From: Jonesiaceae bacterium BS-20
GTDB taxonomy: Bacteria; Actinomycetota; Actinomycetes; Actinomycetales; Cellulomonadaceae
NCBI GenBank assembly: GCA_039995105.1
Contig: CP146203.1
Span: forward strand, 2,418,001-2,482,000
Direction of reading: 5' to 3'
Length of the DNA: 64,000 nt
Shown piece after piece: positions 1 to 64,000 of this stretch (the first letter of the stretch is position 1; each line of letters starts with the position of its first letter). The notes under the pieces are model-generated. The model ran no database searches, was not told the DNA's origin, and saw only the letters and a list, made by a program, of their open reading frames with translations. A program made the position numbers and the translations under genes.

Positions 1-23
1 GTGGCGGGCCGCCGGGACGTTTT

Positions 24-79
24 GAAACTCAGCGTTTGTAGCCCAGCGTTTAAAGCTCAGCGTTTGAAACTCAGCGCTA
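24..79. repeat. Four tandem 14-bp repeats at a gene end
   Basis: Four consecutive 14-base units (24-37, 38-51, 52-65, 66-79) share the core CAGCGTTT or CAGCGCTA; the first and fourth are nearly identical. The last unit contains the stop codon of the DUF4229 gene. No function is apparent; it may be a slippage-prone tandem array. Confidence 0.75.
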
Positions 80-349
80 CTCGTCGTAGTGTTGCTGGTC
101 CTCGGCACGGGCATCGGCCTCAATGTCGGCGCTGAACTGTTCACCGGTGCGTTCCCGGTGTGCTTTGCGCTCGGCAAGATAGACCGCGGCTTTGTCACGA
201 GGCCCCTTCAAAACAAGGTAGGACACAAGCATTCCTACAAAGATCGCTAGGATCGCGAGCGTCAGTGAGCGGGCACCGAAGGCATACAAAATGGCGCCCG
301 CACCCACGATAAGCAGGACTCGATACAGAGAATAAGTTAGTAATGGCAC
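77..349 (-). CDS. DUF4229 small membrane protein
   Basis: A 90-residue protein with two predicted membrane helices (about residues 8-25 and 28-47) followed by a charged, acidic cytoplasmic tail ending in DDE-like residues. The length and the two-helix-plus-charged-tail plan match the actinobacterial DUF4229 family, whose role is unknown and which is often found near respiratory genes. The start is GTG at 347-349, placed six bases after a TAGGCT box on the minus strand, so the message is probably leaderless. It is divergent from the PLDc_N gene, with only 31 bases between the two starts. Confidence 0.75.
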   Translation of the reverse strand: MPLLTYSLYRVLLIVGAGAILYAFGARSLTLAILAIFVGMLVSYLVLKGPRDKAAVYLAERKAHRERTGEQFSADIEADARAEDQQHYDE

Positions 350-355
350 CTTCTT

Positions 356-374
356 AGCCTAAACCCTCTAGGCT
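356..374. promoter_or_regulatory. Back-to-back leaderless promoter pair
   Basis: AGCCTA (356-361) and TAGGCT (369-374) are perfect reverse complements. Each reads as a -10 box pointing outward, six bases from the GTG at 349 on one side and the ATG at 381 on the other. The -35 region of each promoter would lie over the start of the opposite gene. Confidence 0.5.
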
Positions 375-380
375 AGGAAC

Positions 381-812
381 ATGCCCAGGGCTTTATTCTT
401 TCTCTTTGTTTTCGCACTCGCGCTGTATTGCGTAGCCGACGTGCTGTCCAGTGATGATCACCGCCGCGGCGGAACCCCCAAGTTCTTGTGGGTTATTGTC
501 GCCTGCATCCCCATCTTAGGCGGCGTGGTGTGGCTGGTCTTCATATCCGCACGTAAATCCGCATTACAACAGGGCGCAGCGCCATCTTCGGGCTCAAGCG
601 CACCGTATTACGGCACGCGCGCTACGGGGTCCCGTACGGGCGCCCCGGATGATGATCCTGAATTTCTTTGGAAACTAGCCGCAGAGCAACGCCGCAAACG
701 CGAAGCGGAAGAACGCCGCGCCAAGGAACAAGGGCAATCAAGCACCGATCCAGACTCGGACGCGCCCAAGAAGCCTGAGGGTGATGGACCTAACCCCAAG
801 CCGGACAACTAG
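381..812 (+). CDS. PLDc_N domain membrane protein
   Basis: A 143-residue protein with two N-terminal membrane helices (about 3-20 and 35-56) separated by a short loop containing DDHRRGG. This is the plan of the phospholipase-D-nuclease N-terminal (PLDc_N) module, here without any phospholipase domain. The C-terminal half is hydrophilic, with a glutamate/arginine-rich stretch likely to be helical (about 95-115) and a disordered tail rich in Pro, Asp and Lys. It is followed at once by a strong terminator, so it is probably monocistronic. The function is unknown; the family is thought to anchor proteins or act as an immunity-like membrane module, but nothing here decides this. Confidence 0.7.
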   Translation: MPRALFFLFVFALALYCVADVLSSDDHRRGGTPKFLWVIVACIPILGGVVWLVFISARKSALQQGAAPSSGSSAPYYGTRATGSRTGAPDDDPEFLWKLAAEQRRKREAEERRAKEQGQSSTDPDSDAPKKPEGDGPNPKPDN

Positions 813-839
813 GTTGGCTCGATTCTAAGGTTTTCAGAC

Positions 840-880
840 AAGTGGACCGCAATCATTTTTGATTGCGGTCCACTTTTTTA
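840..880 (+). terminator. Intrinsic terminator after PLDc_N gene
   Basis: A perfect 15-bp stem (840-854 with 861-875) with a six-base loop is followed by a run of T at 874-879. This is a canonical Rho-independent terminator. Confidence 0.9.
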
Positions 881-999
881 GGTTCGGTGATGCTATCCCA
901 TGGGAGGGTTTGCGAACCAGCCAAATTGCGCAAACCCTAGGATTTCTAGTTGGCGTGCGATAGTTTGGGGCGATCTACTCATATAACAACGGAGGCACC

Positions 1000-1192
1000 A
1001 TGGATGAGTTTGGCAAGAACAAACCGGTCGACTTCACCAGCCTGCCTGGAATGAACCAGTCCCCCGTTGGACCGTCATTTAGGGACTCTGGTCCCCAAGC
1101 CCCACAGAACACCAAGAAAGCGGCCCTCAAGCTTGCGCTATCTGTTGTGGGTGCCAGTCATTGGGTTCTTCCTCATCCGAGTTCTTCCCTAG
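1000..1192 (+). pseudogene. Small membrane protein, apparent 1-bp frameshift
   Basis: Reading from ATG 1000 (preceded by GGAGG at about 990) gives a hydrophilic segment of about 45 residues followed by KKAALKLALSVV, the start of a membrane helix. In that frame the helix is lost at 1150 and the ORF runs on to 1326, overlapping the next gene out of frame. If one G of the GGG at 1149-1151 is removed, the reading continues as VPVIGFFLIRVLP and stops at TAG 1190-1192. That yields a 63-residue single-helix tail-anchored protein ending just before the ribosome binding site of the next gene. So this is either a true frameshift mutation, a sequencing error, or a programmed shift. The family is not recognised. 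Confidence 0.55.
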
Positions 1193-1225
1193 CCGGAACC
1201 GCACCGACAGTACCTAGGAGCAAAT

Positions 1226-1720
1226 ATGACAAGGCCTTCGAAGCAGACAAGAGTGATCGCGGTGACCGGAGTAATTGGGCTGGGAGCCGGAGCGGCAATC
1301 GCGATGTTAGCGCTCAAGGGACCTGATCCCAAGCAGTCTGATCCCTCAGTCGCCTCAGAAGATACGCAAGACATCTCTGGTCCAGAATCTCCGCTCTTTG
1401 GAGCCCCAGCAGAAGTTATCCAGGCGTATGGCCAAGCCAACCTACACCCCGTAGAGAACCGCACCAATGCGCAAGGCCAAACCTACGGTACCGGTTCAAA
1501 CGCAAGTACCTATGCGGACTTTCCAGACCTTGTTGCCGTTTGGGTAGACCCAGAAACTATTGGTTTTGTGCACCGAGCGCAGATGTTCCCAGATGATTTT
1601 GAAGACATGAAGTCCCCGCAGGGTTTGCGAACAACGAATCCTGAACCCGGCTTGATTACGGCCTACGAATCAGACGGGGTCACCGTGATCACCGATGCTT
1701 ACTCCCCCACCGGGAACTAG
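1226..1720 (+). CDS. Membrane-anchored secreted protein, unknown
   Basis: A 164-residue protein with an N-terminal hydrophobic segment at about residues 9-30 (signal anchor) and an acidic extracellular part. An AGGAG ribosome binding site six bases before ATG 1226 fixes the start. No catalytic motif, lipobox or known domain was recognised. It follows the short membrane protein above and may form an operon with it. A hairpin terminator lies downstream. Confidence 0.6.
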   Translation: MTRPSKQTRVIAVTGVIGLGAGAAIAMLALKGPDPKQSDPSVASEDTQDISGPESPLFGAPAEVIQAYGQANLHPVENRTNAQGQTYGTGSNASTYADFPDLVAVWVDPETIGFVHRAQMFPDDFEDMKSPQGLRTTNPEPGLITAYESDGVTVITDAYSPTGN

Positions 1721-1757
1721 CAAGAATTACCTGAGACTACTTGCAAACTCAAATAGC

Positions 1758-1793
1758 ATTGGCCGCCACTTCAAGTTTAAAGTGGCGGCCAAT
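1758..1793. terminator. Hairpin between convergent genes
   Basis: A perfect 14-bp stem (1758-1771 with 1780-1793) sits between the unknown secreted protein and the end of ccsB. The T-run is weak on the plus strand (CACGTTTGTT); it may serve both strands. Confidence 0.75.
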
Positions 1794-1819
1794 CACGTTT
1801 GTTGGTCCAGGCGGAATGC

Positions 1820-2818
1820 TTAGATGCCGGAGTAGGAGTGCTTACCGTTGAACAAGATGTTCACGCCCGTGAAGTTGAACAGCACGGTGAAGTAACCAAT
1901 GAGAACAAAGTAGGCGGACCGGCGTCCAGACCAACCGCGGGTAGTGCGCGCGTGCAGGTAGGCGGCGTAGACCACCCAGACAACGAATGACCAAACTTCC
2001 TTAGGGTCCCAGCCCCAGGCACGGCCCCACGCCTCGTCTGCCCAAATGGCCCCACCGATGATGGTGAACGTCCACATGACAAAGCCAATTGCGTTGATTC
2101 TAAAACTCAACGCCTCCAGGCGAGCTGCCGATGGCAGTACCTCGAGCCAAGCAAAGTCCAGCGCCTTGGTGGCAAACCTGTTCTTTCCACGGATCACCGC
2201 GCCCTCACCGTGCAGGAGCGTTGATCCGGTGTCCCGTGAATCACGCAGGAGCTGCAGAATCGAGGTAACAACCGCGACGGTAAAGATTCCGGTGGCACCA
2301 ACCGCAATACCAACGTGGATTACCAACCAGTAGCTTTGCAGGGCCGGTTGGACACCGTCAGCAACGATGTGGAAGGAGTTCATCCCCACGACGAGGAAGA
2401 GGACTGCCAGCAGGGTAACGAGTACCCCCATGTAGCGGATCTCTTTGAAGATTTGGACACCTAGGAAGACGGCTACGGCAACGAAGGTTCCGGTCAGGCA
2501 GAACTCAAACATGTTGGCCCAAGGCACACGTCCGGCGGCAACACCGCGAGTCACGATCGCGGCAAGGTGCAGCAGCGCGCCCATGACGGTCGTAGCCATC
2601 GCAATGTTCAGGGACTTGGAGCGGCGGCCCACATAGCTGATTGGCTCGGTGGGTTCGGCCAGCGCCGTACCACCACTGCCAACTGCAAGAGCGGCCATCT
2701 TCCGGTTCCCCACCAGCTCGGAGACCTTGGCAAGGTCGACCGCAAAGCAGACCATGGCAATCGTGTACGCGGTTATGGTCCCCCACGTAATGAAGTCGCT
2801 GATTTGACCTAACGGCAT
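1820..2818 (-). CDS. ccsB: Cytochrome c biogenesis protein CcsB (haem handling)
   Basis: A 332-residue polytopic membrane protein. It carries the tryptophan-rich WGWDPKEVW signature near the C-terminus, typical of CcsA/CcsB (ResC) haem-handling proteins, plus conserved His residues (for example in VIHVG and the C-terminal helices). With ResB it forms the System II complex that exports haem and attaches it to CXXCH motifs of apocytochromes outside the membrane. The start at 2818 has an upstream GGAAGG ribosome binding site. It is the last gene of the minus-strand operon after resB, with a 100-base gap. Confidence 0.93.
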   Translation of the reverse strand: MPLGQISDFITWGTITAYTIAMVCFAVDLAKVSELVGNRKMAALAVGSGGTALAEPTEPISYVGRRSKSLNIAMATTVMGALLHLAAIVTRGVAAGRVPWANMFEFCLTGTFVAVAVFLGVQIFKEIRYMGVLVTLLAVLFLVVGMNSFHIVADGVQPALQSYWLVIHVGIAVGATGIFTVAVVTSILQLLRDSRDTGSTLLHGEGAVIRGKNRFATKALDFAWLEVLPSAARLEALSFRINAIGFVMWTFTIIGGAIWADEAWGRAWGWDPKEVWSFVVWVVYAAYLHARTTRGWSGRRSAYFVLIGYFTVLFNFTGVNILFNGKHSYSGI

Positions 2819-2918
2819 GACTGAACCCTTCCAAGGATTTGTATCGTCTTCATGTTGCGCTCATTTGGGCTTGTGGCCCACGTAAGAGGTTCGTTGTTCT
2901 CATATAAGTGTGCCATGG

Positions 2919-4580
2919 CTAGATTTCCCGGCTTCTAGATTTAGCGGCCTTTGGGGCATCCGGCTCATCAACAATTGCGGACAGAACCCTATCTACCTCG
3001 CCTTGGAGTCCAAAGTCGTCGCCTCGGGCAAGACCGGCCAGAGCAACCTCGGTGCCGGCGTCTGACTCCGTCACCCGCAGCCAGACTCGGCGGCGTGGTG
3101 TAAACAGCGATACCGCGACGCCCACAAAAGCAGCGACCGACGTGATCAAGAGTGCCATGAGCGTTGGGTCATACCGCAGGTCAAAGGCCGCATACCGCGG
3201 GATCTCGTTGAATTCAATGGTTCCTAGGCCACCGGGGAGTTCAAAGACCTCGCCCATCTTGATCACGAGCGGGCGGCGAACCCCATCTTGGATGTTGACC
3301 ATGGTCATGTCATCGGTAGTCAGGCGGTACACGTTCTGTGGCATGCCCTCATCCAGCCCCAGATCACCCGTGTACAGGTCCAAAATTAGGTACGGGTTCA
3401 GTGCTTCCGGGTACAGCGAGGCTGCACTTGCGGTTGAGAAGTCGGCGGTGGGTAGCAGGTAACCAACAAAGCCCATCTGCTCACCGGTTGAAACATCAGG
3501 AACTTTGATGACACCCGTTGAGGTGTAAAAATCGTCCTCGGGCAAGAACGGCACGGAACCAGAAAACGCTACCTCGCCTGCGGCATCGCGAACCGTAATA
3601 ACCGGAGCGTACCCGTTACCCATGAGGTAAACCTTGGTGCCGTTTTGGATGAGGGGCTCGTTAACTTTGACCGCTTCATCGCGTTTGGTGCCGTCCGGCT
3701 CGGTCAGCGTGACGTAGGCGGTGAAGTCCAACGCCTTGGAGTCATACAGGCGGAAGGAGGAAACAAACTCGTTGAGCTGCAGCGTGAACGGCTCAAGGGT
3801 GTCCTCCCCCACCCAGGCTCCCGAGGAGAACGAGTCGTAGGCAACCTCGGCATTAGCAAAACCGCGTCCCTCGGTGATCAGGGCTTGACCGCGGTACTCC
3901 AGCATCTGGCCGGCCCCAAAGGACAACAAGATGCCGAGCAAGGCAATGTGGAAAACCAAGTTTCCGGACTCGCGCAGGTACCCGCGTTCAGCCGAGATAG
4001 TCAGGGCCCCGGATTCTTCTTGCGCTACCGCTGTTCTAAAGCGAGGCAGAAAATTGAAGCGGCCGCGCAATTGTGCGTTCGCCTTATCAATGACTTCTTG
4101 CGGGGTTTGGTCCGTAACCGTGGCGTTAGCCTGGGCCGGGAACCTGTTGAAACGCCGTGGCACCCGCGGCGGTGCACTGCGCAGCGCCTTGAAGTGCACC
4201 TTGGTGCGCGGCAAAATACAGCCGACTAGGGAGATAAACAGCAGAATGTAGATCGCTGAGAACCATGGCGAAGCATAGACGTCATAGAACCCGAACCGGT
4301 CCAGCCATGGACCCAATGACGGGTTGTCCAAGATGTATTGCGCGGTGCGCACTGGATCTTGAGGCCGCTGCGGGAACATGGAGCCCGGTACTGCGGCAAC
4401 CGCGAGCAGCATCAACAACATGAGTGCAACGCGCATTGATGTCAGCTGGCGCCAAATAAACCGACCCGTTCCTACCAGCCCTAACTTAGCCACGTTGGGC
4501 TTGGTTGGCCCGGACCCGGACGCACCATTGAAGGCATTGTCCATGCCCTCGGGCACATAACCGGAAGATTGCTTTGCCAT
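2919..4580 (-). CDS. resB: Cytochrome c biogenesis protein ResB (Ccs1)
   Basis: A 553-residue protein with three helices in the N-terminal half (about 45-67, 103-120, 208-226), a large extracytoplasmic domain of about 230 residues, and a fourth helix at about 467-490 before a cytoplasmic tail. This is the ResB/Ccs1 plan. It partners with CcsB in System II cytochrome c maturation. The start codon abuts the stop codon of ccdA (4581-4583), so the two are probably translationally coupled. The gene order ResA-CcdA-ResB-CcsB is the usual actinobacterial one. Confidence 0.93.
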   Translation of the reverse strand: MAKQSSGYVPEGMDNAFNGASGSGPTKPNVAKLGLVGTGRFIWRQLTSMRVALMLLMLLAVAAVPGSMFPQRPQDPVRTAQYILDNPSLGPWLDRFGFYDVYASPWFSAIYILLFISLVGCILPRTKVHFKALRSAPPRVPRRFNRFPAQANATVTDQTPQEVIDKANAQLRGRFNFLPRFRTAVAQEESGALTISAERGYLRESGNLVFHIALLGILLSFGAGQMLEYRGQALITEGRGFANAEVAYDSFSSGAWVGEDTLEPFTLQLNEFVSSFRLYDSKALDFTAYVTLTEPDGTKRDEAVKVNEPLIQNGTKVYLMGNGYAPVITVRDAAGEVAFSGSVPFLPEDDFYTSTGVIKVPDVSTGEQMGFVGYLLPTADFSTASAASLYPEALNPYLILDLYTGDLGLDEGMPQNVYRLTTDDMTMVNIQDGVRRPLVIKMGEVFELPGGLGTIEFNEIPRYAAFDLRYDPTLMALLITSVAAFVGVAVSLFTPRRRVWLRVTESDAGTEVALAGLARGDDFGLQGEVDRVLSAIVDEPDAPKAAKSRSREI

Positions 4581-5363
4581 CTAAACCACCGTAACCGTTC
4601 CGCCAATCCACGCGGTAAGCGTGACGCTGAGTTTGGTCCACAGACCAGAAACCAAAGCCAGTCCAATGAGGATCAGCAGCCCGCCACCAATGCGCATGAT
4701 TGCCACTCGGTGGCGGCGCAGGAAGGCGAGAGTTTTCTTATTCGATTGCAGGCCCAGGCCCAAGATCAAGAAGGGCAGGCCCAGCCCAATGCTGTACATG
4801 ACGGCCAAGAATGCGCCGCGAAGTGCTGACCCTTCGCTCAGGGCGAGCGAGTTAATTGCCACCAGGGTAGGTCCAAGGCAAGGGGTCCACCCCAAGCCAA
4901 AAGCGAACCCGAGCGCGGGTGCGCCCCACAGGCTTGTGCTTGCGGAGGCCTTCCCCATCCCTACCCGACGGTCAGTCTGCAGTGCGGGAACCGCACCCAT
5001 GAAGGCCAGTCCCATAATAATAATGACCACGCCGAGTACCCGGTTGATGGGGTCCATCCACTGATTCAGTGCGGTCCCAACCACTCCGGTCAAAACCCCG
5101 GCGGCCACAAAGACAATGGTGAAACCCAGGATAAACAGGCTCACACCGAATAGTACGCGGCTGCGGCTTGGTTTGGACTTGGTGCCGTCACCCGCGGATG
5201 AGGCGGCAAGTCCACTCACAAATCCTAGATACCCGGGCACCAAAGGGATCACACAGGGGGATGCAAAAGCCACGAGTCCTGCGATGAGGGCGATGGGGAT
5301 CGCCAGCAGCATGGACCCGGAAAAAGCGGCGGTGGCAAAAAAGTCACCAATACTCATACTCAC
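4581..5363 (-). CDS. ccdA: Thiol-disulfide electron transporter CcdA
   Basis: A 260-residue polytopic protein of the CcdA/DsbD-beta family. It has the two reactive cysteines expected of the family: Cys37 in the motif SPCVIPLVPGYL and Cys162 in GWTPCLGPTL. It carries reducing equivalents from cytoplasmic thioredoxin across the membrane to the extracytoplasmic thioredoxin-like protein encoded just upstream, keeping apocytochrome c cysteines reduced. It sits seven bases after the TlpA/ResA-like gene and directly abuts resB. Confidence 0.93.
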   Translation of the reverse strand: MSMSIGDFFATAAFSGSMLLAIPIALIAGLVAFASPCVIPLVPGYLGFVSGLAASSAGDGTKSKPSRSRVLFGVSLFILGFTIVFVAAGVLTGVVGTALNQWMDPINRVLGVVIIIMGLAFMGAVPALQTDRRVGMGKASASTSLWGAPALGFAFGLGWTPCLGPTLVAINSLALSEGSALRGAFLAVMYSIGLGLPFLILGLGLQSNKKTLAFLRRHRVAIMRIGGGLLILIGLALVSGLWTKLSVTLTAWIGGTVTVV

Positions 5364-5370
5364 CTGTTGG

Positions 5371-6012
5371 TCACTTACCCTCGGCTAAGGTGTCGCTGAT
5401 CAGAGCCTTCATGGTGCTCTTATCAATTTGACCCAGCACGCGGGCGGCTACCTTACCCTCGCGGTCTAACACCACGGTGGTTGGCACAGCCTTGATGGGA
5501 ACAACGCCGGCCAGGCTGGCGATTACGGAACCGGTGGCATCGTTGATAGATGGCCAGGTCACACCGTATTCCCGTTCAAATGCTTGGGCGGTGCCGGCGT
5601 CATCGGTCCGGTTGATACCCAGGAATTTCACGCCCTGCTCGGCAAACTCTTCTTCCAGGGCAACCAGATCAGGGGCCTCGGCACGGCACGGCGGGCAGGC
5701 CGCATACCAGGTATTGAGGACCACAACTTCGCCGTACCACTCGGTGGTGTCGACGGCTTGGGCCTCATAATCTTGCCCGGTTAGCGCTACCTGATCGGTT
5801 CGATCAGCAACCGCCCACGTCGTAATTGAGCCGTCACCGGATTGGTAACCTTGCCCGGCTACATCCGTTGGGGCAACGTTGCCGGAGTCCTGAGCGCAGC
5901 CGCTCAGAACCAATCCGCTGATCAGCAGTGCACCCACCAGCGCCCGCACGCCCTTACGGGAGCCGGAACGACTGACAGGGACTTGCAAATGTTTAGTCAA
6001 AGATTTGTGCAC
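5371..6012 (-). CDS. resA: ResA/TlpA-like thioredoxin lipoprotein
   Basis: A 213-residue protein with an arginine-rich N-terminus, a hydrophobic signal and a lipobox ending at Cys39 (VLSGC), so it is probably a membrane-anchored lipoprotein. The thioredoxin domain carries the active site CPPC (Cys106 and Cys109) after WYAA, plus the cis-Pro region VPTTV. It probably reduces apocytochrome c or other exported disulfides, using electrons from CcdA. It is the second gene of the operon; the redox specificity (ResA or general TlpA) cannot be read from sequence. Confidence 0.9.
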   Translation of the reverse strand: MHKSLTKHLQVPVSRSGSRKGVRALVGALLISGLVLSGCAQDSGNVAPTDVAGQGYQSGDGSITTWAVADRTDQVALTGQDYEAQAVDTTEWYGEVVVLNTWYAACPPCRAEAPDLVALEEEFAEQGVKFLGINRTDDAGTAQAFEREYGVTWPSINDATGSVIASLAGVVPIKAVPTTVVLDREGKVAARVLGQIDKSTMKALISDTLAEGK

Positions 6013-6053
6013 GTTGTCATCTTGCCAAAGTGGTCTGAAAGAACACTGAGAGC

Positions 6054-6698
6054 CTACGCTCCCGCCACTTTTGATGCCGTTGGGTACAGGTCTGCAACCG
6101 GCTCGCTGTACTTGACCCCTACAAGTTTGTCCCCGTCAAAGGACAGTGAGGTCAAGGAGGCCAGGTTACATTCCCGATTGCGCGGGTCATGCCACAGTTT
6201 CTTGCCTTCGAAGGCCTGACGGGCAATCCACACCGGCAGCTGGTGGCTTACTAAAAGAGCCTCGCGGCCCTGCGCCTGCTCGCGCGCCGCGTACACGGCC
6301 GCGTGCATGCGGGCGGCCTGCTCCTTGTATGGCTCGCCCCAGGAGGGACGGAACGGGTTGATCAGGCGCGGCCAGTGTGTTGGGTGACGCAGCGACCCGT
6401 CTCCCACACCAAAGGTCTTACCTTCAAAATAGTTGACCGATTCGATGATCCGCTCATCGGTCTGGATGTCCAAGCCAAAGGCCTTGGCCGATGGGGCCGC
6501 GGTCTCTTGGGCCCGGATCAGCGGGGAGGCAACGATGAGGGCAATGTCGTTGCCCTGCTCTTTGAGGTGAGCCGAGACCCGGCGGGCCATTTCATGGCCC
6601 AGCTCAGACAAGTGGTAGCCGGGCAGCCGGCCGTACAGAATCTTGTTTGGGTTGAAAACTTCGCCGTGTCGCATGAGGTGAACAGTGGTTAAGGCCAT
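6054..6698 (-). CDS. Histidine phosphatase family protein
   Basis: A 214-residue member of the phosphoglycerate-mutase-like superfamily. The N-terminal motif LMRHGE supplies the phospho-accepting His11; a second conserved His is in VSHQLPV near residue 150, with the usual Arg and Glu residues between them. It heads the cytochrome c maturation operon, 41 bases before the ResA-like gene, an arrangement common in actinobacteria. The substrate is not known. A CAGACT box six bases before ATG suggests a leaderless start. Confidence 0.85.
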   Translation of the reverse strand: MALTTVHLMRHGEVFNPNKILYGRLPGYHLSELGHEMARRVSAHLKEQGNDIALIVASPLIRAQETAAPSAKAFGLDIQTDERIIESVNYFEGKTFGVGDGSLRHPTHWPRLINPFRPSWGEPYKEQAARMHAAVYAAREQAQGREALLVSHQLPVWIARQAFEGKKLWHDPRNRECNLASLTSLSFDGDKLVGVKYSEPVADLYPTASKVAGA

Positions 6699-6795
6699 GT
6701 GCCAAGTCTGCCAAAGAAGAAGGACCTTTTACATGCCGAGCCACGTGATCTTGCGCGAATTTACGATGAATTGTCGGGCAGAACACAAAAATTAA

Positions 6796-6877
6796 TGCTT
6801 GAATCTTCAAATTGATCTTGCGCCCCCTCGGAAAATTAGTTAAAGTTTCAACTAATGGATACTTGAACGGTCAAGCA
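6796..6877. promoter_or_regulatory. Three TTGA/TCAA palindromes before yceI
   Basis: The divergent control region between the phosphatase operon and yceI holds TTGAA-TC-TTCAA (6799-6810, perfect), TTAGTT...AACTAA (6836-6855, near-perfect 20-base palindrome) and CTTGA-ACGG-TCAAG (6862-6875). Such TTGAA/TTCAA palindromes resemble MarR-family operators. No MarR gene lies in this window. Confidence 0.4.
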
Positions 6878-6943
6878 ATATTGGATCCGGTCAAGACCAA
6901 CCAGACTTTTAACCCAGACTTTCCGCTAACCCAAGGAGCGCAC

Positions 6944-7489
6944 ATGTCAGTTCTTACCGCAGGCCTAGTACCAGCCACCTACAACGTTGACCCAACCCAC
7001 ACCACCGCAGGCTTCATTGTCCGCCACGCAGGAATCTCCAAGGTACGCGGCTCCGTGCCAGTAACCACCGGTGTCATCACCGTTGCAGAACCAATCGAGA
7101 ACTCAACCGTGGCCATCGAGATGGACGCAACCGGAATTGCCACCGGCACCGCCGACCGCGACGCCCACCTGCGCTCCGCTGACTTCTTCAACGTTGAGGT
7201 CAACCCAACCTGGACCTTCAACTCAACCGCGGTTGCAACAGACGGCGACGACCTCAAGGTAACCGGTGACCTCACCATGAACGGTGTCACCAAGTCCATC
7301 ACCCTCGACGTGGAATACACCGGCTCAGCCGTTGACCCATTTGGCCTGTCCCGCGCAGCATTCGAAGGCAAAATCGAGATCTCCCGCAAGGAGTTTGGAC
7401 TGACCTGGAACGCTGCACTCGAGGCCGGCGGCCTGCTTGTCAGTGACAAGGTACGCATTGAGATCGAGGTTTCCGCGGTAGCCGCGTAA
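6944..7489 (+). CDS. YceI family lipid-binding protein
   Basis: A 181-residue YceI-family protein, an eight-stranded lipocalin-like barrel that binds isoprenoid or other lipophilic ligands. The N-terminal YNVDPTHTTAGFIVRHAG and the later SADFFNVE and GDLTMNGVTK segments are family hallmarks. The frame stays open upstream to 6812, but AAGGAG eight bases before ATG 6944 and the family length fix the start here. There is no signal peptide, so it is probably cytoplasmic, as in many actinobacterial homologues. Palindromes upstream suggest local repression. Confidence 0.9.
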   Translation: MSVLTAGLVPATYNVDPTHTTAGFIVRHAGISKVRGSVPVTTGVITVAEPIENSTVAIEMDATGIATGTADRDAHLRSADFFNVEVNPTWTFNSTAVATDGDDLKVTGDLTMNGVTKSITLDVEYTGSAVDPFGLSRAAFEGKIEISRKEFGLTWNAALEAGGLLVSDKVRIEIEVSAVAA

Positions 7490-7530
7490 GCCCAAACAAC
7501 ACACGCGCCCTGGCGCTCACAAACTTTGCC

Positions 7531-7568
7531 GATGCCCGTCCCCGCTTTTTCAAGCGGAGGCGGGCATC
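7531..7568 (+). terminator. Terminator after yceI
   Basis: A 17-bp stem with one or two mismatches (7531-7547 with 7552-7568) is followed by GTTGTTGTTA. It lies about 40 bases after the yceI stop. Confidence 0.8.
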
Positions 7569-7658
7569 GTTGTTGTTACGCCCCGTAGTTACTGCCGCGA
7601 CGTAGCCGGACACCCAACCGGTCATGAAGGTGGATGCTAGTGAAGCATCGGAAAGCAG

Positions 7659-7937
7659 TTACGCACCGAGCACCCGGCGCAACCGAGCCTCATCAATGCG
7701 CCAAAAGCCCTGCTGCACGCCGTCAACCTCAACCACCGGCACGTAATCAGACCACTGGCTGCGCAACTGCGGGCTCGAGTCAACATCGACCAAAGCAAAA
7801 GTTTGATCGAGTTCCGCACAGACCTCCGTCACCGTTTGGATAGCGACATCGCATAGCGGGCAGTCCGCACGGGTATAAACAATTACCCGGGCGGTGACCG
7901 ACGGTGATCCTGCATGAGCCTGTTCACTGGAATTCAT
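7659..7937 (-). CDS. Glutaredoxin-like thiol protein (DUF836)
   Basis: A 92-residue protein with a glutaredoxin fold: beta strand VIVYTRA, then the dithiol motif CPLC (Cys26, Cys29), then VPVVEVDG with the cis-Pro. It matches the short glutaredoxin-like DUF836 family common in actinobacteria. It probably takes part in thiol-disulfide exchange, but the partner (mycothiol, thioredoxin reductase or another) is unknown. It is divergent from the HAD phosphatase gene, with a mirrored leaderless promoter between them. Confidence 0.8.
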   Translation of the reverse strand: MNSSEQAHAGSPSVTARVIVYTRADCPLCDVAIQTVTEVCAELDQTFALVDVDSSPQLRSQWSDYVPVVEVDGVQQGFWRIDEARLRRVLGA

Positions 7938-7943
7938 GCTTTA

Positions 7944-7966
7944 AGTCTAGGACTATTGGCTAGACT
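7944..7966. promoter_or_regulatory. Second back-to-back leaderless promoter pair
   Basis: AGTCTA (7944-7949) and TAGACT (7961-7966) are reverse complements, each six bases from a start codon (ATG 7937 on minus, GTG 7973 on plus). The pattern repeats that at 356-374, with an 11-base rather than a 7-base spacer. Confidence 0.5.
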
Positions 7967-7972
7967 GATGAG

Positions 7973-8800
7973 GTGAATTCCAAAGTTGGCGAGCCTGACT
8001 CCCAAGAACTACCAGAACCTTCTGACACCGGACCTCGGGTGGCAGCCTTCTTTGACGTTGATAACACCATCATTCGGGGAGCTAGCGCCTTCCACCTAGG
8101 CAAGGCACTGTATGACCGCGGATTCTTCCGCAAGCGGGACATCTGGGCCTTTGCCTACCAGCAGGCTCGTTACGTGATGATGGGTGAGAACAACCAGCAA
8201 ATCAGCAGCACCCGAAACAGGGCCCTGTCTGTCATGCAAGGACACTCTGTTGCCGAGGTTGTTTCCATTGGCGAAGAGGTCTATGACCAGGTCCTTGCCA
8301 ATCGCATCTACCCCGGTACCCAAAAGCTGCTCGACAAGCACCTGGCGGCCGGCCATGAAGTCTGGTTGGTTACCGCAACCCCGTCCGAGGTAGGCGATCT
8401 CATCGCGCGCCGGCTGGGGGTATCCGGAGCTCTTGCGACAGTGGTCGAGCATGAGGCCGGCTACTACACCGGTAATCTCGTTGGCGAGCTCATGCACGGC
8501 ACCTCGAAGGCGAATGCCGCCCAAACGCTGGCCAAGGATCGCAACATCGATTTGACCGCGTCGTTTGCGTACGGGGACTCCATGAACGACGTTCCCCTTC
8601 TCAACACCGTTGGTAATCCCTGCGCCATTAATCCCGATGCCCGCCTGCGCAAGCACGCTCAGCTATCCGGTTGGCCCACCCGCGACTTTCGTGGCAAACG
8701 CAATGCCGCCCGTAAGTCCATCAAGACTGCGTCCCTTGCCGGCCTAGTCTGGGCGATCACCTTGGTCATCAAAAAGGTAACCCGCGGCCTGCGGAAATAG
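7973..8800 (+). CDS. HAD-IB family phosphatase
   Basis: A 275-residue haloacid-dehalogenase hydrolase of subfamily IB (SerB-like). Motif I is FFDVDNTI (Asp28, Asp30), motif II falls in the VTATPSE region, and motif IV is YGDSMNDVPLL. The C-terminal 25 residues form a hydrophobic, lysine-rich stretch (AGLVWAITLVIKK) that may associate with the membrane. The substrate is unknown; related proteins dephosphorylate phosphoserine-like or lipid substrates. The GTG start has no Shine-Dalgarno sequence but sits six bases after TAGACT, which fits a leaderless message. Confidence 0.85.
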   Translation: MNSKVGEPDSQELPEPSDTGPRVAAFFDVDNTIIRGASAFHLGKALYDRGFFRKRDIWAFAYQQARYVMMGENNQQISSTRNRALSVMQGHSVAEVVSIGEEVYDQVLANRIYPGTQKLLDKHLAAGHEVWLVTATPSEVGDLIARRLGVSGALATVVEHEAGYYTGNLVGELMHGTSKANAAQTLAKDRNIDLTASFAYGDSMNDVPLLNTVGNPCAINPDARLRKHAQLSGWPTRDFRGKRNAARKSIKTASLAGLVWAITLVIKKVTRGLRK

Positions 8801-8862
8801 GCACCAAATTTCGTTGATGTTCCCCCGCGTTCCGGCGAGTGCTCTGCCGAGAGTGGCAGATC

Positions 8863-8922
8863 GCGGACGAGATTGGTAAAAAAATCCAATGTCTCGGGGG
8901 CGTTTCACCAATCTCGGTGGGG
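8863..8922. repeat. Intergenic palindromic repeat B, copy 1
   Basis: The element begins GCGGACGAGATTGGT and ends TTCACCAATCTCGGTGGGG; the CGAGATTGGT and ACCAATCTCG arms can pair. A similar element lies at 30771-30831. Its centre holds TCTCGGGGGCG, which is also the core of the family A repeats. It lies between two convergent genes, with no gene inside it. Confidence 0.6.
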
Positions 8923-8960
8923 GCGCACCGCATGATCGCCTAAACCTTTTGGATACAACT

Positions 8961-8986
8961 CAGGCCCGGTCTTTCGACCGGGCCTG
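8961..8986 (-). terminator. Terminator after bS22 gene
   Basis: A perfect 11-bp GC-rich stem (8961-8971 with 8976-8986) with a TTTC loop lies 22 bases beyond the bS22 stop on the minus strand. Confidence 0.75.
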
Positions 8987-9008
8987 TAAGAAGTCTAGAA
9001 AAGAAGTT

Positions 9009-9107
9009 CTACTTCTTGTTGCGACGCTGGTGACGCGTCTTGCGAAGCAGCTTACGGTGCTTCTTCTTGGCCATACGCTTGCGGCGCTTCTTAACGACGG
9101 AGCCCAT
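9009..9107 (-). CDS. Small ribosomal protein bS22 (AURKAIP1/COX24 type)
   Basis: A 32-residue, extremely basic protein: MGSVVKKRRKRMAKKKHR followed by KLLRKTRHQRRNKK. This matches the AURKAIP1/COX24-domain peptide of actinobacteria, which was found in mycobacterial ribosomes and named bS22. It is too short for routine gene callers. The minus-strand start at 9107 has GAGGA seven bases upstream, and a terminator follows the stop, so it is a free-standing gene. It probably binds near the decoding region of the small subunit; that is family knowledge, not visible here. Confidence 0.9.
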   Translation of the reverse strand: MGSVVKKRRKRMAKKKHRKLLRKTRHQRRNKK

Positions 9108-9296
9108 GTTGGTTCCTCACAGTTCTGTTCTTATCAACGTGCACGTGCTGCTTATTCTAACCAGTTGTACTAAACCAGCTACATCGACCAAGTTAGTTCC
9201 AAGACATGGCACAGTGCGTGGGAAAGTCCACCTACCATGTTACCTGCTTGCAGAAGTGAATCTTGCCAAAATCAGGTCTTTGGAATAACTTTTTTG

Positions 9297-10484
9297 TCAG
9301 ACTTCAAATGATACATCGACTCCGAGCAGTGGCAGACATGCCTGCCGGGTGGCTCGAATCGCCCTATCGACCTCACTATGGGGGTCAAAACCGCTGGTCC
9401 ACGGTTTGAATGAGGGCGTTCCATGACAGTCCGCCATTGTCCCCGGTGGAGTGTGATCTGCGTACTCTCGGACGAACTGCCGCCAACTTGGTGGCGTAGG
9501 TTCGTCTAAATCCAGCTCTTGGTGGGTCACAATTGCCAGCAAATGAGTCCACACCAGTGGCACCACATCTATGACACTGTACCCTCCACCACCCAAGGCA
9601 ACCCACTTGCCGTGACAGTAGCGGTGAGCCAAATCATGGATCAACTCGGCCGCTTGGCGTTGCGCTCCAACTGATACGTGCAGGTCTGAAAGCACGTCAA
9701 GCCCGTGAGAATCACATCCGTGCTGCGAAATGATGATCTCGGGTTCAAACCCGCGTACCACGTCTTCTAGTACTGCGTCGAGGGCACGCAACCAACCAGC
9801 CGATTCGGTCTTTGCCGGCAATGCAAGATTAACCGCCGTACCCAACGCATTTGGGCCGCCAACTTCCTTGGGGAATCCGGTTCCGGGAAATAAACTGGCC
9901 CCGCTTTGATGAATAGAGAATGTCAGCACCCGCGGGTCATTCCAAAAGACCTGTTCGACACCATCACCGTGGTGGGCATCGATGTCGATGTACATGACCC
10001 GCTGGGCACCCCGCTCTAGCAGCTGAGTGATCGCAACGGCCGCATTGTTATAGATACAGAATCCGGAAGCCCCATCTGCGAGCGCATGGTGCATACCACC
10101 TGAGAGGTTGAGCGCATGATCGCATGCGCCGGTCCATACCTCCAGGGCGCCATCAACGGTCCCCTGTGTCATTCGTGCCGCGGCATCATGCATGCCCGGA
10201 AAGCTCGGGTTGTCCTCGGTGCCCAAACCGCGGGCGGCATCTGGCTGGTCAAAATCACCCGCTGCTTTGACCGCCGCAATGTAACCGGGCGTGTGCACGA
10301 GTTCAAGTGCGGCATCGGAAGCAACAGCGCTTTCCACTAACCGCACCCCGGGCTTGTCAGTAAGCCCCAATTCCTTACTCAGTCGCATGGTCAGATCAAG
10401 GCGCAAAGGCGCCATCGGGTGGCCAAACCCGAAGTCATACTTCAACAGTTCCTGTGACCACGAGACAAATGCAGAAAACGACAT
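9297..10484 (-). CDS. acuC: AcuC-type histone deacetylase family protein
   Basis: A 395-residue zinc-dependent deacetylase. The His-rich core GGMHHALADGASGFCIYNN and the metal motif IDIDAHHGDGV are the standard class I/II HDAC-like signatures; the tail GGGGYSVIDVVPLVWTHL completes the fold. In bacteria AcuC removes acetyl groups from acetyl-CoA synthetase and other proteins. No acetyltransferase or acs lies beside it, so its target is inferred only. TAGTTT six bases before ATG suggests a leaderless start. Confidence 0.9.
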   Translation of the reverse strand: MSFSAFVSWSQELLKYDFGFGHPMAPLRLDLTMRLSKELGLTDKPGVRLVESAVASDAALELVHTPGYIAAVKAAGDFDQPDAARGLGTEDNPSFPGMHDAAARMTQGTVDGALEVWTGACDHALNLSGGMHHALADGASGFCIYNNAAVAITQLLERGAQRVMYIDIDAHHGDGVEQVFWNDPRVLTFSIHQSGASLFPGTGFPKEVGGPNALGTAVNLALPAKTESAGWLRALDAVLEDVVRGFEPEIIISQHGCDSHGLDVLSDLHVSVGAQRQAAELIHDLAHRYCHGKWVALGGGGYSVIDVVPLVWTHLLAIVTHQELDLDEPTPPSWRQFVREYADHTPPGTMADCHGTPSFKPWTSGFDPHSEVDRAIRATRQACLPLLGVDVSFEV

Positions 10485-10613
10485 GGCTCCAAACTACCGC
10501 GATCTGCGTCACAATCACGAACCGTGTCCACAAATACTAGGTTCTGACTGGTAACTCTTGAGACTTAGACGTGTGGCAGCAAGCCACCAGGGAAAAATCA
10601 TGGCAGAGTTTCT

Positions 10614-12026
10614 TTGACAGCACACCAGAGTATGAGGAGCACGGGTTCGGTGGCATCGCAGTTAGCGGCAAAGTTGTGGCGGGGCCGTGAGGCCATTGAC
10701 CGCGTTGCTCGCCATGCCCCCGCGAGGCTTGCCATCCTAGTTTTTGGTGGCGTTATCCTGTTGTTCACCGCGCTCTTGTTGCTGCCTATGGCAACCGCGA
10801 CGGGCGAGCGCGCGGACTTCATTGACGCGCTCTTTACCGCTACCTCAGCGGTGTGCGTAACCGGCCTAGTCACGGTGCCAACCGGGGTGTATTGGTCGAC
10901 CTTTGGGCAGGCCATAATTATTATTGCGGTCAAGATTGGTGGCCTCGGGGTCATGACCCTCGCTTCCATCTTGGGGCTAGCAGTCTCCCGCAGATTGGGC
11001 CTGACCGCCCGGCTAATGACAGCATCGGAAACCAAGACCACCCGCCTGGGTGAGGTTGGTTCCTTGATCCGAGTCGTCATCATCACCTCAACAACTCTTG
11101 AGGTCCTCCTCGCTGTTCTGCTCGCACCGCGGTTCCTATACCTCCACGAGTCCCCCGGCGAGGCCGCCTGGCACTCAATCTTCTACGCCATCTCCGCGTT
11201 CAATAACGCCGGTTTTGTGCCCACCGCCGAGGGTCTAACCACGCACTACTCTGACTGGATGCTGCTGCTGCCAATCATGCTGGGAATGTTTGTAGGCTCA
11301 TTAGGCTTCCCCGTTATTTTGAATGTTGCGCGTAACAAGTCCAAGTTCCGGCGTTGGTCCCTCCACGCAAAGCTCACCGTTACCACGAGCGCCTTCCTGG
11401 TTCTGATGGGCAGCCTCTGGTTCACCTTGGCCGAGTGGTCTAACCCGGACACTCTGGGCCCGATGGGTTGGGCAGACAAACTACTCAACGGCGCCTTCCT
11501 TGGGGTCATGCCTAGGTCCGGAGGCATGTCTACGATCGACATTGGCAGCCTCAACGAGGCGTCTTGGTTGGTTACCGATGCCTTGATGTTTGTCGGTGGC
11601 GGTAGTGCGTCCACCGCAGGAGGTATCAAGGTCTCTACTTTGGCCGTGCTCATGCTCGCTATCGTTGCCGAGGCTAGGGGCGACAAAGATACCGATGCCT
11701 TTGGGTTCCGGATTCCCCGGGACACCCTGCGCCAAGCCGTTGCCGTCACGTTCGTGGGGGCCACGACCATATTGGTGGCTTGTCTCATCTTGCTGCGCAT
11801 TTCTGGTTTCAATCTCGATGTCGTCCTGTTCGAGGTGATCTCCGCGTTTGGCACCGTCGGGCTATCCACAGGAATCACCGACCAACTCCCCGTCTCGGGA
11901 CAATACGTTCTTGTCGCTCTCATGTTTGTGGGCCGGGTGGGTACTATGACTCTTGGTGCTGCATTAGCACTGCGCAGCAGAAGGCGAGTAATCCGCCTTC
12001 CGGAGGAAAGGCCGATCATTGGCTAA
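10614..12026 (+). CDS. trkH: Potassium uptake channel subunit TrkH/KtrB
   Basis: A 470-residue membrane protein with the four pore-loop repeats of the TrkH/KtrB family: TSAVCVTGL, SAFNNAGFV, PRSGGMSTID and SAFGTVGLSTG. Each filter has the conserved glycine that defines the K+ path. It forms the membrane channel gated by the RCK protein encoded directly downstream, with which it overlaps by eight bases. The start is uncertain: TTG 10614 is used here, while ATG 10632 is an in-frame alternative; neither has a strong ribosome binding site. Confidence 0.92.
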   Translation: MTAHQSMRSTGSVASQLAAKLWRGREAIDRVARHAPARLAILVFGGVILLFTALLLLPMATATGERADFIDALFTATSAVCVTGLVTVPTGVYWSTFGQAIIIIAVKIGGLGVMTLASILGLAVSRRLGLTARLMTASETKTTRLGEVGSLIRVVIITSTTLEVLLAVLLAPRFLYLHESPGEAAWHSIFYAISAFNNAGFVPTAEGLTTHYSDWMLLLPIMLGMFVGSLGFPVILNVARNKSKFRRWSLHAKLTVTTSAFLVLMGSLWFTLAEWSNPDTLGPMGWADKLLNGAFLGVMPRSGGMSTIDIGSLNEASWLVTDALMFVGGGSASTAGGIKVSTLAVLMLAIVAEARGDKDTDAFGFRIPRDTLRQAVAVTFVGATTILVACLILLRISGFNLDVVLFEVISAFGTVGLSTGITDQLPVSGQYVLVALMFVGRVGTMTLGAALALRSRRRVIRLPEERPIIG

Positions 12027-12783
12027 AGATGACATTCCAGCGAACCTGGCACGCCCGCTGCGGCTGCCCTCCGCCTCGCTCGCAAACCGCGCTGCGAGGT
12101 TGGCAACCCGTGACCACCGCGGCAAGGAAATTCAAAAAGACTCCGGTGTCCTAGTCATTGGGTTGGGACGCTTTGGTGCCTCCATGGCGCTCACTTTGGA
12201 CCGTCTTGGCCAAGACGTCCTCGCCGTTGAAAAGAATCCTCAACTGGTTGCCCACTTCTCTGACCGCCTCCCCATAGTTGAGGCTGACGCCACCAACCCC
12301 GAGGCGCTCGAACAGCTTGGGGCGCGGGACTTCTCCGTAGTCGTCGTGGGCGTAGGAACCGCCCTTGAGGCTTCCGTGTTGATCACCGGAAACCTCGTAG
12401 ACATCGACACCCCGCAGATCTGGGCCAAGGCGATCTCTGCCGAGCACGGGCGAATCTTGCAGCGCATTGGAGTCCACCACGTAGTGTTCCCAGAGTTTGA
12501 CGCCGGTAACCGCGTAGCCCACCTGGTGTCCGGCAAGCTCATGGACTACATCGAAGTGGAAGATGGTTTTACCATCGTCAAGATGCGCCCGCCAAAGGAA
12601 ACGCAAGGGTTCACCATCGCCCAATCCAAGGTATTAGAAAAGTACGGTGTCACCATCATCGGTGTGAAGTCCCCCGGCACCGACTTTGTCTACGCCGACC
12701 CGGACACTCGAATCTCCGCAAATGACCTGATCATTGCGTCCGGTCACTCGGAACTCTTAGAACGGTTTGCCGCCCGGCCATAA
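12019..12783 (+). CDS. trkA: Potassium uptake regulatory subunit TrkA/KtrA
   Basis: A 254-residue cytosolic protein with an N-terminal RCK Rossmann domain (VLVIGLGRFGASMA at about 45-58, followed by acidic VEKN and VEADAT segments) and a C-terminal TrkA_C domain (about 165-250). It binds nucleotides and gates the TrkH channel. The likely start is TTG 12019, overlapping the trkH stop, with GGAGG about a dozen bases upstream; overlap suggests translational coupling. A 40-residue extension before the Rossmann strand is a little longer than usual. Confidence 0.92.
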   Translation: MAKDDIPANLARPLRLPSASLANRAARLATRDHRGKEIQKDSGVLVIGLGRFGASMALTLDRLGQDVLAVEKNPQLVAHFSDRLPIVEADATNPEALEQLGARDFSVVVVGVGTALEASVLITGNLVDIDTPQIWAKAISAEHGRILQRIGVHHVVFPEFDAGNRVAHLVSGKLMDYIEVEDGFTIVKMRPPKETQGFTIAQSKVLEKYGVTIIGVKSPGTDFVYADPDTRISANDLIIASGHSELLERFAARP

Positions 12784-12791
12784 CCTACATA

Positions 12792-12844
12792 CCGCGAGAC
12801 CGTCGATTCGGGTGCGTTAATTACCCGAATCGACGGTCTCGCGG
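12792..12844 (+). terminator. Strong terminator after trkHA
   Basis: A perfect 22-bp stem (12792-12813 with 12823-12844) with a nine-base loop, then GTCTTTACT. It is among the longest perfect stems in the window and lies between trkA and a convergent lipoprotein gene. Confidence 0.85.
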
Positions 12845-12864
12845 GTCTTTACTGGGTTGGGAAG

Positions 12865-13584
12865 CTAGTTAGCGCCTAGCAGATTGTCCGGGTCTTGAAT
12901 CTCAAGGTCAACATATACAGTCTCCTCGCCGCCATCCCACGTCAGCACAAGCGCAGTATCCGCGCCAAGATCCAGAATCCCGCTGGAGTCAACATCAGAC
13001 TCAGCAAGTTCCTGTGGCATGTACACGGCCAGGTTTTGACGCAACTCCACACCCCTTGCCAATCCGTCATCCCCCTTATGCCCCACTTGTTCTCCTACTT
13101 CGCTACCGGCTGTAGCTAAGCTCGCCGGGACTATATCAAACTCGGTCATTGGTACTAGGGCAGTGCCTCCTGCCAAGTACTTATCAAACTCCGGGTTCAA
13201 CGCCAGGTTTGCAGAGAAACCATCAAAGCGAGCCGGGGACTTATTTGTCACGGCATATCTAACGGGGAGATGCCACCCATCAGCGTTCTCGAAGAGCACA
13301 GACGGAAATACGGTCACGTCAAAGTTCCTACTCAGCCCCGTGTAGTCGGTTCCGACAAGATGATCTAAGTTAGGCATCGGCGCCGGTGTCTCTTCAACGA
13401 TTGTCTCCACCACCGGGCGTTCAACGGGGCCGCAACCGGTCAAGAAAACTCCGATAAGACCAAGGGCCACTATGTTTCTACGGCTCCTCGTTGGACGCTT
13501 GCTTAGCCGCTCAGGGCTATGGCCTCTTAGGCCACCAGGGCTACAACGCACCAGCATCACTTTCCTCTCAAGGCAGGACATCAT
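12865..13584 (-). CDS. Predicted lipoprotein, unknown
   Basis: A 239-residue protein with a long basic N-terminus and a hydrophobic stretch ending in the lipobox FLTGC (Cys51 if the first ATG is used). Later in-frame ATG codons at residues 2 and 10 would give a more normal signal length. The mature part has a Pro/Glu-rich linker, then a domain with alternating strands and a DGGEETVYVDLEI tail that resembles extracellular immunoglobulin-like DUF4352-type lipoproteins, but this is not certain. It is flanked by terminators and appears to be a single-gene unit. Confidence 0.6.
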   Translation of the reverse strand: MMSCLERKVMLVRCSPGGLRGHSPERLSKRPTRSRRNIVALGLIGVFLTGCGPVERPVVETIVEETPAPMPNLDHLVGTDYTGLSRNFDVTVFPSVLFENADGWHLPVRYAVTNKSPARFDGFSANLALNPEFDKYLAGGTALVPMTEFDIVPASLATAGSEVGEQVGHKGDDGLARGVELRQNLAVYMPQELAESDVDSSGILDLGADTALVLTWDGGEETVYVDLEIQDPDNLLGAN

Positions 13585-13627
13585 TGTCGCTGATCAGGTC
13601 TATCTTAGCGTCATCGAAACAAATAAT

Positions 13628-13672
13628 AGGGCCTTGCGGTAACCAGAATAATTCTGGTTACCACAAGGCCCT
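13628..13672 (-). terminator. Terminator after gguB
   Basis: A 21-bp stem with one mismatch (13628-13648 with 13652-13672) lies about 50 bases beyond the gguB stop. On the minus strand it is followed by an A/T-rich stretch (CTATTATTT). Confidence 0.8.
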
Positions 13673-13720
13673 ATCTGCGCTGTTACGCGCTAAGAACTAC
13701 GGGTACTGCAAGCCACTGGC

Positions 13721-14899
13721 TTAACGGGTACCTGCGCGGCGCTTGTTGTAAACGTCGAATGCAACAGCGAGCAAGAGGATAAGTCCCTTAACAATCTGTT
13801 GAACCGACTGGTCAATACCCAGGATCGACATACCGTTGGACATAACGGCCATGATCAAACCACCGACCATGGCACCAACCACGGTTCCAATACCACCGGT
13901 AACTGCTGCTCCACCAATAAAGCAGGCGGCAATAGCGTCAAGCTCAAACATGTTTCCAGCGGCCGGCTGCGCGGATGAGGAACGTGAAGAGAAGACCACA
14001 CCGGCAACCGAGGCGAGGAAGCCCATGTTGACCATGATGAAGAAGTTAACCCACTTGACCTTCACACCGGAGAGCTGAGCGGCGGCCAGGTTGCCACCGA
14101 TTGCGTATACGTGGCGGCCAAAGATGGTGCGCTGAGTGACGATCGTGTAAATCATGATGAGCAGACCAAGGATGATCAGCACAACCGGTAGACCACGTGC
14201 GTGGGCTAGCTGCCAAGCAAAAGCCATGACTACTGCTGCAACAGCAACAATCTTGGCAACGAAGATTGGGATTGATTCAACGGTTTGCTGGTAAGAAATA
14301 CGGGTTGCACGGGAACGCCACTGCATTACGGCGAAGCCAGCAACACCGATTCCTGCAAGGATCAGCGTGAACGCGTCATAACCATTACCGCCCAGAAGGC
14401 CATTGATGAACCCACCGGCAACCTTCTTGTAGGTTGGATCGTAGATGGAAATGGAGACGTTACTCAGTGTCAGCAGTGTCAATCCGCGGAACAGGAGCAT
14501 ACCCGCAAGCGTGGTAATAAAGGCTGGGATACCAACAAAAGCAACCCAGAAGCCCTGCCAAGCACCAATGAGAAGACCGGTTGCCAGAGCTGCAGCGATT
14601 GCCGCGCCCCAAGACCAGTTGTGGTTCTGAATCAACACAGCAGCGACGGCTCCACTGAGCGCCACTACCGACCCAACCGAAAGGTCAATGTGACCGGCAA
14701 TAATGACAATAACCATACCGATCGCAAGGATCAGAATGTAGGAGTACTGCAGTACCAGGTTGGTCAGGTTGTTTGCATCAAGCAAAACACCATCGGTCAA
14801 AATGGTAAACAGAATTACAATAGCGACGAAAGCGATGTAGATACCGCTCTGACGCAGGTTACGCGTGAGGAGGGTCATGAGGCCCTTGGTTTCTGACAT
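13721..14899 (-). CDS. gguB: Sugar ABC transporter permease GguB/MmsB
   Basis: A 392-residue polytopic permease of the RbsC/XylH/AraH family, with about ten helices, the conserved GHIDLSVGSVVALSGA segment and the cytoplasmic coupling region AIGGNLAAAQLSGVKV. It forms the membrane channel for the multiple-monosaccharide (ChvE-GguAB or MmsAB) importer. Only five bases separate it from the ATPase gene upstream. Adjacency to araBDA suggests L-arabinose and related sugars as substrates. Confidence 0.92.
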   Translation of the reverse strand: MSETKGLMTLLTRNLRQSGIYIAFVAIVILFTILTDGVLLDANNLTNLVLQYSYILILAIGMVIVIIAGHIDLSVGSVVALSGAVAAVLIQNHNWSWGAAIAAALATGLLIGAWQGFWVAFVGIPAFITTLAGMLLFRGLTLLTLSNVSISIYDPTYKKVAGGFINGLLGGNGYDAFTLILAGIGVAGFAVMQWRSRATRISYQQTVESIPIFVAKIVAVAAVVMAFAWQLAHARGLPVVLIILGLLIMIYTIVTQRTIFGRHVYAIGGNLAAAQLSGVKVKWVNFFIMVNMGFLASVAGVVFSSRSSSAQPAAGNMFELDAIAACFIGGAAVTGGIGTVVGAMVGGLIMAVMSNGMSILGIDQSVQQIVKGLILLLAVAFDVYNKRRAGTR

Positions 14900-14904
14900 C
14901 TAGC

Positions 14905-16434
14905 TCAGTCCTTTTCCTTTGTCATAAGTTCCATCAGGTTCTCTTGGTTGGCGTCTTCCCGGTCAATACATCCGGTAATGCGGCCTTCTGCCAAGGTGTA
15001 AATCCGGTCGCAAATTCCAAGCAGCTCTGGGAGCTCCGAGGAAATCACCAAGACTGCCTTGCCCTGGTCAGCGAGTTGGTTAATGATCGAGTAGATCTCA
15101 TACTTAGCACCAACGTCAATACCACGCGTTGGCTCATCAAGGATCAAGAGCTCGGGTTCAGTGAACATCCACTTGGACAAAACAACTTTTTGTTGGTTTC
15201 CACCGGAAAGCTGGCCCACCTTGGCGTGAACGTTGGGGGTCTTAATACGCATGGACTCACGGAACTCTTCTGAGACCTTGAGCTCTTCATTCGAGTTCAC
15301 CATGCCGGTCTTAGAAATCTTCCTAAGCCGTGCGGAAGTAATATTTGTCTTGATGTCTTGGATCAGGTTCAAACCATAGCGCTTGCGGTCCTCGGAAACG
15401 TATGCAATTCCAACATCAATCGCATCGGCGACGCTGCGCAGATTCACTGGCTGCCCATGCATGCGAACTTCACCGGAGATGTTTGATCCGTAGGAACGGC
15501 CAAACACACTCATGGCGAGCTCGGTACGGCCGGCACCCATCAATCCTGCAATACCAACAATTTCACCCTTGCGAACATCAAGTTCTGCGTTGTCCACAAT
15601 CACCCGGTCATGCTGGGTGGGGTGATAAACGGTCCAGTCCTTGATGGCAAAGATCTCTTCACCAATATTAGGGGTGTGCTCCGGGTAACGGTTTTCAAGC
15701 GAGCGCCCAACCATGCCGCGAATAATACGGTCTTGGGTCAGTTCACCAGACTTAGTATCCAGGGTCTCAATGGTCTTGCCATCACGGATGATTGTGGTTG
15801 AGTCTGCAATCTCGGTGATCTCGTTAAGTTTGTGCGAGATCATAATGCAGGTAATGCCCTGCCCCTTGAGGTGGCGGAGCAGATCAAGCAGGTGAGCTGA
15901 GTCGTTGTCATTTAGGGCGGCGGTGGGCTCATCGAGGATGAGCAGCTTGACTCGTTTAGATAGCGCCTTAGCAATCTCAATGAGTTGCTGCTTACCAACA
16001 CCAAGCTGACCAACCGGAGTAATTGGATTCTCATCCAGCCCCACCCGCGCTAAGAGCTTTGCCGCCTCAGCGTTGGTCTTGTGCCAGTCAATAAGCCCGC
16101 CCTTGGCTTGTTCATTACCAAGGAAGATATTCTCGGCTACAGATAGGTAGGGCACTAGCGCTAGTTCCTGGTGAATAATGACGATGCCGTGGTCTTCGGA
16201 ATCATTGATTGACCCGAACTCTTCAACATTGCCATCGAAGTAAATATCACCGGTGTAGGTGCCGTGCGGGTAGACGCCCGAGAGTACCTTCATCAGGGTC
16301 GACTTTCCCGCCCCATTTTCACCGCAGATTGCGTGAATCTCTCCACGTTGAACATTCAACGTCACGTCTTCGAGCGCTTTGACGCCCGGAAAAGTCTTGG
16401 TGATGGAACGCATCTCCAGGATATTGTCGCTCAT
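14905..16434 (-). CDS. gguA: Sugar ABC transporter ATPase GguA/MmsA
   Basis: A protein of 509 residues with two ABC cassettes in tandem, as in the RbsA/XylG/AraG class. The first has a full Walker A (GENGAGKST) and a signature [12 protein letters not shown]; the second has a degenerate Walker A (GLMGAGRTE) with signature LSGGNQQKV and Walker B LLILDEPT. The frame is open six codons further upstream (16452), but AGGAGG nine bases before ATG 16434 favours this start. It energises GguB. A large hairpin lies between it and the upstream binding-protein gene. Confidence 0.92.
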
Positions 16435-16486
16435 GCTCCTGCCCCTCCTCATCTTTGGTAGGCCAGCTTGTTAATAGTATGCAGTG

Positions 16487-16550
16487 CTAAACCGCTTGCC
16501 GCTGCGGACTACGCCATAGCAGCGTGGCCGCGACAGCGGCAAGCGGTTAG
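16487..16550 (-). promoter_or_regulatory. Intra-operon stem-loop between chvE and gguA
   Basis: Arms 16487-16504 and 16534-16550 pair over 17 bp with one bulge; the 29-base loop may fold further. There is no T-run on the minus strand after it (TTAGCACTGC). Such hairpins after binding-protein genes often stabilise the upstream message or reduce downstream expression. Confidence 0.6.
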
Positions 16551-16569
16551 TAGGTAATTCAAACGCTAA

Positions 16570-17739
16570 TTAGTTAGCGCCCTTGTCTACCTGCTCCTGG
16601 GTGAAGTAACCCGAGTCAATGAGCAGTGACTGGATGTTGTCCTTGTAAACAATGTCGGATTCAAGGAGGTAGGAAGGTACAACCTTGACCTTGTTGTTGT
16701 AAGTCTCAGTGTCGTTTGCCTCTGGCACTTGACCGTTCAGGAATGCCTCAGCAGCAATAACCGACTGGGCAGCGAGTTTACGGGTGTCCTTGAAGATGGT
16801 GGAGAACTGAACGCCCTCGTTGATCAGCTTCACAGATGCGATCTCCGCGTCCTGACCGGTTACAATTGGCATTGCGTCATCGGCGTAGCCAGCGTTGCGA
16901 AGTGCGGTGATGATTCCACGGGAGATACCGTCGAACGGTGACAGTACGCCGTCAACCTTTTCGCTCTGGTAGGTCGAGGTCAAAAGGTTTTCCATACGCT
17001 TCTGAGCTTCATCCTGGCTCCACTGCTGGATAGCACCCTGACCAAATTCGGTCTGGCCAGACTTGACTACGAGAACACCCTCGTCAATGTATGGCTTGAG
17101 GGTATCTACCGCTCCGTCAAAGAAGAAGCCAGCGTTGTTGTCATCAGGGGATCCAGCAAACAGTTCAATGTTTAGTGGGCCCTCAACTCCATCGAGCTTA
17201 TTGCCCTCGCGGTCTACCAAACCAAGACCTACAAGGAGTGAGGTGGCCTGCTGGACACCCACATTGTAGTTGTCAAAGGTTACGTAGAAATCTACGTGCT
17301 CGGAACCGTTAATGAGACGGTCGTAGGCAATGACTGGGATACCGGCAGCTCCAGCTGCTTCAAGTTGGCCACCCAGAGCCGTTCCATCGATTGAAGCGAT
17401 GATCAGGGCGTCAACACCCTTGGTGATCATCTGGTCAATCTGTTCCTGCTGGGCTGGAATTTTGTCCCCGGCAAACTGAAGGTCAACTTCAAAACCAGCA
17501 GCCTTAAGACCTTCTTCAACAGCAGCACCGTCAGCGATCCAACGCTCGGAGGTCTGGGTTGGCATCGCTACACCAACGGTCTTGCCCTCACCACCGCTGC
17601 CTTCTGGAGCTTCCTCAGAAGCAGACCCCGTCTCTTTTGGGGTTTCAGTGCCGGTACCAGCACCGCCACCAGAGCAAGCTGCGAGACCAAACGTTAGAGC
17701 AATTCCCGCTGCAAGCGCGGTGAACTTCTTGTTGCTCAT
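16570..17739 (-). CDS. chvE: ChvE-type sugar-binding lipoprotein (copy 1)
   Basis: A 389-residue periplasmic-binding-protein-like lipoprotein. The signal ends in a lipobox LAAC followed by SGGG and an acidic/Ser linker; the mature part is a type I sugar-binding fold with VGVAMPTQTSERWIADG, QEQIDQMITKGVDALIIASIDG and VTGQDAEIASVKLI. It matches the multiple-monosaccharide binding proteins (ChvE/MmsE). It shares strong similarity with the protein at 18176-19339. AGGAGG precedes the start. It is followed by gguA and gguB and is probably their dedicated receptor. Confidence 0.92.
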   Translation of the reverse strand: MSNKKFTALAAGIALTFGLAACSGGGAGTGTETPKETGSASEEAPEGSGGEGKTVGVAMPTQTSERWIADGAAVEEGLKAAGFEVDLQFAGDKIPAQQEQIDQMITKGVDALIIASIDGTALGGQLEAAGAAGIPVIAYDRLINGSEHVDFYVTFDNYNVGVQQATSLLVGLGLVDREGNKLDGVEGPLNIELFAGSPDDNNAGFFFDGAVDTLKPYIDEGVLVVKSGQTEFGQGAIQQWSQDEAQKRMENLLTSTYQSEKVDGVLSPFDGISRGIITALRNAGYADDAMPIVTGQDAEIASVKLINEGVQFSTIFKDTRKLAAQSVIAAEAFLNGQVPEANDTETYNNKVKVVPSYLLESDIVYKDNIQSLLIDSGYFTQEQVDKGAN

Positions 17740-18122
17740 TTCTCCTCCTTGAGAATCCTGAATCAGGATAGATACAAGAACCTATGCGGGAGGTAATCCC
17801 CAAGCTGAAGGCCTTGCGTTAACTTGACATCACTAATACTGACCTTCAAAACCTCTTGAGTCAACTTCTTGAACTCAACAGGTGGTTACAGTTCGATAAC
17901 GGCGACCGTACTCACAATTTAGCAGGCAAAGTAGACTGAAATCTTCAACCAGAATCTCAATCACCTAAGAGTGAGCAGGCAATCATTCTCAAGTCGCCAG
18001 CGGAATCCCCCGTATATACCTGATAATCACGGAGTTTTGACTGCCGCCACAGAATCAGCGGATGAATTTAACTCTTGAAGTCAAGGAATGAATCCCCGTC
18101 ACCTTCACTCTCCGAAAATTAA
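17740..18122. promoter_or_regulatory. Non-coding leader of chvE-gguAB
   Basis: No gene is seen in this stretch. It is A/T-richer than its surroundings and probably holds the promoter of the chvE-gguA-gguB unit. It contains several TTGA/TCAA motifs, including TTGAGT and ACTCAA arms at about 17856-17878 and CTTGAAGTCAAG at about 18074-18085. These are possible operators, but no site is certain. Confidence 0.35.
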
Positions 18123-18159
18123 TCTGGCCGCCACCCCGCAGCGCGGGATGACGGCCAGA
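18123..18159 (-). terminator. Terminator after chvE copy 2
   Basis: A 17-bp stem with two mismatches (18123-18139 with 18143-18159) and a three-base loop, followed on the minus strand by TTAATTTTCGG. It lies 17 bases after the stop of the second binding-protein gene, so that gene is probably transcribed separately from chvE-gguAB. Confidence 0.8.
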
Positions 18160-18175
18160 ATGTCACTTAGAGAAA

Positions 18176-19339
18176 TTAGTTGGCTACGCCGGATTCAATC
18201 TCGTCCTGGGTGTAGTAACCGGACTCCACCAAGAGTTCAACGATGTTGGCCTTGGTGACAATGTCAGACTCGAGCAGGTAGGAAGGAACAAACTTCTTAC
18301 CGTTGTCATAGGTTTCGGTGTCGTTCGCCTCAGGGGCATTACCCTCAAGTAGGTCCTGAGCGGCAACAACTGACTGAGCCGCAAGCTTGCGGGTGTCCTT
18401 GAAGATCGAGGAGAACTGGAGTCCCTCAAGGATGAGCTTTGCGGATGCAGCCTCAGAGTCCTGACCGGTTACCGGTGGGAAGTCAGCCGCGTCATAGCCG
18501 TTGCTCTGCAGCGAGCTAATAGCACCACGCGCAAGAGCATCGTTGGCAGCCAGCACACCTTGAACCTTGTCACCCTGATAGGAGGAGGTCAGCAGGTCAT
18601 CCATGCGGGACTGTGCCTTGGCTTGGTCCCATCCTTGGATAGCAACTTGACCAAACTCAGCCTGACCGGACTTCACTACGAGGGCACCCGCATCAATCTG
18701 TGGCTGCAAGACGCTCATTGCACCATCGAAGAAGAACCGAGCATTGTTGTCATCTGGGGAACCAGCAAACAACTCAACGTTGAATGGACCCTTCCCGTAG
18801 GTGTCTGCTCCGGCATCATCCTTGATACCAAGCCCCTGCAGGAGTGAAGTTCCCTGCTGCACTCCCACGTTGAAGTTGTCAAAAGTTACGTAGAAGTCCA
18901 CGTTCTCGTTACCGGTCAGCAGACGGTCATACGCAATGACCGGAATGTTAGCGGCAGCAGCATTGTCCAACTGGGTACCAAGCGCAGCACCATCGATCGA
19001 GGCGATGATGAGCACATCAACGCCCTTGGTGATCATCTGGTCAATTTGTTCCTGCTGGGTTGGAATGTCGTTTCCGGCGTACTGCAGTTCAACCGAGTAT
19101 CCAGCTTCCTCCAGACCATCCTTGACAGCATTTCCATCCGCAATCCACCGAGCAAGGGTTTGCTCAGGCATTGCTACACCAACTGAACCCTTTTCACCTT
19201 CACCACTTGAGGTGCTACCAGACTCAGAGTCGGATGGCTTTGGATCAGTTCCCGCTCCCGCACCACCACCAGCGCATGCTGCCAGTGAAAAAATCATGAG
19301 TGGCGCAACGCTAAGTGCGAGTACCCGCTTTAAGGACAT
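18176..19339 (-). CDS. ChvE-type sugar-binding lipoprotein (copy 2)
   Basis: A 387-residue paralogue of the protein at 16570-17739. It has the lipobox SLAAC, an AGGGAG-type Gly/Ser linker and the same core segments (VGVAMPEQTLARWIADG, QEQIDQMITKGVDVLIIASIDGAALG, FKDTRKLAAQSVVAA). The copies differ in the linker and at several ligand-facing stretches. Both start with AGGAGGAGAA before ATG, which suggests tandem duplication including the ribosome binding site. A terminator after this copy separates it from the transporter genes. It may widen the sugar range of GguAB or serve as a sensor. Confidence 0.9.
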   Translation of the reverse strand: MSLKRVLALSVAPLMIFSLAACAGGGAGAGTDPKPSDSESGSTSSGEGEKGSVGVAMPEQTLARWIADGNAVKDGLEEAGYSVELQYAGNDIPTQQEQIDQMITKGVDVLIIASIDGAALGTQLDNAAAANIPVIAYDRLLTGNENVDFYVTFDNFNVGVQQGTSLLQGLGIKDDAGADTYGKGPFNVELFAGSPDDNNARFFFDGAMSVLQPQIDAGALVVKSGQAEFGQVAIQGWDQAKAQSRMDDLLTSSYQGDKVQGVLAANDALARGAISSLQSNGYDAADFPPVTGQDSEAASAKLILEGLQFSSIFKDTRKLAAQSVVAAQDLLEGNAPEANDTETYDNGKKFVPSYLLESDIVTKANIVELLVESGYYTQDEIESGVAN

Positions 19340-19613
19340 TTCTCCTCCTCGAGAAAACTATATTTACATCTGGGTTTCTACATTGACCAAGATCGTACAG
19401 TTAGTTTTGCCCTTAAACTTATACCTGTCAAGGCGGAGAAGATCAGATCTCTTAGAATTCAGAGTCATGGCAACGGCGACAAATCACCCGTTTTCCACTC
19501 ATATTCACTGGTCAAAGCCATTATCACTCTGCAAATTTGCCATAAGTGTATGCATTTCGCTGCAAGCGAATTGATCCCATCTCTGCGGCTCTCAACTAAC
19601 TTTGCACAAAAAA
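19340..19613 (-). promoter_or_regulatory. Promoter region of chvE copy 2
   Basis: No gene is seen here. On the minus strand a possible promoter consists of TTGGTC (about 19396-19391) and TAAATA (about 19372-19367) with an 18-base spacer, followed by the strong AGGAGG site. The rest shows no clear structure. Confidence 0.35.
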
Positions 19614-19650
19614 GCCTGCCGCACCACCCGAGTTGGGCGGTGCGGCAGGC
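19614..19650 (-). terminator. Terminator after araA
   Basis: A 16-bp GC-rich stem with one mismatch (19614-19629 with 19635-19650), followed on the minus strand by TTTTTT. It ends the araBDA operon. Confidence 0.9.
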
Positions 19651-19674
19651 TCAGACTTCGAACAGATTGAGGGC

Positions 19675-21183
19675 TTACAGACCCTGCGCTAGGCGGTAGT
19701 ACGCCTGGTTCCACTGGAGCTCCGAGGCGAGCTGGCGAACCTCGGTGTCCTCGTTGATAACTACCAACTCGGTGCGTGCGATCTGAGCAAAGTCGCTGAA
19801 TGCCTCAAGGCCAACCTGAGTGGACATGCAGGTGTGGTGAGCCGCACCGGTCATGAGCCAGGACTGAGCAGAAACCGCGAAGGAAGGTTCTGGCTTCCAA
19901 ACTGCACAGGCCACAGGGAGCTTAGGCAGTGCTTCGGTTGGCTGTACGTTCTCGACCACGTTGACCACGAGGCGGAAACGCTCGCGCATGTCTGACATGG
20001 CAACAACGACGGCCGGGCCGGAGTCTGCGGTGAAGACCAGACGCACTGGGTCTTCCTTGCCACCTATGCCGAGCGCGTGCACCTCAAGCTTTGGCTTGTT
20101 CTGGGTCAGGCTTGGGCAGACCTCAAGCATGTGAGCACCCAAAATGAGCTCGTTGCCCGGGGTCATGTCATAGGTGTAATCCTCCATGAGGGAGGCTCCA
20201 CCCGGCAGGCCGTAGCCCATCACCTTGGCAACGCGGACCAGAACAGCGGTCTTCCAGTCACCCTCGGCGCCAAAGCCGTATCCATCAGCCATGAGACGCT
20301 GCACAGCGAGTCCTGGCAGCTGGCGCAGTGCGCCAAGGTCTTCAAAGTTCGTGGTGAATGCGGTGAAATTACCGGCTTCCAAGAACGAACGCAGGCCAAT
20401 CTCAATTGCCGCACCAACGCGCAGGGACTCGTGGCGGTCTCCGCCCTTGAGCAGTTCTGGCTGGACCTCGTATAGGCGCTCGTACTCGGCAACGAGAGCG
20501 TCAATCTGCTCCTCGGTTGCTGCGTCAACCGCCTCAACAAGTTCGTTCACGGACCAGGTGTTGACTGATACGCCCAGTGAAATCTCAGCCTCGGTCTTGT
20601 CACCCTCGGTAACAGCAACGTTGCGCATATTGTCACCAAAACGAGCAAGCTTCATGTTGCTGGCTGCGTTCCAACCGGCTGCCGCACGGGTCCAGGTGGC
20701 AATCTGGGAGATGACCTCTGGGTTGGTGTAGTGGCCCACAACGGTCTTGCGCGGAACGGCCATGCGGGTCTGGATGTAACCAAACTCGCGGTCACCGTGA
20801 GCGGCCTGGTTCAGGTTCATGAAGTCCATGTCAATGGTTGACCATGGCAGCTCAACGTTTGCCTGAGTGTGCAGGTGCAGCAGTGGGGTGTCCAGAGCCG
20901 CAAGACCGCGGATCCACATCTTTGCTGGTGAGAACGTGTGCATCCACGCAATCAGGCCAATGCAGTTAGGGTTGGCGTTGGCTTCAAGGATCAATTCCTT
21001 GATCGAATCGGAGTCCTTAAGAACCGGCTTCCAAACGATCTTGACCGGTACCTCACCAGCGGCGTCAATGCCGTTGGCAATCTCTTGTGACTGCTCGGCT
21101 ACCTGGATTAAGGTGTCTTCGCCGTACAGGCCCTGGGATCCGGTCAGGAACCAGATCTCTTTGCCTTCAAAAGGGTTTTGCAT
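19675..21183 (-). CDS. araA: L-arabinose isomerase
   Basis: A 502-residue enzyme converting L-arabinose to L-ribulose. The N-terminal [15 protein letters not shown], the metal-binding Glu in [13 protein letters not shown] and the His in [14 protein letters not shown] are characteristic of bacterial AraA, and the length is standard. It is the last gene of araB-araD-araA on the minus strand, 48 bases after araD with an AGGA site before ATG. A strong terminator follows. The product feeds AraB. Confidence 0.96.
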
Positions 21184-21231
21184 TTTTATTCCTGTTTCTA
21201 AAGTGGGGAAGAAATTTTGCTGGCCGTGAAC

Positions 21232-21927
21232 TTACTGGCCGTAAATGTTTTGGTACCGGTCGTACAGCGAATTAATGTCTTTTTGGTCAATGCGGATTGG
21301 TTCACCAAGCTGGCGGGAGATGTGCACCGTGCGGGCGACCTCTTCAACCATGACGGCAGCCTTGACGGCAGCCTTTGCGTCCTTACCAATGGTGAATGGA
21401 CCGTGGTTACGCATCAATACGGCCTTGCTCCGGGAGTCCTTGAGGGTCTCCACAATGCCTTGGCCAATTGAGTCGTCACCGATCAAGGCGAACGGTCCGA
21501 TTGGGATATCCCCACCAAACTCGTCACCCATCATGGTCAGCACGCATGGGATTGGCTCCGCACGGGCAGCCCACGCGGTTGCGTAGGTGGAGTGGGTGTG
21601 GACCACACCGTAGATTTCTGGCATGTGGCGGTACACGTAGGCGTGTGCGGCGGTGTCACTCGAAGGTGAGCCTGCACCGTCAATCAGGTTGCCGTACAGG
21701 TCGGTAACAACCATGTTTTCTGCGGTCAGGTCGTCGTAGTCAATGCCCGATGGCTTGATGACCATGAGGTCGGCTGACTTCAGGCGCTGGGATACGTTCC
21801 CCGCGGTCCAAACTACGAGTTCCCAGCGGGGTAACTCTGCGTGCAGATCCGCTACGATCTGGCGAACTTCAGCAATCTCGGCAAGTACTTCCGGGCCGTA
21901 GCCCTCTAATCCTTTAGCTTGCGACAT
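21232..21927 (-). CDS. araD: L-ribulose-5-phosphate 4-epimerase
   Basis: A 231-residue class II aldolase-family epimerase converting L-ribulose 5-phosphate to D-xylulose 5-phosphate. Zinc ligands are visible in VHTHSTYATAWA, and the substrate loop and a third histidine region appear in LMRNHGPFTIG; the N-terminal VWTAGNVSQR motif is also conserved. It sits between araB and araA with short gaps and a purine-rich AGAGGGAAAAG ribosome binding site. Confidence 0.94.
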   Translation of the reverse strand: MSQAKGLEGYGPEVLAEIAEVRQIVADLHAELPRWELVVWTAGNVSQRLKSADLMVIKPSGIDYDDLTAENMVVTDLYGNLIDGAGSPSSDTAAHAYVYRHMPEIYGVVHTHSTYATAWAARAEPIPCVLTMMGDEFGGDIPIGPFALIGDDSIGQGIVETLKDSRSKAVLMRNHGPFTIGKDAKAAVKAAVMVEEVARTVHISRQLGEPIRIDQKDINSLYDRYQNIYGQ

Positions 21928-21972
21928 GACTTTTCCCTCTCGTTGAAACTACTAAATTTTGAAATTCCGCAA

Positions 21973-23613
21973 TTAGTTTGCGGCTGGCAGAGCTGCCACC
22001 GCAGCGCGTTGGACCTCAAGTCCGGCTGCGTAGCGCTCAAGGTAGGTGCTGAAACCGGCAACATCTGCCGCATCTGGCTTAATGGTGTCGATCTGCGCCC
22101 CGGCAAACACTCGGTCGTTGAGGTATGCAGCCAGGTCCGGCGCCGGTGCACCGAGGTCACTACCTCCCATGCGGCGAACAAAGTCCGCCAGCACGGCAAT
22201 TCCCCAGGCCCCACCCTCGCTTGCGGTGTCACCAACGCTTACGGGAGCGTTGATCGCCGCAGCCAATAGACGCTGGGCCACGCCGGCGGTACGGAACATG
22301 CCACCGTGAGCGAACATGTTCTCGATTGCCACACCTTCACCCTCGAGCACCTTCATGCCTAGGGCCAACGTGCCAAATGCACCGTAAATCTGGGTGCGAG
22401 CAAAGTTAGCCAGGGTCAGTCGGGAATCCGGGGTGCGCACAAACAGTGGGCGTCCCTCTTCCAGGCCGGTGATTGGCTCACCCGAAAGATAGTTGTATGC
22501 AAGGAGTTTTCCGCCGTCTGCATCGCCTTCGAGGGCTGCCCGGAAGAACGCACCGAAGACATCGTCCGCCTTGCCCTCGTGCCCCAGTGCCCGCGCAAAC
22601 TCGCCAAGCATGCCGGCCCAGGCATCGAGCTCGGAAGCACCGTTGTTGCAGTGCACCATCGCCACCAGATCACCAATTGGGGTGGTGACCAGGTCAAGTT
22701 CCTCGTGGACCGTTGCCAACGGGCGTTCGAGAACAACCATGGCAAAAATGGAGGTTCCAGCACTCACGTTACCGGTGCGCGGAGCAACCGCGTTGGTTGC
22801 AACCATGCCGGTTCCGGCGTCGCCTTCCGGCGGGCAAAGTACGATGCCTGACTCAAGCGCGCCGGCCGGGTCCAGCCAAGCAGCACCCTCGTCAGTCAGG
22901 GTTCCAGCGTTGCGGCCGGCAACAAGAACCTGTGGAATCAGATCAGCAAGTTTTGGGCTTTGCCGTTTGGTCGCCACTCGCTCGTCAACCAAATCCAGCA
23001 GGCCTTGGTCATAATTACGGGTAACAGGATCGATTGGGAACATACCGGAGGCATCGCCAACACCGAGCACCTTTTGGCCCGTCAGCTTCCAGTGCACATA
23101 ACCTGCCAGAGTGGTCAGGAATGCGATCTGGTCAACGTGAGCCTCGTTGTTCAGGATTGCTTGGTACCAGTGCGCCACGGACCAACGCAGAGGGATGTTG
23201 TAACCAAGGAGCTCGGTTAACTCGGCAGCAGCCGGACCTGTTGAAGTATTGCGCCAGGTCCTGAACGGGGCCAGCAGTTGATCCTGAGCATCAAAGGCAA
23301 GGTAGCCGTGCATCATTGCCGATACTCCGATTCCACCAAACGTAGTGGGCACAACGCCGTACCGTTCCTTAACCTCGGCCACGAGATTGCGGTAGCAATC
23401 CTGCAGACCAGCCTCAACCTCATCAAGAGAGTAGGTCCAGTTCTGGTCAACAAACGAGTTCTCCCACTCGTGGCTTCCGCCAGCAATCGGGTTGCCGTCC
23501 GGACCAATCAGGCACGCCTTGATCCGGGTAGAACCGAACTCGATTCCCAGTGCGGTATCCCCCGCTTCAATGGCTGTGCGGATTGCTGCCGTGTCGCCTT
23601 GTGTTTGCTCCAT
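21973..23613 (-). CDS. araB: L-ribulokinase
   Basis: A 546-residue FGGY-family sugar kinase phosphorylating L-ribulose. The N-terminal ATPase motif GIEFGSTRIKACLI, the SAMMHGYLAFD segment and the C-terminal GGMFRTAGVAQRLLAAA fit AraB-type ribulokinases, which are longer than xylulokinases. GAGGTAGCA precedes ATG 23613. It heads the araBDA operon; a candidate LacI-type operator lies about 90 bases upstream. Confidence 0.93.
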   Translation of the reverse strand: MEQTQGDTAAIRTAIEAGDTALGIEFGSTRIKACLIGPDGNPIAGGSHEWENSFVDQNWTYSLDEVEAGLQDCYRNLVAEVKERYGVVPTTFGGIGVSAMMHGYLAFDAQDQLLAPFRTWRNTSTGPAAAELTELLGYNIPLRWSVAHWYQAILNNEAHVDQIAFLTTLAGYVHWKLTGQKVLGVGDASGMFPIDPVTRNYDQGLLDLVDERVATKRQSPKLADLIPQVLVAGRNAGTLTDEGAAWLDPAGALESGIVLCPPEGDAGTGMVATNAVAPRTGNVSAGTSIFAMVVLERPLATVHEELDLVTTPIGDLVAMVHCNNGASELDAWAGMLGEFARALGHEGKADDVFGAFFRAALEGDADGGKLLAYNYLSGEPITGLEEGRPLFVRTPDSRLTLANFARTQIYGAFGTLALGMKVLEGEGVAIENMFAHGGMFRTAGVAQRLLAAAINAPVSVGDTASEGGAWGIAVLADFVRRMGGSDLGAPAPDLAAYLNDRVFAGAQIDTIKPDAADVAGFSTYLERYAAGLEVQRAAVAALPAAN

Positions 23614-23704
23614 TGCTACCTCTCGTTGTCACCGGGCAGATTCGTCTTGCTTGAATCCGACCGGTTTTAAGAAAATACTTGTTCAACTCAGAACACTGCC
23701 TCAA

Positions 23705-23718
23705 TGTTAGCGTTCACA
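23705..23718 (-). promoter_or_regulatory. Candidate AraR operator upstream of araB
   Basis: TGTTAGCGTTCACA is an imperfect palindrome with a central CG, typical of LacI-family sites. It lies 92 bases before the araB start and next to a LacI-family gene. Confidence 0.4.
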
Positions 23719-23757
23719 AATGGAGAAAAGCAACCCGCTGCGCCCCGAGACTCCGCT

Positions 23758-23825
23758 GACTTTGGCGGATCAGGGCCGAGATAGCCGACTTGATCCGTCA
23801 ATCTCGGGGGCGATCCGCCAAACTC
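23758..23825. repeat. Palindromic repeat A, copy 1
   Basis: A 68-base imperfect palindrome opening GACTTTGGCGGATC and closing GATCCGCCAAACTC. Its outer arms pair well, while one inner arm has diverged. It is related to the near-identical copies at 38726-38793 and 39882-39949. It lies between araB and its regulator. Confidence 0.75.
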
Positions 23826-23837
23826 AATGAAAGGTCG

Positions 23838-23897
23838 GGTTCAAGGTGGGGTGGGCTCAGCGCTACGGCCAGGTTCAGGCGGGGTGGACTCAGCGCT
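23838..23897. repeat. Imperfect direct repeat at regulator 3' end
   Basis: Two copies of a 26-27-base unit beginning GGTTCA and ending CTCAGCGCT lie at 23838-23864 and 23872-23897. The second runs into the last codons of the LacI-family gene, so the first may be a duplicated gene tail. Confidence 0.6.
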
Positions 23898-24900
23898 GGG
23901 GCGGCTGGGCAGTAGACGAGCGCACCACAAGGTCCGGTTGGAGGACAACGTGGCTGGGTTCTCCCCCATCCAGCACCGTCAACAAGGACTCAATGATGCG
24001 CCTACCTAGCGTGGCAAAGTGGTGGTGAATGGTTGTCAGCGGCGGCAGGAAGTTTGATGCACCGGGCATATCATCCACACCGATCACCGAGACATCGCCG
24101 GGTACGTTGAGCCCTGACTCAGTAAACGCCCGGATCAGTCCAAGCGCAATCATGTCATTGGCCGCAAAGACCGCGGTGGGAGCCCCCGAGCGAACCAGGT
24201 GAATCCCTACCTCGTAGCCGCGCTCGGCACTCCAATCCGATTGGATCAGTGGGACCGCCTGCAAATTACGGGCCTTGCATTCAGCCTTCCAACCGTTGAG
24301 GCGCTCCTTGGCGTCCGTCCAATCCAGCGGCCCCGATACATGGGCAATCCGGGTGTGTCCAAGCTCGGCCAGGTGAGCCACAGCCATTCGGCCGGCCTGC
24401 TCCTGGTCCAAGGAAACGGTTTGCACTCCGCGCCCAGCGCTTTGCGCACCGCCATACAGGACCACCGGAACGGTGGTGGGGAACGCAAGAACGGCATCGA
24501 GAACTTCTGCCTGCGGGGCAATAACTACGATCCCCTCAACGGCTTGACCCACCAGGTGCCCCAGTAATTCGCTCATATTGCGGGCGTTTGGCCGCTTAAT
24601 CGTGGCCATTGAAACAAAATAACCGGCCTCACGCGCGGCCTCTTCGATCGCGATCAACGCGCGCTGCGGACCAAACAATGATGAGCCCGTGGTGATTACG
24701 CCAATGACCCCGGATTTTGCCGTGACCAGTGCGCGAGCCGCTGAGTTACGGCGGTAACCCAAGCTAGTGATTGCCTCCAACACCCGATCCCGGGTGACCG
24801 GGCGCACGCTTGGGTGGCCGTTGAGGACCCGAGAAACAGTCTGATGGGAAACCCCAGCCAGTTTGGCCACATCATTCATGCCGGGAGGACGCGTATTCAC
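23890..24900 (-). CDS. LacI-family regulator, probable arabinose repressor
   Basis: A LacI/GalR regulator of 336 residues. The N-terminal helix-turn-helix reads MNDVAKLAGVSHQTVSRVLNG and is followed by the hinge RALVTAKSGVIGV and a periplasmic-binding-like effector domain ending with DDMPGASNFLPPLTTI. Two GTG codons lie in tandem at the start; the second (24900) is six bases after TAGGCT, which suggests a leaderless message. Position directly upstream of araBDA suggests control of arabinose genes, with an arabinose-pathway sugar as effector; this is inference from context. Confidence 0.88.
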   Translation of the reverse strand: MNTRPPGMNDVAKLAGVSHQTVSRVLNGHPSVRPVTRDRVLEAITSLGYRRNSAARALVTAKSGVIGVITTGSSLFGPQRALIAIEEAAREAGYFVSMATIKRPNARNMSELLGHLVGQAVEGIVVIAPQAEVLDAVLAFPTTVPVVLYGGAQSAGRGVQTVSLDQEQAGRMAVAHLAELGHTRIAHVSGPLDWTDAKERLNGWKAECKARNLQAVPLIQSDWSAERGYEVGIHLVRSGAPTAVFAANDMIALGLIRAFTESGLNVPGDVSVIGVDDMPGASNFLPPLTTIHHHFATLGRRIIESLLTVLDGGEPSHVVLQPDLVVRSSTAQPPQR

Positions 24901-24970
24901 CACGTCAGCCTATAACGCAAGCGGCGGTTCACCGACATTCTGCTAAACCTTCCACCAAGGCGGGTGGGAG

Positions 24971-25663
24971 TTAGTTGTCCTCGCTGTCGTTGGCGATGCC
25001 TCGGAAGTCAGGGTTTGCCATGCAGTTTTGCGCATCCGGGTGCTCCATAATCGCCTGAGCCGCCGGGTCGATCGCGACGGTGTGCGTTTCCATGCGCGTA
25101 GTTCCGTCATCAGCCAGAGAAGTTGACGTGTTACCGCCGTTGGCGCGAACTTCGAGATCTGCCATATCTTCCTTGGTGAATGTGCGGTCGACTAAGCCAA
25201 CATCAATCAGGCAGTTTGCCATCAGCTCATCAAAGTCGGTCCGGTTTGGATTCATCAGTATGTCTACGTATAGGGGGCTAATTAACGCATTGGCCCCCTG
25301 TCCGCATTGGTCACTGACACTGTCATACAACTCGATATCGCCTGTGATCGCGTATGTGAAGTAGCCGGTTTGATCTTCGAGTTCCACCTTGCCGCCGTGC
25401 GAGGCAATGCAATCAACAAAACGTTGCTCGGCCTCGACATACTCGGCCCGGGAGATCTTGTCATCGGCAAGGGCATCTGCCTCAAACTGGGTTGTCGCGC
25501 CCCGGCGAGCATCCTCAAACTGCGCCGCGTACGGGGATGCTACTTCCACGTCTGGGGTGCACGCCGAGGTTACAACCACCAGCGCGGCCAAGAGCACCAG
25601 AGGTGCGCTGCGCCTGAGTGAAAGACAGCGTTCTCCTACCGGATCATGCTGTGTTTTGAACAT
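24971..25663 (-). CDS. Predicted lipoprotein, unknown
   Basis: A protein of 230 residues with a signal and lipobox VTSAC (Cys35), then a mature domain with several conserved-looking cysteines (FVDCIASHG, DQCGQGANA, ANCLIDVGL, QNCMANPDF). Four cysteines in an extracytoplasmic domain suggest two disulfides. The frame stays open to 25771, but ATG 25663 gives a normal signal length; it overlaps the end of the next upstream gene by 20 bases. The family is not recognised. The protein at 46674-47510 has a comparable layout. Confidence 0.6.
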   Translation of the reverse strand: MFKTQHDPVGERCLSLRRSAPLVLLAALVVVTSACTPDVEVASPYAAQFEDARRGATTQFEADALADDKISRAEYVEAEQRFVDCIASHGGKVELEDQTGYFTYAITGDIELYDSVSDQCGQGANALISPLYVDILMNPNRTDFDELMANCLIDVGLVDRTFTKEDMADLEVRANGGNTSTSLADDGTTRMETHTVAIDPAAQAIMEHPDAQNCMANPDFRGIANDSEDN

Positions 25664-25922
25664 ACGCTTGCCATATGAGAGCCAGGTATGGCAACGACCC
25701 AAGGAGTAGGCCCACCGCAGTTCCAAGCAGGTGCATTCTAAGGTTGGGGTGCCCGTGAACCGCGAGCGCAAGGATCCCCAGAGCTACTGCGAGACCCGCA
25801 CTGGTGACCGCGAGCGCCGGAGAAATCACAAACGCAACCATGAGAGCCACATACAGCCACGGCGAGCGGTAAATTGCCCAAGCCCCATGATCACTCACGT
25901 TCAGTATCCGGGCATCCTGCAT
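25644..25922 (-). CDS. Small membrane protein, unknown
   Basis: About 92 residues from ATG 25922, with two or three hydrophobic segments (about 22-41, 42-57 and 65-85). The longer frame to 25997 would overlap the upstream gene by 68 bases, so the shorter start, seven bases after that gene's stop, is preferred. The family is not recognised. Tight packing on both sides implies an operon with the flanking secreted proteins. Confidence 0.5.
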   Translation of the reverse strand: MQDARILNVSDHGAWAIYRSPWLYVALMVAFVISPALAVTSAGLAVALGILALAVHGHPNLRMHLLGTAVGLLLGSLPYLALIWQAYVQNTA

Positions 25923-25929
25923 TTTCAAG

Positions 25930-26316
25930 TTACCCACCGTTGGCCAATGCAACGAGCTCAGGAGATAACTCCAGCGCGCCACCTTGATCGGGACCAATGA
26001 GGCCTTGAGCCTTCATCTCCATCAGCCTGGCTAAACCTTCCTCGGTTAGTCCTCCGGGAAGATTACCGTCCGCGTCCCGAAAGACAATGAGTGCGTCAGG
26101 TGGCAGGTCGTCGGTGGGATAGAACTGGCCGTCCCCAGTCTCGATCGAATCTGTGACATCGAGGATCACGTAGGACTGATCATCGGCGATAAACGGTTTG
26201 GAAGTGGCAGCAGTAGATGTCCCATTATCTGCGGTGGCAACCGGAGCGATCGCAACCGAAGCCATCATCAAACATACCGTTGCAGATATGAACCAACCGG
26301 ACTTAGAACTTTGCAT
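25930..26316 (-). CDS. Small secreted protein, unknown
   Basis: A protein of 128 residues from ATG 26316, which has GGGGAG seven bases upstream. It has a clear Sec signal peptide (hydrophobic core about 8-26, cleavage near ATADNG). The mature part is acidic with a predicted SHOCT-like C-terminal helix: GLTEEGLARLMEMKAQGLI followed by LSPELVALANGG. No enzymatic motif is seen. The function is unknown. Confidence 0.55.
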   Translation of the reverse strand: MQSSKSGWFISATVCLMMASVAIAPVATADNGTSTAATSKPFIADDQSYVILDVTDSIETGDGQFYPTDDLPPDALIVFRDADGNLPGGLTEEGLARLMEMKAQGLIGPDQGGALELSPELVALANGG

Positions 26317-26382
26317 TCTTGCTCCCCAATGAGCGTGCACGAGTGCCCCTAATGTACCAATTGAAACCTGGGTTTGATAGGG

Positions 26383-26946
26383 CTAGGCAAACCCTCGTTC
26401 ATCAATTGGCGTGTTCCGATACACTCGCCAGGCTTTCAGCAGCTCATCGCGTGAACCCTCTGGGAAATCCCGGTGCCAAGCACGCGTGAAGCGATTGTAC
26501 TCAAACTGGTTATCGATGCTCTTACTGGCCTGATCCCGCGTTGCATGAAAATGGTCAACGGCATCTTGCATGGTCTTGGTGCCGTCGGATTGAGCGAAAA
26601 ACTCGCGCATCGCGGCGTCGAAGTGGAAACCTGGACCGATTTGTTCAAGCATCCAAGCACGCACAATCTGACTGGATCGCTGGCCGGCTGGAATGCGTGT
26701 TGAGGGCAGGAGAGGCCCGGATAGCTGTTGGCTTCCGGTCCTTCGCACTGGCGTTGGCTCTACAAACGTTCTCCCAGCGAGGGCCGCACCGATCCGGTCT
26801 GTCAGAAGAGCTTTGCTCCCAGAAGCCCGAATATTGTTCTGACGCGCAAAGAGTTCCAGTTCATCTTTCAGCCAATACCATCGCAAGAATGTTTGTTCAG
26901 GGAGCTCAGTGCTGAGAGTGGGGCGATTTTCTGGAGCAGAGGTCAC
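26383..26946 (-). CDS. SAP-domain protein with DUF6434
   Basis: A 187-residue protein with an N-terminal SAP-like motif (about 20-55: LKDELELFARQNNIRASGSK then ALLTDRI), a short linker with basic residues, and a C-terminal region (about 75-185) resembling DUF6434 (FHFDAAMREFF and FEYNRFTRAWHRD). SAP motifs usually bind DNA or RNA; DUF6434 has no known function. GTG 26946 lies six bases after TAAAGT and overlaps the stop of the decayed acetyltransferase by four bases. It is probably cytoplasmic. Confidence 0.7.
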   Translation of the reverse strand: MTSAPENRPTLSTELPEQTFLRWYWLKDELELFARQNNIRASGSKALLTDRIGAALAGRTFVEPTPVRRTGSQQLSGPLLPSTRIPAGQRSSQIVRAWMLEQIGPGFHFDAAMREFFAQSDGTKTMQDAVDHFHATRDQASKSIDNQFEYNRFTRAWHRDFPEGSRDELLKAWRVYRNTPIDERGFA

Positions 26947-27116
26947 GCGTCTACTTTAGCCGAGCAAAAACCCGATGGGCATTCTTTCTGTGAAGAGGTA
27001 ACTAAGGAGTGTTTTGCTGCTTCTGCTGCGTACCCACGACCGGCACAGCGTGGATCAAAGATCCACCTAATCTCCGTCTGGCGGGCAGCTGGGCTTTCTA
27101 GCGTCGCAACGACTAC
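26943..27116 (-). pseudogene. GNAT acetyltransferase remnant
   Basis: In the minus-strand frame ending at 26943 the reading contains TLESPAARQTEIRWIFDPRC followed by AGRGYAAEAAKHSL. This is the acetyl-CoA binding core (motif A, with R-G-x-G/A-like RGY) of GNAT enzymes such as RimJ/RimL types. The N-terminal half and the C-terminal strand-helix are missing: upstream the frame enters the end of the next gene, and downstream it ends after about 25 unrelated residues. It looks like a truncated gene. Confidence 0.5.
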
Positions 27117-27772
27117 AACGAGAATCCCAGATAGAAATTCTGCATCTGCTGTGCTGGCCCAATCGCGAACAGCCGCACAGTTCCGTTGGTCCACACCACA
27201 ATCCCAGCGGGGTCAAATACTTGCCCGGCGCTAAACGCTTCCGCTTCCGTGGCGGTAGCTTCGTAGCGGGTGAACGATCCGACCTGCCGGTCGCCAACCA
27301 TGACCTCGCCGGTTTCTACTACCTTGGCGGACTCAATCGGCATGACGTTCCCGGCCGCTTGGGCCTGCTGGGCCGTTGCATACTGCAATGCGGTGACCAA
27401 TATGAAAGCCTGCCGCCCGTCAATGGTTGCCTCATACGCACCGCCTGCGGCATCGAGAACTTCTGCTTCCGAGATCTTCATGCTTGCGGCGCCCTGCGCT
27501 GCGGTGGGCTGGTTGTAGGCCCATAGGACAAACGCACCTGAGGCATCGGGAAGCGCGGCACCCAGCGCGCTCGGATTGTCCCGGGCGATCGGCTCGCGGT
27601 CCGGCGTTGGCGCCACGGCGGTGACCGTAACCGTGGGGCCGGCCGTGGGGACCCCCAAGGCCACCCCGAGGCGGTTTCCGGCAAACACCGCGAGCGCGGC
27701 AACCCCCACAACACCAAGAAGTATTGCGCTAATTCGCAGCGTTAACTTGCGCGGTGCAATGGTGGCGGACAT
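27113..27772 (-). CDS. Membrane-anchored secreted protein, unknown
   Basis: A 219-residue protein with an N-terminal signal anchor (about 13-38), a Pro/Thr-rich linker, and an extracytoplasmic domain with strands such as QAFILVTALQYATAQQAQ and DRQVGSFTRYEATATEAEAF. It resembles actinobacterial DUF-type membrane-anchored proteins, but no family is certain. Its ATG overlaps the stop of the upstream small membrane gene (TGATG at 27770-27774), so the two are probably translationally coupled. Confidence 0.6.
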   Translation of the reverse strand: MSATIAPRKLTLRISAILLGVVGVAALAVFAGNRLGVALGVPTAGPTVTVTAVAPTPDREPIARDNPSALGAALPDASGAFVLWAYNQPTAAQGAASMKISEAEVLDAAGGAYEATIDGRQAFILVTALQYATAQQAQAAGNVMPIESAKVVETGEVMVGDRQVGSFTRYEATATEAEAFSAGQVFDPAGIVVWTNGTVRLFAIGPAQQMQNFYLGFSL

Positions 27773-27990
27773 CAGCCGAGTTGGAATGCTGAAACAGAAG
27801 TTGTTGCTAGCCCTGCTGGGTCTGCGTCAGCCTCGCCAAACATCAGTCCCCACACACCCTGGCCAATAAAGTACAGTCCCACTAGTCCGGCTCCCACCCA
27901 CAGGAAGATGCGCCCCTTGGGCAAGCCTTGGGGCTGGTCATCCGCGTTATCCTGCTCTGGGGTTTGCGGGTTTTTGTCTAGTTCGCTCAC
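27772..27990 (-). CDS. Small single-helix membrane protein
   Basis: About 72 residues from GTG 27990, which has GGAG six bases upstream; the longer frame to 28020 lacks a ribosome binding site. It has an acidic N-terminus, one membrane helix (about 26-46) with GLYFIGQGVWGLMFG, and a short tail. It is coupled to the following secreted-protein gene through TGATG. The function is unknown; the pair may form a small membrane complex. Confidence 0.55.
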   Translation of the reverse strand: MSELDKNPQTPEQDNADDQPQGLPKGRIFLWVGAGLVGLYFIGQGVWGLMFGEADADPAGLATTSVSAFQLG

Positions 27991-28099
27991 GTCTACTCCA
28001 AAACTTAAGAAGTTGTACACCTAGTTACAACTCTACGCGCGCTGGGCAGTCCGCGGAGCCAACTCGTGCAATGTCTGACGGCGGTAGTAGGTTAGGCGC

Positions 28100-29476
28100 A
28101 TGGCTGTTAGCACAAAGAATACAAAGACCCGTCCCGGCTACCGTTGCACCGAGTGCGGTTGGACCACGCCCAAGTGGGTGGGGCGGTGCGGTGAGTGCCA
28201 AACTTGGGGCAGCGTCACTGATGCCGATGCCGCAGCGGCAGGTCCTAAAACTACAGCTAGCACTCCAATTAAGTCGCTTGCAAAGCCTATTGGCGAGGTT
28301 GATATTGAGTCCGCGCGGGCCGTCCCAACCGGAAATCCCGAGTTTGACCGGGTACTTGGAGGCGGGTTAGTTCCCGGCGCTGTGATTCTGTTGGCGGGTG
28401 AGCCCGGTGTGGGTAAATCGACGCTGCTCTTGGATGTCGCCGCCACCACCGCCCAGGCAGGGAAGCGCGTGTTGTACCTAACCGGTGAGGAATCGGCTAG
28501 CCAGGTACGGTTGCGGGCCGAGCGGATTGGGGCGGTCAATGACAACCTATTCTTGGGCGCTGAAACCGACCTTGGTTTGGTGCTCGGGCAAATCGAAGCG
28601 ATTAAGCCGGACCTGCTCATTGTGGACTCCGTCCAGACGATTGCCTCAACCGAGGTCGACGGTAGCCCGGGTGGTGTGGGACAGGTTAAGGAAGTCACCG
28701 GCGCGTTGATCGCCCAAGCCAAGGGGCATAACCTGCCAATCATCTTGGTCGGTCACGTCACCAAGGACGGCTCGGTTGCGGGGCCGCGCACCCTTGAGCA
28801 CTTGGTCGATGTGGTCTGCCAGTTTGAGGGTGACCGCCACTCGCGGCTGCGAACAGTGCGTGCCGTCAAGAACCGCTACGGCGCAACCGATGAGGTAGGC
28901 TGCTTCGAATTAACCGACACCGGGATTGTTGGGCTTGCCGACCCAAGCGGACTGTTCTTATCCCACATCAACATGCTGGTCCCCGGGACCTGCGTGACGG
29001 TCACCGTTGAGGGCCGGCGCCCTATGGCCCTAGAAGTGCAGTCACTCGTTGTCCCCACCACGCTTGCGAACCCTCGCCGCACAACCGCCGGGATCGACTC
29101 TTCCCGCTTGGCCATGATCCTCGCGGTCGCCCACCGACACCTAGGCGCCCGGCTCATGGACGCGGACGTATATGTGTCAACCATTGGCGGGGCCCGCATT
29201 ACCGAGCCATCCGTTGACCTGGCGATCATGCTCGCAGTTATTAGTGCGCTCGAAGACAAGGCACTGCCCGTGGGGACCATAGCTCTGGGTGAGGTTGGGC
29301 TAGCCGGAGAGCTACGAGCCGTGACGTCATTGTCCCAGCGCTTAGCGGAAGCCGCCCGGTTGGGATTCACCCGCGCAGTTGTCCCCGCCAATGCAACCGT
29401 TAAGGCTCCCGAGGGAATAAAACTCTTGCCGGCCATGACTATCCTCGAAGCGGTTCAAAAGGTCCACCAAGTCTAG
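28100..29476 (+). CDS. radA: DNA repair protein RadA
   Basis: A 458-residue RecA-like DnaB-type branch-migration factor. It has an N-terminal four-cysteine zinc finger (Cys16, 19, 30, 33), a Walker A GEPGVGKST at about residue 101, the RadA-specific KNRYG motif near residue 257 (usually KNRFG) and a C-terminal Lon-like domain (VYVSTIGGARI, then LGEVGLAGELR). It acts in recombination-intermediate processing. TAGGTT six bases before ATG suggests leaderless expression. It is followed by disA, with 87 bases between, as in many actinobacteria and firmicutes. Confidence 0.95.
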   Translation: MAVSTKNTKTRPGYRCTECGWTTPKWVGRCGECQTWGSVTDADAAAAGPKTTASTPIKSLAKPIGEVDIESARAVPTGNPEFDRVLGGGLVPGAVILLAGEPGVGKSTLLLDVAATTAQAGKRVLYLTGEESASQVRLRAERIGAVNDNLFLGAETDLGLVLGQIEAIKPDLLIVDSVQTIASTEVDGSPGGVGQVKEVTGALIAQAKGHNLPIILVGHVTKDGSVAGPRTLEHLVDVVCQFEGDRHSRLRTVRAVKNRYGATDEVGCFELTDTGIVGLADPSGLFLSHINMLVPGTCVTVTVEGRRPMALEVQSLVVPTTLANPRRTTAGIDSSRLAMILAVAHRHLGARLMDADVYVSTIGGARITEPSVDLAIMLAVISALEDKALPVGTIALGEVGLAGELRAVTSLSQRLAEAARLGFTRAVVPANATVKAPEGIKLLPAMTILEAVQKVHQV

Positions 29477-29563
29477 GCAGAAATATCCAAATTTGGTAAA
29501 GGTAAGGTAACGAACAGGCCAAAATGGTAATGCTCACCGAGTTTTCCACGTATTATCTGAGAT

Positions 29564-30646
29564 GTGCTGAACTCACCATTGAATGATGACCTGCTCAGAG
29601 AGACCCTCGCCGCAGTTGCCCCCGGAACAGAGCTGCGTGACGGCCTGGAACGAATCTTGCGTGGCCGCACCGGCGCGCTCATTGTCTTAGGCCATGACCC
29701 CGTAGTAGAAGCTATTTCCAGCGGCGGGTTCATCTTGGACGTTGCATTTTCTTCAACACGTCTGCGTGAACTTTCCAAGATGGATGGCGCAGTGGTTGTC
29801 GACGGTGTGGGTGGGCATATCAAGCGAGCAGCCGTGCAACTTCTTCCCGACTCTTCGATTGAGACGTCCGAGTCCGGGACCCGGCACCGCACCGCCGAGC
29901 GGGTGGCTAAGCAGACCGGAATGCCCGTCATTTCGGTGAGCCAGTCAATGCACATCATTGCGCTGTATGTTGGGCACAAGCGTTACGTCCTGGAAAACCC
30001 CGACACCATTTTGGGCCGCGCCAACCAGGCAATCGCCACACTCGAACGCTACAAGGCACGCCTTGATGAGGTCAGTGGCACGCTTTCCGCCCTCGAAATC
30101 GAAGACCTTGTTACCGTGCGTGATGTCTGCACCGTGGTTCAGCGCCTTGAAATGGTGGGCCGTATTTCAGACGAGGTTGCCACCTACGTGCTGGAACTCG
30201 GAGCCGAAGGTCGCTTGCTCGCGCTTCAGCATGATGAGCTCATTGGCGCTATTGGCTCCGACCGCGAGCTAGTCCTGCGCGACTATGTAGACACCGGCCG
30301 CAAGAGCCAGACCGTCGATGAGACCCTAACTGCGTTGTCCGAGCTTGACTCGACCGAGTTGCTTGACCTCTCCCTCATTGGACGGGTCCTAGGCTTACCC
30401 GGTGGTGGTGACGCACTTGAAGCCGCCGTTGCCCCACACGGTTACCGCCTCATGGCCCGTATTCCGCGTCTTCCAGGCACAATTGTGGACCGTTTAGTCA
30501 CTCACTTTGGCGGATTGCAGCGGTTGTTGGCCGCCACGATTGAGGAACTCATGGCCGTTGATGGCGTTGGGGAACAGCGTGCGCGTGCGGTGCGTGAGGG
30601 ACTCTCCCGCATTGCAGAATCCAGCATCTTAGAACGCTACGTATAA
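29564..30646 (+). CDS. disA: DNA integrity scanning diadenylate cyclase DisA
   Basis: A 360-residue protein making cyclic di-AMP from two ATP. The N-terminal DAC domain has the DGA motif (about 74-76) and the [10 protein letters not shown] motif (from about 105), both needed for catalysis. A helical linker and a C-terminal helix-hairpin-helix DNA-binding domain ([15 protein letters not shown]) follow. It scans DNA and lowers c-di-AMP output at branched structures; RadA is a known functional partner in other bacteria. GTG 29564 follows TATTAT by seven bases, indicating a leaderless message. Confidence 0.95.
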
Positions 30647-30770
30647 CCACGTAAGCACGTCCATTTTGCAGGCCCGCCCTCGAATCCATCGCCTCAGGCA
30701 AACACGAACCCTACATATAGCAGCCCCGGCTGGCTCAGTGCAGCACACCCCTATTCGAGATTGGCGTATT

Positions 30771-30831
30771 GCGGACGAGATTGGTGTTTTTTATCGCCAC
30801 TCTCGTCGACTATTCACCAATGTCGGTGGGG
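30771..30831. repeat. Intergenic palindromic repeat B, copy 2
   Basis: This copy shares GCGGACGAGATTGGT at its left end and TTCACCAATGTCGGTGGGG at its right end with the copy at 8863-8922. Additional partial arms lie at 30756-30765 (CGAGATTGGC) and 30867-30878 (CACCAATGTCGG), so the 264-base gap after disA may hold nested copies. No gene is seen in the gap. Confidence 0.6.
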
Positions 30832-30910
30832 TCGCACGAGCAACAATGCCGGCCGAGGGCGGGAAACACCAATGTCGGCAGTGTTTGGGAGCGAGAAGTT
30901 TAAGTAGGGG

Positions 30911-31660
30911 TCAGTCCACTACGTTGAAGACGTATGGCTCAGACTCGGTCTTGCCCAACGTCACCACCGCACGGTACGTTCCGGGCTTGGCCTTGGCTAA
31001 GTCAGGGGTGCAGGACTTCTCAGAACGGCGCATGTCCCAATCCATCTGCGCGGTGTCCTGCACGCCATTGGCCAGAACAAGTACCCGAGCCCCGGTCTCA
31101 TCGCAGTCCGCCGATGACCAGATCCTGTCTTCTCCCGAGAAAACGGTCACGGGACGGTTCCCCGGGCCCGCATCAATTGTGCAGGGTTCCTGGCCGGAGT
31201 ACTTTGTGATGACCGAGAACTGGTTTGTCTGGGCACTTGAGAACTGCGTGGAAGGCGCAGTCACCGTCATCTCAAGTTTCGTAACGTCGCACTCTTGGGG
31301 ACCGGATGCATCCACGGCCGGTTCAGTTTCCGTGCCGCCCTGATCCGTGTCCTTATCCGTTTCCTTCTCGGTCTCTTTGCTGTCCTTTTCAGTTCCGGTC
31401 GCAGCTGGGTCGGGAGTCTGCTTTGCCTGCTCAGATCCGGTGGACTTAGGTTTCTCTTCCCCACTGGAAAGCGCCTTGGCCAGGGCCTTGACACCGATGA
31501 CCACGAGGGTGATGAACGCGATCAGGATCAAGAGCGCAACGATGCGCCGGATCCAATATGTGCGCTGAGAAACTACCGGTCGTTGGTTCGGCCTAACTAC
31601 TTCATCCCACTCGTGGTGGTTATCAGGTCCAGAATCTGAGTTACGGTCTTTGGACTCCAT
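30911..31660 (-). CDS. Membrane-anchored protein with charged linker
   Basis: About 249 residues from ATG 31660 (the frame is open to 31765). A cytoplasmic N-terminus of about 40 residues is followed by a membrane helix (about 38-60), a low-complexity linker rich in Lys, Glu, Asp and Thr (KETEKETDKDTDQGG), and an extracytoplasmic domain with three or more Cys and beta-strand character (GTYRAVVTLGKTESEPYVF). The C-terminal half resembles DUF4232/DUF4307-like extracellular domains, but the match is not firm. It is divergent from mutY. Confidence 0.6.
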   Translation of the reverse strand: MESKDRNSDSGPDNHHEWDEVVRPNQRPVVSQRTYWIRRIVALLILIAFITLVVIGVKALAKALSSGEEKPKSTGSEQAKQTPDPAATGTEKDSKETEKETDKDTDQGGTETEPAVDASGPQECDVTKLEMTVTAPSTQFSSAQTNQFSVITKYSGQEPCTIDAGPGNRPVTVFSGEDRIWSSADCDETGARVLVLANGVQDTAQMDWDMRRSEKSCTPDLAKAKPGTYRAVVTLGKTESEPYVFNVVD

Positions 31661-31738
31661 GCCATACCGTAAACATGGATCAGGTCCATACCTCGGGTGG
31701 CGCGCCGGTTTACCCAAGGAATCAGACAGAATAAGGAA

Positions 31739-32644
31739 GTGCCAGAAACTTTGTCCTACGTCCAAGATCCCGCCGTTATAACCACCGCCATTGGGAACTG
31801 GTACCTGGAAAACGCCCGGGACCTACCGTGGCGCGATCCTGCGCTGTCTGCTTGGGACATCTTGCTTTCGGAGATCATGGCCCAACAAACCCAGGTCGCA
31901 AGGGTCGTTCCCATTTGGCAACGTTGGCGCCAGTTGTGGCCAACCCCAGCGGACTTGGCTGACGCCCCAACCAGTTTGGTGCTGACCGAGTGGTCTAATC
32001 TGGGCTATCCGCGCAGAGCCCTCCGGCTCCAAGAATGCGCCCGCATTGTTGCCACGCAATATGACGGTCAAGTACCCCGTACCTATGCGGAGTTGATAGC
32101 GCTACCCGGCATTGGTGAGTACACCGCCGGCGCTGTTCTGGCCTTTGCCTACGGCCAGCGTGCCCTTGTCTTAGACACAAATGTCCGGCGCGTGATTACC
32201 AGGGTGTTCCAAGGTCAACAGTTCCCAAAGCCGTCACTAACCGTTGCAGAAAAGCAATTTGCCACCACACTCATACCGGTGGATGACGCGGGAGGTTCCC
32301 TATGGGCCAAGTCCTCCATGGAACTAGGGGCAACCCTGTGCACCGCACGGTCCACCCAATGCGAGATCTGCCCGGTCGTTGACCTATGCAAATGGCGGGC
32401 GGATGGATACCCTGCCGATGAGTACGCAACCCAACGCAAGACTCAAAAATTCGCCGGAACCGACCGGCAGGTGCGCGGACTCATCATGGCCCAAATCCGT
32501 TCTGCAACCGAACCAGTCCTCCAGCACCACCTCGACTTGGTCTGGCCACTGCCCGAGCAGTTGGGCCGGTGTATCGACTCGCTGTTAACCGACGGGCTCA
32601 TTGAGATAGATGGGGAACGGTTCACGTTCCCTACCGGCAACTAA
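31739..32644 (+). CDS. mutY: A/G-specific adenine glycosylase MutY
   Basis: A HhH-GPD superfamily DNA glycosylase of about 301 residues that removes adenine opposite 8-oxoguanine. Visible are the catalytic Glu in SEIMAQQTQV, the hairpin LPGIGEYTAGAV, the catalytic Asp in LDTNVRRV, and the Fe-S cluster cysteines in the C-x6-C-x2-C-x5-C pattern (LCTARSTQCEICPVVDLC). The NUDIX-like C-terminal domain of long MutY proteins is missing, as in many actinobacteria. GTG 31739 is preferred over GTG 31697 because CAGAAT lies six bases before it. Confidence 0.9.
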   Translation: MPETLSYVQDPAVITTAIGNWYLENARDLPWRDPALSAWDILLSEIMAQQTQVARVVPIWQRWRQLWPTPADLADAPTSLVLTEWSNLGYPRRALRLQECARIVATQYDGQVPRTYAELIALPGIGEYTAGAVLAFAYGQRALVLDTNVRRVITRVFQGQQFPKPSLTVAEKQFATTLIPVDDAGGSLWAKSSMELGATLCTARSTQCEICPVVDLCKWRADGYPADEYATQRKTQKFAGTDRQVRGLIMAQIRSATEPVLQHHLDLVWPLPEQLGRCIDSLLTDGLIEIDGERFTFPTGN

Positions 32645-32703
32645 CCAACTCAGCGCGGACAAAGAACCCAAGTAGGCATCGGGAAAATGCCCAAACCAGC
32701 GAG

Positions 32704-33222
32704 CTACAAGTCCAGCAGCATCCGGGTATTTCCAAGGGTATTGGGCTTTACGCGGGCTAGGTCCAAGAACTCCGCAACACCGTCATCGTGAGAGCGCAGC
32801 AGCTCGGCGTACACATCTACTCCAACGGGAGTTCCCTCGATGGCCCTAAACCCATGACGGGTGAAAAAGTCTGTTTCAAAGGTCAAGCAAAACACGTGCT
32901 TGAGTTCGAAGTCCTTTGCCCGGCGCACGAGCTCCTGAACCAAGGCACCTCCGATACCACGGGATACCTGCGAACGATCAACCGCAAGCGTGCGGATCTC
33001 CGCTAGGTCCTCCCACATCACGTGCAGGGCGCCGCAGCCCAGTAGTTTATCTGGGTCGGTGGGGTCGTATGCCACCACAAACTCTTGGACGCCCTCGTAG
33101 TAGGAGACCATTTCTTTTGCAATGAGAATGCGCTCATCCGCATACGGCTGAACCAGGGTGCGAATTTGGCGCACATCCTTGGGCTTAGCGGGGCGCAGGG
33201 CAAATGTTTGTTGAGCAGTCAC
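32704..33222 (-). CDS. ArgA-like N-acetylglutamate synthase (GNAT)
   Basis: A 172-residue GNAT protein of the short actinobacterial amino-acid N-acetyltransferase type (as in mycobacterial ArgA). It has motif A QVSRGIGGALVQELVRRA and the C-terminal tail TLGNTRMLLDL that marks the family. It probably acetylates glutamate (or glutamine) for arginine synthesis. It carries no kinase-like regulatory domain, unlike enterobacterial ArgA. GTG 33222 is seven bases after TAGATT, so it is probably leaderless. It is a single gene without other arginine genes nearby. Confidence 0.82.
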   Translation of the reverse strand: MTAQQTFALRPAKPKDVRQIRTLVQPYADERILIAKEMVSYYEGVQEFVVAYDPTDPDKLLGCGALHVMWEDLAEIRTLAVDRSQVSRGIGGALVQELVRRAKDFELKHVFCLTFETDFFTRHGFRAIEGTPVGVDVYAELLRSHDDGVAEFLDLARVKPNTLGNTRMLLDL

Positions 33223-33275
33223 GCAATCAAATCTACGCGCTTGGCTACCATCTGGCCTAGTGGGCCAGCATGTGG

Positions 33276-34229
33276 CTAGTCCTCTTCAAGTAAAAAGTTC
33301 GTTGCTGTGACCTCATCGATTATGAGGTCGGTGACAACCCCCGCTGCAAGCGCCGCACGCAACGGGCGGATCTTGTTGTCCCCGGCCACCGCGCACACCC
33401 GGCGTGGTATCTCTCGCAGCTGCGTTGGGGTTGGGCCCGAGGCCCTGGCGTTCAGTGGAATATCTGCGAAGGTGCCGTTGGCGCGTAGGAATACGGTGCA
33501 GACGTCACCCACGACCCCCTCTCTGTCCAACATCTTGACCTCTTGGGGAGAGAGATAACCGGCCGAGTACACGTGACTGGGTAAGCCCCCGGTCAGCGCC
33601 CCAACCGAAAATAGGGCAATATCAGTAACCTGCTGCAATTCCAGAACCCTGCGCACCGAACGTTCCCGCCACATTGCGTCCTTTGTTTCCTGGTAATCAA
33701 AGAATGCTGGAACCGGGAAGTGCACGGAATGCGCACCAAAGGCATCGGCAAATGCAGCGATCAGGTCCCCCGCGTAGCTCACCCCACTCGAGCGGGTGTT
33801 GGCCGCCCCGTTGAGCTGCACCACGGAGCTTGCCTGCGTGTGTTTCTTGGTCAAGTGCCGGGCTACCTCGGAGGTGGTGGTGCCCCACGCAACTGCAAGC
33901 ACCATGTCCGACTGGAACCAGTTGGTCACCAGGCGCGCGCACGTTATTGCAACTTGCTCGTGTCTGTCTTCGAGTGAGTGGGAGTTAACGATTGGCACCA
34001 CGAACGCCTCGATGCCGTACCGCTCGCGAAAATGCTGCTGCATTCCGGGCACCTTTGACTGCAGTGGGCGGAGGTTGATTTCCACCAACCCAGACTCGCG
34101 AGCCTCTTTAATCATGCGGGAAACTGTTGACCGCGAAGTACCCAAGTGGCGCGCAATTGTCTCCATCTTGAGGTCCTGCAGGTAATACATTGACGCTGCC
34201 TTGAGAATGTCTTGGTCCCGATCAGTCAT
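33276..34229 (-). CDS. SorC-family sugar-binding transcription regulator
   Basis: A regulator of about 317 residues from ATG 34229; the frame extends to 34268. The N-terminal helix-turn-helix (METIARHLGTSRSTVSRMIK) is followed by a SorC/DeoR-type sugar-binding domain (about 60-315) with VLAVAWGTTTSEVA and VSVGA-like loops that bind phosphosugars. It is divergent from glpD and probably regulates the glycerol genes; effectors such as glycerol 3-phosphate or dihydroxyacetone phosphate are inferred. A perfect palindrome lies directly before its start. Confidence 0.88.
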   Translation of the reverse strand: MTDRDQDILKAASMYYLQDLKMETIARHLGTSRSTVSRMIKEARESGLVEINLRPLQSKVPGMQQHFRERYGIEAFVVPIVNSHSLEDRHEQVAITCARLVTNWFQSDMVLAVAWGTTTSEVARHLTKKHTQASSVVQLNGAANTRSSGVSYAGDLIAAFADAFGAHSVHFPVPAFFDYQETKDAMWRERSVRRVLELQQVTDIALFSVGALTGGLPSHVYSAGYLSPQEVKMLDREGVVGDVCTVFLRANGTFADIPLNARASGPTPTQLREIPRRVCAVAGDNKIRPLRAALAAGVVTDLIIDEVTATNFLLEED

Positions 34230-34240
34230 AGAACCATTTT

Positions 34241-34254
34241 TGCACATATGTGCA
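34241..34254. promoter_or_regulatory. Perfect palindrome, candidate SorC operator
   Basis: TGCACATATGTGCA is a perfect 14-base palindrome 11 bases before the SorC-type start and about 70 bases before the glpD start. It is well placed to control both genes. Confidence 0.55.
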
Positions 34255-34324
34255 CTCGGGTTGCGCAATCGTGCTAGGGATGAAAGTTTGGTATTACTTC
34301 AAGGTCCCAGCCGAAAGGTCCGCC

Positions 34325-36076
34325 ATGTCATCCTCCGGTCCCAACTCTATTTTGACCCCGCAGTCCCGCACCCGCTCGTTGGATGCTCTGAAAGCCACGA
34401 GCGCGACAAACCCGCTCGATGTTCTGGTGATTGGTGGCGGCGTCACGGGAGCCGGAATCGTCCTTGACTCTGTCACTCGTGGCTTGGACACCGCGATCGT
34501 TGAGGCCCAAGACTGGGCCTCCGGCACCTCCTCGCGGTCATCAAAACTGATTCATGGCGGTCTGCGTTACCTGCAGATGCTCGACTTTTCACTCGTCAAA
34601 GAGGCACTCACCGAGCGTGACCTGCTCCTGAACAAGCTCGCACCGCACTTGGCCAAGCCTGTACCGTTCCTGTACCCACTAACGAAGCAGTGGGAGCGCC
34701 CATACATTGGCGCCGGCATCATGCTCTACGACATTTTGGCGTCGCTCGCTCCCGGCAAGCGCGCCATGCCGTACCACAAGCACTACTCCCGCAAGGGGCT
34801 CGACGCCCGGTTCCCGTCCCTGCGCAACGACGCTGCCGTGGGCGCGATTGAGTACTGGGACGGCACGATTGACGATGCCCGTCTCACCTTGACCCTGGTG
34901 CGCACGGCAGCAGACTACGGGGCCCACTTGGCCTCCCGCACTCAGGTGATCGAGCTGACCAAGTCCCCAGCGGGGCGCGTCAATGGCGCGGTCCTAAAGG
35001 ACTTGGAGACCGGTGAGGAGTTCACTGTCTTTGCCCGTCACGTCATCAACGCAACCGGGGTTTGGACCGAAGACACCGAGGCCCTAGCCGATGGCGCCGG
35101 GGGTCTGAAGGTTTTGGCTTCCAAGGGAATTCACATTGTTGTTCCACGCGACCGGATTGTTGGCGACTCCGGTCTGATCCTGCAGACGGAAAAGTCTGTA
35201 CTGTTTGTGATTCCATGGTCGCGGTACTGGATCATTGGCACGACAGACACCCCGTGGCAGCAGCAACTTCAGCACCCCGTGGCCACCTCCGCCGATATTG
35301 ACTACGTGCTAGAACACGCCAACTCCGTTCTGCGTGACCCGTTGACCCGCGAGGACATTATTGGCACGTGGGCAGGACTGCGTCCGCTGCTGCAGCCGGG
35401 TACCAAGGAGGGCACTTCCTCCGCCAAGGTTTCCCGCGAACACACGGTTGCTTCTCCCGCTCCAGGATTCACCGTTATTGCGGGAGGCAAGCTGACCACC
35501 TACCGGGTCATGGCCGAGGACGCCGTGGACTTCGCCCTCGGTGCGGAGGCTCAAGCGCTACCTTCCGTTACCTCCAATATTCCGTTGCTCGGAGCCGTAG
35601 GGCTCGCTGCCATGACCAATCAAACCCGCGCCTACCAGCGGCGGTTTGGCTGGTCCAAGCAAATGGTTGCCCACCTCTTGCACCGCTATGGCTCAATGAT
35701 CAACGAGATCGCCGCAATCTGCATTGCGGACCCGGAAATGGCGCTCCCATTGGAGCACGCCAACGCTTACCTGCGTGCCGAGATCGAGTACGCGGTGACC
35801 CGCGAGGGCGTTCTGCACCTTGAGGACATCATGTTGCACCGCACCCGCATCAACTACGAATTTGCGGACCGCGGGCTCGATGCCCTACCTGAGATTGCCG
35901 AGATCGCCGCGCGAGCACTTGGCTGGGATGAAGACACCACAGCCCAAGAAATTGCGTCGTACACGGACCGCGCCCATGCGGAACGCGCAGCTGAAGCAGA
36001 GTTTGATGACGCCTCAGCCGAGCAGACCCGGCTCAAGGTTAAGGATCTTGCCCCCATGCAAGGCCTTTCCAAATAA
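34325..36076 (+). CDS. glpD: Aerobic glycerol-3-phosphate dehydrogenase
   Basis: An FAD-dependent dehydrogenase of 583 residues oxidising glycerol 3-phosphate to dihydroxyacetone phosphate and passing electrons to quinone. The N-terminal dinucleotide motif is VLVIGGGVTGAGI, followed by SSRSSKLIHGGLRYLQ, which contacts FAD and substrate; a DAO_C domain fills the last 130 residues. The frame is open from 34250, but AAAGG seven bases before ATG 34325 and the family length support this start. It precedes glpF and glpK. Confidence 0.95.
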   Translation: MSSSGPNSILTPQSRTRSLDALKATSATNPLDVLVIGGGVTGAGIVLDSVTRGLDTAIVEAQDWASGTSSRSSKLIHGGLRYLQMLDFSLVKEALTERDLLLNKLAPHLAKPVPFLYPLTKQWERPYIGAGIMLYDILASLAPGKRAMPYHKHYSRKGLDARFPSLRNDAAVGAIEYWDGTIDDARLTLTLVRTAADYGAHLASRTQVIELTKSPAGRVNGAVLKDLETGEEFTVFARHVINATGVWTEDTEALADGAGGLKVLASKGIHIVVPRDRIVGDSGLILQTEKSVLFVIPWSRYWIIGTTDTPWQQQLQHPVATSADIDYVLEHANSVLRDPLTREDIIGTWAGLRPLLQPGTKEGTSSAKVSREHTVASPAPGFTVIAGGKLTTYRVMAEDAVDFALGAEAQALPSVTSNIPLLGAVGLAAMTNQTRAYQRRFGWSKQMVAHLLHRYGSMINEIAAICIADPEMALPLEHANAYLRAEIEYAVTREGVLHLEDIMLHRTRINYEFADRGLDALPEIAEIAARALGWDEDTTAQEIASYTDRAHAERAAEAEFDDASAEQTRLKVKDLAPMQGLSK

Positions 36077-36079
36077 GTA

Positions 36080-36109
36080 CTCCGGGCTGAGGTTGCACTC
36101 AGCCCGGAG
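36080..36109 (+). terminator. Hairpin after glpD
   Basis: A perfect 12-bp GC-rich stem (36080-36091 with 36098-36109) with loop GTTGCA lies three bases after the glpD stop. It has no T-run, so it may attenuate rather than end transcription into glpF. Confidence 0.7.
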
Positions 36110-36279
36110 AAATCCTTACACCGTACCGGTAAACCGGACTTTGCAGGTGTAACATCTGGCGCTCGGTCCCGGGCGCCAAGCCCGCCAGAAGCAACCGGTG
36201 AGACGGTTGCTCCTGAATCTTTTCCTCCCAGAGCCAGTCAGCAGGTTGGCTTACGACAAAGACGTCAGAAAGATAAATA

Positions 36280-37044
36280 ATGGACTTAAACAATCTTACA
36301 CTAGGGAATATTTTCCTACTTGAGACATTAGGCACCATGGTGCTCATCATCTTGGGTGGTGGAGTGGTTGCCAACCAGGTTCTGAGCAAGACCAAAGGGA
36401 ACAATGACGGCTGGGTTCTCATCTCATTTGGTTGGGGGCTCGCAGTCTTTGGAGGTGTTTACGTAGCATTTGCTTCCGGAGCACACCTGAACCCTGCGGT
36501 AACCATTGGACTTGCGCTGTCTGGAAGATCCGAATTTGTGGACGGTATTCCAGTCGATGCAGCGAGCATCGCAACTTATATTGGCGGTGAATTTACCGGA
36601 GCTTTCCTCGGCGCAATCATTGTCTACCTGGCCTACAAGCAGCACTTTGACGCCACCGAAAACAAAGCTCTTAAGCTTGCAGTGTTCTCAACCGGGGCTG
36701 AGATTCGCAATCCATTTTGGAACGTCGTCACCGAGATCATTGGTACTTTTGTTCTCGTGTTCTGGGTACTTCTTTCCGGTTACACCGACTCCGGATTGGG
36801 CCCACTGGGGGTTGCGTTAATTGTGGTTGCAATCGGTATGTCCCTTGGTGGCCCAACCGGGTACGCCATTAACCCCGCACGTGACCTCGGTCCACGTATC
36901 GCCCACGCAGTACTTCCTATCAATGGTAAGGGTGCAAGCGACTGGGGCTACTCCTGGGTCCCGGTTGTCGGTCCACTGATTGGTGGGTCCATTGCCGCAC
37001 TAATTGCCCGCGGCTTTGGCCTCGTTGGGATTCTTCCCGTGTAA
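36280..37044 (+). CDS. glpF: Glycerol uptake facilitator (aquaglyceroporin)
   Basis: A 254-residue MIP-family channel with six membrane helices and two half-helices. Both NPA-type motifs are present: NPAVT from Asn71 and NPARD from Asn198; the Asp after NPAR is the mark of glycerol-conducting members. It lets glycerol enter by diffusion for trapping by GlpK. It lies 203 bases after glpD and 104 bases before glpK. The start has a weak AGAAAG ribosome binding site. Confidence 0.94.
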   Translation: MDLNNLTLGNIFLLETLGTMVLIILGGGVVANQVLSKTKGNNDGWVLISFGWGLAVFGGVYVAFASGAHLNPAVTIGLALSGRSEFVDGIPVDAASIATYIGGEFTGAFLGAIIVYLAYKQHFDATENKALKLAVFSTGAEIRNPFWNVVTEIIGTFVLVFWVLLSGYTDSGLGPLGVALIVVAIGMSLGGPTGYAINPARDLGPRIAHAVLPINGKGASDWGYSWVPVVGPLIGGSIAALIARGFGLVGILPV

Positions 37045-37148
37045 ATTTTCTTGGCAGTTCATCCCCGCATGATCTGCCATCACATCCAAGACGTGGTTCG
37101 ATTGGAATCACGCGCAGTTACTTTTCCCTACCTTAGAAAGCCACCAAA

Positions 37149-38666
37149 ATGACAACGAAGTTTGTATTGGCAATTGACCAAGGCACAACAAGCTCCCGCG
37201 CTATCCTGTTCACTCATGACGGTGAGATCCATTCCACCGGCCAACTTGAACATGATCAGATTTTTCCGCAGGCCGGCTGGGTTGAGCACAACGCAGACCA
37301 AATTTGGAACAACGTACGTGAAGTCGTGGGACTGGCATTAACCCGAGGCAACGCCACCTCCGCGGACATTGCTGCTGTTGGTATCACCAACCAGCGTGAA
37401 ACCGCCGTGGTTTGGAACAAGACCACAGGAAAGCCCGTCTACAACGCCATCGTTTGGCAAGATACTCGCACCCAAAAGATTGTCGAGGGTCTGGCAGGCG
37501 ATGAAGGGGCAGACAGGTTCAAGCGACTCACCGGTCTCCCCCTCGCCACATATTTCTCCGGCCCAAAGGTCAAGTGGATCCTCGACAACGTCGAGGGCGC
37601 ACGGAAAGCAGCCGACAACGGTGAACTCCTGTTTGGTACCACCGACTCCTGGATCCTTTGGAATATGACCGGCGGTTGCGATGGCGGTATCCACATCACG
37701 GACGTCACCAACGCATCACGAACCTTGTTGATGAACATTGAAACCCTGACTTGGGATGAGAGCATGGCAGACCTCATGGGGATCCCAATGACTATGCTCC
37801 CGGAAATCAAGTCTTCTTCAGAGGTTTACGGCGTGGGCCGCCCAGGTGGCATGGTGCCCGGTGTGCCAATCTCTGGAATTCTTGGCGACCAGCAGGCTGC
37901 TACCTTTGGTCAGGCATGCTTTGACGTTGGTAACGCTAAGAACACCTACGGAACCGGTAACTTCATGCTGATGAATACCGGAACCGAGCCCATTCACTCC
38001 AAGAACGGGCTGCTCACCACCGTGTGCTACAAGATTGGTGACGCGCCCGCGGTCTACGCGCTCGAAGGTTCGATCGCAGTCACCGGTTCTCTTATCCAGT
38101 GGCTCCGAGACAACCTGGACATGTTCTCCGACGCACCTGACGTGGAGTACTACGCCAAGAAGGTCGAAGATAACGGTGGGGCGTACTTTGTGCCCGCATT
38201 CTCGGGGCTATTTGCGCCCTACTGGCGTCCCGATGCCCGCGGTGCTCTGGTTGGATTAACCCGCTATGTAAACAAGAACCACATTGCCAGGGCAGCTCTC
38301 GAGTCGGTCGCGTACCAAACCCGTGAGGTGGTTGATGCGATGAACGCCGACTCTGGCGTGGATCTGACCGAACTTAAGGTTGACGGCGGCATGGTTGCGA
38401 ACGAGTTGCTGATGCAATTCCAGGCAGACCAGCTCGATGTTGAGGTGATCCGCCCCGAAGTCGCCGAAACTACCGCACTCGGTGCCGCGTATGCAGCCGG
38501 CATAGCCGTCGGATTTTGGAGTGGCGAACAGGACGTGCGTGACAATTGGAAGGAAGGCAAGCGCTGGGCGCCGACTTCCACCCAGAGCGAGCGCGGCCGT
38601 CAGTATCGCAACTGGAAGAAGGCCGTTTCCAAGACCCTCGATTGGGTTGATGAGGACGTCGTCTAA
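37149..38666 (+). CDS. glpK: Glycerol kinase
   Basis: A 505-residue FGGY kinase phosphorylating glycerol to glycerol 3-phosphate. The N-terminus [15 protein letters not shown], the catalytic region [15 protein letters not shown] and the ADP-binding [13 protein letters not shown] are diagnostic of GlpK. Together with GlpF and GlpD it makes a full path from external glycerol to dihydroxyacetone phosphate. Tandem 14-bp repeats and a long palindrome follow the stop. Confidence 0.96.
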
Positions 38667-38680
38667 CTAAGTTCCACCCC

Positions 38681-38722
38681 GGTGCTCGGCCCCCGGTGCT
38701 CGGCCCCCGGTGCTCGGCCCCC
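38681..38722. repeat. Three perfect tandem 14-bp repeats
   Basis: The unit GGTGCTCGGCCCCC occurs three times in a row (38681-38694, 38695-38708, 38709-38722), 15 bases after the glpK stop and directly before palindrome A copy 2. CCCGGTGCTC recurs (reverse strand) downstream of xylB at 50102-50139. Confidence 0.85.
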
Positions 38723-38725
38723 GGC

Positions 38726-38793
38726 GACTTTGGTGGATCGCCCCCGACATTGCGGATTCGTTCCGCTAATCTCGGGGGCGATCTGCCAAAGTC
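38726..38793. repeat. Palindromic repeat A, copy 2
   Basis: A 68-base palindrome opening GACTTTGGTGGATCGCCCCC and closing GGGGGCGATCTGCCAAAGTC. It differs from the reverse complement of the copy at 39882-39949 at about four positions. It ends three bases after the stop of the endonuclease-domain gene and lacks a T-run. Confidence 0.9.
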
Positions 38794-38796
38794 AAT

Positions 38797-39729
38797 CTAC
38801 TGGGTCTGGCGCCATCCCCTGCGCATGGCACTTTCTTTCATCTTGCGTACCAATTGCGAAGAATTACGCAGGTCCGCTTTGGTCACTCGTATGAACTCCC
38901 ACCCTTGCGCACGGATCGCATCCTCCCTTAGCTTTTCTCTGATGAGGTCATTGGAATCGAAATACTTGGACTCACCGTCATATTCGATCGCAATCTTGAG
39001 TTCAGCGATAGCAATATCAAGGTAGAAAACACCTCTATCCGTCCTGATTTGATGCTGAGTGGTTACTTTTCCCAAACCAGCGCTCAACACCCGATAGCGC
39101 AGCCGTGATTCCTGTGGTGATTCTGCTCCTGGATCCGCAAGGGCCAAGATCCGTTCCGTTTGGGTGCGCATCCTTGGCATCTTCAATTCCAGATTGAATG
39201 TCTGTAATTCTTCTAATGGACAACCAATTCGTACCGCAAAGTCTGCAATGACTAGGGCATCGGCCGGAGAGAGCTGGCGCATCATTTCGACTGCAGTTAT
39301 CTCATAAGACGTTGCCCTGACAGCGTCCCGGATAACAAGCCAAGGATTATCTTCCGGGCGAGAATATACCCGGACACCTGCACGTGAGAACTGAGTCTTA
39401 CGAAAGTTAGCCACTTCTACTTTCGCAACCTCTTGGATCAGGGGAAACCCAAGGAGCACCCCCGCAGAAAAGTGACTGATCAAAACACCTTGTGGCAAGG
39501 TATTTCCATGGGTGTAGATCTTAGCCAAGTGGACAGCAGCATAGCGCTCGTAGCGGTCGGTGGGCAGATCAGCCTTATCCAGATACCAGCCGGATTTGAC
39601 TTGAACAAGCTCTTGCCGGCGGTTCCTCAGAGCAAACTGACGCTTTGGAAGCTCTTTGAAATGGAAGACGTCAGGAACCACCACGGGTTCAGCATGTGTG
39701 TACCTAGAGTTGGTGCGTATTGTGGGCAT
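38797..39729 (-). CDS. AbiEi-like protein with DUF559 endonuclease domain
   Basis: A 310-residue protein of a type common in actinobacteria. The N-terminal region (about 20-130) resembles AbiEi/wHTH antitoxin-like proteins (SGWYLDKADLPTDRYERYAAVH). The C-terminal region (237-300) is a Vsr-like PD-(D/E)XK nuclease core of the DUF559 type: Asp238, Glu249 and Asp251 in LDIAIAELKIAIEYDG, then REKLREDAIRAQGWEFIRV. It may cut DNA or RNA, or have become a regulatory protein; the biological role is unknown. The gene lies alone between inverted copies of palindrome A. Confidence 0.7.
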   Translation of the reverse strand: MPTIRTNSRYTHAEPVVVPDVFHFKELPKRQFALRNRRQELVQVKSGWYLDKADLPTDRYERYAAVHLAKIYTHGNTLPQGVLISHFSAGVLLGFPLIQEVAKVEVANFRKTQFSRAGVRVYSRPEDNPWLVIRDAVRATSYEITAVEMMRQLSPADALVIADFAVRIGCPLEELQTFNLELKMPRMRTQTERILALADPGAESPQESRLRYRVLSAGLGKVTTQHQIRTDRGVFYLDIAIAELKIAIEYDGESKYFDSNDLIREKLREDAIRAQGWEFIRVTKADLRNSSQLVRKMKESAMRRGWRQTQ

Positions 39730-39881
39730 GTAAATAACCTACGTACCGCTGGCTTACCGGTCAGTCCGGCGACCATTTAACTCCAGCGTCGGGGGTTATC
39801 AACACTTAGGACCACCCCTGTGGATATCTCGTGTGGGCGCTTCCCACGCGATTCCGGCCCCGAGCACCTTCGGAGTCATCT

Positions 39882-39949
39882 GACTTTGGCGGATCGCCCC
39901 CGACATTAGCGGAATGAATCCGCAATGTCGGGGGCGATCCGCCAAAGTC
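39882..39949. repeat. Palindromic repeat A, copy 3 (inverted)
   Basis: A 68-base near-perfect palindrome of the same family. The asymmetric core (ATTAGCGGAATGAATCCGC) shows that it is inverted relative to the copy at 38726-38793. It lies upstream of the endonuclease-domain gene and 31 bases past the rbsK stop. Confidence 0.9.
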
Positions 39950-39980
39950 GACTGTTTTATGGGGCTAGACCGGCAAGGAA

Positions 39981-40889
39981 TTACTGGGGCAGCTGATCCG
40001 TCGCGCTAGGGTATGAGTTCTGTGCGCCGTAACTTTGGACCGCATATGCGCCGACACGGCTGGCGAACTTGGCGGCGGATACCAAATCATCCCCGCTGGC
40101 AAGACGATGTGCAACGCCGCCAACAAAGGCATCGCCGGCTCCCGTAGTGTCGACAGCCTTGACCTTGGTCGCGGCAACCGAAACGGTCTGGCCCGGGGTG
40201 AAGATCTTTGACCCAGCACTGCCCAGGGTAATCATCACGCTCTTTGGACCGAAGTCGAGCAGCTGTGCACCGAGCGCATCGAAATCGTTTGGATCTAGCA
40301 CGTCGTTGCCAAGGTCGGTCAACAGTTGAACGGCCTCATGCTCGTTGACGATCAGCGGGTCGCACTTTGCCAGCAGCTCAGCACTCACACCGATCACGGG
40401 CGCCAAGTTAACAATCAGGCGGCCGGTGGTCAGCTTTGCTGCAGCCTCGTTAGCGCTTTGCGGAACTTCTCCTTGCAGGACCACAACATCGGCCCCAGCC
40501 ACGGCATTGGCATGTTCGCCAACAAAATCTCCAGTGACATGCCCATTGGCCCCGGCCACAATGACAATCGAGTTCTCGGCGGCCTGATCCAAGGTAACCA
40601 CGGCAAGCCCCGTTGGCGCATCAGTGAGCCGGGCCACGGCACTGAGATCCACATTGGATTTGGTCAGCACACTCAGCGCAGGTTCCGCATTACTGTCGTC
40701 TCCGACCGCACCAATCAATTGCACCTGTGCCCCTAACAGGGCAGCCGCACATGCTTGGTTAGCCCCCTTACCGCCGGCAGAGACGTGCCCACCGGTCCCG
40801 AGGATGGTCTCCCCTGGCTTGGGATGCTGCTGTACCTGCAAGAACAAATCGGCGTTGATCGAGCCAACTACAACTACCTTGGGGCTCAT
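39981..40889 (-). CDS. rbsK: Ribokinase (PfkB family)
   Basis: A 302-residue PfkB-family sugar kinase. It has the N-terminal VVVVGSINADLFLQV, the substrate-binding GGKGANQACAA and the ATP-site motif DTTGAGDAFVGG with the catalytic Asp. These fit ribokinase. AAGGAG seven bases before ATG 40889 fixes the start over the longer frame to 40943. It lies at the end of an operon with a phosphotriesterase-family hydrolase, so its true substrate could be another pentose or a sugar acid derivative rather than ribose. Confidence 0.88.
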   Translation of the reverse strand: MSPKVVVVGSINADLFLQVQQHPKPGETILGTGGHVSAGGKGANQACAAALLGAQVQLIGAVGDDSNAEPALSVLTKSNVDLSAVARLTDAPTGLAVVTLDQAAENSIVIVAGANGHVTGDFVGEHANAVAGADVVVLQGEVPQSANEAAAKLTTGRLIVNLAPVIGVSAELLAKCDPLIVNEHEAVQLLTDLGNDVLDPNDFDALGAQLLDFGPKSVMITLGSAGSKIFTPGQTVSVAATKVKAVDTTGAGDAFVGGVAHRLASGDDLVSAAKFASRVGAYAVQSYGAQNSYPSATDQLPQ

Positions 40890-40906
40890 GAATTCTCCTT
40901 GAGTAA

Positions 40907-40938
40907 AAGGGGGCAGAACCATATGGTTCTGCCCCCTT
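40907..40938 (-). terminator. Perfect hairpin between php and rbsK
   Basis: A perfect 14-bp stem (40907-40920 with 40925-40938) with loop ATAT lies between the hydrolase stop and the rbsK ribosome binding site, followed on the minus strand by TTTTACTC. It probably lowers rbsK expression relative to the genes before it. Confidence 0.7.
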
Positions 40939-40943
40939 GTCAC

Positions 40944-41993
40944 TTAACGGCTAGTGAGCAATCTTTGCGGATTGCTCGTGATTAACTGGTGGCATACCTG
41001 CTCCGAGACACCTTTTGACTTCAGTATCTCAAGGAATACCCGTGGGACATAGGCGAACCCGTTGCCCCCGTTTTGACTCCACATCTGCTTCAAGAACAAA
41101 TCGTGGCTGAGCACGATCTGGTCCTGATAACCGGCGGCGACCAAGTTGGCAATTGCCGTTGCGGTCTCATCCGGAGTCGGCGACACTCCTTCTTTAGGGA
41201 ACGTAATATCCAATCCGACCATATCGAATTCGAGCCAAACTCCCCGGTCCAACAGCCCGTGTTGGTATTCAACATCCGCCCCGGACGGGTCGCTGTGTGC
41301 CAGCGACACCTTGTGCGGCGCCACTCCAGCCTGGTTGAGGACCACGTCGAGGACGTCGTGGCCAAAACGCTCCCAGCCCGGCAAGTGAATATTCAGAGCG
41401 ACGTTGGGACGTTCGGTCTGCGCGATGCCTGCTGCACGTAGCGCTTCACGCTCGGCCGGGGTAAAGCTTGGGGAAACCCCAATCTCACCGATCATGCCCG
41501 CCCGAATCCCGGTCTCACCAACACCTACGGTGAGTTCGGAAACTATGTCTGCTACTTGGGCGTCAACGGTGCGCGCAGTGATGCGCTCACCCTCAAACTT
41601 TTCCAAGTAGGTTCCGGTCGACATGACCACGTTGATACCGGTCTGCTTGGCAACTTCAACCAGGCGCTCGGGTGCGCGCCCGATTGCCGAAGTTCCCGTG
41701 GCATCCACGATGGTCCGCCCGCCAACTTCAGCAAAGGCGGCCACCTCGGTTACTACGTCAGCAACCGGCTTGGGAGCCATGTTATCTGCGCAGCAGTACG
41801 GGTCTTGACGCAGAGCCCACATCAAACTGGGATCTACTTTCGCTCCTACCAAGCGCTGTGAGAAGCCGTAGTACGGCTCGTCTACAACACCCGATAGGTC
41901 GTTGAACAGGTGCTCGTGCGGCAACGTGATACCCATGTCGCTCGCAGGAATGTCACCCAGAACCGTGGTCAGTACAGCTTGGGAACCGGTCAT
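40944..41993 (-). CDS. Phosphotriesterase-family hydrolase (Php-like)
   Basis: A 349-residue amidohydrolase-superfamily barrel of the phosphotriesterase homology group. Metal ligands are visible: His26 and His28 in LPHEHLF, Glu in MIGEIGVSP (replacing the carboxylated lysine of true phosphotriesterases, as in Php), His in NIHLPG and LAHSDPSG, and Asp in LSHDLF. Characterised relatives include sugar-phosphate lactonases, so a lactonase role is plausible, but the substrate is unknown. Its start overlaps the stop of the upstream transporter by four bases. Confidence 0.85.
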   Translation of the reverse strand: MTGSQAVLTTVLGDIPASDMGITLPHEHLFNDLSGVVDEPYYGFSQRLVGAKVDPSLMWALRQDPYCCADNMAPKPVADVVTEVAAFAEVGGRTIVDATGTSAIGRAPERLVEVAKQTGINVVMSTGTYLEKFEGERITARTVDAQVADIVSELTVGVGETGIRAGMIGEIGVSPSFTPAEREALRAAGIAQTERPNVALNIHLPGWERFGHDVLDVVLNQAGVAPHKVSLAHSDPSGADVEYQHGLLDRGVWLEFDMVGLDITFPKEGVSPTPDETATAIANLVAAGYQDQIVLSHDLFLKQMWSQNGGNGFAYVPRVFLEILKSKGVSEQVCHQLITSNPQRLLTSR

Positions 41994-43015
41994 GGCACGG
42001 GCGCCAGTTCAGGTTCTGTCTTTGCCACCTTCTTGGAAGGAATCATGGCAATTCCCGATGCAAACAGTGCAACGACAGCACCAATGATGGTTACTGCATA
42101 AACAGTGTTGCCAAGCGCTGGAATGAGCGAGTCAATCGAGATGGATCCGATCAGTTGACCAGCGGTTGATGCCAGAGCCAGTAGCAGCAGACCCAAGCGG
42201 CGCACTAGGAGGGCCATGGCAGCAATTGAGGCTAGTCCCAGTGGACCGCCAAGGTACATCCACCACTGCGTTGGCATGGTGAAGGTTGCGTTGCCGGTCC
42301 CCAAGCGAGCGAGGAATACCAAGGTGAGCGCGGTGAATCCGATGATGAAGTTCCAGGTAATGGCCACCATCATGGAGTCAGCTACCTTGCCTACGTTGGA
42401 GTTACCAGCTGGCTGCCATCCTGCGAGCAGACCACCAGCAAACGGCAGGATTGCAAGAGCAATAAGGTGCGGTGCTTGGAAGTTAGGGGAGACCACGAGC
42501 AGGGTCGCCACAATTGCCAGAATTGCTCCGGCGATACGTGGCAAACTCAGGGCCTGCTTGAAGTTTGCACCGATTCCCAAGCGGTCACAGACAACTCCTG
42601 AAATGACCATTCCGGAGATGAGTGACGTCTGGAACGTTGCGACGCCGAGTGCCCCAACCGAGACACCCTCGGAGAGGACGATGACCGCACCGCATAGGCC
42701 GGCAAAGAAGTTTGGCCATGGGATGACACCGCGTCGGAGCTGACCCGGCAATGCAAACAGCGCATTACGTAGTCGTGTTTGTGGAAGGATCACGATGAGC
42801 ATGAAGACCAGTCCACTTCCAAAGGAAATGACTGCCGCTAGGTGTCCGTCAGCGACGACTTTACCCAGTTGACCGTTTACGGCCGATTGCATTGGGCCGA
42901 GCGCTCCGGCGAGAACCGTGAGGAGGACAAAGATTCCCGCAGCAAAACCAACGGTGGTCTCTTTGCCGGGGGTGGACTTTGCAGATGCTGAGTTGGGCTT
43001 TTCTGACAGCGCCAT
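41990..43015 (-). CDS. DMT-type transporter, YdcZ/DUF606 family
   Basis: A 341-residue membrane protein with about ten helices in two repeated halves, each beginning with an ATQSAVNGQLG-like segment (GPMQSAVNGQLGKVV in the first). This is the fused form of the DUF606 (YdcZ) family in the drug/metabolite transporter superfamily. It presumably moves the substrate of the neighbouring hydrolase or its product. It is coupled to the hydrolase gene by a four-base overlap and follows the GATase1-like gene by 34 bases. Confidence 0.82.
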   Translation of the reverse strand: MALSEKPNSASAKSTPGKETTVGFAAGIFVLLTVLAGALGPMQSAVNGQLGKVVADGHLAAVISFGSGLVFMLIVILPQTRLRNALFALPGQLRRGVIPWPNFFAGLCGAVIVLSEGVSVGALGVATFQTSLISGMVISGVVCDRLGIGANFKQALSLPRIAGAILAIVATLLVVSPNFQAPHLIALAILPFAGGLLAGWQPAGNSNVGKVADSMMVAITWNFIIGFTALTLVFLARLGTGNATFTMPTQWWMYLGGPLGLASIAAMALLVRRLGLLLLALASTAGQLIGSISIDSLIPALGNTVYAVTIIGAVVALFASGIAMIPSKKVAKTEPELAPVP

Positions 43016-43049
43016 TGCTCTCTATCTCTTTTCTTAGAATAAAGGTGGG

Positions 43050-43793
43050 TTAGTTTGCAAGCCAGGTAACAGAGTTTGAGAACAGGGATTGGTAACCTTC
43101 CCAAGCCATGAACTCTTCTGGTGCCCAGTGTGGTGAAATATCTGAAGCAAAGGCCAAGGTCCTGCCCTTGCCAACTTCACGCACTGCAAGCAGAGGCGCG
43201 TCTTCAATTGTAGCCAACACGGTTGCGTCGGTTTTTGGTTCAAGGATTTGGTATCCAAGAAGTGCTGGCCAGGTCTGGTCCAGTCCGGAAACTACCTCGT
43301 GGGCAACGCCGGTGAGTTCACCGGAGATACCTTCTGGGGTTTCCTTGCGGTCGTCCCAGCGGCTGATGTTAACCGGAAGAATCTCTTCGATTGCGGTACC
43401 TGCGTAGTTAGCCATGGCCTGGAAGCCCTGGAAGCTGAGGTAACCACCGGCCATCATGAGTCCACCACCGTTGTTGACCCACTCCTTAAGGAGCGTGAAA
43501 CGGTTTGGCGCGCGCTTACCTTCTTCAAATACCTGCGGAGGAAGCAGCAGTGTGTTTGCTCCTACGTCAGAGAGGATCACAACGTCATAGGCGTTTAGTT
43601 CTTCGATTGTCAGTGGAAACTCTGCTGCCACATCGTGCGACTTGAGGTGTGTTACCTCGTGGCCCGAGTCCCGCAAGACCTCCATGAATTTTGCGCATCC
43701 AATGTGTACCTGGGTGTGCGCGAATGCGTCGAATCCCTTGTGGTCAACTACTGCGCTGACCCAGGACTCACCCGCGAGTAAAACTTTAGCCAT
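43050..43793 (-). CDS. Putative glutamine amidotransferase-like protein
   Basis: About 247 residues of the GATase1-like fold (PF07090-type). Segments AKVLLAGESW, YDVVILSDVGANTLLLPP and GGGLMMAGGYLSFQGFQA are typical. The catalytic Cys-His-Glu triad of true amidotransferases is not evident at the elbow (GGYLSFQG), so it may have another role, such as sugar binding or trimming as proposed for ThuA-like folds. GGAGG seven bases before ATG 43793 fixes the start. It is the first gene of a four-gene operon. Confidence 0.72.
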   Translation of the reverse strand: MAKVLLAGESWVSAVVDHKGFDAFAHTQVHIGCAKFMEVLRDSGHEVTHLKSHDVAAEFPLTIEELNAYDVVILSDVGANTLLLPPQVFEEGKRAPNRFTLLKEWVNNGGGLMMAGGYLSFQGFQAMANYAGTAIEEILPVNISRWDDRKETPEGISGELTGVAHEVVSGLDQTWPALLGYQILEPKTDATVLATIEDAPLLAVREVGKGRTLAFASDISPHWAPEEFMAWEGYQSLFSNSVTWLAN

Positions 43794-43810
43794 TTCCATC
43801 CTCCACAAAC

Positions 43811-43879
43811 TTTTGCGCATGTTTTGCGCAACGCTTTGTTCATGTAGCATAGGGGGCGCGGTGAGGATTATGCAAAACG
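43811..43879. promoter_or_regulatory. Candidate LacI operators, 11-bp spaced
   Basis: TTTTGCGCA occurs at 43811-43819 and 43822-43830, one helical turn apart, the second within TTGCGCAA. An inverted half-site TGCAAAACG lies at 43871-43879. The sites fall in the divergent gap between the operon and its LacI-type gene. Confidence 0.4.
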
Positions 43880-43936
43880 ACTAACCAAATACGCATGTTT
43901 ACGCTGATCACTGCACCTATCCGGGGAGGAATCTTG

Positions 43937-44923
43937 GTGTCTTATTCGGCTGTTGCGCGCGAATCTGGGGTCTCTGTTTCAACCGTTTCACGGTTTCTCA
44001 AAGGTGAAATGCAGTTGCGTCCCGAGACTCGAGACAAGGTTTTGAGCGCAATGCGTGCGCTCAACTATGCGCCCTCCCCTGAGACTCCTTCGACAGGTCT
44101 GTATATCATCGTTCCAGAGATGGCCAACCCCTACTTTGGTGCCCTCGCGGAGGCTCTCTCCGACGGTGCCACCGCGCGCGGGCTAGACGCCAGAGTCATC
44201 ATTAGCGGCGGTAGCACCAAACGGGAAACGGATATTGTCACCGAGCTCAGCAAACGCGACAACCTTTATGGTGTCTGCTACGTCGGGATGAGTCGAGAGA
44301 ATCCCCACCTCGATGAACTGGCAGCCAGATTTCCAGTGGTCGTCGTTGACGAGCCGATCGACCGCACCGAGACTAATGACTTACCGTTTGTAGGACCAGA
44401 TAACTTCAGCGGGTCATTTGCCGCTACCAACTACCTTATTTCGATGGGGCATACCCGAATCTCACACGTTGGCGGGCCCACGGACCTCATTTCTGCCCAG
44501 GAGCGGCAACGTGGATATGAAAGCGCACTGACCGCTAACGGCCTGCCTGTTGACTCTTCGCTCATTTTGCGCGGCCCATATTCTGAAAGTTACGGCGCCA
44601 GTGTTCTGACGCAGTTCAAACAGTTGGCTCATTTCCCCACCGCGGCCTTTGTGTCTAGCGACTTTGTTGCGATTGGCCTCATCTCGGCTGCGGACCAGTA
44701 TGGAATTAGTATTCCGCAAGATTTGTCTCTCATAGGGTTCGACGGCATTCGCGTTGGGGCGTGGCTGCGTCCCCAATTAACAACTGTTGCTCAGCCCATC
44801 CCAGAGATGGTCAATGCCGCGTTCGCTGAACTCAATGCATTGCATACGGGAAAGGAAGGGACTGACCGTGTTCTTCCCATGGAGCTCATGCTCCGCGAGT
44901 CTGTCCTGCGGCTTAGTAACTGA
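43937..44923 (+). CDS. LacI-family regulator of the php-rbsK operon
   Basis: A LacI-family regulator of about 328 residues. The helix-turn-helix reads YSAVARESGVSVSTVSRFLKG and the effector domain shows IIVPEMANPYFGALAEAL and LSLIGFDGIRVGAWLRPQLT. GTG 43937 (or TTG 43934) is preferred because GGAGGA lies six bases upstream; the open frame begins at 43895. It is divergent from the four-gene operon and probably represses it. The effector is unknown. Confidence 0.87.
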   Translation: MSYSAVARESGVSVSTVSRFLKGEMQLRPETRDKVLSAMRALNYAPSPETPSTGLYIIVPEMANPYFGALAEALSDGATARGLDARVIISGGSTKRETDIVTELSKRDNLYGVCYVGMSRENPHLDELAARFPVVVVDEPIDRTETNDLPFVGPDNFSGSFAATNYLISMGHTRISHVGGPTDLISAQERQRGYESALTANGLPVDSSLILRGPYSESYGASVLTQFKQLAHFPTAAFVSSDFVAIGLISAADQYGISIPQDLSLIGFDGIRVGAWLRPQLTTVAQPIPEMVNAAFAELNALHTGKEGTDRVLPMELMLRESVLRLSN

Positions 44924-44952
44924 ACGTCGTACCCTCCGGGCACAATAGAGAT

Positions 44953-46656
44953 ATGTACTTTGTTGTTGCCGTCATTGAGCAGGGCACCTACGCCGTTTGC
45001 GGTGCGCAAGTGGACTTCGCTAGCGGCACCGTGACCTACGAACCTGAGCAACAATTCAGTACTGAGGATTTTATTGCCTTTGTTGAGGCCACTGAGCCAA
45101 AACATCCACGCTGGGTTTGGGCTGACTCAAACGTAATTTATGCCCGGCTACACCGTCTTGGTCTCCGCGTTGAGCGCTGTTATGACCTGCGCTTGAACCG
45201 CGCAATCTTACGGAATTCTAGCTGGGTTACCGCGTCATTTTCTCCATCGGTTGGCATGTCCGCCGACTCTGTGGCGGAGATTTCCAGTTGGGATGTTCCA
45301 CCACCGGCGCCTTCGGATGCCCTGTTCACCGTCAACGCCGTGGTCGTCGGCGATCCTTTTGCCGAGTTTTCCCGCCAGTTGACGGTTCTAAAGTCGGCGG
45401 GTACACCGCACTGGGAACGTCTGCGGATGCTACTTGCAGCCGAGTCAGTGGGGTCCCTCATCGCGGTCGAGATGACGCAGGCGGGGGTGCCATGGGACAT
45501 AGATATTCACAACCAACTTTTAGTTGCGGAGCTTGGTCCCCGGCCCAGCCAGGGAATGCGGCCGGCCCGGCTCGAGGAGTTAGCGGCCCAGATCCGCCGT
45601 CTTCTTGACTCCCCGCACCTGAACCCGGATTCTCCCAAAGATCTGTTGGCGGCTTTGAATCAGGGTGGTTTGCCGGTATCGAGTACTTCCAAGTGGGAAA
45701 TTCAGGGACTAAAGCACCCCGTTATTCCGGTCTTGCTTGATTACAAGCGGCGCTCCCGCATGCTCTCAGCCAATGGTTGGTCTTGGCGCGATGAATGGGT
45801 AAGTGGCGGCCGGTTCCGCCCCGTCTACGTGCCGGGCGGAGTGGTCACCGGGCGCTGGGGCGCCGATGGCGGCGGAGCACTTCAACTGCCACACTTCATC
45901 CGCCCAGCAGTGGTTGCTGATCCGGGATGGACCTTTGTGCTTTCCGATGCCGCACAACTTGAGCCCCGCGTCTTAGCAGCGATGTCAGGTGATCAAGCCA
46001 TGGCACAAGCCGGCCAGGGGCATGACATGTATAACGGGATTAAGGACGCCGCCAAGTTGGAGTCACGAGACCACGCCAAATACGGGGTCTTGGGCGCAAT
46101 GTACGGCGGCACCACGGGCGTGAGCGCTCAGGTCCTCCCCCGGTTCAAGGTGGCATTCCCGCAGGCAATGACCATGCTTGAACGAGCCGCACAGGCGGGC
46201 CAAACCGGTCGCACGGTCCACACTTGGCTGGGGCGCACGAGTGCACCTGGTAATTTTGGGTCCGGCACCGAAGGCGAGGACGCGCAGGTGGTGGCTGACC
46301 GTCGGCAAGCAACCCGGTCGTATGGCAGGTTCACCAGGAACTTCATTGTCCAAGGATCAGCTGCCGAGTGGGCGCTGGTGTGGATGGCGTTAGTCCGTCA
46401 AGAACTCTTCACTCTCACCCGTGATCAAGGTGGCATCAAGACCACCGATGGCCCTCACCTAGTGTTCTTCTTGCATGATGAAATCTTGATCCACACACCT
46501 GTTGAGTTGGCGCCCACAGTAGTTGACATCGTCCAAAGGTCGGCCACCCTAGCCGGAGAGCTACTGTTTGGGTCAAGCCCCGTCGAGTTCTCGGTATCCG
46601 CCCACGTGAATGACACCTACACCGAGCCAGAACCTGACAGTTCTGACGACGACTGA
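44953..46656 (+). CDS. PolA-like 3'-5' exonuclease/DNA polymerase protein
   Basis: A 567-residue family A DNA polymerase homologue. The C-terminal polymerase part has motif A (SDAAQLEPRVLAAMSGD), motif B (KYGVLGAMYGGTTG) and motif C (FLHDEILIH). The N-terminal part is a degenerate exonuclease-like domain in which the usual DxE metal motif is not seen. There is no 5' nuclease domain. This matches an actinobacterial protein annotated as bifunctional exonuclease/polymerase, found in addition to PolA. Its role is unclear; repair or translesion synthesis is possible. Confidence 0.87.
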   Translation: MYFVVAVIEQGTYAVCGAQVDFASGTVTYEPEQQFSTEDFIAFVEATEPKHPRWVWADSNVIYARLHRLGLRVERCYDLRLNRAILRNSSWVTASFSPSVGMSADSVAEISSWDVPPPAPSDALFTVNAVVVGDPFAEFSRQLTVLKSAGTPHWERLRMLLAAESVGSLIAVEMTQAGVPWDIDIHNQLLVAELGPRPSQGMRPARLEELAAQIRRLLDSPHLNPDSPKDLLAALNQGGLPVSSTSKWEIQGLKHPVIPVLLDYKRRSRMLSANGWSWRDEWVSGGRFRPVYVPGGVVTGRWGADGGGALQLPHFIRPAVVADPGWTFVLSDAAQLEPRVLAAMSGDQAMAQAGQGHDMYNGIKDAAKLESRDHAKYGVLGAMYGGTTGVSAQVLPRFKVAFPQAMTMLERAAQAGQTGRTVHTWLGRTSAPGNFGSGTEGEDAQVVADRRQATRSYGRFTRNFIVQGSAAEWALVWMALVRQELFTLTRDQGGIKTTDGPHLVFFLHDEILIHTPVELAPTVVDIVQRSATLAGELLFGSSPVEFSVSAHVNDTYTEPEPDSSDDD

Positions 46657-46673
46657 TCTCGACCCCTCCCCCT

Positions 46674-47510
46674 TTAAGCTCGTTGTTCCCAGGTGGTTAT
46701 GATCTGTGCTACCCGCAATGATTCTTTGTGATGGGACGCTTGGAATTCTTCAAGCGTAGCTTGGTGCTTAGCTACGAACTCGTTTTGCTTGGCAATGATC
46801 GATCTACGATATTCATTTTGGTTATCTTTACTGTTCGCAACCTCTGCTCTAGCTTGGTTTTCGAGTTCCGTAAGTTCCTGCGTGAAAACTGATGCTAGTG
46901 CGTACACCCCAGGAAATTCCTGATGGCTTTCGCCCATGCACCCTAGCCCCGGTGCATACCCATCTACCTCATCGGATGGATCTTCAACCCCAGTTAGCGC
47001 CAGGTTGTAGGCGGTACGTTCACTCGGTCCTAGCGAGGCAACAAAGCTCTCGTTCGAATTTACTAGTTCATTTTCAACGCCGGCTATGCTCGTCGCATCC
47101 CACGTCGATGTAGTTGGGAAGTATTGCCACCCCTGTTCCTCCATACAAATTGATGTGAGGTATTCGCGGGCAAGTTCTTCGTACGCATATGCTTGTTCGT
47201 CGAGCTCGGAATTTACAAATCTAAACCCAGGATACTGTTCCAGTTCAGAGGTTTCAGGTTCGCTAATACCCCAGTCGTCTTCTAGATTTGGTTCCTCAAT
47301 TTCCACTTCAATGACATCGGAAGGAAACATGCTCGGCTCTTGCTCACTGGTGTCTGGCTCAACGTTGTTCCCGCTTTCCGCTGGTTGCCCACCCAGTAAC
47401 TTGATACCTAGGTGCGAAGCGATCTGCAACCAGATGACTACGGATGCGATAACAAGCAGCGCTAAGACGACCGCAAGCACCGTGGCAGGCGATTTCAGTC
47501 GAGTTTTCAT
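46674..47510 (-). CDS. Membrane-anchored secreted protein, unknown
   Basis: A 278-residue protein with an N-terminal signal anchor (about 10-33), an acidic linker rich in Glu and Ser (about 45-95), and an extracytoplasmic domain with two cysteines (SICMEEQGWQYFP and GLGCMGESHQEFPG). A Glu/Gln-rich helical segment (about 205-265) probably forms a coiled coil. The cysteine-containing core resembles that of the lipoprotein at 24971-25663. The function is unknown. It is convergent with the polymerase gene. Confidence 0.6.
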   Translation of the reverse strand: MKTRLKSPATVLAVVLALLVIASVVIWLQIASHLGIKLLGGQPAESGNNVEPDTSEQEPSMFPSDVIEVEIEEPNLEDDWGISEPETSELEQYPGFRFVNSELDEQAYAYEELAREYLTSICMEEQGWQYFPTTSTWDATSIAGVENELVNSNESFVASLGPSERTAYNLALTGVEDPSDEVDGYAPGLGCMGESHQEFPGVYALASVFTQELTELENQARAEVANSKDNQNEYRRSIIAKQNEFVAKHQATLEEFQASHHKESLRVAQIITTWEQRA

Positions 47511-47710
47511 AGTGGCTCCCTAGCCATTGCATCGCTATTCATACGCAGATCAGCAGCACGCGCATTCCGTCAGGTTTACCCAATATTAGTGTTTTTGTGC
47601 AAGAAAAGACAGGGAACACAGAGAAATCGAGCCTCAGCCACATTGGTGACGTGCCCCACCTGATTGAGAAGGGATTTTACCTGTGTTCGAGCAAGGCAGA
47701 TAATGAATGG

Positions 47711-48247
47711 GTGAACCAGTCCCCCACTTCAGACTCCCCTTTCTCCGCCACCCCCGTCGCGGTTGAACCCGGTCCCACTCAACTGCCACACCTGGTGTTC
47801 CATGAACCTCGCATTCCCGGGAACACGGGCAATGCGATTCGATTAGCAGCAGTTACCGGAGCTCGCCTACACCTTGTTGAACCACTTGGCTTTGACCTTT
47901 CGGAGCCCAAGCTCAAACGGGCCGGGTTGGATTATCACGACCTTGCGGTCATGGATGTACACAAGGACTTCAACGCTCTTGCGGATCTATATCCGGCATC
48001 GAGAATCTTTGCTTTTACTACCACCGCAACCACCAACTTCACGGATGTCACCTTTGCGCCAACCGACCTGCTGATGTTTGGACCGGAGCCAACCGGGCTA
48101 GCGCCAGAGATATTGGCGCACCCGCGAATCACTACCGAGCTGCGGATCCCAATGTTGCCGGGACTCAGATCGTTGAACCTCACCAACGCGGCGAGCATTG
48201 CAATCTACGAGGCTTGGCGGCAGAACGGCTTCTTGGCCGGCAAGTAG
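47711..48247 (+). CDS. trmL: tRNA (cytidine(34)-2'-O)-methyltransferase TrmL
   Basis: A SPOUT-class methyltransferase of about 178 residues that modifies the wobble base of leucine tRNAs. The knotted SAM-binding core shows RIPGNTGNAIRLAA, LMFGPEPTGLAPE and LRSLNLTNAASIAIYEA. The frame stays open to 47597, but GTG 47711 lies six bases after GATAAT, a strong -10 box, which suggests a leaderless message and matches the family length better. A 25-residue Ser/Pro-rich extension precedes the core. Confidence 0.88.
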   Translation: MNQSPTSDSPFSATPVAVEPGPTQLPHLVFHEPRIPGNTGNAIRLAAVTGARLHLVEPLGFDLSEPKLKRAGLDYHDLAVMDVHKDFNALADLYPASRIFAFTTTATTNFTDVTFAPTDLLMFGPEPTGLAPEILAHPRITTELRIPMLPGLRSLNLTNAASIAIYEAWRQNGFLAGK

Positions 48248-48291
48248 CACTTTGGCCATGACTGATTGGGCCACCGCTTAGGGTTAGAACC

Positions 48292-49047
48292 ATGGAATGG
48301 ATTCTGGCCTCGATCGCTTCACTCGGCGCGGGGTTCATTGACGCGATCGTTGGCGGTGGCGGGCTCATTCTGGTGCCCGCCTTGTTCGCGGTGTATCCAG
48401 CGGCCGCAGCACCCACGCTTTTGGGAACCAACAAGGCAACGGCGGTCTGGGGAACGGGTATTGCCGCTGGCCAATATGCCAAGCGCGTGAGTTTGCGTTG
48501 GAGAATCTTACTTCCCGCCGCAGCGGGTGGCTTTGCCGGCGCATTTGGCGGTGCCTACCTCGCAACGATAGTTTCCGGGGAATTCCTACGCCAATTACTC
48601 CCTATCGTTTTGGTGGCAGTCTTTGTTTATACGCTGGCAAACAAAGATCTGGGTGCACTTCATGGTCCGCGTTTTGCTGGCCGTACCGAGTTAATCATTG
48701 CCGTCAGCATCGGCGTGGCCATCGGATTCTATGACGGGTTCTTCGGCCCCGGTGCGGGTAGTTTCTTCATTTTCTTGTTCGTCCGCCTGCTCGGGTATGA
48801 CTTTCTCAATGCCTCAGCGCACTCAAAGATCCTCAATCTCGGCACCAACCTGGCCGCGCTCATCCTGTTTGCCCTGACGGGGCACGTGTGGTGGCATCTT
48901 GCTGTTCCCCTTGCGATCGCCAACATCATTGGCGCGCTGCTGGGCGCTAGGATCGCACTCAAACACGGGTCCAAGTTTGTGCGCTGGGTGTTTATCCTCG
49001 TGGTCGGCGCGCTGATTGCCAAAACCGCCGCCGACGCCTACCTTTAG
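48292..49047 (+). CDS. TSUP-family permease (TauE/SafE type)
   Basis: A 251-residue membrane protein with seven or eight helices in two repeated halves. The first half carries GFIDAIVGGGGLILVPALF and the second GFYDGFFGPGAGSFF, both hallmarks of the TauE/SafE (TSUP) family, which moves sulfite, sulfoacetate or other organic anions. TAGGGT seven bases before ATG suggests leaderless expression. There is no sulfur gene nearby, so the substrate is unknown. Confidence 0.88.
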   Translation: MEWILASIASLGAGFIDAIVGGGGLILVPALFAVYPAAAAPTLLGTNKATAVWGTGIAAGQYAKRVSLRWRILLPAAAGGFAGAFGGAYLATIVSGEFLRQLLPIVLVAVFVYTLANKDLGALHGPRFAGRTELIIAVSIGVAIGFYDGFFGPGAGSFFIFLFVRLLGYDFLNASAHSKILNLGTNLAALILFALTGHVWWHLAVPLAIANIIGALLGARIALKHGSKFVRWVFILVVGALIAKTAADAYL

Positions 49048-49052
49048 CCGCA

Positions 49053-49128
49053 ACTTTCCAGTAGACCCGCCCACAAAAACCTTAAAAAGTTGGGCCAATC
49101 TACTGGAAAGTTTAGTTAGATCGCCGTG
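49053..49128. repeat. Repeat C, copy 1 (overlaps LRR gene end)
   Basis: A 76-base element with 13-bp inverted arms (ACTTTCCAGTAGA and TCTACTGGAAAGT) around a CCCAC...GTTGGG core. It aligns without gaps to 49900-49975 with about nine differences, in the same orientation. Its last 17 bases encode the final residues of the leucine-rich repeat protein. Confidence 0.9.
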
Positions 49129-49876
49129 CGGAGTAGGTGGTTATGGGCGTGACCGCTCGGAATTCTCGGTGCCAACGCTTTGTCCCGACCACCCAGACCC
49201 ATGCGCGCTTCTTGAGTTTGTACAGCGGCCCTGTCGTATCTACCAATTTGATGTCTTCAAGATAGAGTTTCCGCAGATTTGGCAGGTGCATGAGTTCTTC
49301 AAGCCCCGTCACACTCGCAAAGGACGTAAGTTCTACCTCCTCGAGGACGGTGAGCTCAGCAATTCCGGCGAGGGATAGTTCTCCACCGCCATGGAGCTCA
49401 AGGCACTTCAGCTGGGGAAGGGCAGACAACCGGGAGAGATCGCGATCCCTACCCATCGAGTGCAGCGACAGCTCCTCCAGCGGAGACTGCGTTGGAACCC
49501 AAGACAGATCACCATAGCCAAGCATCAACTCTTTGAGCGTTTGCGACTGTTTCAGGCTCACCCAGTGTTTATTAGCGTCCAGAGCCAGGGTAGTCAGGGG
49601 GATTTTGGTGAAATCAATAGGGCCAAGGGAGGTTTCCCACAAGCTCAACTCGGACAGCGAGCTTGCCCCTTCTAAGAACGAGTAGTCCTCGTTAGAGGTG
49701 CCTCCGGTCAAGTGCAGCCGCGTGATATCCGGTAGCACATCAGCCAAGATCTCTTGGACCGTCATGTTCTTGGGTAGGCCGAGGAACTGAATATTTTTCC
49801 CTTTGCGCACCGCGCTGCGAAGACGCCACCGACTAGGGACCCTACGGTCAATGTTGAGTACACCTCTCAAGGCCAT
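49112..49876 (-). CDS. Leucine-rich repeat protein
   Basis: A 254-residue protein without a signal peptide. From about residue 50 to 215 it has seven or so leucine-rich repeats of about 22 residues (for example LTGGTSNEDYSFLEGA, LSELSLWETSLGPIDF, LKCLELHGGGELSLAGIAEL, LRKLYLEDIKLVD). LRR arcs bind proteins; the partner is unknown. It is a single gene bracketed by direct repeats, with its last codons inside one of them. No enzymatic domain is seen. Confidence 0.75.
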   Translation of the reverse strand: MALRGVLNIDRRVPSRWRLRSAVRKGKNIQFLGLPKNMTVQEILADVLPDITRLHLTGGTSNEDYSFLEGASSLSELSLWETSLGPIDFTKIPLTTLALDANKHWVSLKQSQTLKELMLGYGDLSWVPTQSPLEELSLHSMGRDRDLSRLSALPQLKCLELHGGGELSLAGIAELTVLEEVELTSFASVTGLEELMHLPNLRKLYLEDIKLVDTTGPLYKLKKRAWVWVVGTKRWHREFRAVTPITTYSARRSN

Positions 49877-49899
49877 CTCCCAACTCTAACGCGACCGCG

Positions 49900-49975
49900 A
49901 CTTCCCAGTAGATTCGCCCACAAAAACCTTAAAAAGTTGGGCCAGCCTACTGGAAAGTTCAGACAGAACGCCGTG
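49900..49975. repeat. Repeat C, copy 2 (upstream of LRR gene)
   Basis: The second 76-base copy lies 24 bases before the LRR start, in direct orientation to the copy at 49053-49128. The inverted arms are slightly diverged (CTTCCCAGTAG with CTACTGGAAAG), while the central CGCCCACAAAAACCTTAAAA is identical. Confidence 0.9.
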
Positions 49976-50009
49976 TGGGGTGACCAGCAAAGCTGATCAC
50001 CCCACACGG
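49971..50009. terminator. Hairpin beyond xylB
   Basis: An 18-bp stem with one mismatch (49971-49988 with 49992-50009) and loop AAA sits about 150 bases beyond the xylB stop and just upstream of the LRR gene. The T-run is poor, so termination strength is uncertain. Confidence 0.65.
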
Positions 50010-50101
50010 TTGTCAAGTAACACCTGATCCGGGTTTACCCAGACCGTTCATTTGATGCTAGGCCATCGACCTTGAGCAGGCTCGCGCAACGCGGGCCCAA
50101 A

Positions 50102-50139
50102 CAAGAGCACCGGGCAACCCTCAAGCAAGAGCACCGGGC
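50102..50139. repeat. Short direct repeat downstream of xylB
   Basis: CAAGAGCACCGGGC occurs twice (50102-50115 and 50126-50139), 24 bases apart. Its reverse complement shares CCCGGTGCTC with the tandem array after glpK. No gene is seen between 49877 and 50161. Confidence 0.7.
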
Positions 50140-50161
50140 CGGCCGAGCCAAGGTTGACGGC

Positions 50162-51601
50162 TTACACCAGGTCCCGCACCGCGGCATACTGCTGGCGAAT
50201 AATTGGTGCGTATTCGCCTTCAAATACCTCGGTCTCGGTTGACCCCCACGTTGGTGGGAGCTCAGATTGCGCCAGGGTCCACGCTGCCTGCCGGGCCGCG
50301 CCGTCGGCAACGTACTCGCCGGCCGGTGGCACCGAGACAGGAAGCCCAAAGACCTGTGGCGCGATTGCCCGCACTGCCGGCGACTGCGCGCCACCGCCAA
50401 TGAGGACTAGGCGCTTGACCTGGGCGCCCAAACTTGTCACCGCGTCCATGCCGTCCGCAAGGGAACACAGCAGCGCCTCGACAGCGGCCCGGGCAATGTT
50501 TGCCGGGGTCGTGTTGTCCAAGGTCATGCCGTGCATGGTCGCGGTAGCATCCGGACGGTTGGGGGTACGTTCACCCTCAAAGTACGGCACAAGTACCAGG
50601 CCCTGCGCACCGGGCTGGGCACTCAGCGCCAACTCAGCGAGCTGGTCAAAGTCCACGCCCAACATGGTGCAGGCGGCATTCAGGATGCGGCTTGCGTTGA
50701 TGGTCGCAACCAGCGGAAGGAAGTCTCCCGTTGCGGAAGCAAATCCGGCGACGTTTCCTGAGGAATCGAGAATTTGGTTGTCCGCAATCGCGGAAACCAC
50801 GCCCGAGGTCCCAATAGACAAGATCACGTCGCCGCTCTTGGCACCGAGGCCAAGGGCTGCGCCCGCGTTATCTCCTGCGCCCGGACCAACGATCATCCCG
50901 TCCACCGTTCCAGCCACTTCGTTTGGCCCCAGCACCCGTGGCCGGATGATCCGGTCAAAGGTTCCGGGCCCGGCCGCGAGCTCAAAGAGCTCACGGTGAT
51001 ACTCGTTGGTGACGGAGTTAAAGTACGCGGTTCCCGATGCATCAGAGCGATCCGTAGTCAGGGCACTAAGGTCCTTGGCTGAGCCAGGGGTGCCGCCGGC
51101 ACCTAGGATTTGCCAGGTCAGCCAGTCGTGCGGAAGCGCGACTGCCGCAACCCGTGCCATGTTTTCCGGCTCATTATCGGCCATCCAACGGATCTTGGTC
51201 GCGGTAAATGAGGCGACCGGCACAACACCAATCTCTTTGGCATAGGCAGTCGCACCATCCATGTCGCGCTGCTGACCAAACTCCTGGATGAGCGTGGTTG
51301 CAGCCTCTGCGGAACGGGTGTCATTCCATAGCAGAGCTTCACGGATGACTTCACCGTCACTATCTAGAGCAACCATGCCGTGCTGTTGACCGCCCACGGA
51401 AATGGCCGCAACATCGTCGAGGCCACCTGCCTTCGCAACTGCCTCCTGGTACGCGGCCCACCAGTGCTTTGGGTGAACCGAAGTGCCGTCAGGGTGGGCC
51501 GCAGAGCCGGAGCGCACAAGCGCCCCGGTCTGCGCGTCACGAATGACGATCTTGCACGACTGGGTCGATGAATCAACCCCGGCGACAAGAGTCCTAGTCA
51601 T
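50162..51601 (-). CDS. xylB: Xylulokinase
   Basis: A 479-residue FGGY kinase phosphorylating D-xylulose. The N-terminus [15 protein letters not shown], the [14 protein letters not shown] motif, LLWNDTRSA and the C-terminal [20 protein letters not shown] are typical of XylB. ATG 51601 is preferred to the TTG four codons upstream. The gene lies four bases after xylA. The product enters the pentose phosphate pathway, the same endpoint as araBDA. Confidence 0.94.
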
Positions 51602-51605
51602 GATT

Positions 51606-52784
51606 TCAGCCAATCAGGTGCTTGAGTGCAAGCTGGTTCAGGCGTACAAAGCCGAAGTCGCGCTGGGCGGCTGCATCGGCGTCGTATTCCTCGAAGGAGG
51701 ACTTGTCCGCGAACAGGTCCGCGAAGGTCTCGCCAGCGGACATGGTTGGCTCAGCTAGTTCGAACAGGCCGGCAACCTTCATGGCTTCCTGCACCTCTGG
51801 GTCCGCGCGGTAAGCGTCTGACTTGGCAGCCAGCATCTTGTACATGTCCATGTTCGCCTTGGCAGAGTCCCAAACACCTGCAACTGCCTCGGTGCGACTT
51901 GGCTTGTAGTCGAAGTGACGTGGGCCGGTGTAGCGAGGAGCATCCGGGGACGCTGGGAAGCCGTTCTCAACCAGGTCAACCGTGAAGAACGCGGAGGTCA
52001 GGTCGCCGTGACCGAACACGAGGTCCTGGTCAAACTTGATTGAGCGCTGACCGTTGAGGTCAATGTGGAAGAGCTTTTCAGCCCACAGCGCCTGGGCCAG
52101 ACCGTGGGTGTAGTTCAGGCCAGCCATCTGCTCGTGGCCGGTCTCTGGGTTCAGTCCAACAATGTCACCGTGCTCAAGCTCGGCAATGAAACCAAGTGCG
52201 TGGCCAATGGTTGGCAAGAAGATGTCACCGCGTGGCTCGTTTGGCTTTGGCTCAAGGGCGATCTGCATGTCGTAGCCCTTTTCCTTGATGTACGCGGCAA
52301 CGGTGTCTACACCCTCGCGGTAACGGTCAAGCGCTGCGTGCAGGTCCTTAGCACCGTCGTACTCGGTTCCTTCGCGGCCACCCCACATGACAAAGGTCTT
52401 GGCGCCGAGCTCAGCGGTCAGGTCGATGTTACGCAGAACCTTGCGCAGTGCGAACCGGCGGACGCTGCGGTCGTTGGAGGTAACGCCACCGTCCTTGAAT
52501 ACCGGGTGGGAGAACAGGTTGGTGGTGACCATCTCGATGGTCATGCCGGTCTCCTGTGCCGCATCCTTGATTTCACCGAGCAGGCGGTCGCGGGTTGCAT
52601 CATCCGAGCCGAATGGAACTACGTCGTCATCGTGGAAGGTGAAGCCCCAAGCACCGAGCTCGGCTAGCTTGCGAACGTCATCGGCTGGGTTGCGGTGTGC
52701 GCGGGATGCGGACCCAAACTGGTCCTGGCCCGACCATCCGGTGGTCCATAGACCGAAGGAAAAGTTAATGTTTGAAGCTGACAT
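51606..52784 (-). CDS. xylA: Xylose isomerase (actinobacterial type)
   Basis: A 392-residue TIM-barrel isomerase of the shorter class I type seen in Streptomyces and Arthrobacter. Active-site segments are visible: [10 protein letters not shown] (catalytic His and Asp), [28 protein letters not shown] (metal Glu), and [20 protein letters not shown]. It converts D-xylose to D-xylulose. It is the first gene of xylAB, divergent from the ROK regulator across a 72-base gap with a palindrome. Confidence 0.96.
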
Positions 52785-52817
52785 GCTGGACTCCTCATCG
52801 AGAAATTATTTGTTGTG

Positions 52818-52833
52818 TGATTAAACTTAATCA
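52818..52833. promoter_or_regulatory. Palindromic xyl operator candidate
   Basis: TGATTAAACTTAATCA has perfect 7-bp arms around AC and lies between xylA and the divergent ROK gene, overlapping the likely promoters of both. Confidence 0.6.
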
Positions 52834-52856
52834 TTCTTTTAGGTAAGGTCAAGACC

Positions 52857-54080
52857 ATGAGTGTAAAAAGTGCCTCCGGACAACACACCCTGCGCGAGCA
52901 AAACCTCGCCTTGGTCGCCCAAGAAATCTTCTTAGCTCCCACACCCATCTCGCGTGCGACCGTTTCTGGACGCACCGGGCTCACCCGCGCAACCGTTTCC
53001 GCCCTCGTAGATTTCCTGGTCGACGCGAGTATTGTGGCGGAACTTGAACCCGTCGCACCCAAGGGAGCGGGCCGCCCCGCGGTTCCTCTGGTTCCCGCCA
53101 AAGGAACCTACTTTGGGATTGGCCTTGAAGTCACCGTGACCTCCCTCGTTGGGGTCATCTACGACCTTACCGGAACGCAATTGGCGCACTTGGAAATCTT
53201 GCACCGCCCGAACCTGTCACCAGATCAGACTTTCCAAGCGTTGGCCCGGCTCACCACCGAACTCATTGCCCGGGCAAGTAAGCAGGTAGCAGCCCCTCCC
53301 GGCGTTACTCCGGTTATCGCGGGTGTGGCACTGGCTCTTCCCGGACTGGTTGACCCAAATTCGGGTTCACTGCGGATCGCGCCAAACCTTGGCTGGCAAA
53401 ATCTTGATCCAGTTGACACCTCTGCCATCGCGTTCGCAATTGCCGAGGCAACCGGCCAAAACGTTACGGTGACCATCGGTAACGAGGCAAAATTTGGTGC
53501 CATCGCGCAAACGTTTAGCTCAGATCTGTCAACTTTTATCTATGTCTCATCCGATGTAGGAATCGGTTCAACCATCATGATGAATGGGGCACCATTCTTT
53601 GGCCGCCGGGGCTGGAGCGGGGAGCTAGGACACGTTACGATCGACCCGGATGGTCCGCGCTGCACCTGCGGTTCATTGGGCTGCTTGGAGCAGTATGCCG
53701 GCCGCAACGCCGTGTTCAAGGCAGCCGGTTTGGACCAGGACGCTCATCTGCATGACCTCCTGAGCAGGGTACAGGATGGCCCGGGACTTGAGGCGATCGG
53801 TCGGGCCGGAGCGGCCCTTGGCGCAGCACTATCGGACTACGTCAATCTCATCGATATTGACACCATAGTTCTGGGTGGCATCTACGCACCTCTGACCCCG
53901 TTTCTGCAACCGGTCATCGTTGCAACCTTGAAGGACAAGGTGTTGTCCGCTCAGTGGTCGCAGTTCTCCGTTGTTGCCGCCCCCGTTGAGTTCGACGCCG
54001 CACCGATTGGGGCCGCCCGGCAAGTATTGCGCGGAGTTTATGAACATCCTGCGCAATGGATCAACCAGGAACCCGTTTAG
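52857..54080 (+). CDS. xylR: ROK-family xylose repressor XylR
   Basis: A 407-residue ROK regulator with an N-terminal winged helix (SRATVSGRTGLTRATVSALV) and a C-terminal ROK kinase-like sugar-binding domain. The zinc motif CTCGSLGCLE and the GELGHVTIDPDG segment are typical. It probably represses xylAB until xylose binds. TAAGGT seven bases before ATG suggests a leaderless message. A palindrome at 52818-52833 is the likely binding site. Confidence 0.92.
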   Translation: MSVKSASGQHTLREQNLALVAQEIFLAPTPISRATVSGRTGLTRATVSALVDFLVDASIVAELEPVAPKGAGRPAVPLVPAKGTYFGIGLEVTVTSLVGVIYDLTGTQLAHLEILHRPNLSPDQTFQALARLTTELIARASKQVAAPPGVTPVIAGVALALPGLVDPNSGSLRIAPNLGWQNLDPVDTSAIAFAIAEATGQNVTVTIGNEAKFGAIAQTFSSDLSTFIYVSSDVGIGSTIMMNGAPFFGRRGWSGELGHVTIDPDGPRCTCGSLGCLEQYAGRNAVFKAAGLDQDAHLHDLLSRVQDGPGLEAIGRAGAALGAALSDYVNLIDIDTIVLGGIYAPLTPFLQPVIVATLKDKVLSAQWSQFSVVAAPVEFDAAPIGAARQVLRGVYEHPAQWINQEPV

Positions 54081-54180
54081 GCCGCGCGGCGCGTAGACTA
54101 AAGGTTGGCCCAAATAGGTTTACTGCCGGTTCATTCTGACGCTTTCGATGCTGGAACGGGCACCATTGTTAAGGATTGTA

Positions 54181-55971
54181 GTGCGCTTAGTTTCGCTCGT
54201 TACCCGCCCCGTTCTAGCCCTTGGTGTAGCGCTGGTGCTGGTGATGCTCGCCGGATTTTCTGCGCGTGCCTCGTCCGTTGATACCACGTCCGTTGATACC
54301 TCACCCGAGCCACACAAGAATTTGGCTGTCACCATCGACCTAGCATCTTCCGGTGTGGTCACGGTTACTGAACACCACACGTGGCTGGTAGAACCGGCAA
54401 ATAGCCAAAATGTAGTGCGCCATCTTCCCCTGTTCGCCCCGTACTCCGGGGAGCTGATGAAGAAGTTTGACTACACCAACTTTGAAGTCTCATCGCCTGA
54501 GTCAAGCTACGATCTAAAAGTATTGGACAACGGGTCCGAGCTTGAAGTTCGCATGACCAAGTCAATCAACGCGGACCAAAAAGCTCCCGCATTGGTCCCC
54601 ACGAACCAAGAATTGGCAACAATCGAGGTAGAACTCAGTTACAACATCAAGGGCGTCCTTTCGACCACCCGCATCCCCAGCGGAGATGTGGTTGCGAACG
54701 AGTTTTTCTGGTCTATTTTGACCAACTCCACGGTTGAGTACTCGACCGTCGCATTCACTATTAACGCGCCAGTTCCAGCTTTGGAGAACGAATGCCTGCT
54801 GGAACCACCGCCGGCGCCCGAGGATATCTTGACCCTTGCACCAACCTGCGTTGAACAAAGCACGGGCCAGAACCTCAGCTACTTGGCTACCCCCGTTCCC
54901 ACCGGAACACTTCTAGATGCCAGGGTAACGTTCCCGGCAGGTACCTTTAACCGCACCGCACTACTCACCGTGGACTGGACCGATGCCCAGCAGGAACAAG
55001 ACGCGGGGGATACCGATACCCAGGTTCCGTTTGACCCCACGTGGACCGAGAACCTTGACGAGGGCCTAGCCAAGTCAAATAATCAGTTGCTTCCCCTGCT
55101 GGTCGCGCTGCTCATCGCGGCAATGATCGCCGCAACTATTGTTTTCACCCGGCGCCGCAGCGACTACAGATTCGTTGCCACCCAACCCGGCCTGATTCCC
55201 CCCGGTGCAAGCTCCCATCCAGTGGAACGGGCACCCCAAACACTTACTGCGGTTCGCTCGCATACCCCGCCCGCTGACCTCAGTGTTGCCGAGGCCGGCG
55301 CGGTCTTGACCGCTGGGCTGCGTGGGAAAGACGTAACCGCTACCCTCATTGATCTTGCGGTGCGCCGGGCCCTGTCAATTACCGAATTACCGGCTGCACA
55401 AGGCCCAGTTACCTGGCGCATCACCAAAAACTCGCCGGTGGCAGACCTCATCCTGCTCCCCCATGAACAGGCCCTGCTTGACGCGCTCTTTGCTCACGGC
55501 GATGAGATCGAAACCGTGTCCATGCACGCCAACTTCGCGCTGGGAGCGCTCGATGTCCTGCGTACCTTGGGGCAGGAGATCGCCAACCGGGAGCTCTTCA
55601 AGCAATTGTTAGAGCATGAATCGATCGGGCGCCAACACCGCAAACAGCGCACCGCACCGGGCCGGGCCTACCTTGAGCAGCTGAGCGGATTTAGTGACTT
55701 CTTGGCTGATCCAAAGCCCGAGGAACTAGAACAATTGGTCGCTCAGGCCCCAATCACCGAGGTATTTTGCGCATACCTACCGTGGGCGCTTACTTGCGAT
55801 CAGGCCGATGCCTGGGCGCGTGCCTGCGATGCTTACGTGTCTGGTTCCGGGCACTTCCAAGGCAATACACGGTCAGAAGTTCCGTGGTTTTGCCTCGATG
55901 GGGCGGCTTGGAACGGGACATTCGCGGATTTGGTTGAGCACATTACCCGGTTAGTAAAAACAGGATACTAA
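54181..55971 (+). CDS. DUF2207 membrane protein
   Basis: A protein of about 596 residues from GTG 54181, which has AAGGA five bases upstream; the frame is open to 54148. A signal peptide (about 5-33) leads to an extracytoplasmic DUF2207 domain (about 45-290), a membrane helix (about 300-322, LLPLLVALLIAAMIAATIVF) and a large cytoplasmic region of 250 residues with the conserved ATLIDLAVRRALSI segment. The two cysteines in ALENECLLEPP and LAPTCVEQS may pair. The role is unknown; the family is often found near cell-envelope genes. Confidence 0.82.
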   Translation: MRLVSLVTRPVLALGVALVLVMLAGFSARASSVDTTSVDTSPEPHKNLAVTIDLASSGVVTVTEHHTWLVEPANSQNVVRHLPLFAPYSGELMKKFDYTNFEVSSPESSYDLKVLDNGSELEVRMTKSINADQKAPALVPTNQELATIEVELSYNIKGVLSTTRIPSGDVVANEFFWSILTNSTVEYSTVAFTINAPVPALENECLLEPPPAPEDILTLAPTCVEQSTGQNLSYLATPVPTGTLLDARVTFPAGTFNRTALLTVDWTDAQQEQDAGDTDTQVPFDPTWTENLDEGLAKSNNQLLPLLVALLIAAMIAATIVFTRRRSDYRFVATQPGLIPPGASSHPVERAPQTLTAVRSHTPPADLSVAEAGAVLTAGLRGKDVTATLIDLAVRRALSITELPAAQGPVTWRITKNSPVADLILLPHEQALLDALFAHGDEIETVSMHANFALGALDVLRTLGQEIANRELFKQLLEHESIGRQHRKQRTAPGRAYLEQLSGFSDFLADPKPEELEQLVAQAPITEVFCAYLPWALTCDQADAWARACDAYVSGSGHFQGNTRSEVPWFCLDGAAWNGTFADLVEHITRLVKTGY

Positions 55972-56061
55972 AAATTCACGGGACTGTGGCTGAGTAGCTG
56001 GGATACGGTGTTCAAGGTGCTACCGATATTTGATTACCCAGCTTTGGTTGCGTGGCTTCAA

Positions 56062-56095
56062 TAGCGCGCTAGATTCGCCATTGAATCCAGCGCTA
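56062..56095 (+). terminator. Possible weak hairpin after DUF2207 gene
   Basis: Arms TAGCGCGCTAGATTC (56062-56076) and GAATCCAGCGCTA (56083-56095) can pair with a bulge; GTCTTGATCC follows. The signal is weak. Confidence 0.3.
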
Positions 56096-56190
56096 GTCTT
56101 GATCCTAACGACTATTTTGCCGCGATACCTGCACCAATGATTACGTTTAGGCAACGTTTATTCCTACCGCAGTTAGTTGAGGAACCTGTA

Positions 56191-57213
56191 ATGCAACCAT
56201 ATCTGGCCTCCCCCACCCGTTATGATTCCATGTCATACCGCCGCACCGGTCGCTCCGGACTCGATTTACCCGCAATGTCGCTGGGACTGTGGCACAACTT
56301 TGGCGACACCAACCCATTTGAAACCCAACGCAGTATTTTGCGCCGGGCCTTCGACCTGGGTATCACCCACTTTGACCTGGCCAATAACTACGGCCCTCCA
56401 TACGGCAGTGCCGAGGAGAACTTTGGCCGCCACCTGGCTACCGATTTTGCGGCCTACCGCGACGAGCTCGTCATTTCCTCCAAGGCCGGTTATGACATGT
56501 GGCCAGGTCCCTACGGTGATGGTGGCTCACGTAAGTACCTGCTGTCATCACTTGACCAGTCGTTGCGGCGGATGAACCTGGATTACGTGGATATTTTCTA
56601 CTCCCACCGCCCAGACCCAACCGTGCCGATCGAGGAGACCATGGGGGCCCTGCACACCGCGGTAACGAGTGGCCGGGCACTGTACGCTGGCATCTCCAAT
56701 TACAGCCCCAGCCAAACGGTTGCGGCCCAGCGCGCTATGGCAGATCTGGGTACCCCCTTGATCATCCACCAGCCCAGCTATTCAATGTTTAACCGCCACA
56801 TTGAACAAGCCGATGAGTCGGGTAAGAACTTGCTTGAGACCGTGAATGCGTTGGGCATGGGAATGATCGTGTTCTCTCCCCTTGCTCAGGGCTTGCTCAC
56901 GGCCAAGTACCTCGGTGGGGAGGTTCCAGCCGGCTCCCGCGCGTCCGTGGGGCACTTTTTGAAGCCCGCAGCGATCAACCCTATTTTGATTGAGCGTGCC
57001 CGTGCGCTCAATGAGATTGCTCTTGAACGCGACCAGACACTGGCGCAGTTGGCGCTGTCGTGGATTCTTCGCGATGCCCGAATCACCTCGGTCTTGGTGG
57101 GAGCGTCTTCGGCGGCCCAGTTGGAAGACAGCGTCAAGGCGCTGTCCGCCCCCGCCTTGTCCGAACAAGAACTTGAGCGGATTGAAGAATTTGCGATAGA
57201 CAAGACCGTCTAG
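56191..57213 (+). CDS. Aldo/keto reductase (glyceraldehyde-phosphate reductase type)
   Basis: A protein of 340 residues of the AKR14-like group (YghZ/Gpr). It shows FDLANNYGPPYGSAEENFG with the catalytic Tyr and Asp, VISSKAGYDMWPGPYGDGG with the Lys, and DIFYSHRPDPTVPIEE with the His. These enzymes reduce L-glyceraldehyde 3-phosphate or methylglyoxal using NADPH. GAGGA seven bases before ATG 56191 fixes the start over the frame from 56137. A bidirectional terminator follows. Confidence 0.88.
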   Translation: MQPYLASPTRYDSMSYRRTGRSGLDLPAMSLGLWHNFGDTNPFETQRSILRRAFDLGITHFDLANNYGPPYGSAEENFGRHLATDFAAYRDELVISSKAGYDMWPGPYGDGGSRKYLLSSLDQSLRRMNLDYVDIFYSHRPDPTVPIEETMGALHTAVTSGRALYAGISNYSPSQTVAAQRAMADLGTPLIIHQPSYSMFNRHIEQADESGKNLLETVNALGMGMIVFSPLAQGLLTAKYLGGEVPAGSRASVGHFLKPAAINPILIERARALNEIALERDQTLAQLALSWILRDARITSVLVGASSAAQLEDSVKALSAPALSEQELERIEEFAIDKTV

Positions 57214-57215
57214 GA

Positions 57216-57268
57216 AAAAATATAGCCGGGTGCGTGCCCAGTTTTGGTACGAACCCGGCTATATTTTT
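57216..57268. terminator. Bidirectional terminator
   Basis: A perfect 16-bp stem (57216-57231 with 57253-57268) starts with A5 and ends with T5, so it can stop transcription from both the reductase gene and the convergent tgpA-like gene. Confidence 0.9.
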
Positions 57269-57285
57269 GTCCGTAACCGGTACGG

Positions 57286-59673
57286 CTACTTCTTGGCGGT
57301 CCGGCTCTTTTTCTCGAGGCGGCGGCGCATCCGTTCGCTGCGTAAGGATCGACGTGAGAGGGTGGCTCGGAGCCGGGTACGCCTGCGTTCCGCTGCCCGC
57401 AGGTCTCGGACGGCTTTCTGGGACAGTATCCAGAACTGCTTGGCCTCGCCGTCGGACGGTGTTGCACCGGCAAAGACCGCACCATCGGCGAGCTCAGCTA
57501 ACTCGGTCAATACCTCTGGCTTATCCGGGGCCAAGAACCTAGCGGTCTGGCGCCGGGTAAGATCCGCGCTAGGCACCTTGCCTAGGTCTTGGGAGACATC
57601 GATAATCTCCTGCCAGCCACCCGTAATTTGGGCCATGGCTGGGCCCCGCTGACGTTTGCGCCGCCGGCGCCATTTCGCCCACACAATCAACAGCGGCCAG
57701 ATCGCTAGAAGCAGGACCGGTATGCCAACGGCGAGCACCACCTTGACTATGACTGGCCAGCTGGTTTCTTCCGGAATATTCTCTTGTTCACTGGTGATGT
57801 TTGTTTCCTCCGAGTCAACCTGGGGAGGTGTGATCGGTTGTGGCGGGTCCGGTGGCTTTTGGTTTGTCTGCGGTTGCGGTTCTACCTCGCTGGGCTTGTC
57901 AGAGTCTTGCGGGGTACGGCTCGAGTCCGGGGTGGGAAAGTATGACACCCACCCGTGCTTGCCATAATTAATCTCCACCCAGGCGGTCATGTCCTCGCCC
58001 GTAAAGGTAATGGCCGATTCAGGGTCATGGTCCTGCGGGTCAAATCCCAAAACTACCCTGGCGGGTAGGCCCAACTCGCGTGCCATGAGCGCCATCGCCG
58101 AGGCGTACTGCTCAGCGTCTCCGATCATCAGGTCTTCGGTCAGCAGCGCGCTAATGCGGTCGGTGCCGTGGCCGGACAAGGACCTAGCACCGCCAGCTTG
58201 TTCACCGTGGCTGAAGTATCCGGATGATTGAAAGTACTGCTCTAAATCTCGGGCAACTAAGGCGGGCGTAGTTGCATCTTTGGTGATTTGCAGGGCCCTA
58301 TCCCGGACTACATCGGGTACCTGACTTTGGGTCGGTACGAGCCCGTTATCCGGCTCTGTCTCACCGAGTTCCAGGTCGGTTGGCTGCTTGGCAATTGCCC
58401 CCACCATGCGATACCGCATTCCCGGTGTCACCCCGGCAATTGCCACCCCGGTTTTTGTCAGATCATTGAACCGAAAATCAACGTTGTTGGTGGTCGAGGT
58501 GTCAAACAAAATCGTTTGCAACGCTCCCACAGTAGGAACCCACACACCCGTGAGTTCCCCAATCACCACCTGAATCTGGTATTTTTCGCCGGCTTGTTCG
58601 AGGCTACTCAACTCGACGGAATCACTAATGCGCCTAAAGGCTGCCGACCCGTGAGTCCCCGCGGTGTCCGAGACGTTCCAGACAACCCCGTCAAACTCAT
58701 CCATGGTCGCGAGGCGCACCAGACCTGATTCCGGTAGCCCCTTCATGGTCAACAGTTCAGTGTCTGCAAAATCTTTGATGTAACTGCGATACTTCGACAA
58801 CGGACTGATTTGCGCGGTGGGGTCAAACGGTGGCACCACAATTGAGCGCAGAACAAAGCGCTGATTATTCTCAAGGAGTGCGGGCGTCAAGAATCCCACC
58901 CCAAGGCCTGCGACGGTCAGCAATGCGACGAGAGCGGGCCAACGCCGCGCCCGCCACTGTCCCATGCGCCAAGCCGCCCACAGGGCAAGCGTGGTGGCCA
59001 GAACGATTCCTAGTCCTGTCGCAAGGTTCGCTTCCGCGGGCCCCCAAAGCACACCGATGGCAAGCACCACCGCAACACACAGAATCACCCCGATGGTACT
59101 GAGCCAACTGCGCCGCCACACTACGAGCGCGGTTACCAATGCGGCGCCCAAGAATGCCACCAAGAATGGCAAAATCAATGTGCCCTGCTCGGTTCCCAGT
59201 GGGGTTTCAAGGGTGAGTAGATCTTTCCAACTCGTCACAATCCCCATCAGGACTTCACTCATGGCCGCCCCGGTTGGCACCACCTTCAACGACACAAGAT
59301 CGTTGACGGTGACCGCCGAGCCCACCACCACGTAGGTGACCGTGGCAACCACCATGGTTAAAGCCGCGGGCCAGCGTAAGAACCCGCCCAGCAAAATCGG
59401 CAGAGCTCCCATGAGGACCCCAACGATAACCGTGTACAGTGCGCCGTCAGAGGCAAATGTAGGCAGGATCGGGACGAGGGCCAGCCCCACGCACACCACA
59501 ACGATGGCGACTTCCCAGATCGCCTGGAGCGGCGCCCAGGGTTGCCTCAAAGCTTGCACGTCTTGCTTGGGGGTCTGCCTGGTTTGGGAGATGCGCCTCC
59601 GTGCTGCTCGAGTCGTTGAAGGCTGTGCACCCATCTGGGTCTGCGAAGGCGGTTGATGCGTTGAAGTGCTCAA
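57286..59673 (-). CDS. TgpA-type membrane protein, inactive transglutaminase fold
   Basis: A 795-residue protein with six or so N-terminal helices (about 50-270; DUF3488), an extracytoplasmic transglutaminase-like domain (about 440-600), a Pro/Gln-rich linker, one further helix (about 640-662) and a DUF4129-type cytoplasmic tail rich in Arg/Lys. At the three catalytic positions it has Ala520 (in GDAEQYA, normally Cys), Thr563 (in MTAWVEIN, normally His) and Phe579 (in FPTPD, normally Asp), so it is probably not a transglutaminase. It overlaps the DUF58 gene by four bases. Confidence 0.85.
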   Translation of the reverse strand: MSTSTHQPPSQTQMGAQPSTTRAARRRISQTRQTPKQDVQALRQPWAPLQAIWEVAIVVVCVGLALVPILPTFASDGALYTVIVGVLMGALPILLGGFLRWPAALTMVVATVTYVVVGSAVTVNDLVSLKVVPTGAAMSEVLMGIVTSWKDLLTLETPLGTEQGTLILPFLVAFLGAALVTALVVWRRSWLSTIGVILCVAVVLAIGVLWGPAEANLATGLGIVLATTLALWAAWRMGQWRARRWPALVALLTVAGLGVGFLTPALLENNQRFVLRSIVVPPFDPTAQISPLSKYRSYIKDFADTELLTMKGLPESGLVRLATMDEFDGVVWNVSDTAGTHGSAAFRRISDSVELSSLEQAGEKYQIQVVIGELTGVWVPTVGALQTILFDTSTTNNVDFRFNDLTKTGVAIAGVTPGMRYRMVGAIAKQPTDLELGETEPDNGLVPTQSQVPDVVRDRALQITKDATTPALVARDLEQYFQSSGYFSHGEQAGGARSLSGHGTDRISALLTEDLMIGDAEQYASAMALMARELGLPARVVLGFDPQDHDPESAITFTGEDMTAWVEINYGKHGWVSYFPTPDSSRTPQDSDKPSEVEPQPQTNQKPPDPPQPITPPQVDSEETNITSEQENIPEETSWPVIVKVVLAVGIPVLLLAIWPLLIVWAKWRRRRKRQRGPAMAQITGGWQEIIDVSQDLGKVPSADLTRRQTARFLAPDKPEVLTELAELADGAVFAGATPSDGEAKQFWILSQKAVRDLRAAERRRTRLRATLSRRSLRSERMRRRLEKKSRTAKK

Positions 59674-61028
59674 ACTGAAACCACGACCTTACGCAAAAGT
59701 TTTGGCAGATCACCTAGGGCGCCCAAGGTTGCCAACGTAAGTTGACCGGAACTCCTGGCATTCACCGGCGCCCCCAACTCACAAGAAATGAACACGACGC
59801 GCATATTTGGGGAAAGTGCTTGGGACATCGTCCGCAGCGTCTCGGTGCTGGTAATTGAGCCGGTAATAATAATCCCTAGTGAGGCATCGGCACTGCGTTT
59901 CGCAATGACTTGTGCCGGGCTCTCGTACGGCTGGCCCACGGGATCCGCCGTGATCTGGCAGATGTCATCCAAAAACATGTGCGATGTTGCTGTGCGCAGT
60001 GGTTGCTCGGCACAAAACGCGGCGAGGTCCATCTCCTCACGGGCCACCTGGACCCCGAGTGAGGCAAGCACACTGACCCCCAGCTCATACTCCTGGTCGC
60101 TGCTCCAGGCACTGGTCATGTTCTCAAAGCCAATGGCGGTGAAGGTCCGCCTAGTGTCTTCGAACTGGCGCACCATCAGGTGCTGGGTGCGGGCTGAGCT
60201 CTTCCAGTGAATATTGCGATGATCATCCCCGGGCACATACTCGCGTAGAGCATGGAAGTTCATGTCATTGTCGGTCACCCGATTGCGGGTCTGCCCTTCC
60301 AAGTCCTTGACCAACCCCGCCGTGCTGGAGCCTAGTTGGATAATCTCCGGGTACACAAACAGATCGTGTTTTTCGGTCCATACCAGCTCCCGGCGGACCA
60401 AGCCGAGTGGATCGGAACGAACCGAGGATACCGGGCCTACGCCAATGAGGGCTCGGTGTTGGGTTGGGATTGCAAAGATTTCCTCATGAATTTGGCTGCG
60501 TCCAAGGCGCGGCAGCAAGAACTCGGCCCGGCTACGTCCCACCGGAAGTTCAATGCGGGCCGGAAGTAGACCACTGCGCCCCACATTGGTGATGGTGATC
60601 TGCCCAAATGCGCGTTCACCCACCTTGATGCGATTGTGGGCAAGTTCAAGGTCAACTGCGTATGATGACCGGCCAATCGTAAAGACTAAAGAACCCACAA
60701 CAACGATCAGTAAGAAGCCACCGAGCACCACAAATTCGGCCCACGCCAACCACACCCCGAGCGTAAGCGAGACTGCTGCCAAGGCAGAAAGAACCCAGCC
60801 AAGGACCGAAACCGTCGTGGTTACCTTTCTGGAAGTGCCACGTTGGCCCTCGGTTTCTTGACCGGGCAGTTCATGGTTTCGGAGCGTCAGGTTGCGTGAT
60901 TGCTCGCCCCGAAACTCCTGCGTGCCCACTTTCGATCCGCGCGCGCGGGAACCCGAGCGTTGCTTACGCTTGTTGGGGCGGGACGTCTTACCACTGCGGT
61001 ATGACGGTGGTTTCAAACTCATCATCAA
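59670..61028 (-). CDS. DUF58 domain membrane protein
   Basis: A 452-residue protein with a very basic N-terminus (about 1-80), two adjacent membrane helices (about 83-125) and a cytoplasmic DUF58 domain with the signature DDHRNIHWKSSARTQHLMVR. DUF58 proteins are von Willebrand A-like partners of MoxR ATPases. It overlaps both neighbours by four bases, showing tight translational coupling in the MoxR-DUF58-TgpA operon. The process they serve is not known; complex assembly or cell-envelope maturation has been proposed for the family. Confidence 0.88.
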   Translation of the reverse strand: MMMSLKPPSYRSGKTSRPNKRKQRSGSRARGSKVGTQEFRGEQSRNLTLRNHELPGQETEGQRGTSRKVTTTVSVLGWVLSALAAVSLTLGVWLAWAEFVVLGGFLLIVVVGSLVFTIGRSSYAVDLELAHNRIKVGERAFGQITITNVGRSGLLPARIELPVGRSRAEFLLPRLGRSQIHEEIFAIPTQHRALIGVGPVSSVRSDPLGLVRRELVWTEKHDLFVYPEIIQLGSSTAGLVKDLEGQTRNRVTDNDMNFHALREYVPGDDHRNIHWKSSARTQHLMVRQFEDTRRTFTAIGFENMTSAWSSDQEYELGVSVLASLGVQVAREEMDLAAFCAEQPLRTATSHMFLDDICQITADPVGQPYESPAQVIAKRSADASLGIIITGSITSTETLRTMSQALSPNMRVVFISCELGAPVNARSSGQLTLATLGALGDLPKLLRKVVVSV

Positions 61029-62017
61029 GCGGCGGCGGCCGTGGGCACCGCAACCGTTGCTAAGATCCGGTCAATAACGTCGCGTGCGGATACGGTGTCA
61101 AACTCTGCTTCAACATCGAGGACCAAACGGTGCGCAAATACAACTCCCGCTAGGTCCTTGATGTCATCTGGAATCACGTAATGCCGTCCTTGGGCCGCAG
61201 CCCAAACCTTCGCGGCCCGTACCAGGGCCAAACAACCACGCACCGAAACCCCAAGGCTGACCTGGGCATCGGCTCGGGTCTCATGTGCCAACCGGGAAAC
61301 ATACTGGGCGATGGTCGGGTCCATGTACACGTTGGCGGCAATGCTAGCCAGATCATTGATGCTGGCCGCGCTGATCACCGGGCGCAAGTTCGTGGTCCTG
61401 TCGCGCAGGGCCGCACCGGTCAAGATAGCTACGACCGAGTCCTCATCGGGGTATCCCAGGGAAGTCTTCATCAAGAACCGGTCTAACTGGGCCTCCGGGA
61501 GGCGGTAGGTGCCGGACTGTTCAATCGGGTTTTGCGTGGCAATCACCATGAACGGGCGCCCGGTCGTGTGTGTAGCACCGTCCACCGTCACCTTGGACTC
61601 TTCCATGACTTGCAAAAGAGCAGATTGGGTTTTTGGTGAGGCCCGGTTGATTTCATCCGCCAACACAATCGAGGCGAAGATGGGTCCCCTGTGGAAGTTG
61701 AAGTCACCCGATTTTTGATCAAACATGGTCACACCGGTAACGTCCGAGGGTAACAAGTCAGGTGTGAACTGGATGCGATTGTGGGTCGTGTCGATGCTGG
61801 CGGCCAGGGCACGTGCCAGCATGGTCTTACCCGTCCCGGGGGCATCTTCAAGGAGCAAGTGCCCCTCCGCAAAGAGCGCCGTCAAAACCAACCGAATGGT
61901 CCGGGTTTTGCCCAGCACGGCGAGCTCAATATTGTCTGCAAGTCCCGAAAAAGCGGTTGCAAACGCTGCTGCCTGCTCTGGTGTGGTGGGCGCACTGGTA
62001 GAAACTGCCACGTACAT
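61025..62017 (-). CDS. MoxR-family AAA+ ATPase
   Basis: A 330-residue AAA+ ATPase. Walker A is EDAPGTGKTMLA, Walker B is VLADEINRASPKTQSALLQ, sensor 1 is FMVIATQNPIEQSGTY and the C-terminal lid follows (about 240-325). MoxR proteins act as chaperones for the assembly of the partner complexes encoded with them. AGGGA five bases before ATG marks the start. It is the first gene of the coupled three-gene operon and follows the fibronectin type III gene by 121 bases. Confidence 0.92.
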   Translation of the reverse strand: MYVAVSTSAPTTPEQAAAFATAFSGLADNIELAVLGKTRTIRLVLTALFAEGHLLLEDAPGTGKTMLARALAASIDTTHNRIQFTPDLLPSDVTGVTMFDQKSGDFNFHRGPIFASIVLADEINRASPKTQSALLQVMEESKVTVDGATHTTGRPFMVIATQNPIEQSGTYRLPEAQLDRFLMKTSLGYPDEDSVVAILTGAALRDRTTNLRPVISAASINDLASIAANVYMDPTIAQYVSRLAHETRADAQVSLGVSVRGCLALVRAAKVWAAAQGRHYVIPDDIKDLAGVVFAHRLVLDVEAEFDTVSARDVIDRILATVAVPTAAAA

Positions 62018-62138
62018 CTTTTCCCTTGTCCGGGGGCGTTAAATACGCCGGTCTCAAAGTACTATCATCATCTTGCACCGGTGCGTTTACAAAACACCGA
62101 ATGTTGCCTTCCTTGACTGGCCAATCCGTAGTTTCAGC

Positions 62139-64000
62139 CTAGTCAGTCTGCGTTTCCGGTTCTGGCTCGGGTTCAGGGTCTGGCTCGGGTGGGGTCAGTG
62201 TTACTTGTACGGTTGCCTCGGGTGAGTTGCCGCGTTCACTCGTTGCTCGGAGCTTGATGTTCACCGTGGTGAGACCGGTCAGCCCGTTGGTAATGATGAA
62301 GCTGTTGGCCAGACCATTAGTCGACTTCCACTGTCCCTGACCAGTGCACTGGTCAATGCAGTATTCGTATCCGGTGACCGGGGTGCCGCGTGCCTGAGAG
62401 ACCAGCCAGTTCAGTTCCACCTCCCACAAACGCCCAATTTGGGTGCCTGACAGGGATTGCGGCGCCAAGGGGGGAAGTTTCTTTTTAACCTCGGTACTTG
62501 CTTGGCTCACCGCGTCACCGTGCTCGTTGGTGGCACGCACCTCAACTTGAACGTTCGCGGTGGTCGCACCGTTGGCAAAGTCGGTATATGAGCCTTGGAT
62601 CAGTCCATTTGCGGGCAGCGGTTGCCATGGTCCCGAGCCATTAAGTCGGTACGTTAGCGCTGCGGTAGCGCCCCCATCTTGTCCCGGGTTAACCGTGAAG
62701 TTGTAGGTCTCCCAACCACCCGAGGCACTGATCGTTGGGGCCTGCGCTCGAGTAGAAATTTGGGTTCCAGCAATGGTGATCCAGTTGGAAACCTCATCAC
62801 GGCTGCTCACAGCGCGCACCCGATAGCTTTGGCTACTTTGTCCCGGAGTCAACCCGGTAACAACAAAACTGGTGTTATTGCCCGCCACGATACTCAGGCC
62901 CTCAATCTCGTACCGTTTGATGGTTACCCCAACACCACCGGTGCTTGCCGGGGCCTGCCACTCGAGGCGCACCGCGCCGCGTTCAGCAAATGAGCGACCG
63001 GGAACGTTCGTTGCTGTGCCGCCGGTTGGGGCATCGGGAGCCTTGTGCGTGGAAACACGCACCTTGTTACTCGCTCTGGACTTGCCCACGCGGTTTTGGC
63101 TTTGGACCTCAACCTCATAGTCCAAACCATTAATCGCTTGAGTAAATACCCACTGGTGGGTACTGGCGTCGATCTCCTTGACCACGCCGCCTTCTCCCCG
63201 GAACGTGACAATATAACCGGTCAACGGGGCACCGTTCGTGTCTGCGTCGCTCGTCCAGGTCACCCTAATCCGGCCGTCGCCATCGCGCATGGCGGTGATT
63301 GCGGGCGCTCCCGGCCGGCCTGCCGGAATTGCCACAAGGGAGGCAGGACTCCAACCATCATCCGCTTGGCGTTTGGCGGCGTTGTTAGCACGTACCTTGG
63401 CCGTGTAGCCCGTGCCGTTCGTTGCGCCCTTGATGTTGAGTGCGGTCGTTGTGGCTTCAAAACGGTTCCGGCCAGCGATCGCTGGGGAGATCTCAACCGT
63501 GTACGAGGTAATGGCCGAGCCCTCATTCTCCGGGGCCGTCCAACTCAGGTTCAGTTCCCGGTCCCCGTCCACAATGCTCGGCGCAGCGGGCGCTGCGGGC
63601 AGGGCATTTGGCGTGACGGGCACCGAAGACTTCGAATGCTCCGACAACCCCACCTCGTTGCGGGCCTGGACGGTAAACGTGTACTCGGTTCCGTTGGTTA
63701 GCCCGGTGATTGCGCAAGAAGTACTTGCGCACATGGTGGTTGTTCCCCCGGGAGATTGCGTTACTAGGTAGTCAATGATTGGGGCCCCATTGGCGTTGGG
63801 GGCGTCCCAACTCAGCTTGACGGTTCGTGAGGACGTATCCGTAACCGTTGGTGTCCGCGGCGGCTCAGCGACCTTGCGCACGTGCACCTGGATTCGGCTC
63901 TCAACCGAGCGGTTGGGATCGTTGAGTGCGTCAGTAACCACGGCCGCCAACTCAACGGTTCCCGCAAAATCAGGGCCGGGTGTTACGAGCACCTGATTCC
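62139..64000 (-). CDS. Fibronectin type III repeat protein (partial)
   Basis: The C-terminal part of a larger protein; the frame is open through 64000, so the start lies outside the window. More than 600 residues are visible, with five or six fibronectin type III-like domains of 85-95 residues (VKLSWDAPNANGAPIIDYLV, LNLSWTAPENEGSAITSYTV, RVTWTSDADTNGAPLTGYIV and others). It ends in a Pro/Glu-rich tail (PEPDPEPEPEPETQTD) with no sortase motif or membrane anchor. Similar giant proteins often precede moxR operons in actinobacteria and are thought to be exported; here that cannot be checked. Confidence 0.85.
   Translation of the reverse strand, partial: NQVLVTPGPDFAGTVELAAVVTDALNDPNRSVESRIQVHVRKVAEPPRTPTVTDTSSRTVKLSWDAPNANGAPIIDYLVTQSPGGTTTMCASTSCAITGLTNGTEYTFTVQARNEVGLSEHSKSSVPVTPNALPAAPAAPSIVDGDRELNLSWTAPENEGSAITSYTVEISPAIAGRNRFEATTTALNIKGATNGTGYTAKVRANNAAKRQADDGWSPASLVAIPAGRPGAPAITAMRDGDGRIRVTWTSDADTNGAPLTGYIVTFRGEGGVVKEIDASTHQWVFTQAINGLDYEVEVQSQNRVGKSRASNKVRVSTHKAPDAPTGGTATNVPGRSFAERGAVRLEWQAPASTGGVGVTIKRYEIEGLSIVAGNNTSFVVTGLTPGQSSQSYRVRAVSSRDEVSNWITIAGTQISTRAQAPTISASGGWETYNFTVNPGQDGGATAALTYRLNGSGPWQPLPANGLIQGSYTDFANGATTANVQVEVRATNEHGDAVSQASTEVKKKLPPLAPQSLSGTQIGRLWEVELNWLVSQARGTPVTGYEYCIDQCTGQGQWKSTNGLANSFIITNGLTGLTTVNIKLRATSERGNSPEATVQVTLTPPEPDPEPEPEPETQTD

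Follow-up and report, generated by a model that had tools for sequence, protein, structure and literature searches.

A lone nuclease gene between two matching palindromes

What ties a lone nuclease gene to the two palindromes that enclose it? The question is raised by a locus of the Jonesiaceae bacterium BS-20, which we studied within a window of 64,000 nucleotides. A preliminary description of this DNA had seen in the gene and its palindromes the shape of a mobile cassette, and had likened it to the hairpins and nucleases of REP/RAYT systems. On the comparisons of sequence and predicted structure presented here, we consider the best explanation to be a selfish repeat-nuclease unit that would work like a REPtron, a reading to which we give slightly better than even chances.

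Both palindromes were found again, 68 nt long and 94% identical when one is reversed (Table 1), and the distances given for them proved exact: 3 nt separate the nuclease stop codon from copy 1 on the downstream side, and 152 nt lie between the start codon and copy 2 upstream. The arms of copy 2 are complementary at 26 of 26 positions and those of copy 1 at 23 of 26, each around a 16-nt centre, and the predicted energies of the two as RNA hairpins are -63 and -53 kcal/mol. A motif of about 12 nt occurs twice per arm of copy 2 at a spacing of 20 nt (39882-39893 and 39902-39913, with the other arm mirrored); read off the sequence, the motif copies at this spacing in the window palindromes are GACTTTGGCGGA and GACATTAGCGGA. 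A search for the 22-nt arm pattern, with up to 3 mismatches allowed, gave five matches in the window, compared with 0.00 for 100 shuffled sequences. Besides the pair first described, the window thus contains one more clear palindrome copy and two weaker ones (Table 1). Long hairpins number 10 in the window against 1, 0 and 0 in three shuffles.

The nuclease gene is intergenic, with complete genes on either side. The four neighbours that were scanned comprise the two kinase genes of Table 1, a phosphotriesterase-family gene and a MIP-family channel. At E <= 0.01 the gene is the sole match of its kind in its own genome. No terminator-like site combining a GC-rich hairpin with a U-tract was detected in 38500-40100, the U-tract-free type being outside the reach of this test. 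The Rfam scan of the window region was empty, with no intron match around the gene. Two other repeats lie close by. A GC-rich unit of 14 nt is repeated three times in tandem without change (scored as 20-nt copies at a spacing of 14) at 38677-38724, between the FGGY kinase stop and palindrome copy 1, and a perfect 16-bp palindrome with no spacer (40907-40938) lies in the region from the phosphotriesterase-family stop to the pfkB-type kinase start.

Table 1. Features of the unit, its neighbours and the solitary palindrome copies, in window coordinates
Feature	Position	Strand	Remark
FGGY carbohydrate kinase gene	37149-38666	+	neighbour of nuclease gene
Palindrome copy 1	38726..38793	.	between convergent 3' ends of FGGY kinase and nuclease genes
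Nuclease gene	38797..39729	-	310 aa; predicted AbiEi-like half and C-terminal Vsr/EDxHD-type (MTES_1575/DUF559) nuclease domain
Part coding for the predicted nuclease domain	38812..39126	-	about residues 202-306; conserved E207, D238, E249, D251
Part coding for the predicted AbiEi-like half	39130..39729	-	about residues 1-200; 6y8q and 1zel fold matches
Palindrome copy 2	39882..39949	.	31 nt past stop of pfkB-type kinase gene
pfkB-type kinase gene	39981-40943	-	neighbour of nuclease gene
Solitary palindrome copy, clear	23758..23825	.	arm pattern and structure model
Solitary palindrome copy, diverged	30757..30824	.	44 bits
Solitary palindrome copy, strongly diverged	8849..8915	.	29 bits

The protein is predicted to join an AbiEi-like half to a Vsr-like nuclease

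Pfam matched the window protein to the MTES_1575 and DUF559 nucleases below cut-off and returned no AbiEi match. Among ten relatives, two passed the MTES_1575 cut-off and five that of DUF559; AbiEi families matched L071 above cut-off (AbiEi_4) and L030 and L053 below it, and L025 had no Pfam match at all. Neither the window protein nor these ten relatives contained a transposase domain in Pfam, and NCBIfam gave no match at its cut-off.

An AlphaFold2 model made from 23 alignment rows (pLDDT 83, pTM 0.79) resembled two proteins in its first half: the antitoxin AbiEi (6y8q) over residues 58-199, with Z 11.4 and an rmsd of 3.5 across 127 residues, and Rv2827c (1zel) over residues 61-218 (Z 8.2). 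Residues 202-306 matched 3r3p, a homing endonuclease domain (Z 10.2 and rmsd 2.2 for 95 residues, TMt 0.81), with further matches to 3hrl (Z 9.9) and to Vsr itself (1vsr, Z 7.8). The first 57 residues, where the AbiEi DNA-binding domain would be expected, were barely covered by the fold matches, and the first 17 were poorly predicted. As modelled, the protein is probably an AbiEi-like half joined to a Vsr/I-Bth0305I-like nuclease.

The EDxHD motif consists of the residues E-D-x-H-D. Invariant in the 23 rows are E207, K245, E249, D251 and G252, and D238, D265 and R268 are present in at least 90% of them. A histidine follows EYDG in 21 of the 23 rows (counted by eye) and is missing from the window protein and from L025, which makes the activity of the window's nuclease copy less certain. 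AbiEi and Rv2827c both autoregulate through inverted repeats that they bind within their promoters, as the available portion of PMC7319586 describes, and repeat binding by the N-terminal half of the window protein would be a natural extension of this.

The palindrome is dispersed past gene ends in its own genome

A structure model of the palindrome (R1), built from 14 copies, gave 44 matches in the 3.53-Mb genome, which is a single contig; as every site is matched on both strands, the family occupies 22 places. Solitary copies, whose existence had been posed as a question, are thus real in this genome, as they are in other genomes described below. On our own gene calls, a preceding stop codon lies within 110 nt at all 22 places, one of which overlaps the stop by 2 nt; 14 places are convergent, eight tandem and none divergent. 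The window counts 12,586 intergenic bases, of which 3595 are convergent and 1432 divergent, so that the convergent excess is clear and the lack of divergent places weak.

Pairing between the arms has been kept as the copies changed. In the aligned own-genome copies 87% of cells pair, and shifting the partner by one column lowers this to 38-50%. Changes on both sides of a pair were found in 16 of 31 cases against 10.4 after shuffling, with none of 500 shuffles reaching 16. Since the copies are related to one another, the kept pairing shows that symmetry is retained and gives no verdict on whether DNA or RNA is the selected form. Two of the copies (L010 and L012, element 1501-1568) have a C-run and a G-run of the stem swapped between the arms with pairing retained, and one copy (L014, about 1416-1528) has an enlarged centre and spans about 113 nt overall.

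The main rival to a selfish repeat-nuclease unit is that the palindromes are operators or insulators, the AbiEi-like half repressing its own gene through the upstream repeat and the downstream repeat serving as a terminator, with further copies spread by unrelated processes or kept in a regulon or terminator role. We regard this as rather unlikely. It would suit the placing of one palindrome before the nuclease start and the other right past its stop, the position of all 22 copies past stop codons, the frequency of long hairpins near gene ends in the window, and the autoregulation of AbiEi and Rv2827c through promoter repeats, on what could be seen of PMC7319586. However, an operator has no need to be repeated past the stop or scattered after unrelated genes, and terminators need not match the flanks of one particular gene. 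The window also contains long hairpins unrelated to the palindrome (12792-12844, 13626-13674, 19613-19651, 49971-50009 and 57216-57268); four of these five lie within about 50 nt past gene ends in the ORF list and are the genome's general terminator style.

A nuclease with private repeats could also belong to a system of self-marking or defence, in which the palindromes serve as marks or titrate the nuclease, with the result that it leaves the chromosome intact and cuts incoming DNA lacking or carrying them. AbiE is a phage-defence toxin-antitoxin system, which lends this idea some appeal. Against it, PADLOC gave no match, no partner nucleotidyltransferase (AbiEii) toxin gene was present among the four scanned neighbours, and the copies are scattered at gene ends without visible advantage; we judge it very improbable.

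The 68-nt DNA itself was absent from all other 199 genomes of the family that were searched. The structure model R1 had matches in 20 of 121 genomes, the window's own included, and because several of these are generic hairpins (one with a T-run) we did not take R1 matches alone as evidence. Of the 24 R1 places outside the window's genome, three (in G087, G097 and G111) have a nuclease match about 100 nt away.

Many relatives of the nuclease lie between other shared repeats

We examined two sets of loci around relatives of the gene, with none in common. The first contained 64 loci encoding relatives 25-41% identical to the window protein; 59 had at least 300 nt on each side, and the five with short flanks were left out. 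At a score of at least 18 and within 1000 nt, the two flanks share a repeat at 34 of the 59 loci, whereas among 235 control genes taken from these loci only 2 have such flanks, and at a score of at least 25 the counts are 23 of 59 and 0 of 235. Removal of two Clostridia loci that are not real relatives (L075 and L078, one scored positive) leaves 33 of 57. For the second set we turned to the window's own family and chose loci by protein similarity. Of its 30 fetched loci, one is the window's own and two are truncated (L205 and L225, also dropped from the spacing and combined counts below), and flank repeats are shared at 21 of the remaining 27. Gene and two repeats therefore form a recurrent unit, which supports the preliminary description in treating them as one, with the reservation that loci within each set are partly related and the counts are not independent events.

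A combined criterion applied to 600-nt flanks gave 32 of 57 for the first set and 25 of 27 for the second, against 11 of 256 controls; L075 and L078 were dropped here and in the spacing counts. By these stricter criteria repeats are absent at 25 of the 57 first-set relatives. The combined criterion also misses some units, such as L062, because their upstream repeats are slightly more than 600 nt away from the partial match. By the spacing criterion alone, 61 of the 256 controls have at least one spaced pair, so that an isolated pair carries little weight.

These counts bear on another reading, namely that two ordinary terminator hairpins of a repeat family happen to flank an unrelated gene. 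Both copies of the unit do follow stop codons, as the other own-genome copies do, and this coincidence was our initial reading. We rejected it on the controlled flank test and on the clustering of R1 matches beside the nuclease gene in relatives. With the same arrangement recurring in other sequences around relatives at the frequencies given above, chance flanking is hardly credible.

The picture that emerges, as far as sequence comparison can tell, is that in many actinobacteria a lone nuclease gene lies between two copies of a private palindrome, with further copies often scattered. A match to the nuclease is encoded by 104 of 121 sampled genomes of the window's family, its own included; a genus-level search comprised one genome, the window's own. 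Among 72,556 plasmid records there were three weak matches, and 15 of 16 matched loci on viral contigs matched solely within residues 210-295, which gives no indication that plasmids or phages are the main vehicles of the unit.

Repeats of different sequence often resemble one another in length and motif spacing

The repeats differ between nucleases. The palindromes that we met are mostly about 50-75 nt long, often with phased internal motifs. In Oerskovia (L058 and L060) a 62-nt palindrome stands on both sides of the nuclease gene, Puerhibacterium (L040) also has one of 62 nt, and palindromes or near-palindromes of similar length occur in Promicromonospora (L029), Sanguibacter (L049 and L063) and Jiangella (L031 and L062). 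In the examples of this type, the downstream copy overlaps the stop codon or begins a few tens of bases away and the upstream copy precedes the start, where start codons at relative loci are our own calls. Rfam matched a tRNA at L058 and nothing else at the relative loci.

Other relatives have repeats of another form. Three Gordonia loci (L027, L030 and L044) as well as L052 and L053 have tandem copies of a short motif, opposite in orientation on the two flanks. Since some relatives thus have tandem phased motifs and no hairpins, recognition may be of the motif and not of the hairpin, which the preliminary description had suggested as the target. Common to many loci is a motif of about 12 nt at fixed spacing, the dominant spacing being 19 nt in loci of the family, 21 nt in Gordonia and 20 nt in the window palindromes. 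Direct repeats at 19 nt number 68 in 91 kb near the genes versus 19 in 438 kb of control, a 17-fold difference. Spacings of 22 and 44 nt are 5-fold over control. Among the rest, those not divisible by three mostly range from 1- to 5-fold, and those divisible by three, as produced by coding sequence, mostly show no excess. Motif copies at a spacing of about two turns would lie on one face of B-DNA.

Two further arrangements were seen beside relatives of the nuclease. In Bifidobacterium (L020, L023 and L034) the flank repeats have a long, partly conserved centre, of about 140 nt in L034, and in Gordonia (L038 and L067) the nuclease relatives adjoin long arrays of 21-nt repeats.

In Sanguibacter the motif follows the nuclease lineage

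Two Sanguibacter genomes, with five and four nuclease matches, allowed us to compare several nucleases within and between genomes. Flank repeats are present at seven of the nine; the two nucleases lacking them are both 54-58% identical to the L049 protein. All three orthologous pairs share their motif across the genomes, at protein identities of 69-74% over 200-297 residues, and none of the 18 other pairs does, nine of these being pairs within the same genome. In these two genomes the repeat motif thus goes with the nuclease lineage and not with the genome. Two more genomes, G202 and G209, have two nucleases each and two different repeats each.

In S. suarezii (G217) the L049-type palindrome occurs at at least 11 places among the matches listed. 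We predicted a second nuclease flanked by such palindromes in this genome and found none of four nucleases so flanked, the truncated L275 having been left out. The outer 10 nt, CCGCTGAGTG, are common to L063-type and L049-type palindromes, so one enzyme may serve both. The close tie between gene and palindromes that the preliminary description had put up for testing thus holds in part: it stands for the loci with shared flanks, and fails for the 25 of 57 first-set relatives without repeats under the strict criteria and for this one genome, whose palindrome type flanks none of its nucleases.

Solitary copies are frequent, and most of those compared are old residents

We searched 19 genomes with 20 joined repeats. 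All 19 gave matches, the units themselves counted in, and copies outside the unit were found in at least 11 of the 19 among the matches listed; in G213 both matches are the unit. Of 20 stretches that were fetched, one is a unit and the other 19 all carry the repeat without a nuclease match.

Two Oerskovia species allowed individual solitary sites to be compared. Seven were resolved across the junction (those outside this number being L149, L150, L153, L155 and L157), and six of them hold the palindrome in both species, which indicates that most of the compared solitary copies are old residents. The palindrome is somewhat degraded in two of the shared pairs, and in one it is identical at 62 of 62 positions between diverged non-coding flanks. 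At the seventh site a mere 12-nt remnant is left in one species. Inspected by eye, 13 Oerskovia copies showed no evident target-site duplication. The first sites suggested that the arms had changed uniformly in each of the Oerskovia species, an idea that we dropped because both arm types occur at orthologous sites.

In L228 (G209:C43:43700-47900) three L047-type palindromes lie within about 2.3 kb with no nuclease match between them, and Promicromonospora panici (G214, the genome of L057) gave 234 first-look candidates, the most of the 19 genomes, and possibly has a very high copy number.

The whole unit is found at unrelated Jiangella loci

In one strain of Jiangella ureilytica, the loci L031 and L062 align at 80% identity over 1134 nt, which is the palindrome-gene-palindrome stretch plus 8 and 21 nt, and no further match of at least 150 nt at 70% identity or more exists outside it. 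To judge from this alignment, the whole unit occurs at unrelated loci and the homology ends at the unit edges. In J. aurantiaca the flanks of L062 form one continuous match (366 nt versus 400 joined, 82% identical) without the unit, and J. rhizosphaerae has a degraded remnant at this site. The cassette shape ascribed to the window locus is borne out here by a unit that sits at unrelated loci and is missing from the orthologous site of a sister species. This presence and absence, taken alone, would fit insertion and clean loss alike, and no target-site duplication was evident by eye at the Jiangella site. The occurrence of the unit at two unrelated loci and its block-wise absence elsewhere in Jiangella count against operators or insulators as the explanation.

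The same site bears on a homing variant, in which solitary palindromes are the targets: the nuclease would cut them, and repair would copy palindrome, gene and palindrome into the broken palindrome. I-Bth0305I is the closest fold among the nuclease matches, solitary copies are frequent, and gap repair into a palindrome would leave the gene between two full palindromes. However, the sole empty site examined, that of J. aurantiaca, has no palindrome, and an incidental, unsystematic look turned up no unit with a solitary palindrome as its orthologous counterpart. We consider homing into palindromes improbable.

A possible mechanism and its relation to known repeat systems

Returning to the selfish repeat-nuclease unit, we propose that the AbiEi-like half would bind a private motif, often present in helically phased copies inside a palindrome, and that the Vsr-like half would nick or cut at or near this motif. 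Repair of the cut, or transfer of a released hairpin, could then copy the palindrome to new sites, and the palindrome-gene-palindrome unit might sometimes be copied along. The own-genome copies sit after gene ends, a position in which a long hairpin may do no harm or may be of use in termination. We see an even chance that this constitutes a new class of actinobacterial selfish element, in which an AbiEi plus Vsr/homing-type nuclease spreads lineage-specific palindromes with phased motifs of about 12 nt and the gene moves as palindrome-gene-palindrome. Such a class would be a convergent counterpart of REP/RAYT that is neither a transposase nor an RNA-guided system.

REP-type palindromes are common bacterial repeats. 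The enzymes tied to them are HUH tyrosine transposases, in those parts of PMC8266576 and PMC3733652 that were accessible, and the proposed system matters in that a nuclease unrelated to HUH enzymes would stand in the same relation to its own repeats. It has the appearance of a selfish repeat system, so far undescribed, around an enzyme resembling homing endonucleases, and a mainly open-access literature yielded no account of DUF559/AbiEi-type genes flanked by repeats. If the reading is true, it would explain actinobacterial palindromes past genes that are otherwise filed as terminators. The family also offers naturally matched protein-motif pairs for the study of DNA reading by AbiEi-type domains, a possible source of new site-specific nucleases, and a way to ask directly if cutting by an enzyme is enough by itself to spread short repeats.

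Several known systems resemble the unit in part. The C-terminal domain has the fold of the EDxHD enzyme I-Bth0305I and of Vsr; unlike these, the window gene has no intron found around it, comes with dispersed palindromes and has another DNA-binding half. MITEs and palindrome-associated transposable elements are short, palindromic, non-coding and dispersed, and depend on known transposases. The repeats studied here are likewise short, palindromic, non-coding and dispersed, whereas their enzyme is of another kind, and inspection of the 13 Oerskovia copies by eye revealed no target-site duplication. The N-terminal half shares its fold with AbiEi and Rv2827c, whose known members bind own-promoter inverted repeats in the consulted part of PMC7319586. 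The AbiE type IV toxin-antitoxin system differs in that here a C-terminal nuclease is fused, the four scanned neighbours include no toxin gene, and the repeats are two-sided and dispersed. In TIRtrons, on the partial text of PMC3733652, terminal inverted repeats enclose the gene, and some of these repeats make up dispersed families as well, but the genes are HUH tyrosine transposases.

The comparison with REP/RAYT made in the preliminary description is apt, with a nuclease of another family, that of the AbiEi plus Vsr/I-Bth0305I fold. Like a REPtron, as portrayed in the available sections of PMC8266576 and PMC3733652, the unit consists of a single gene in the chromosome with its private palindrome on either side; many solitary copies lie in intergenic regions, and species with several families of repeats have genes specific to each repeat. 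The REPtron enzyme is of the HUH/Y1 kind, whereas here it is an AbiEi-Vsr/EDxHD-type nuclease with no RAYT chemistry. REP palindromes measure 20-40 nt and have a GTAG tag, according to the same partial text of PMC3733652, versus mostly about 50-75 nt here; GTAG or CTAC stands at the start or end of the palindrome in none of 14 copies, and GTAG occurs inside the stem in two of them only (L003 and L011). As enzyme class and GTAG tag both fail, we regard the unit as an analogue and not a member of the REPtrons. Some REPtrons concentrate their repeats near the gene (PMC8266576 and PMC3733652, in part), as the window's genome does: within 40.3 kb, a width picked post hoc with the data already seen, lie six of the 22 own-genome places, the unit's own two included, a clustering reached by 1 of 20,000 random placements.
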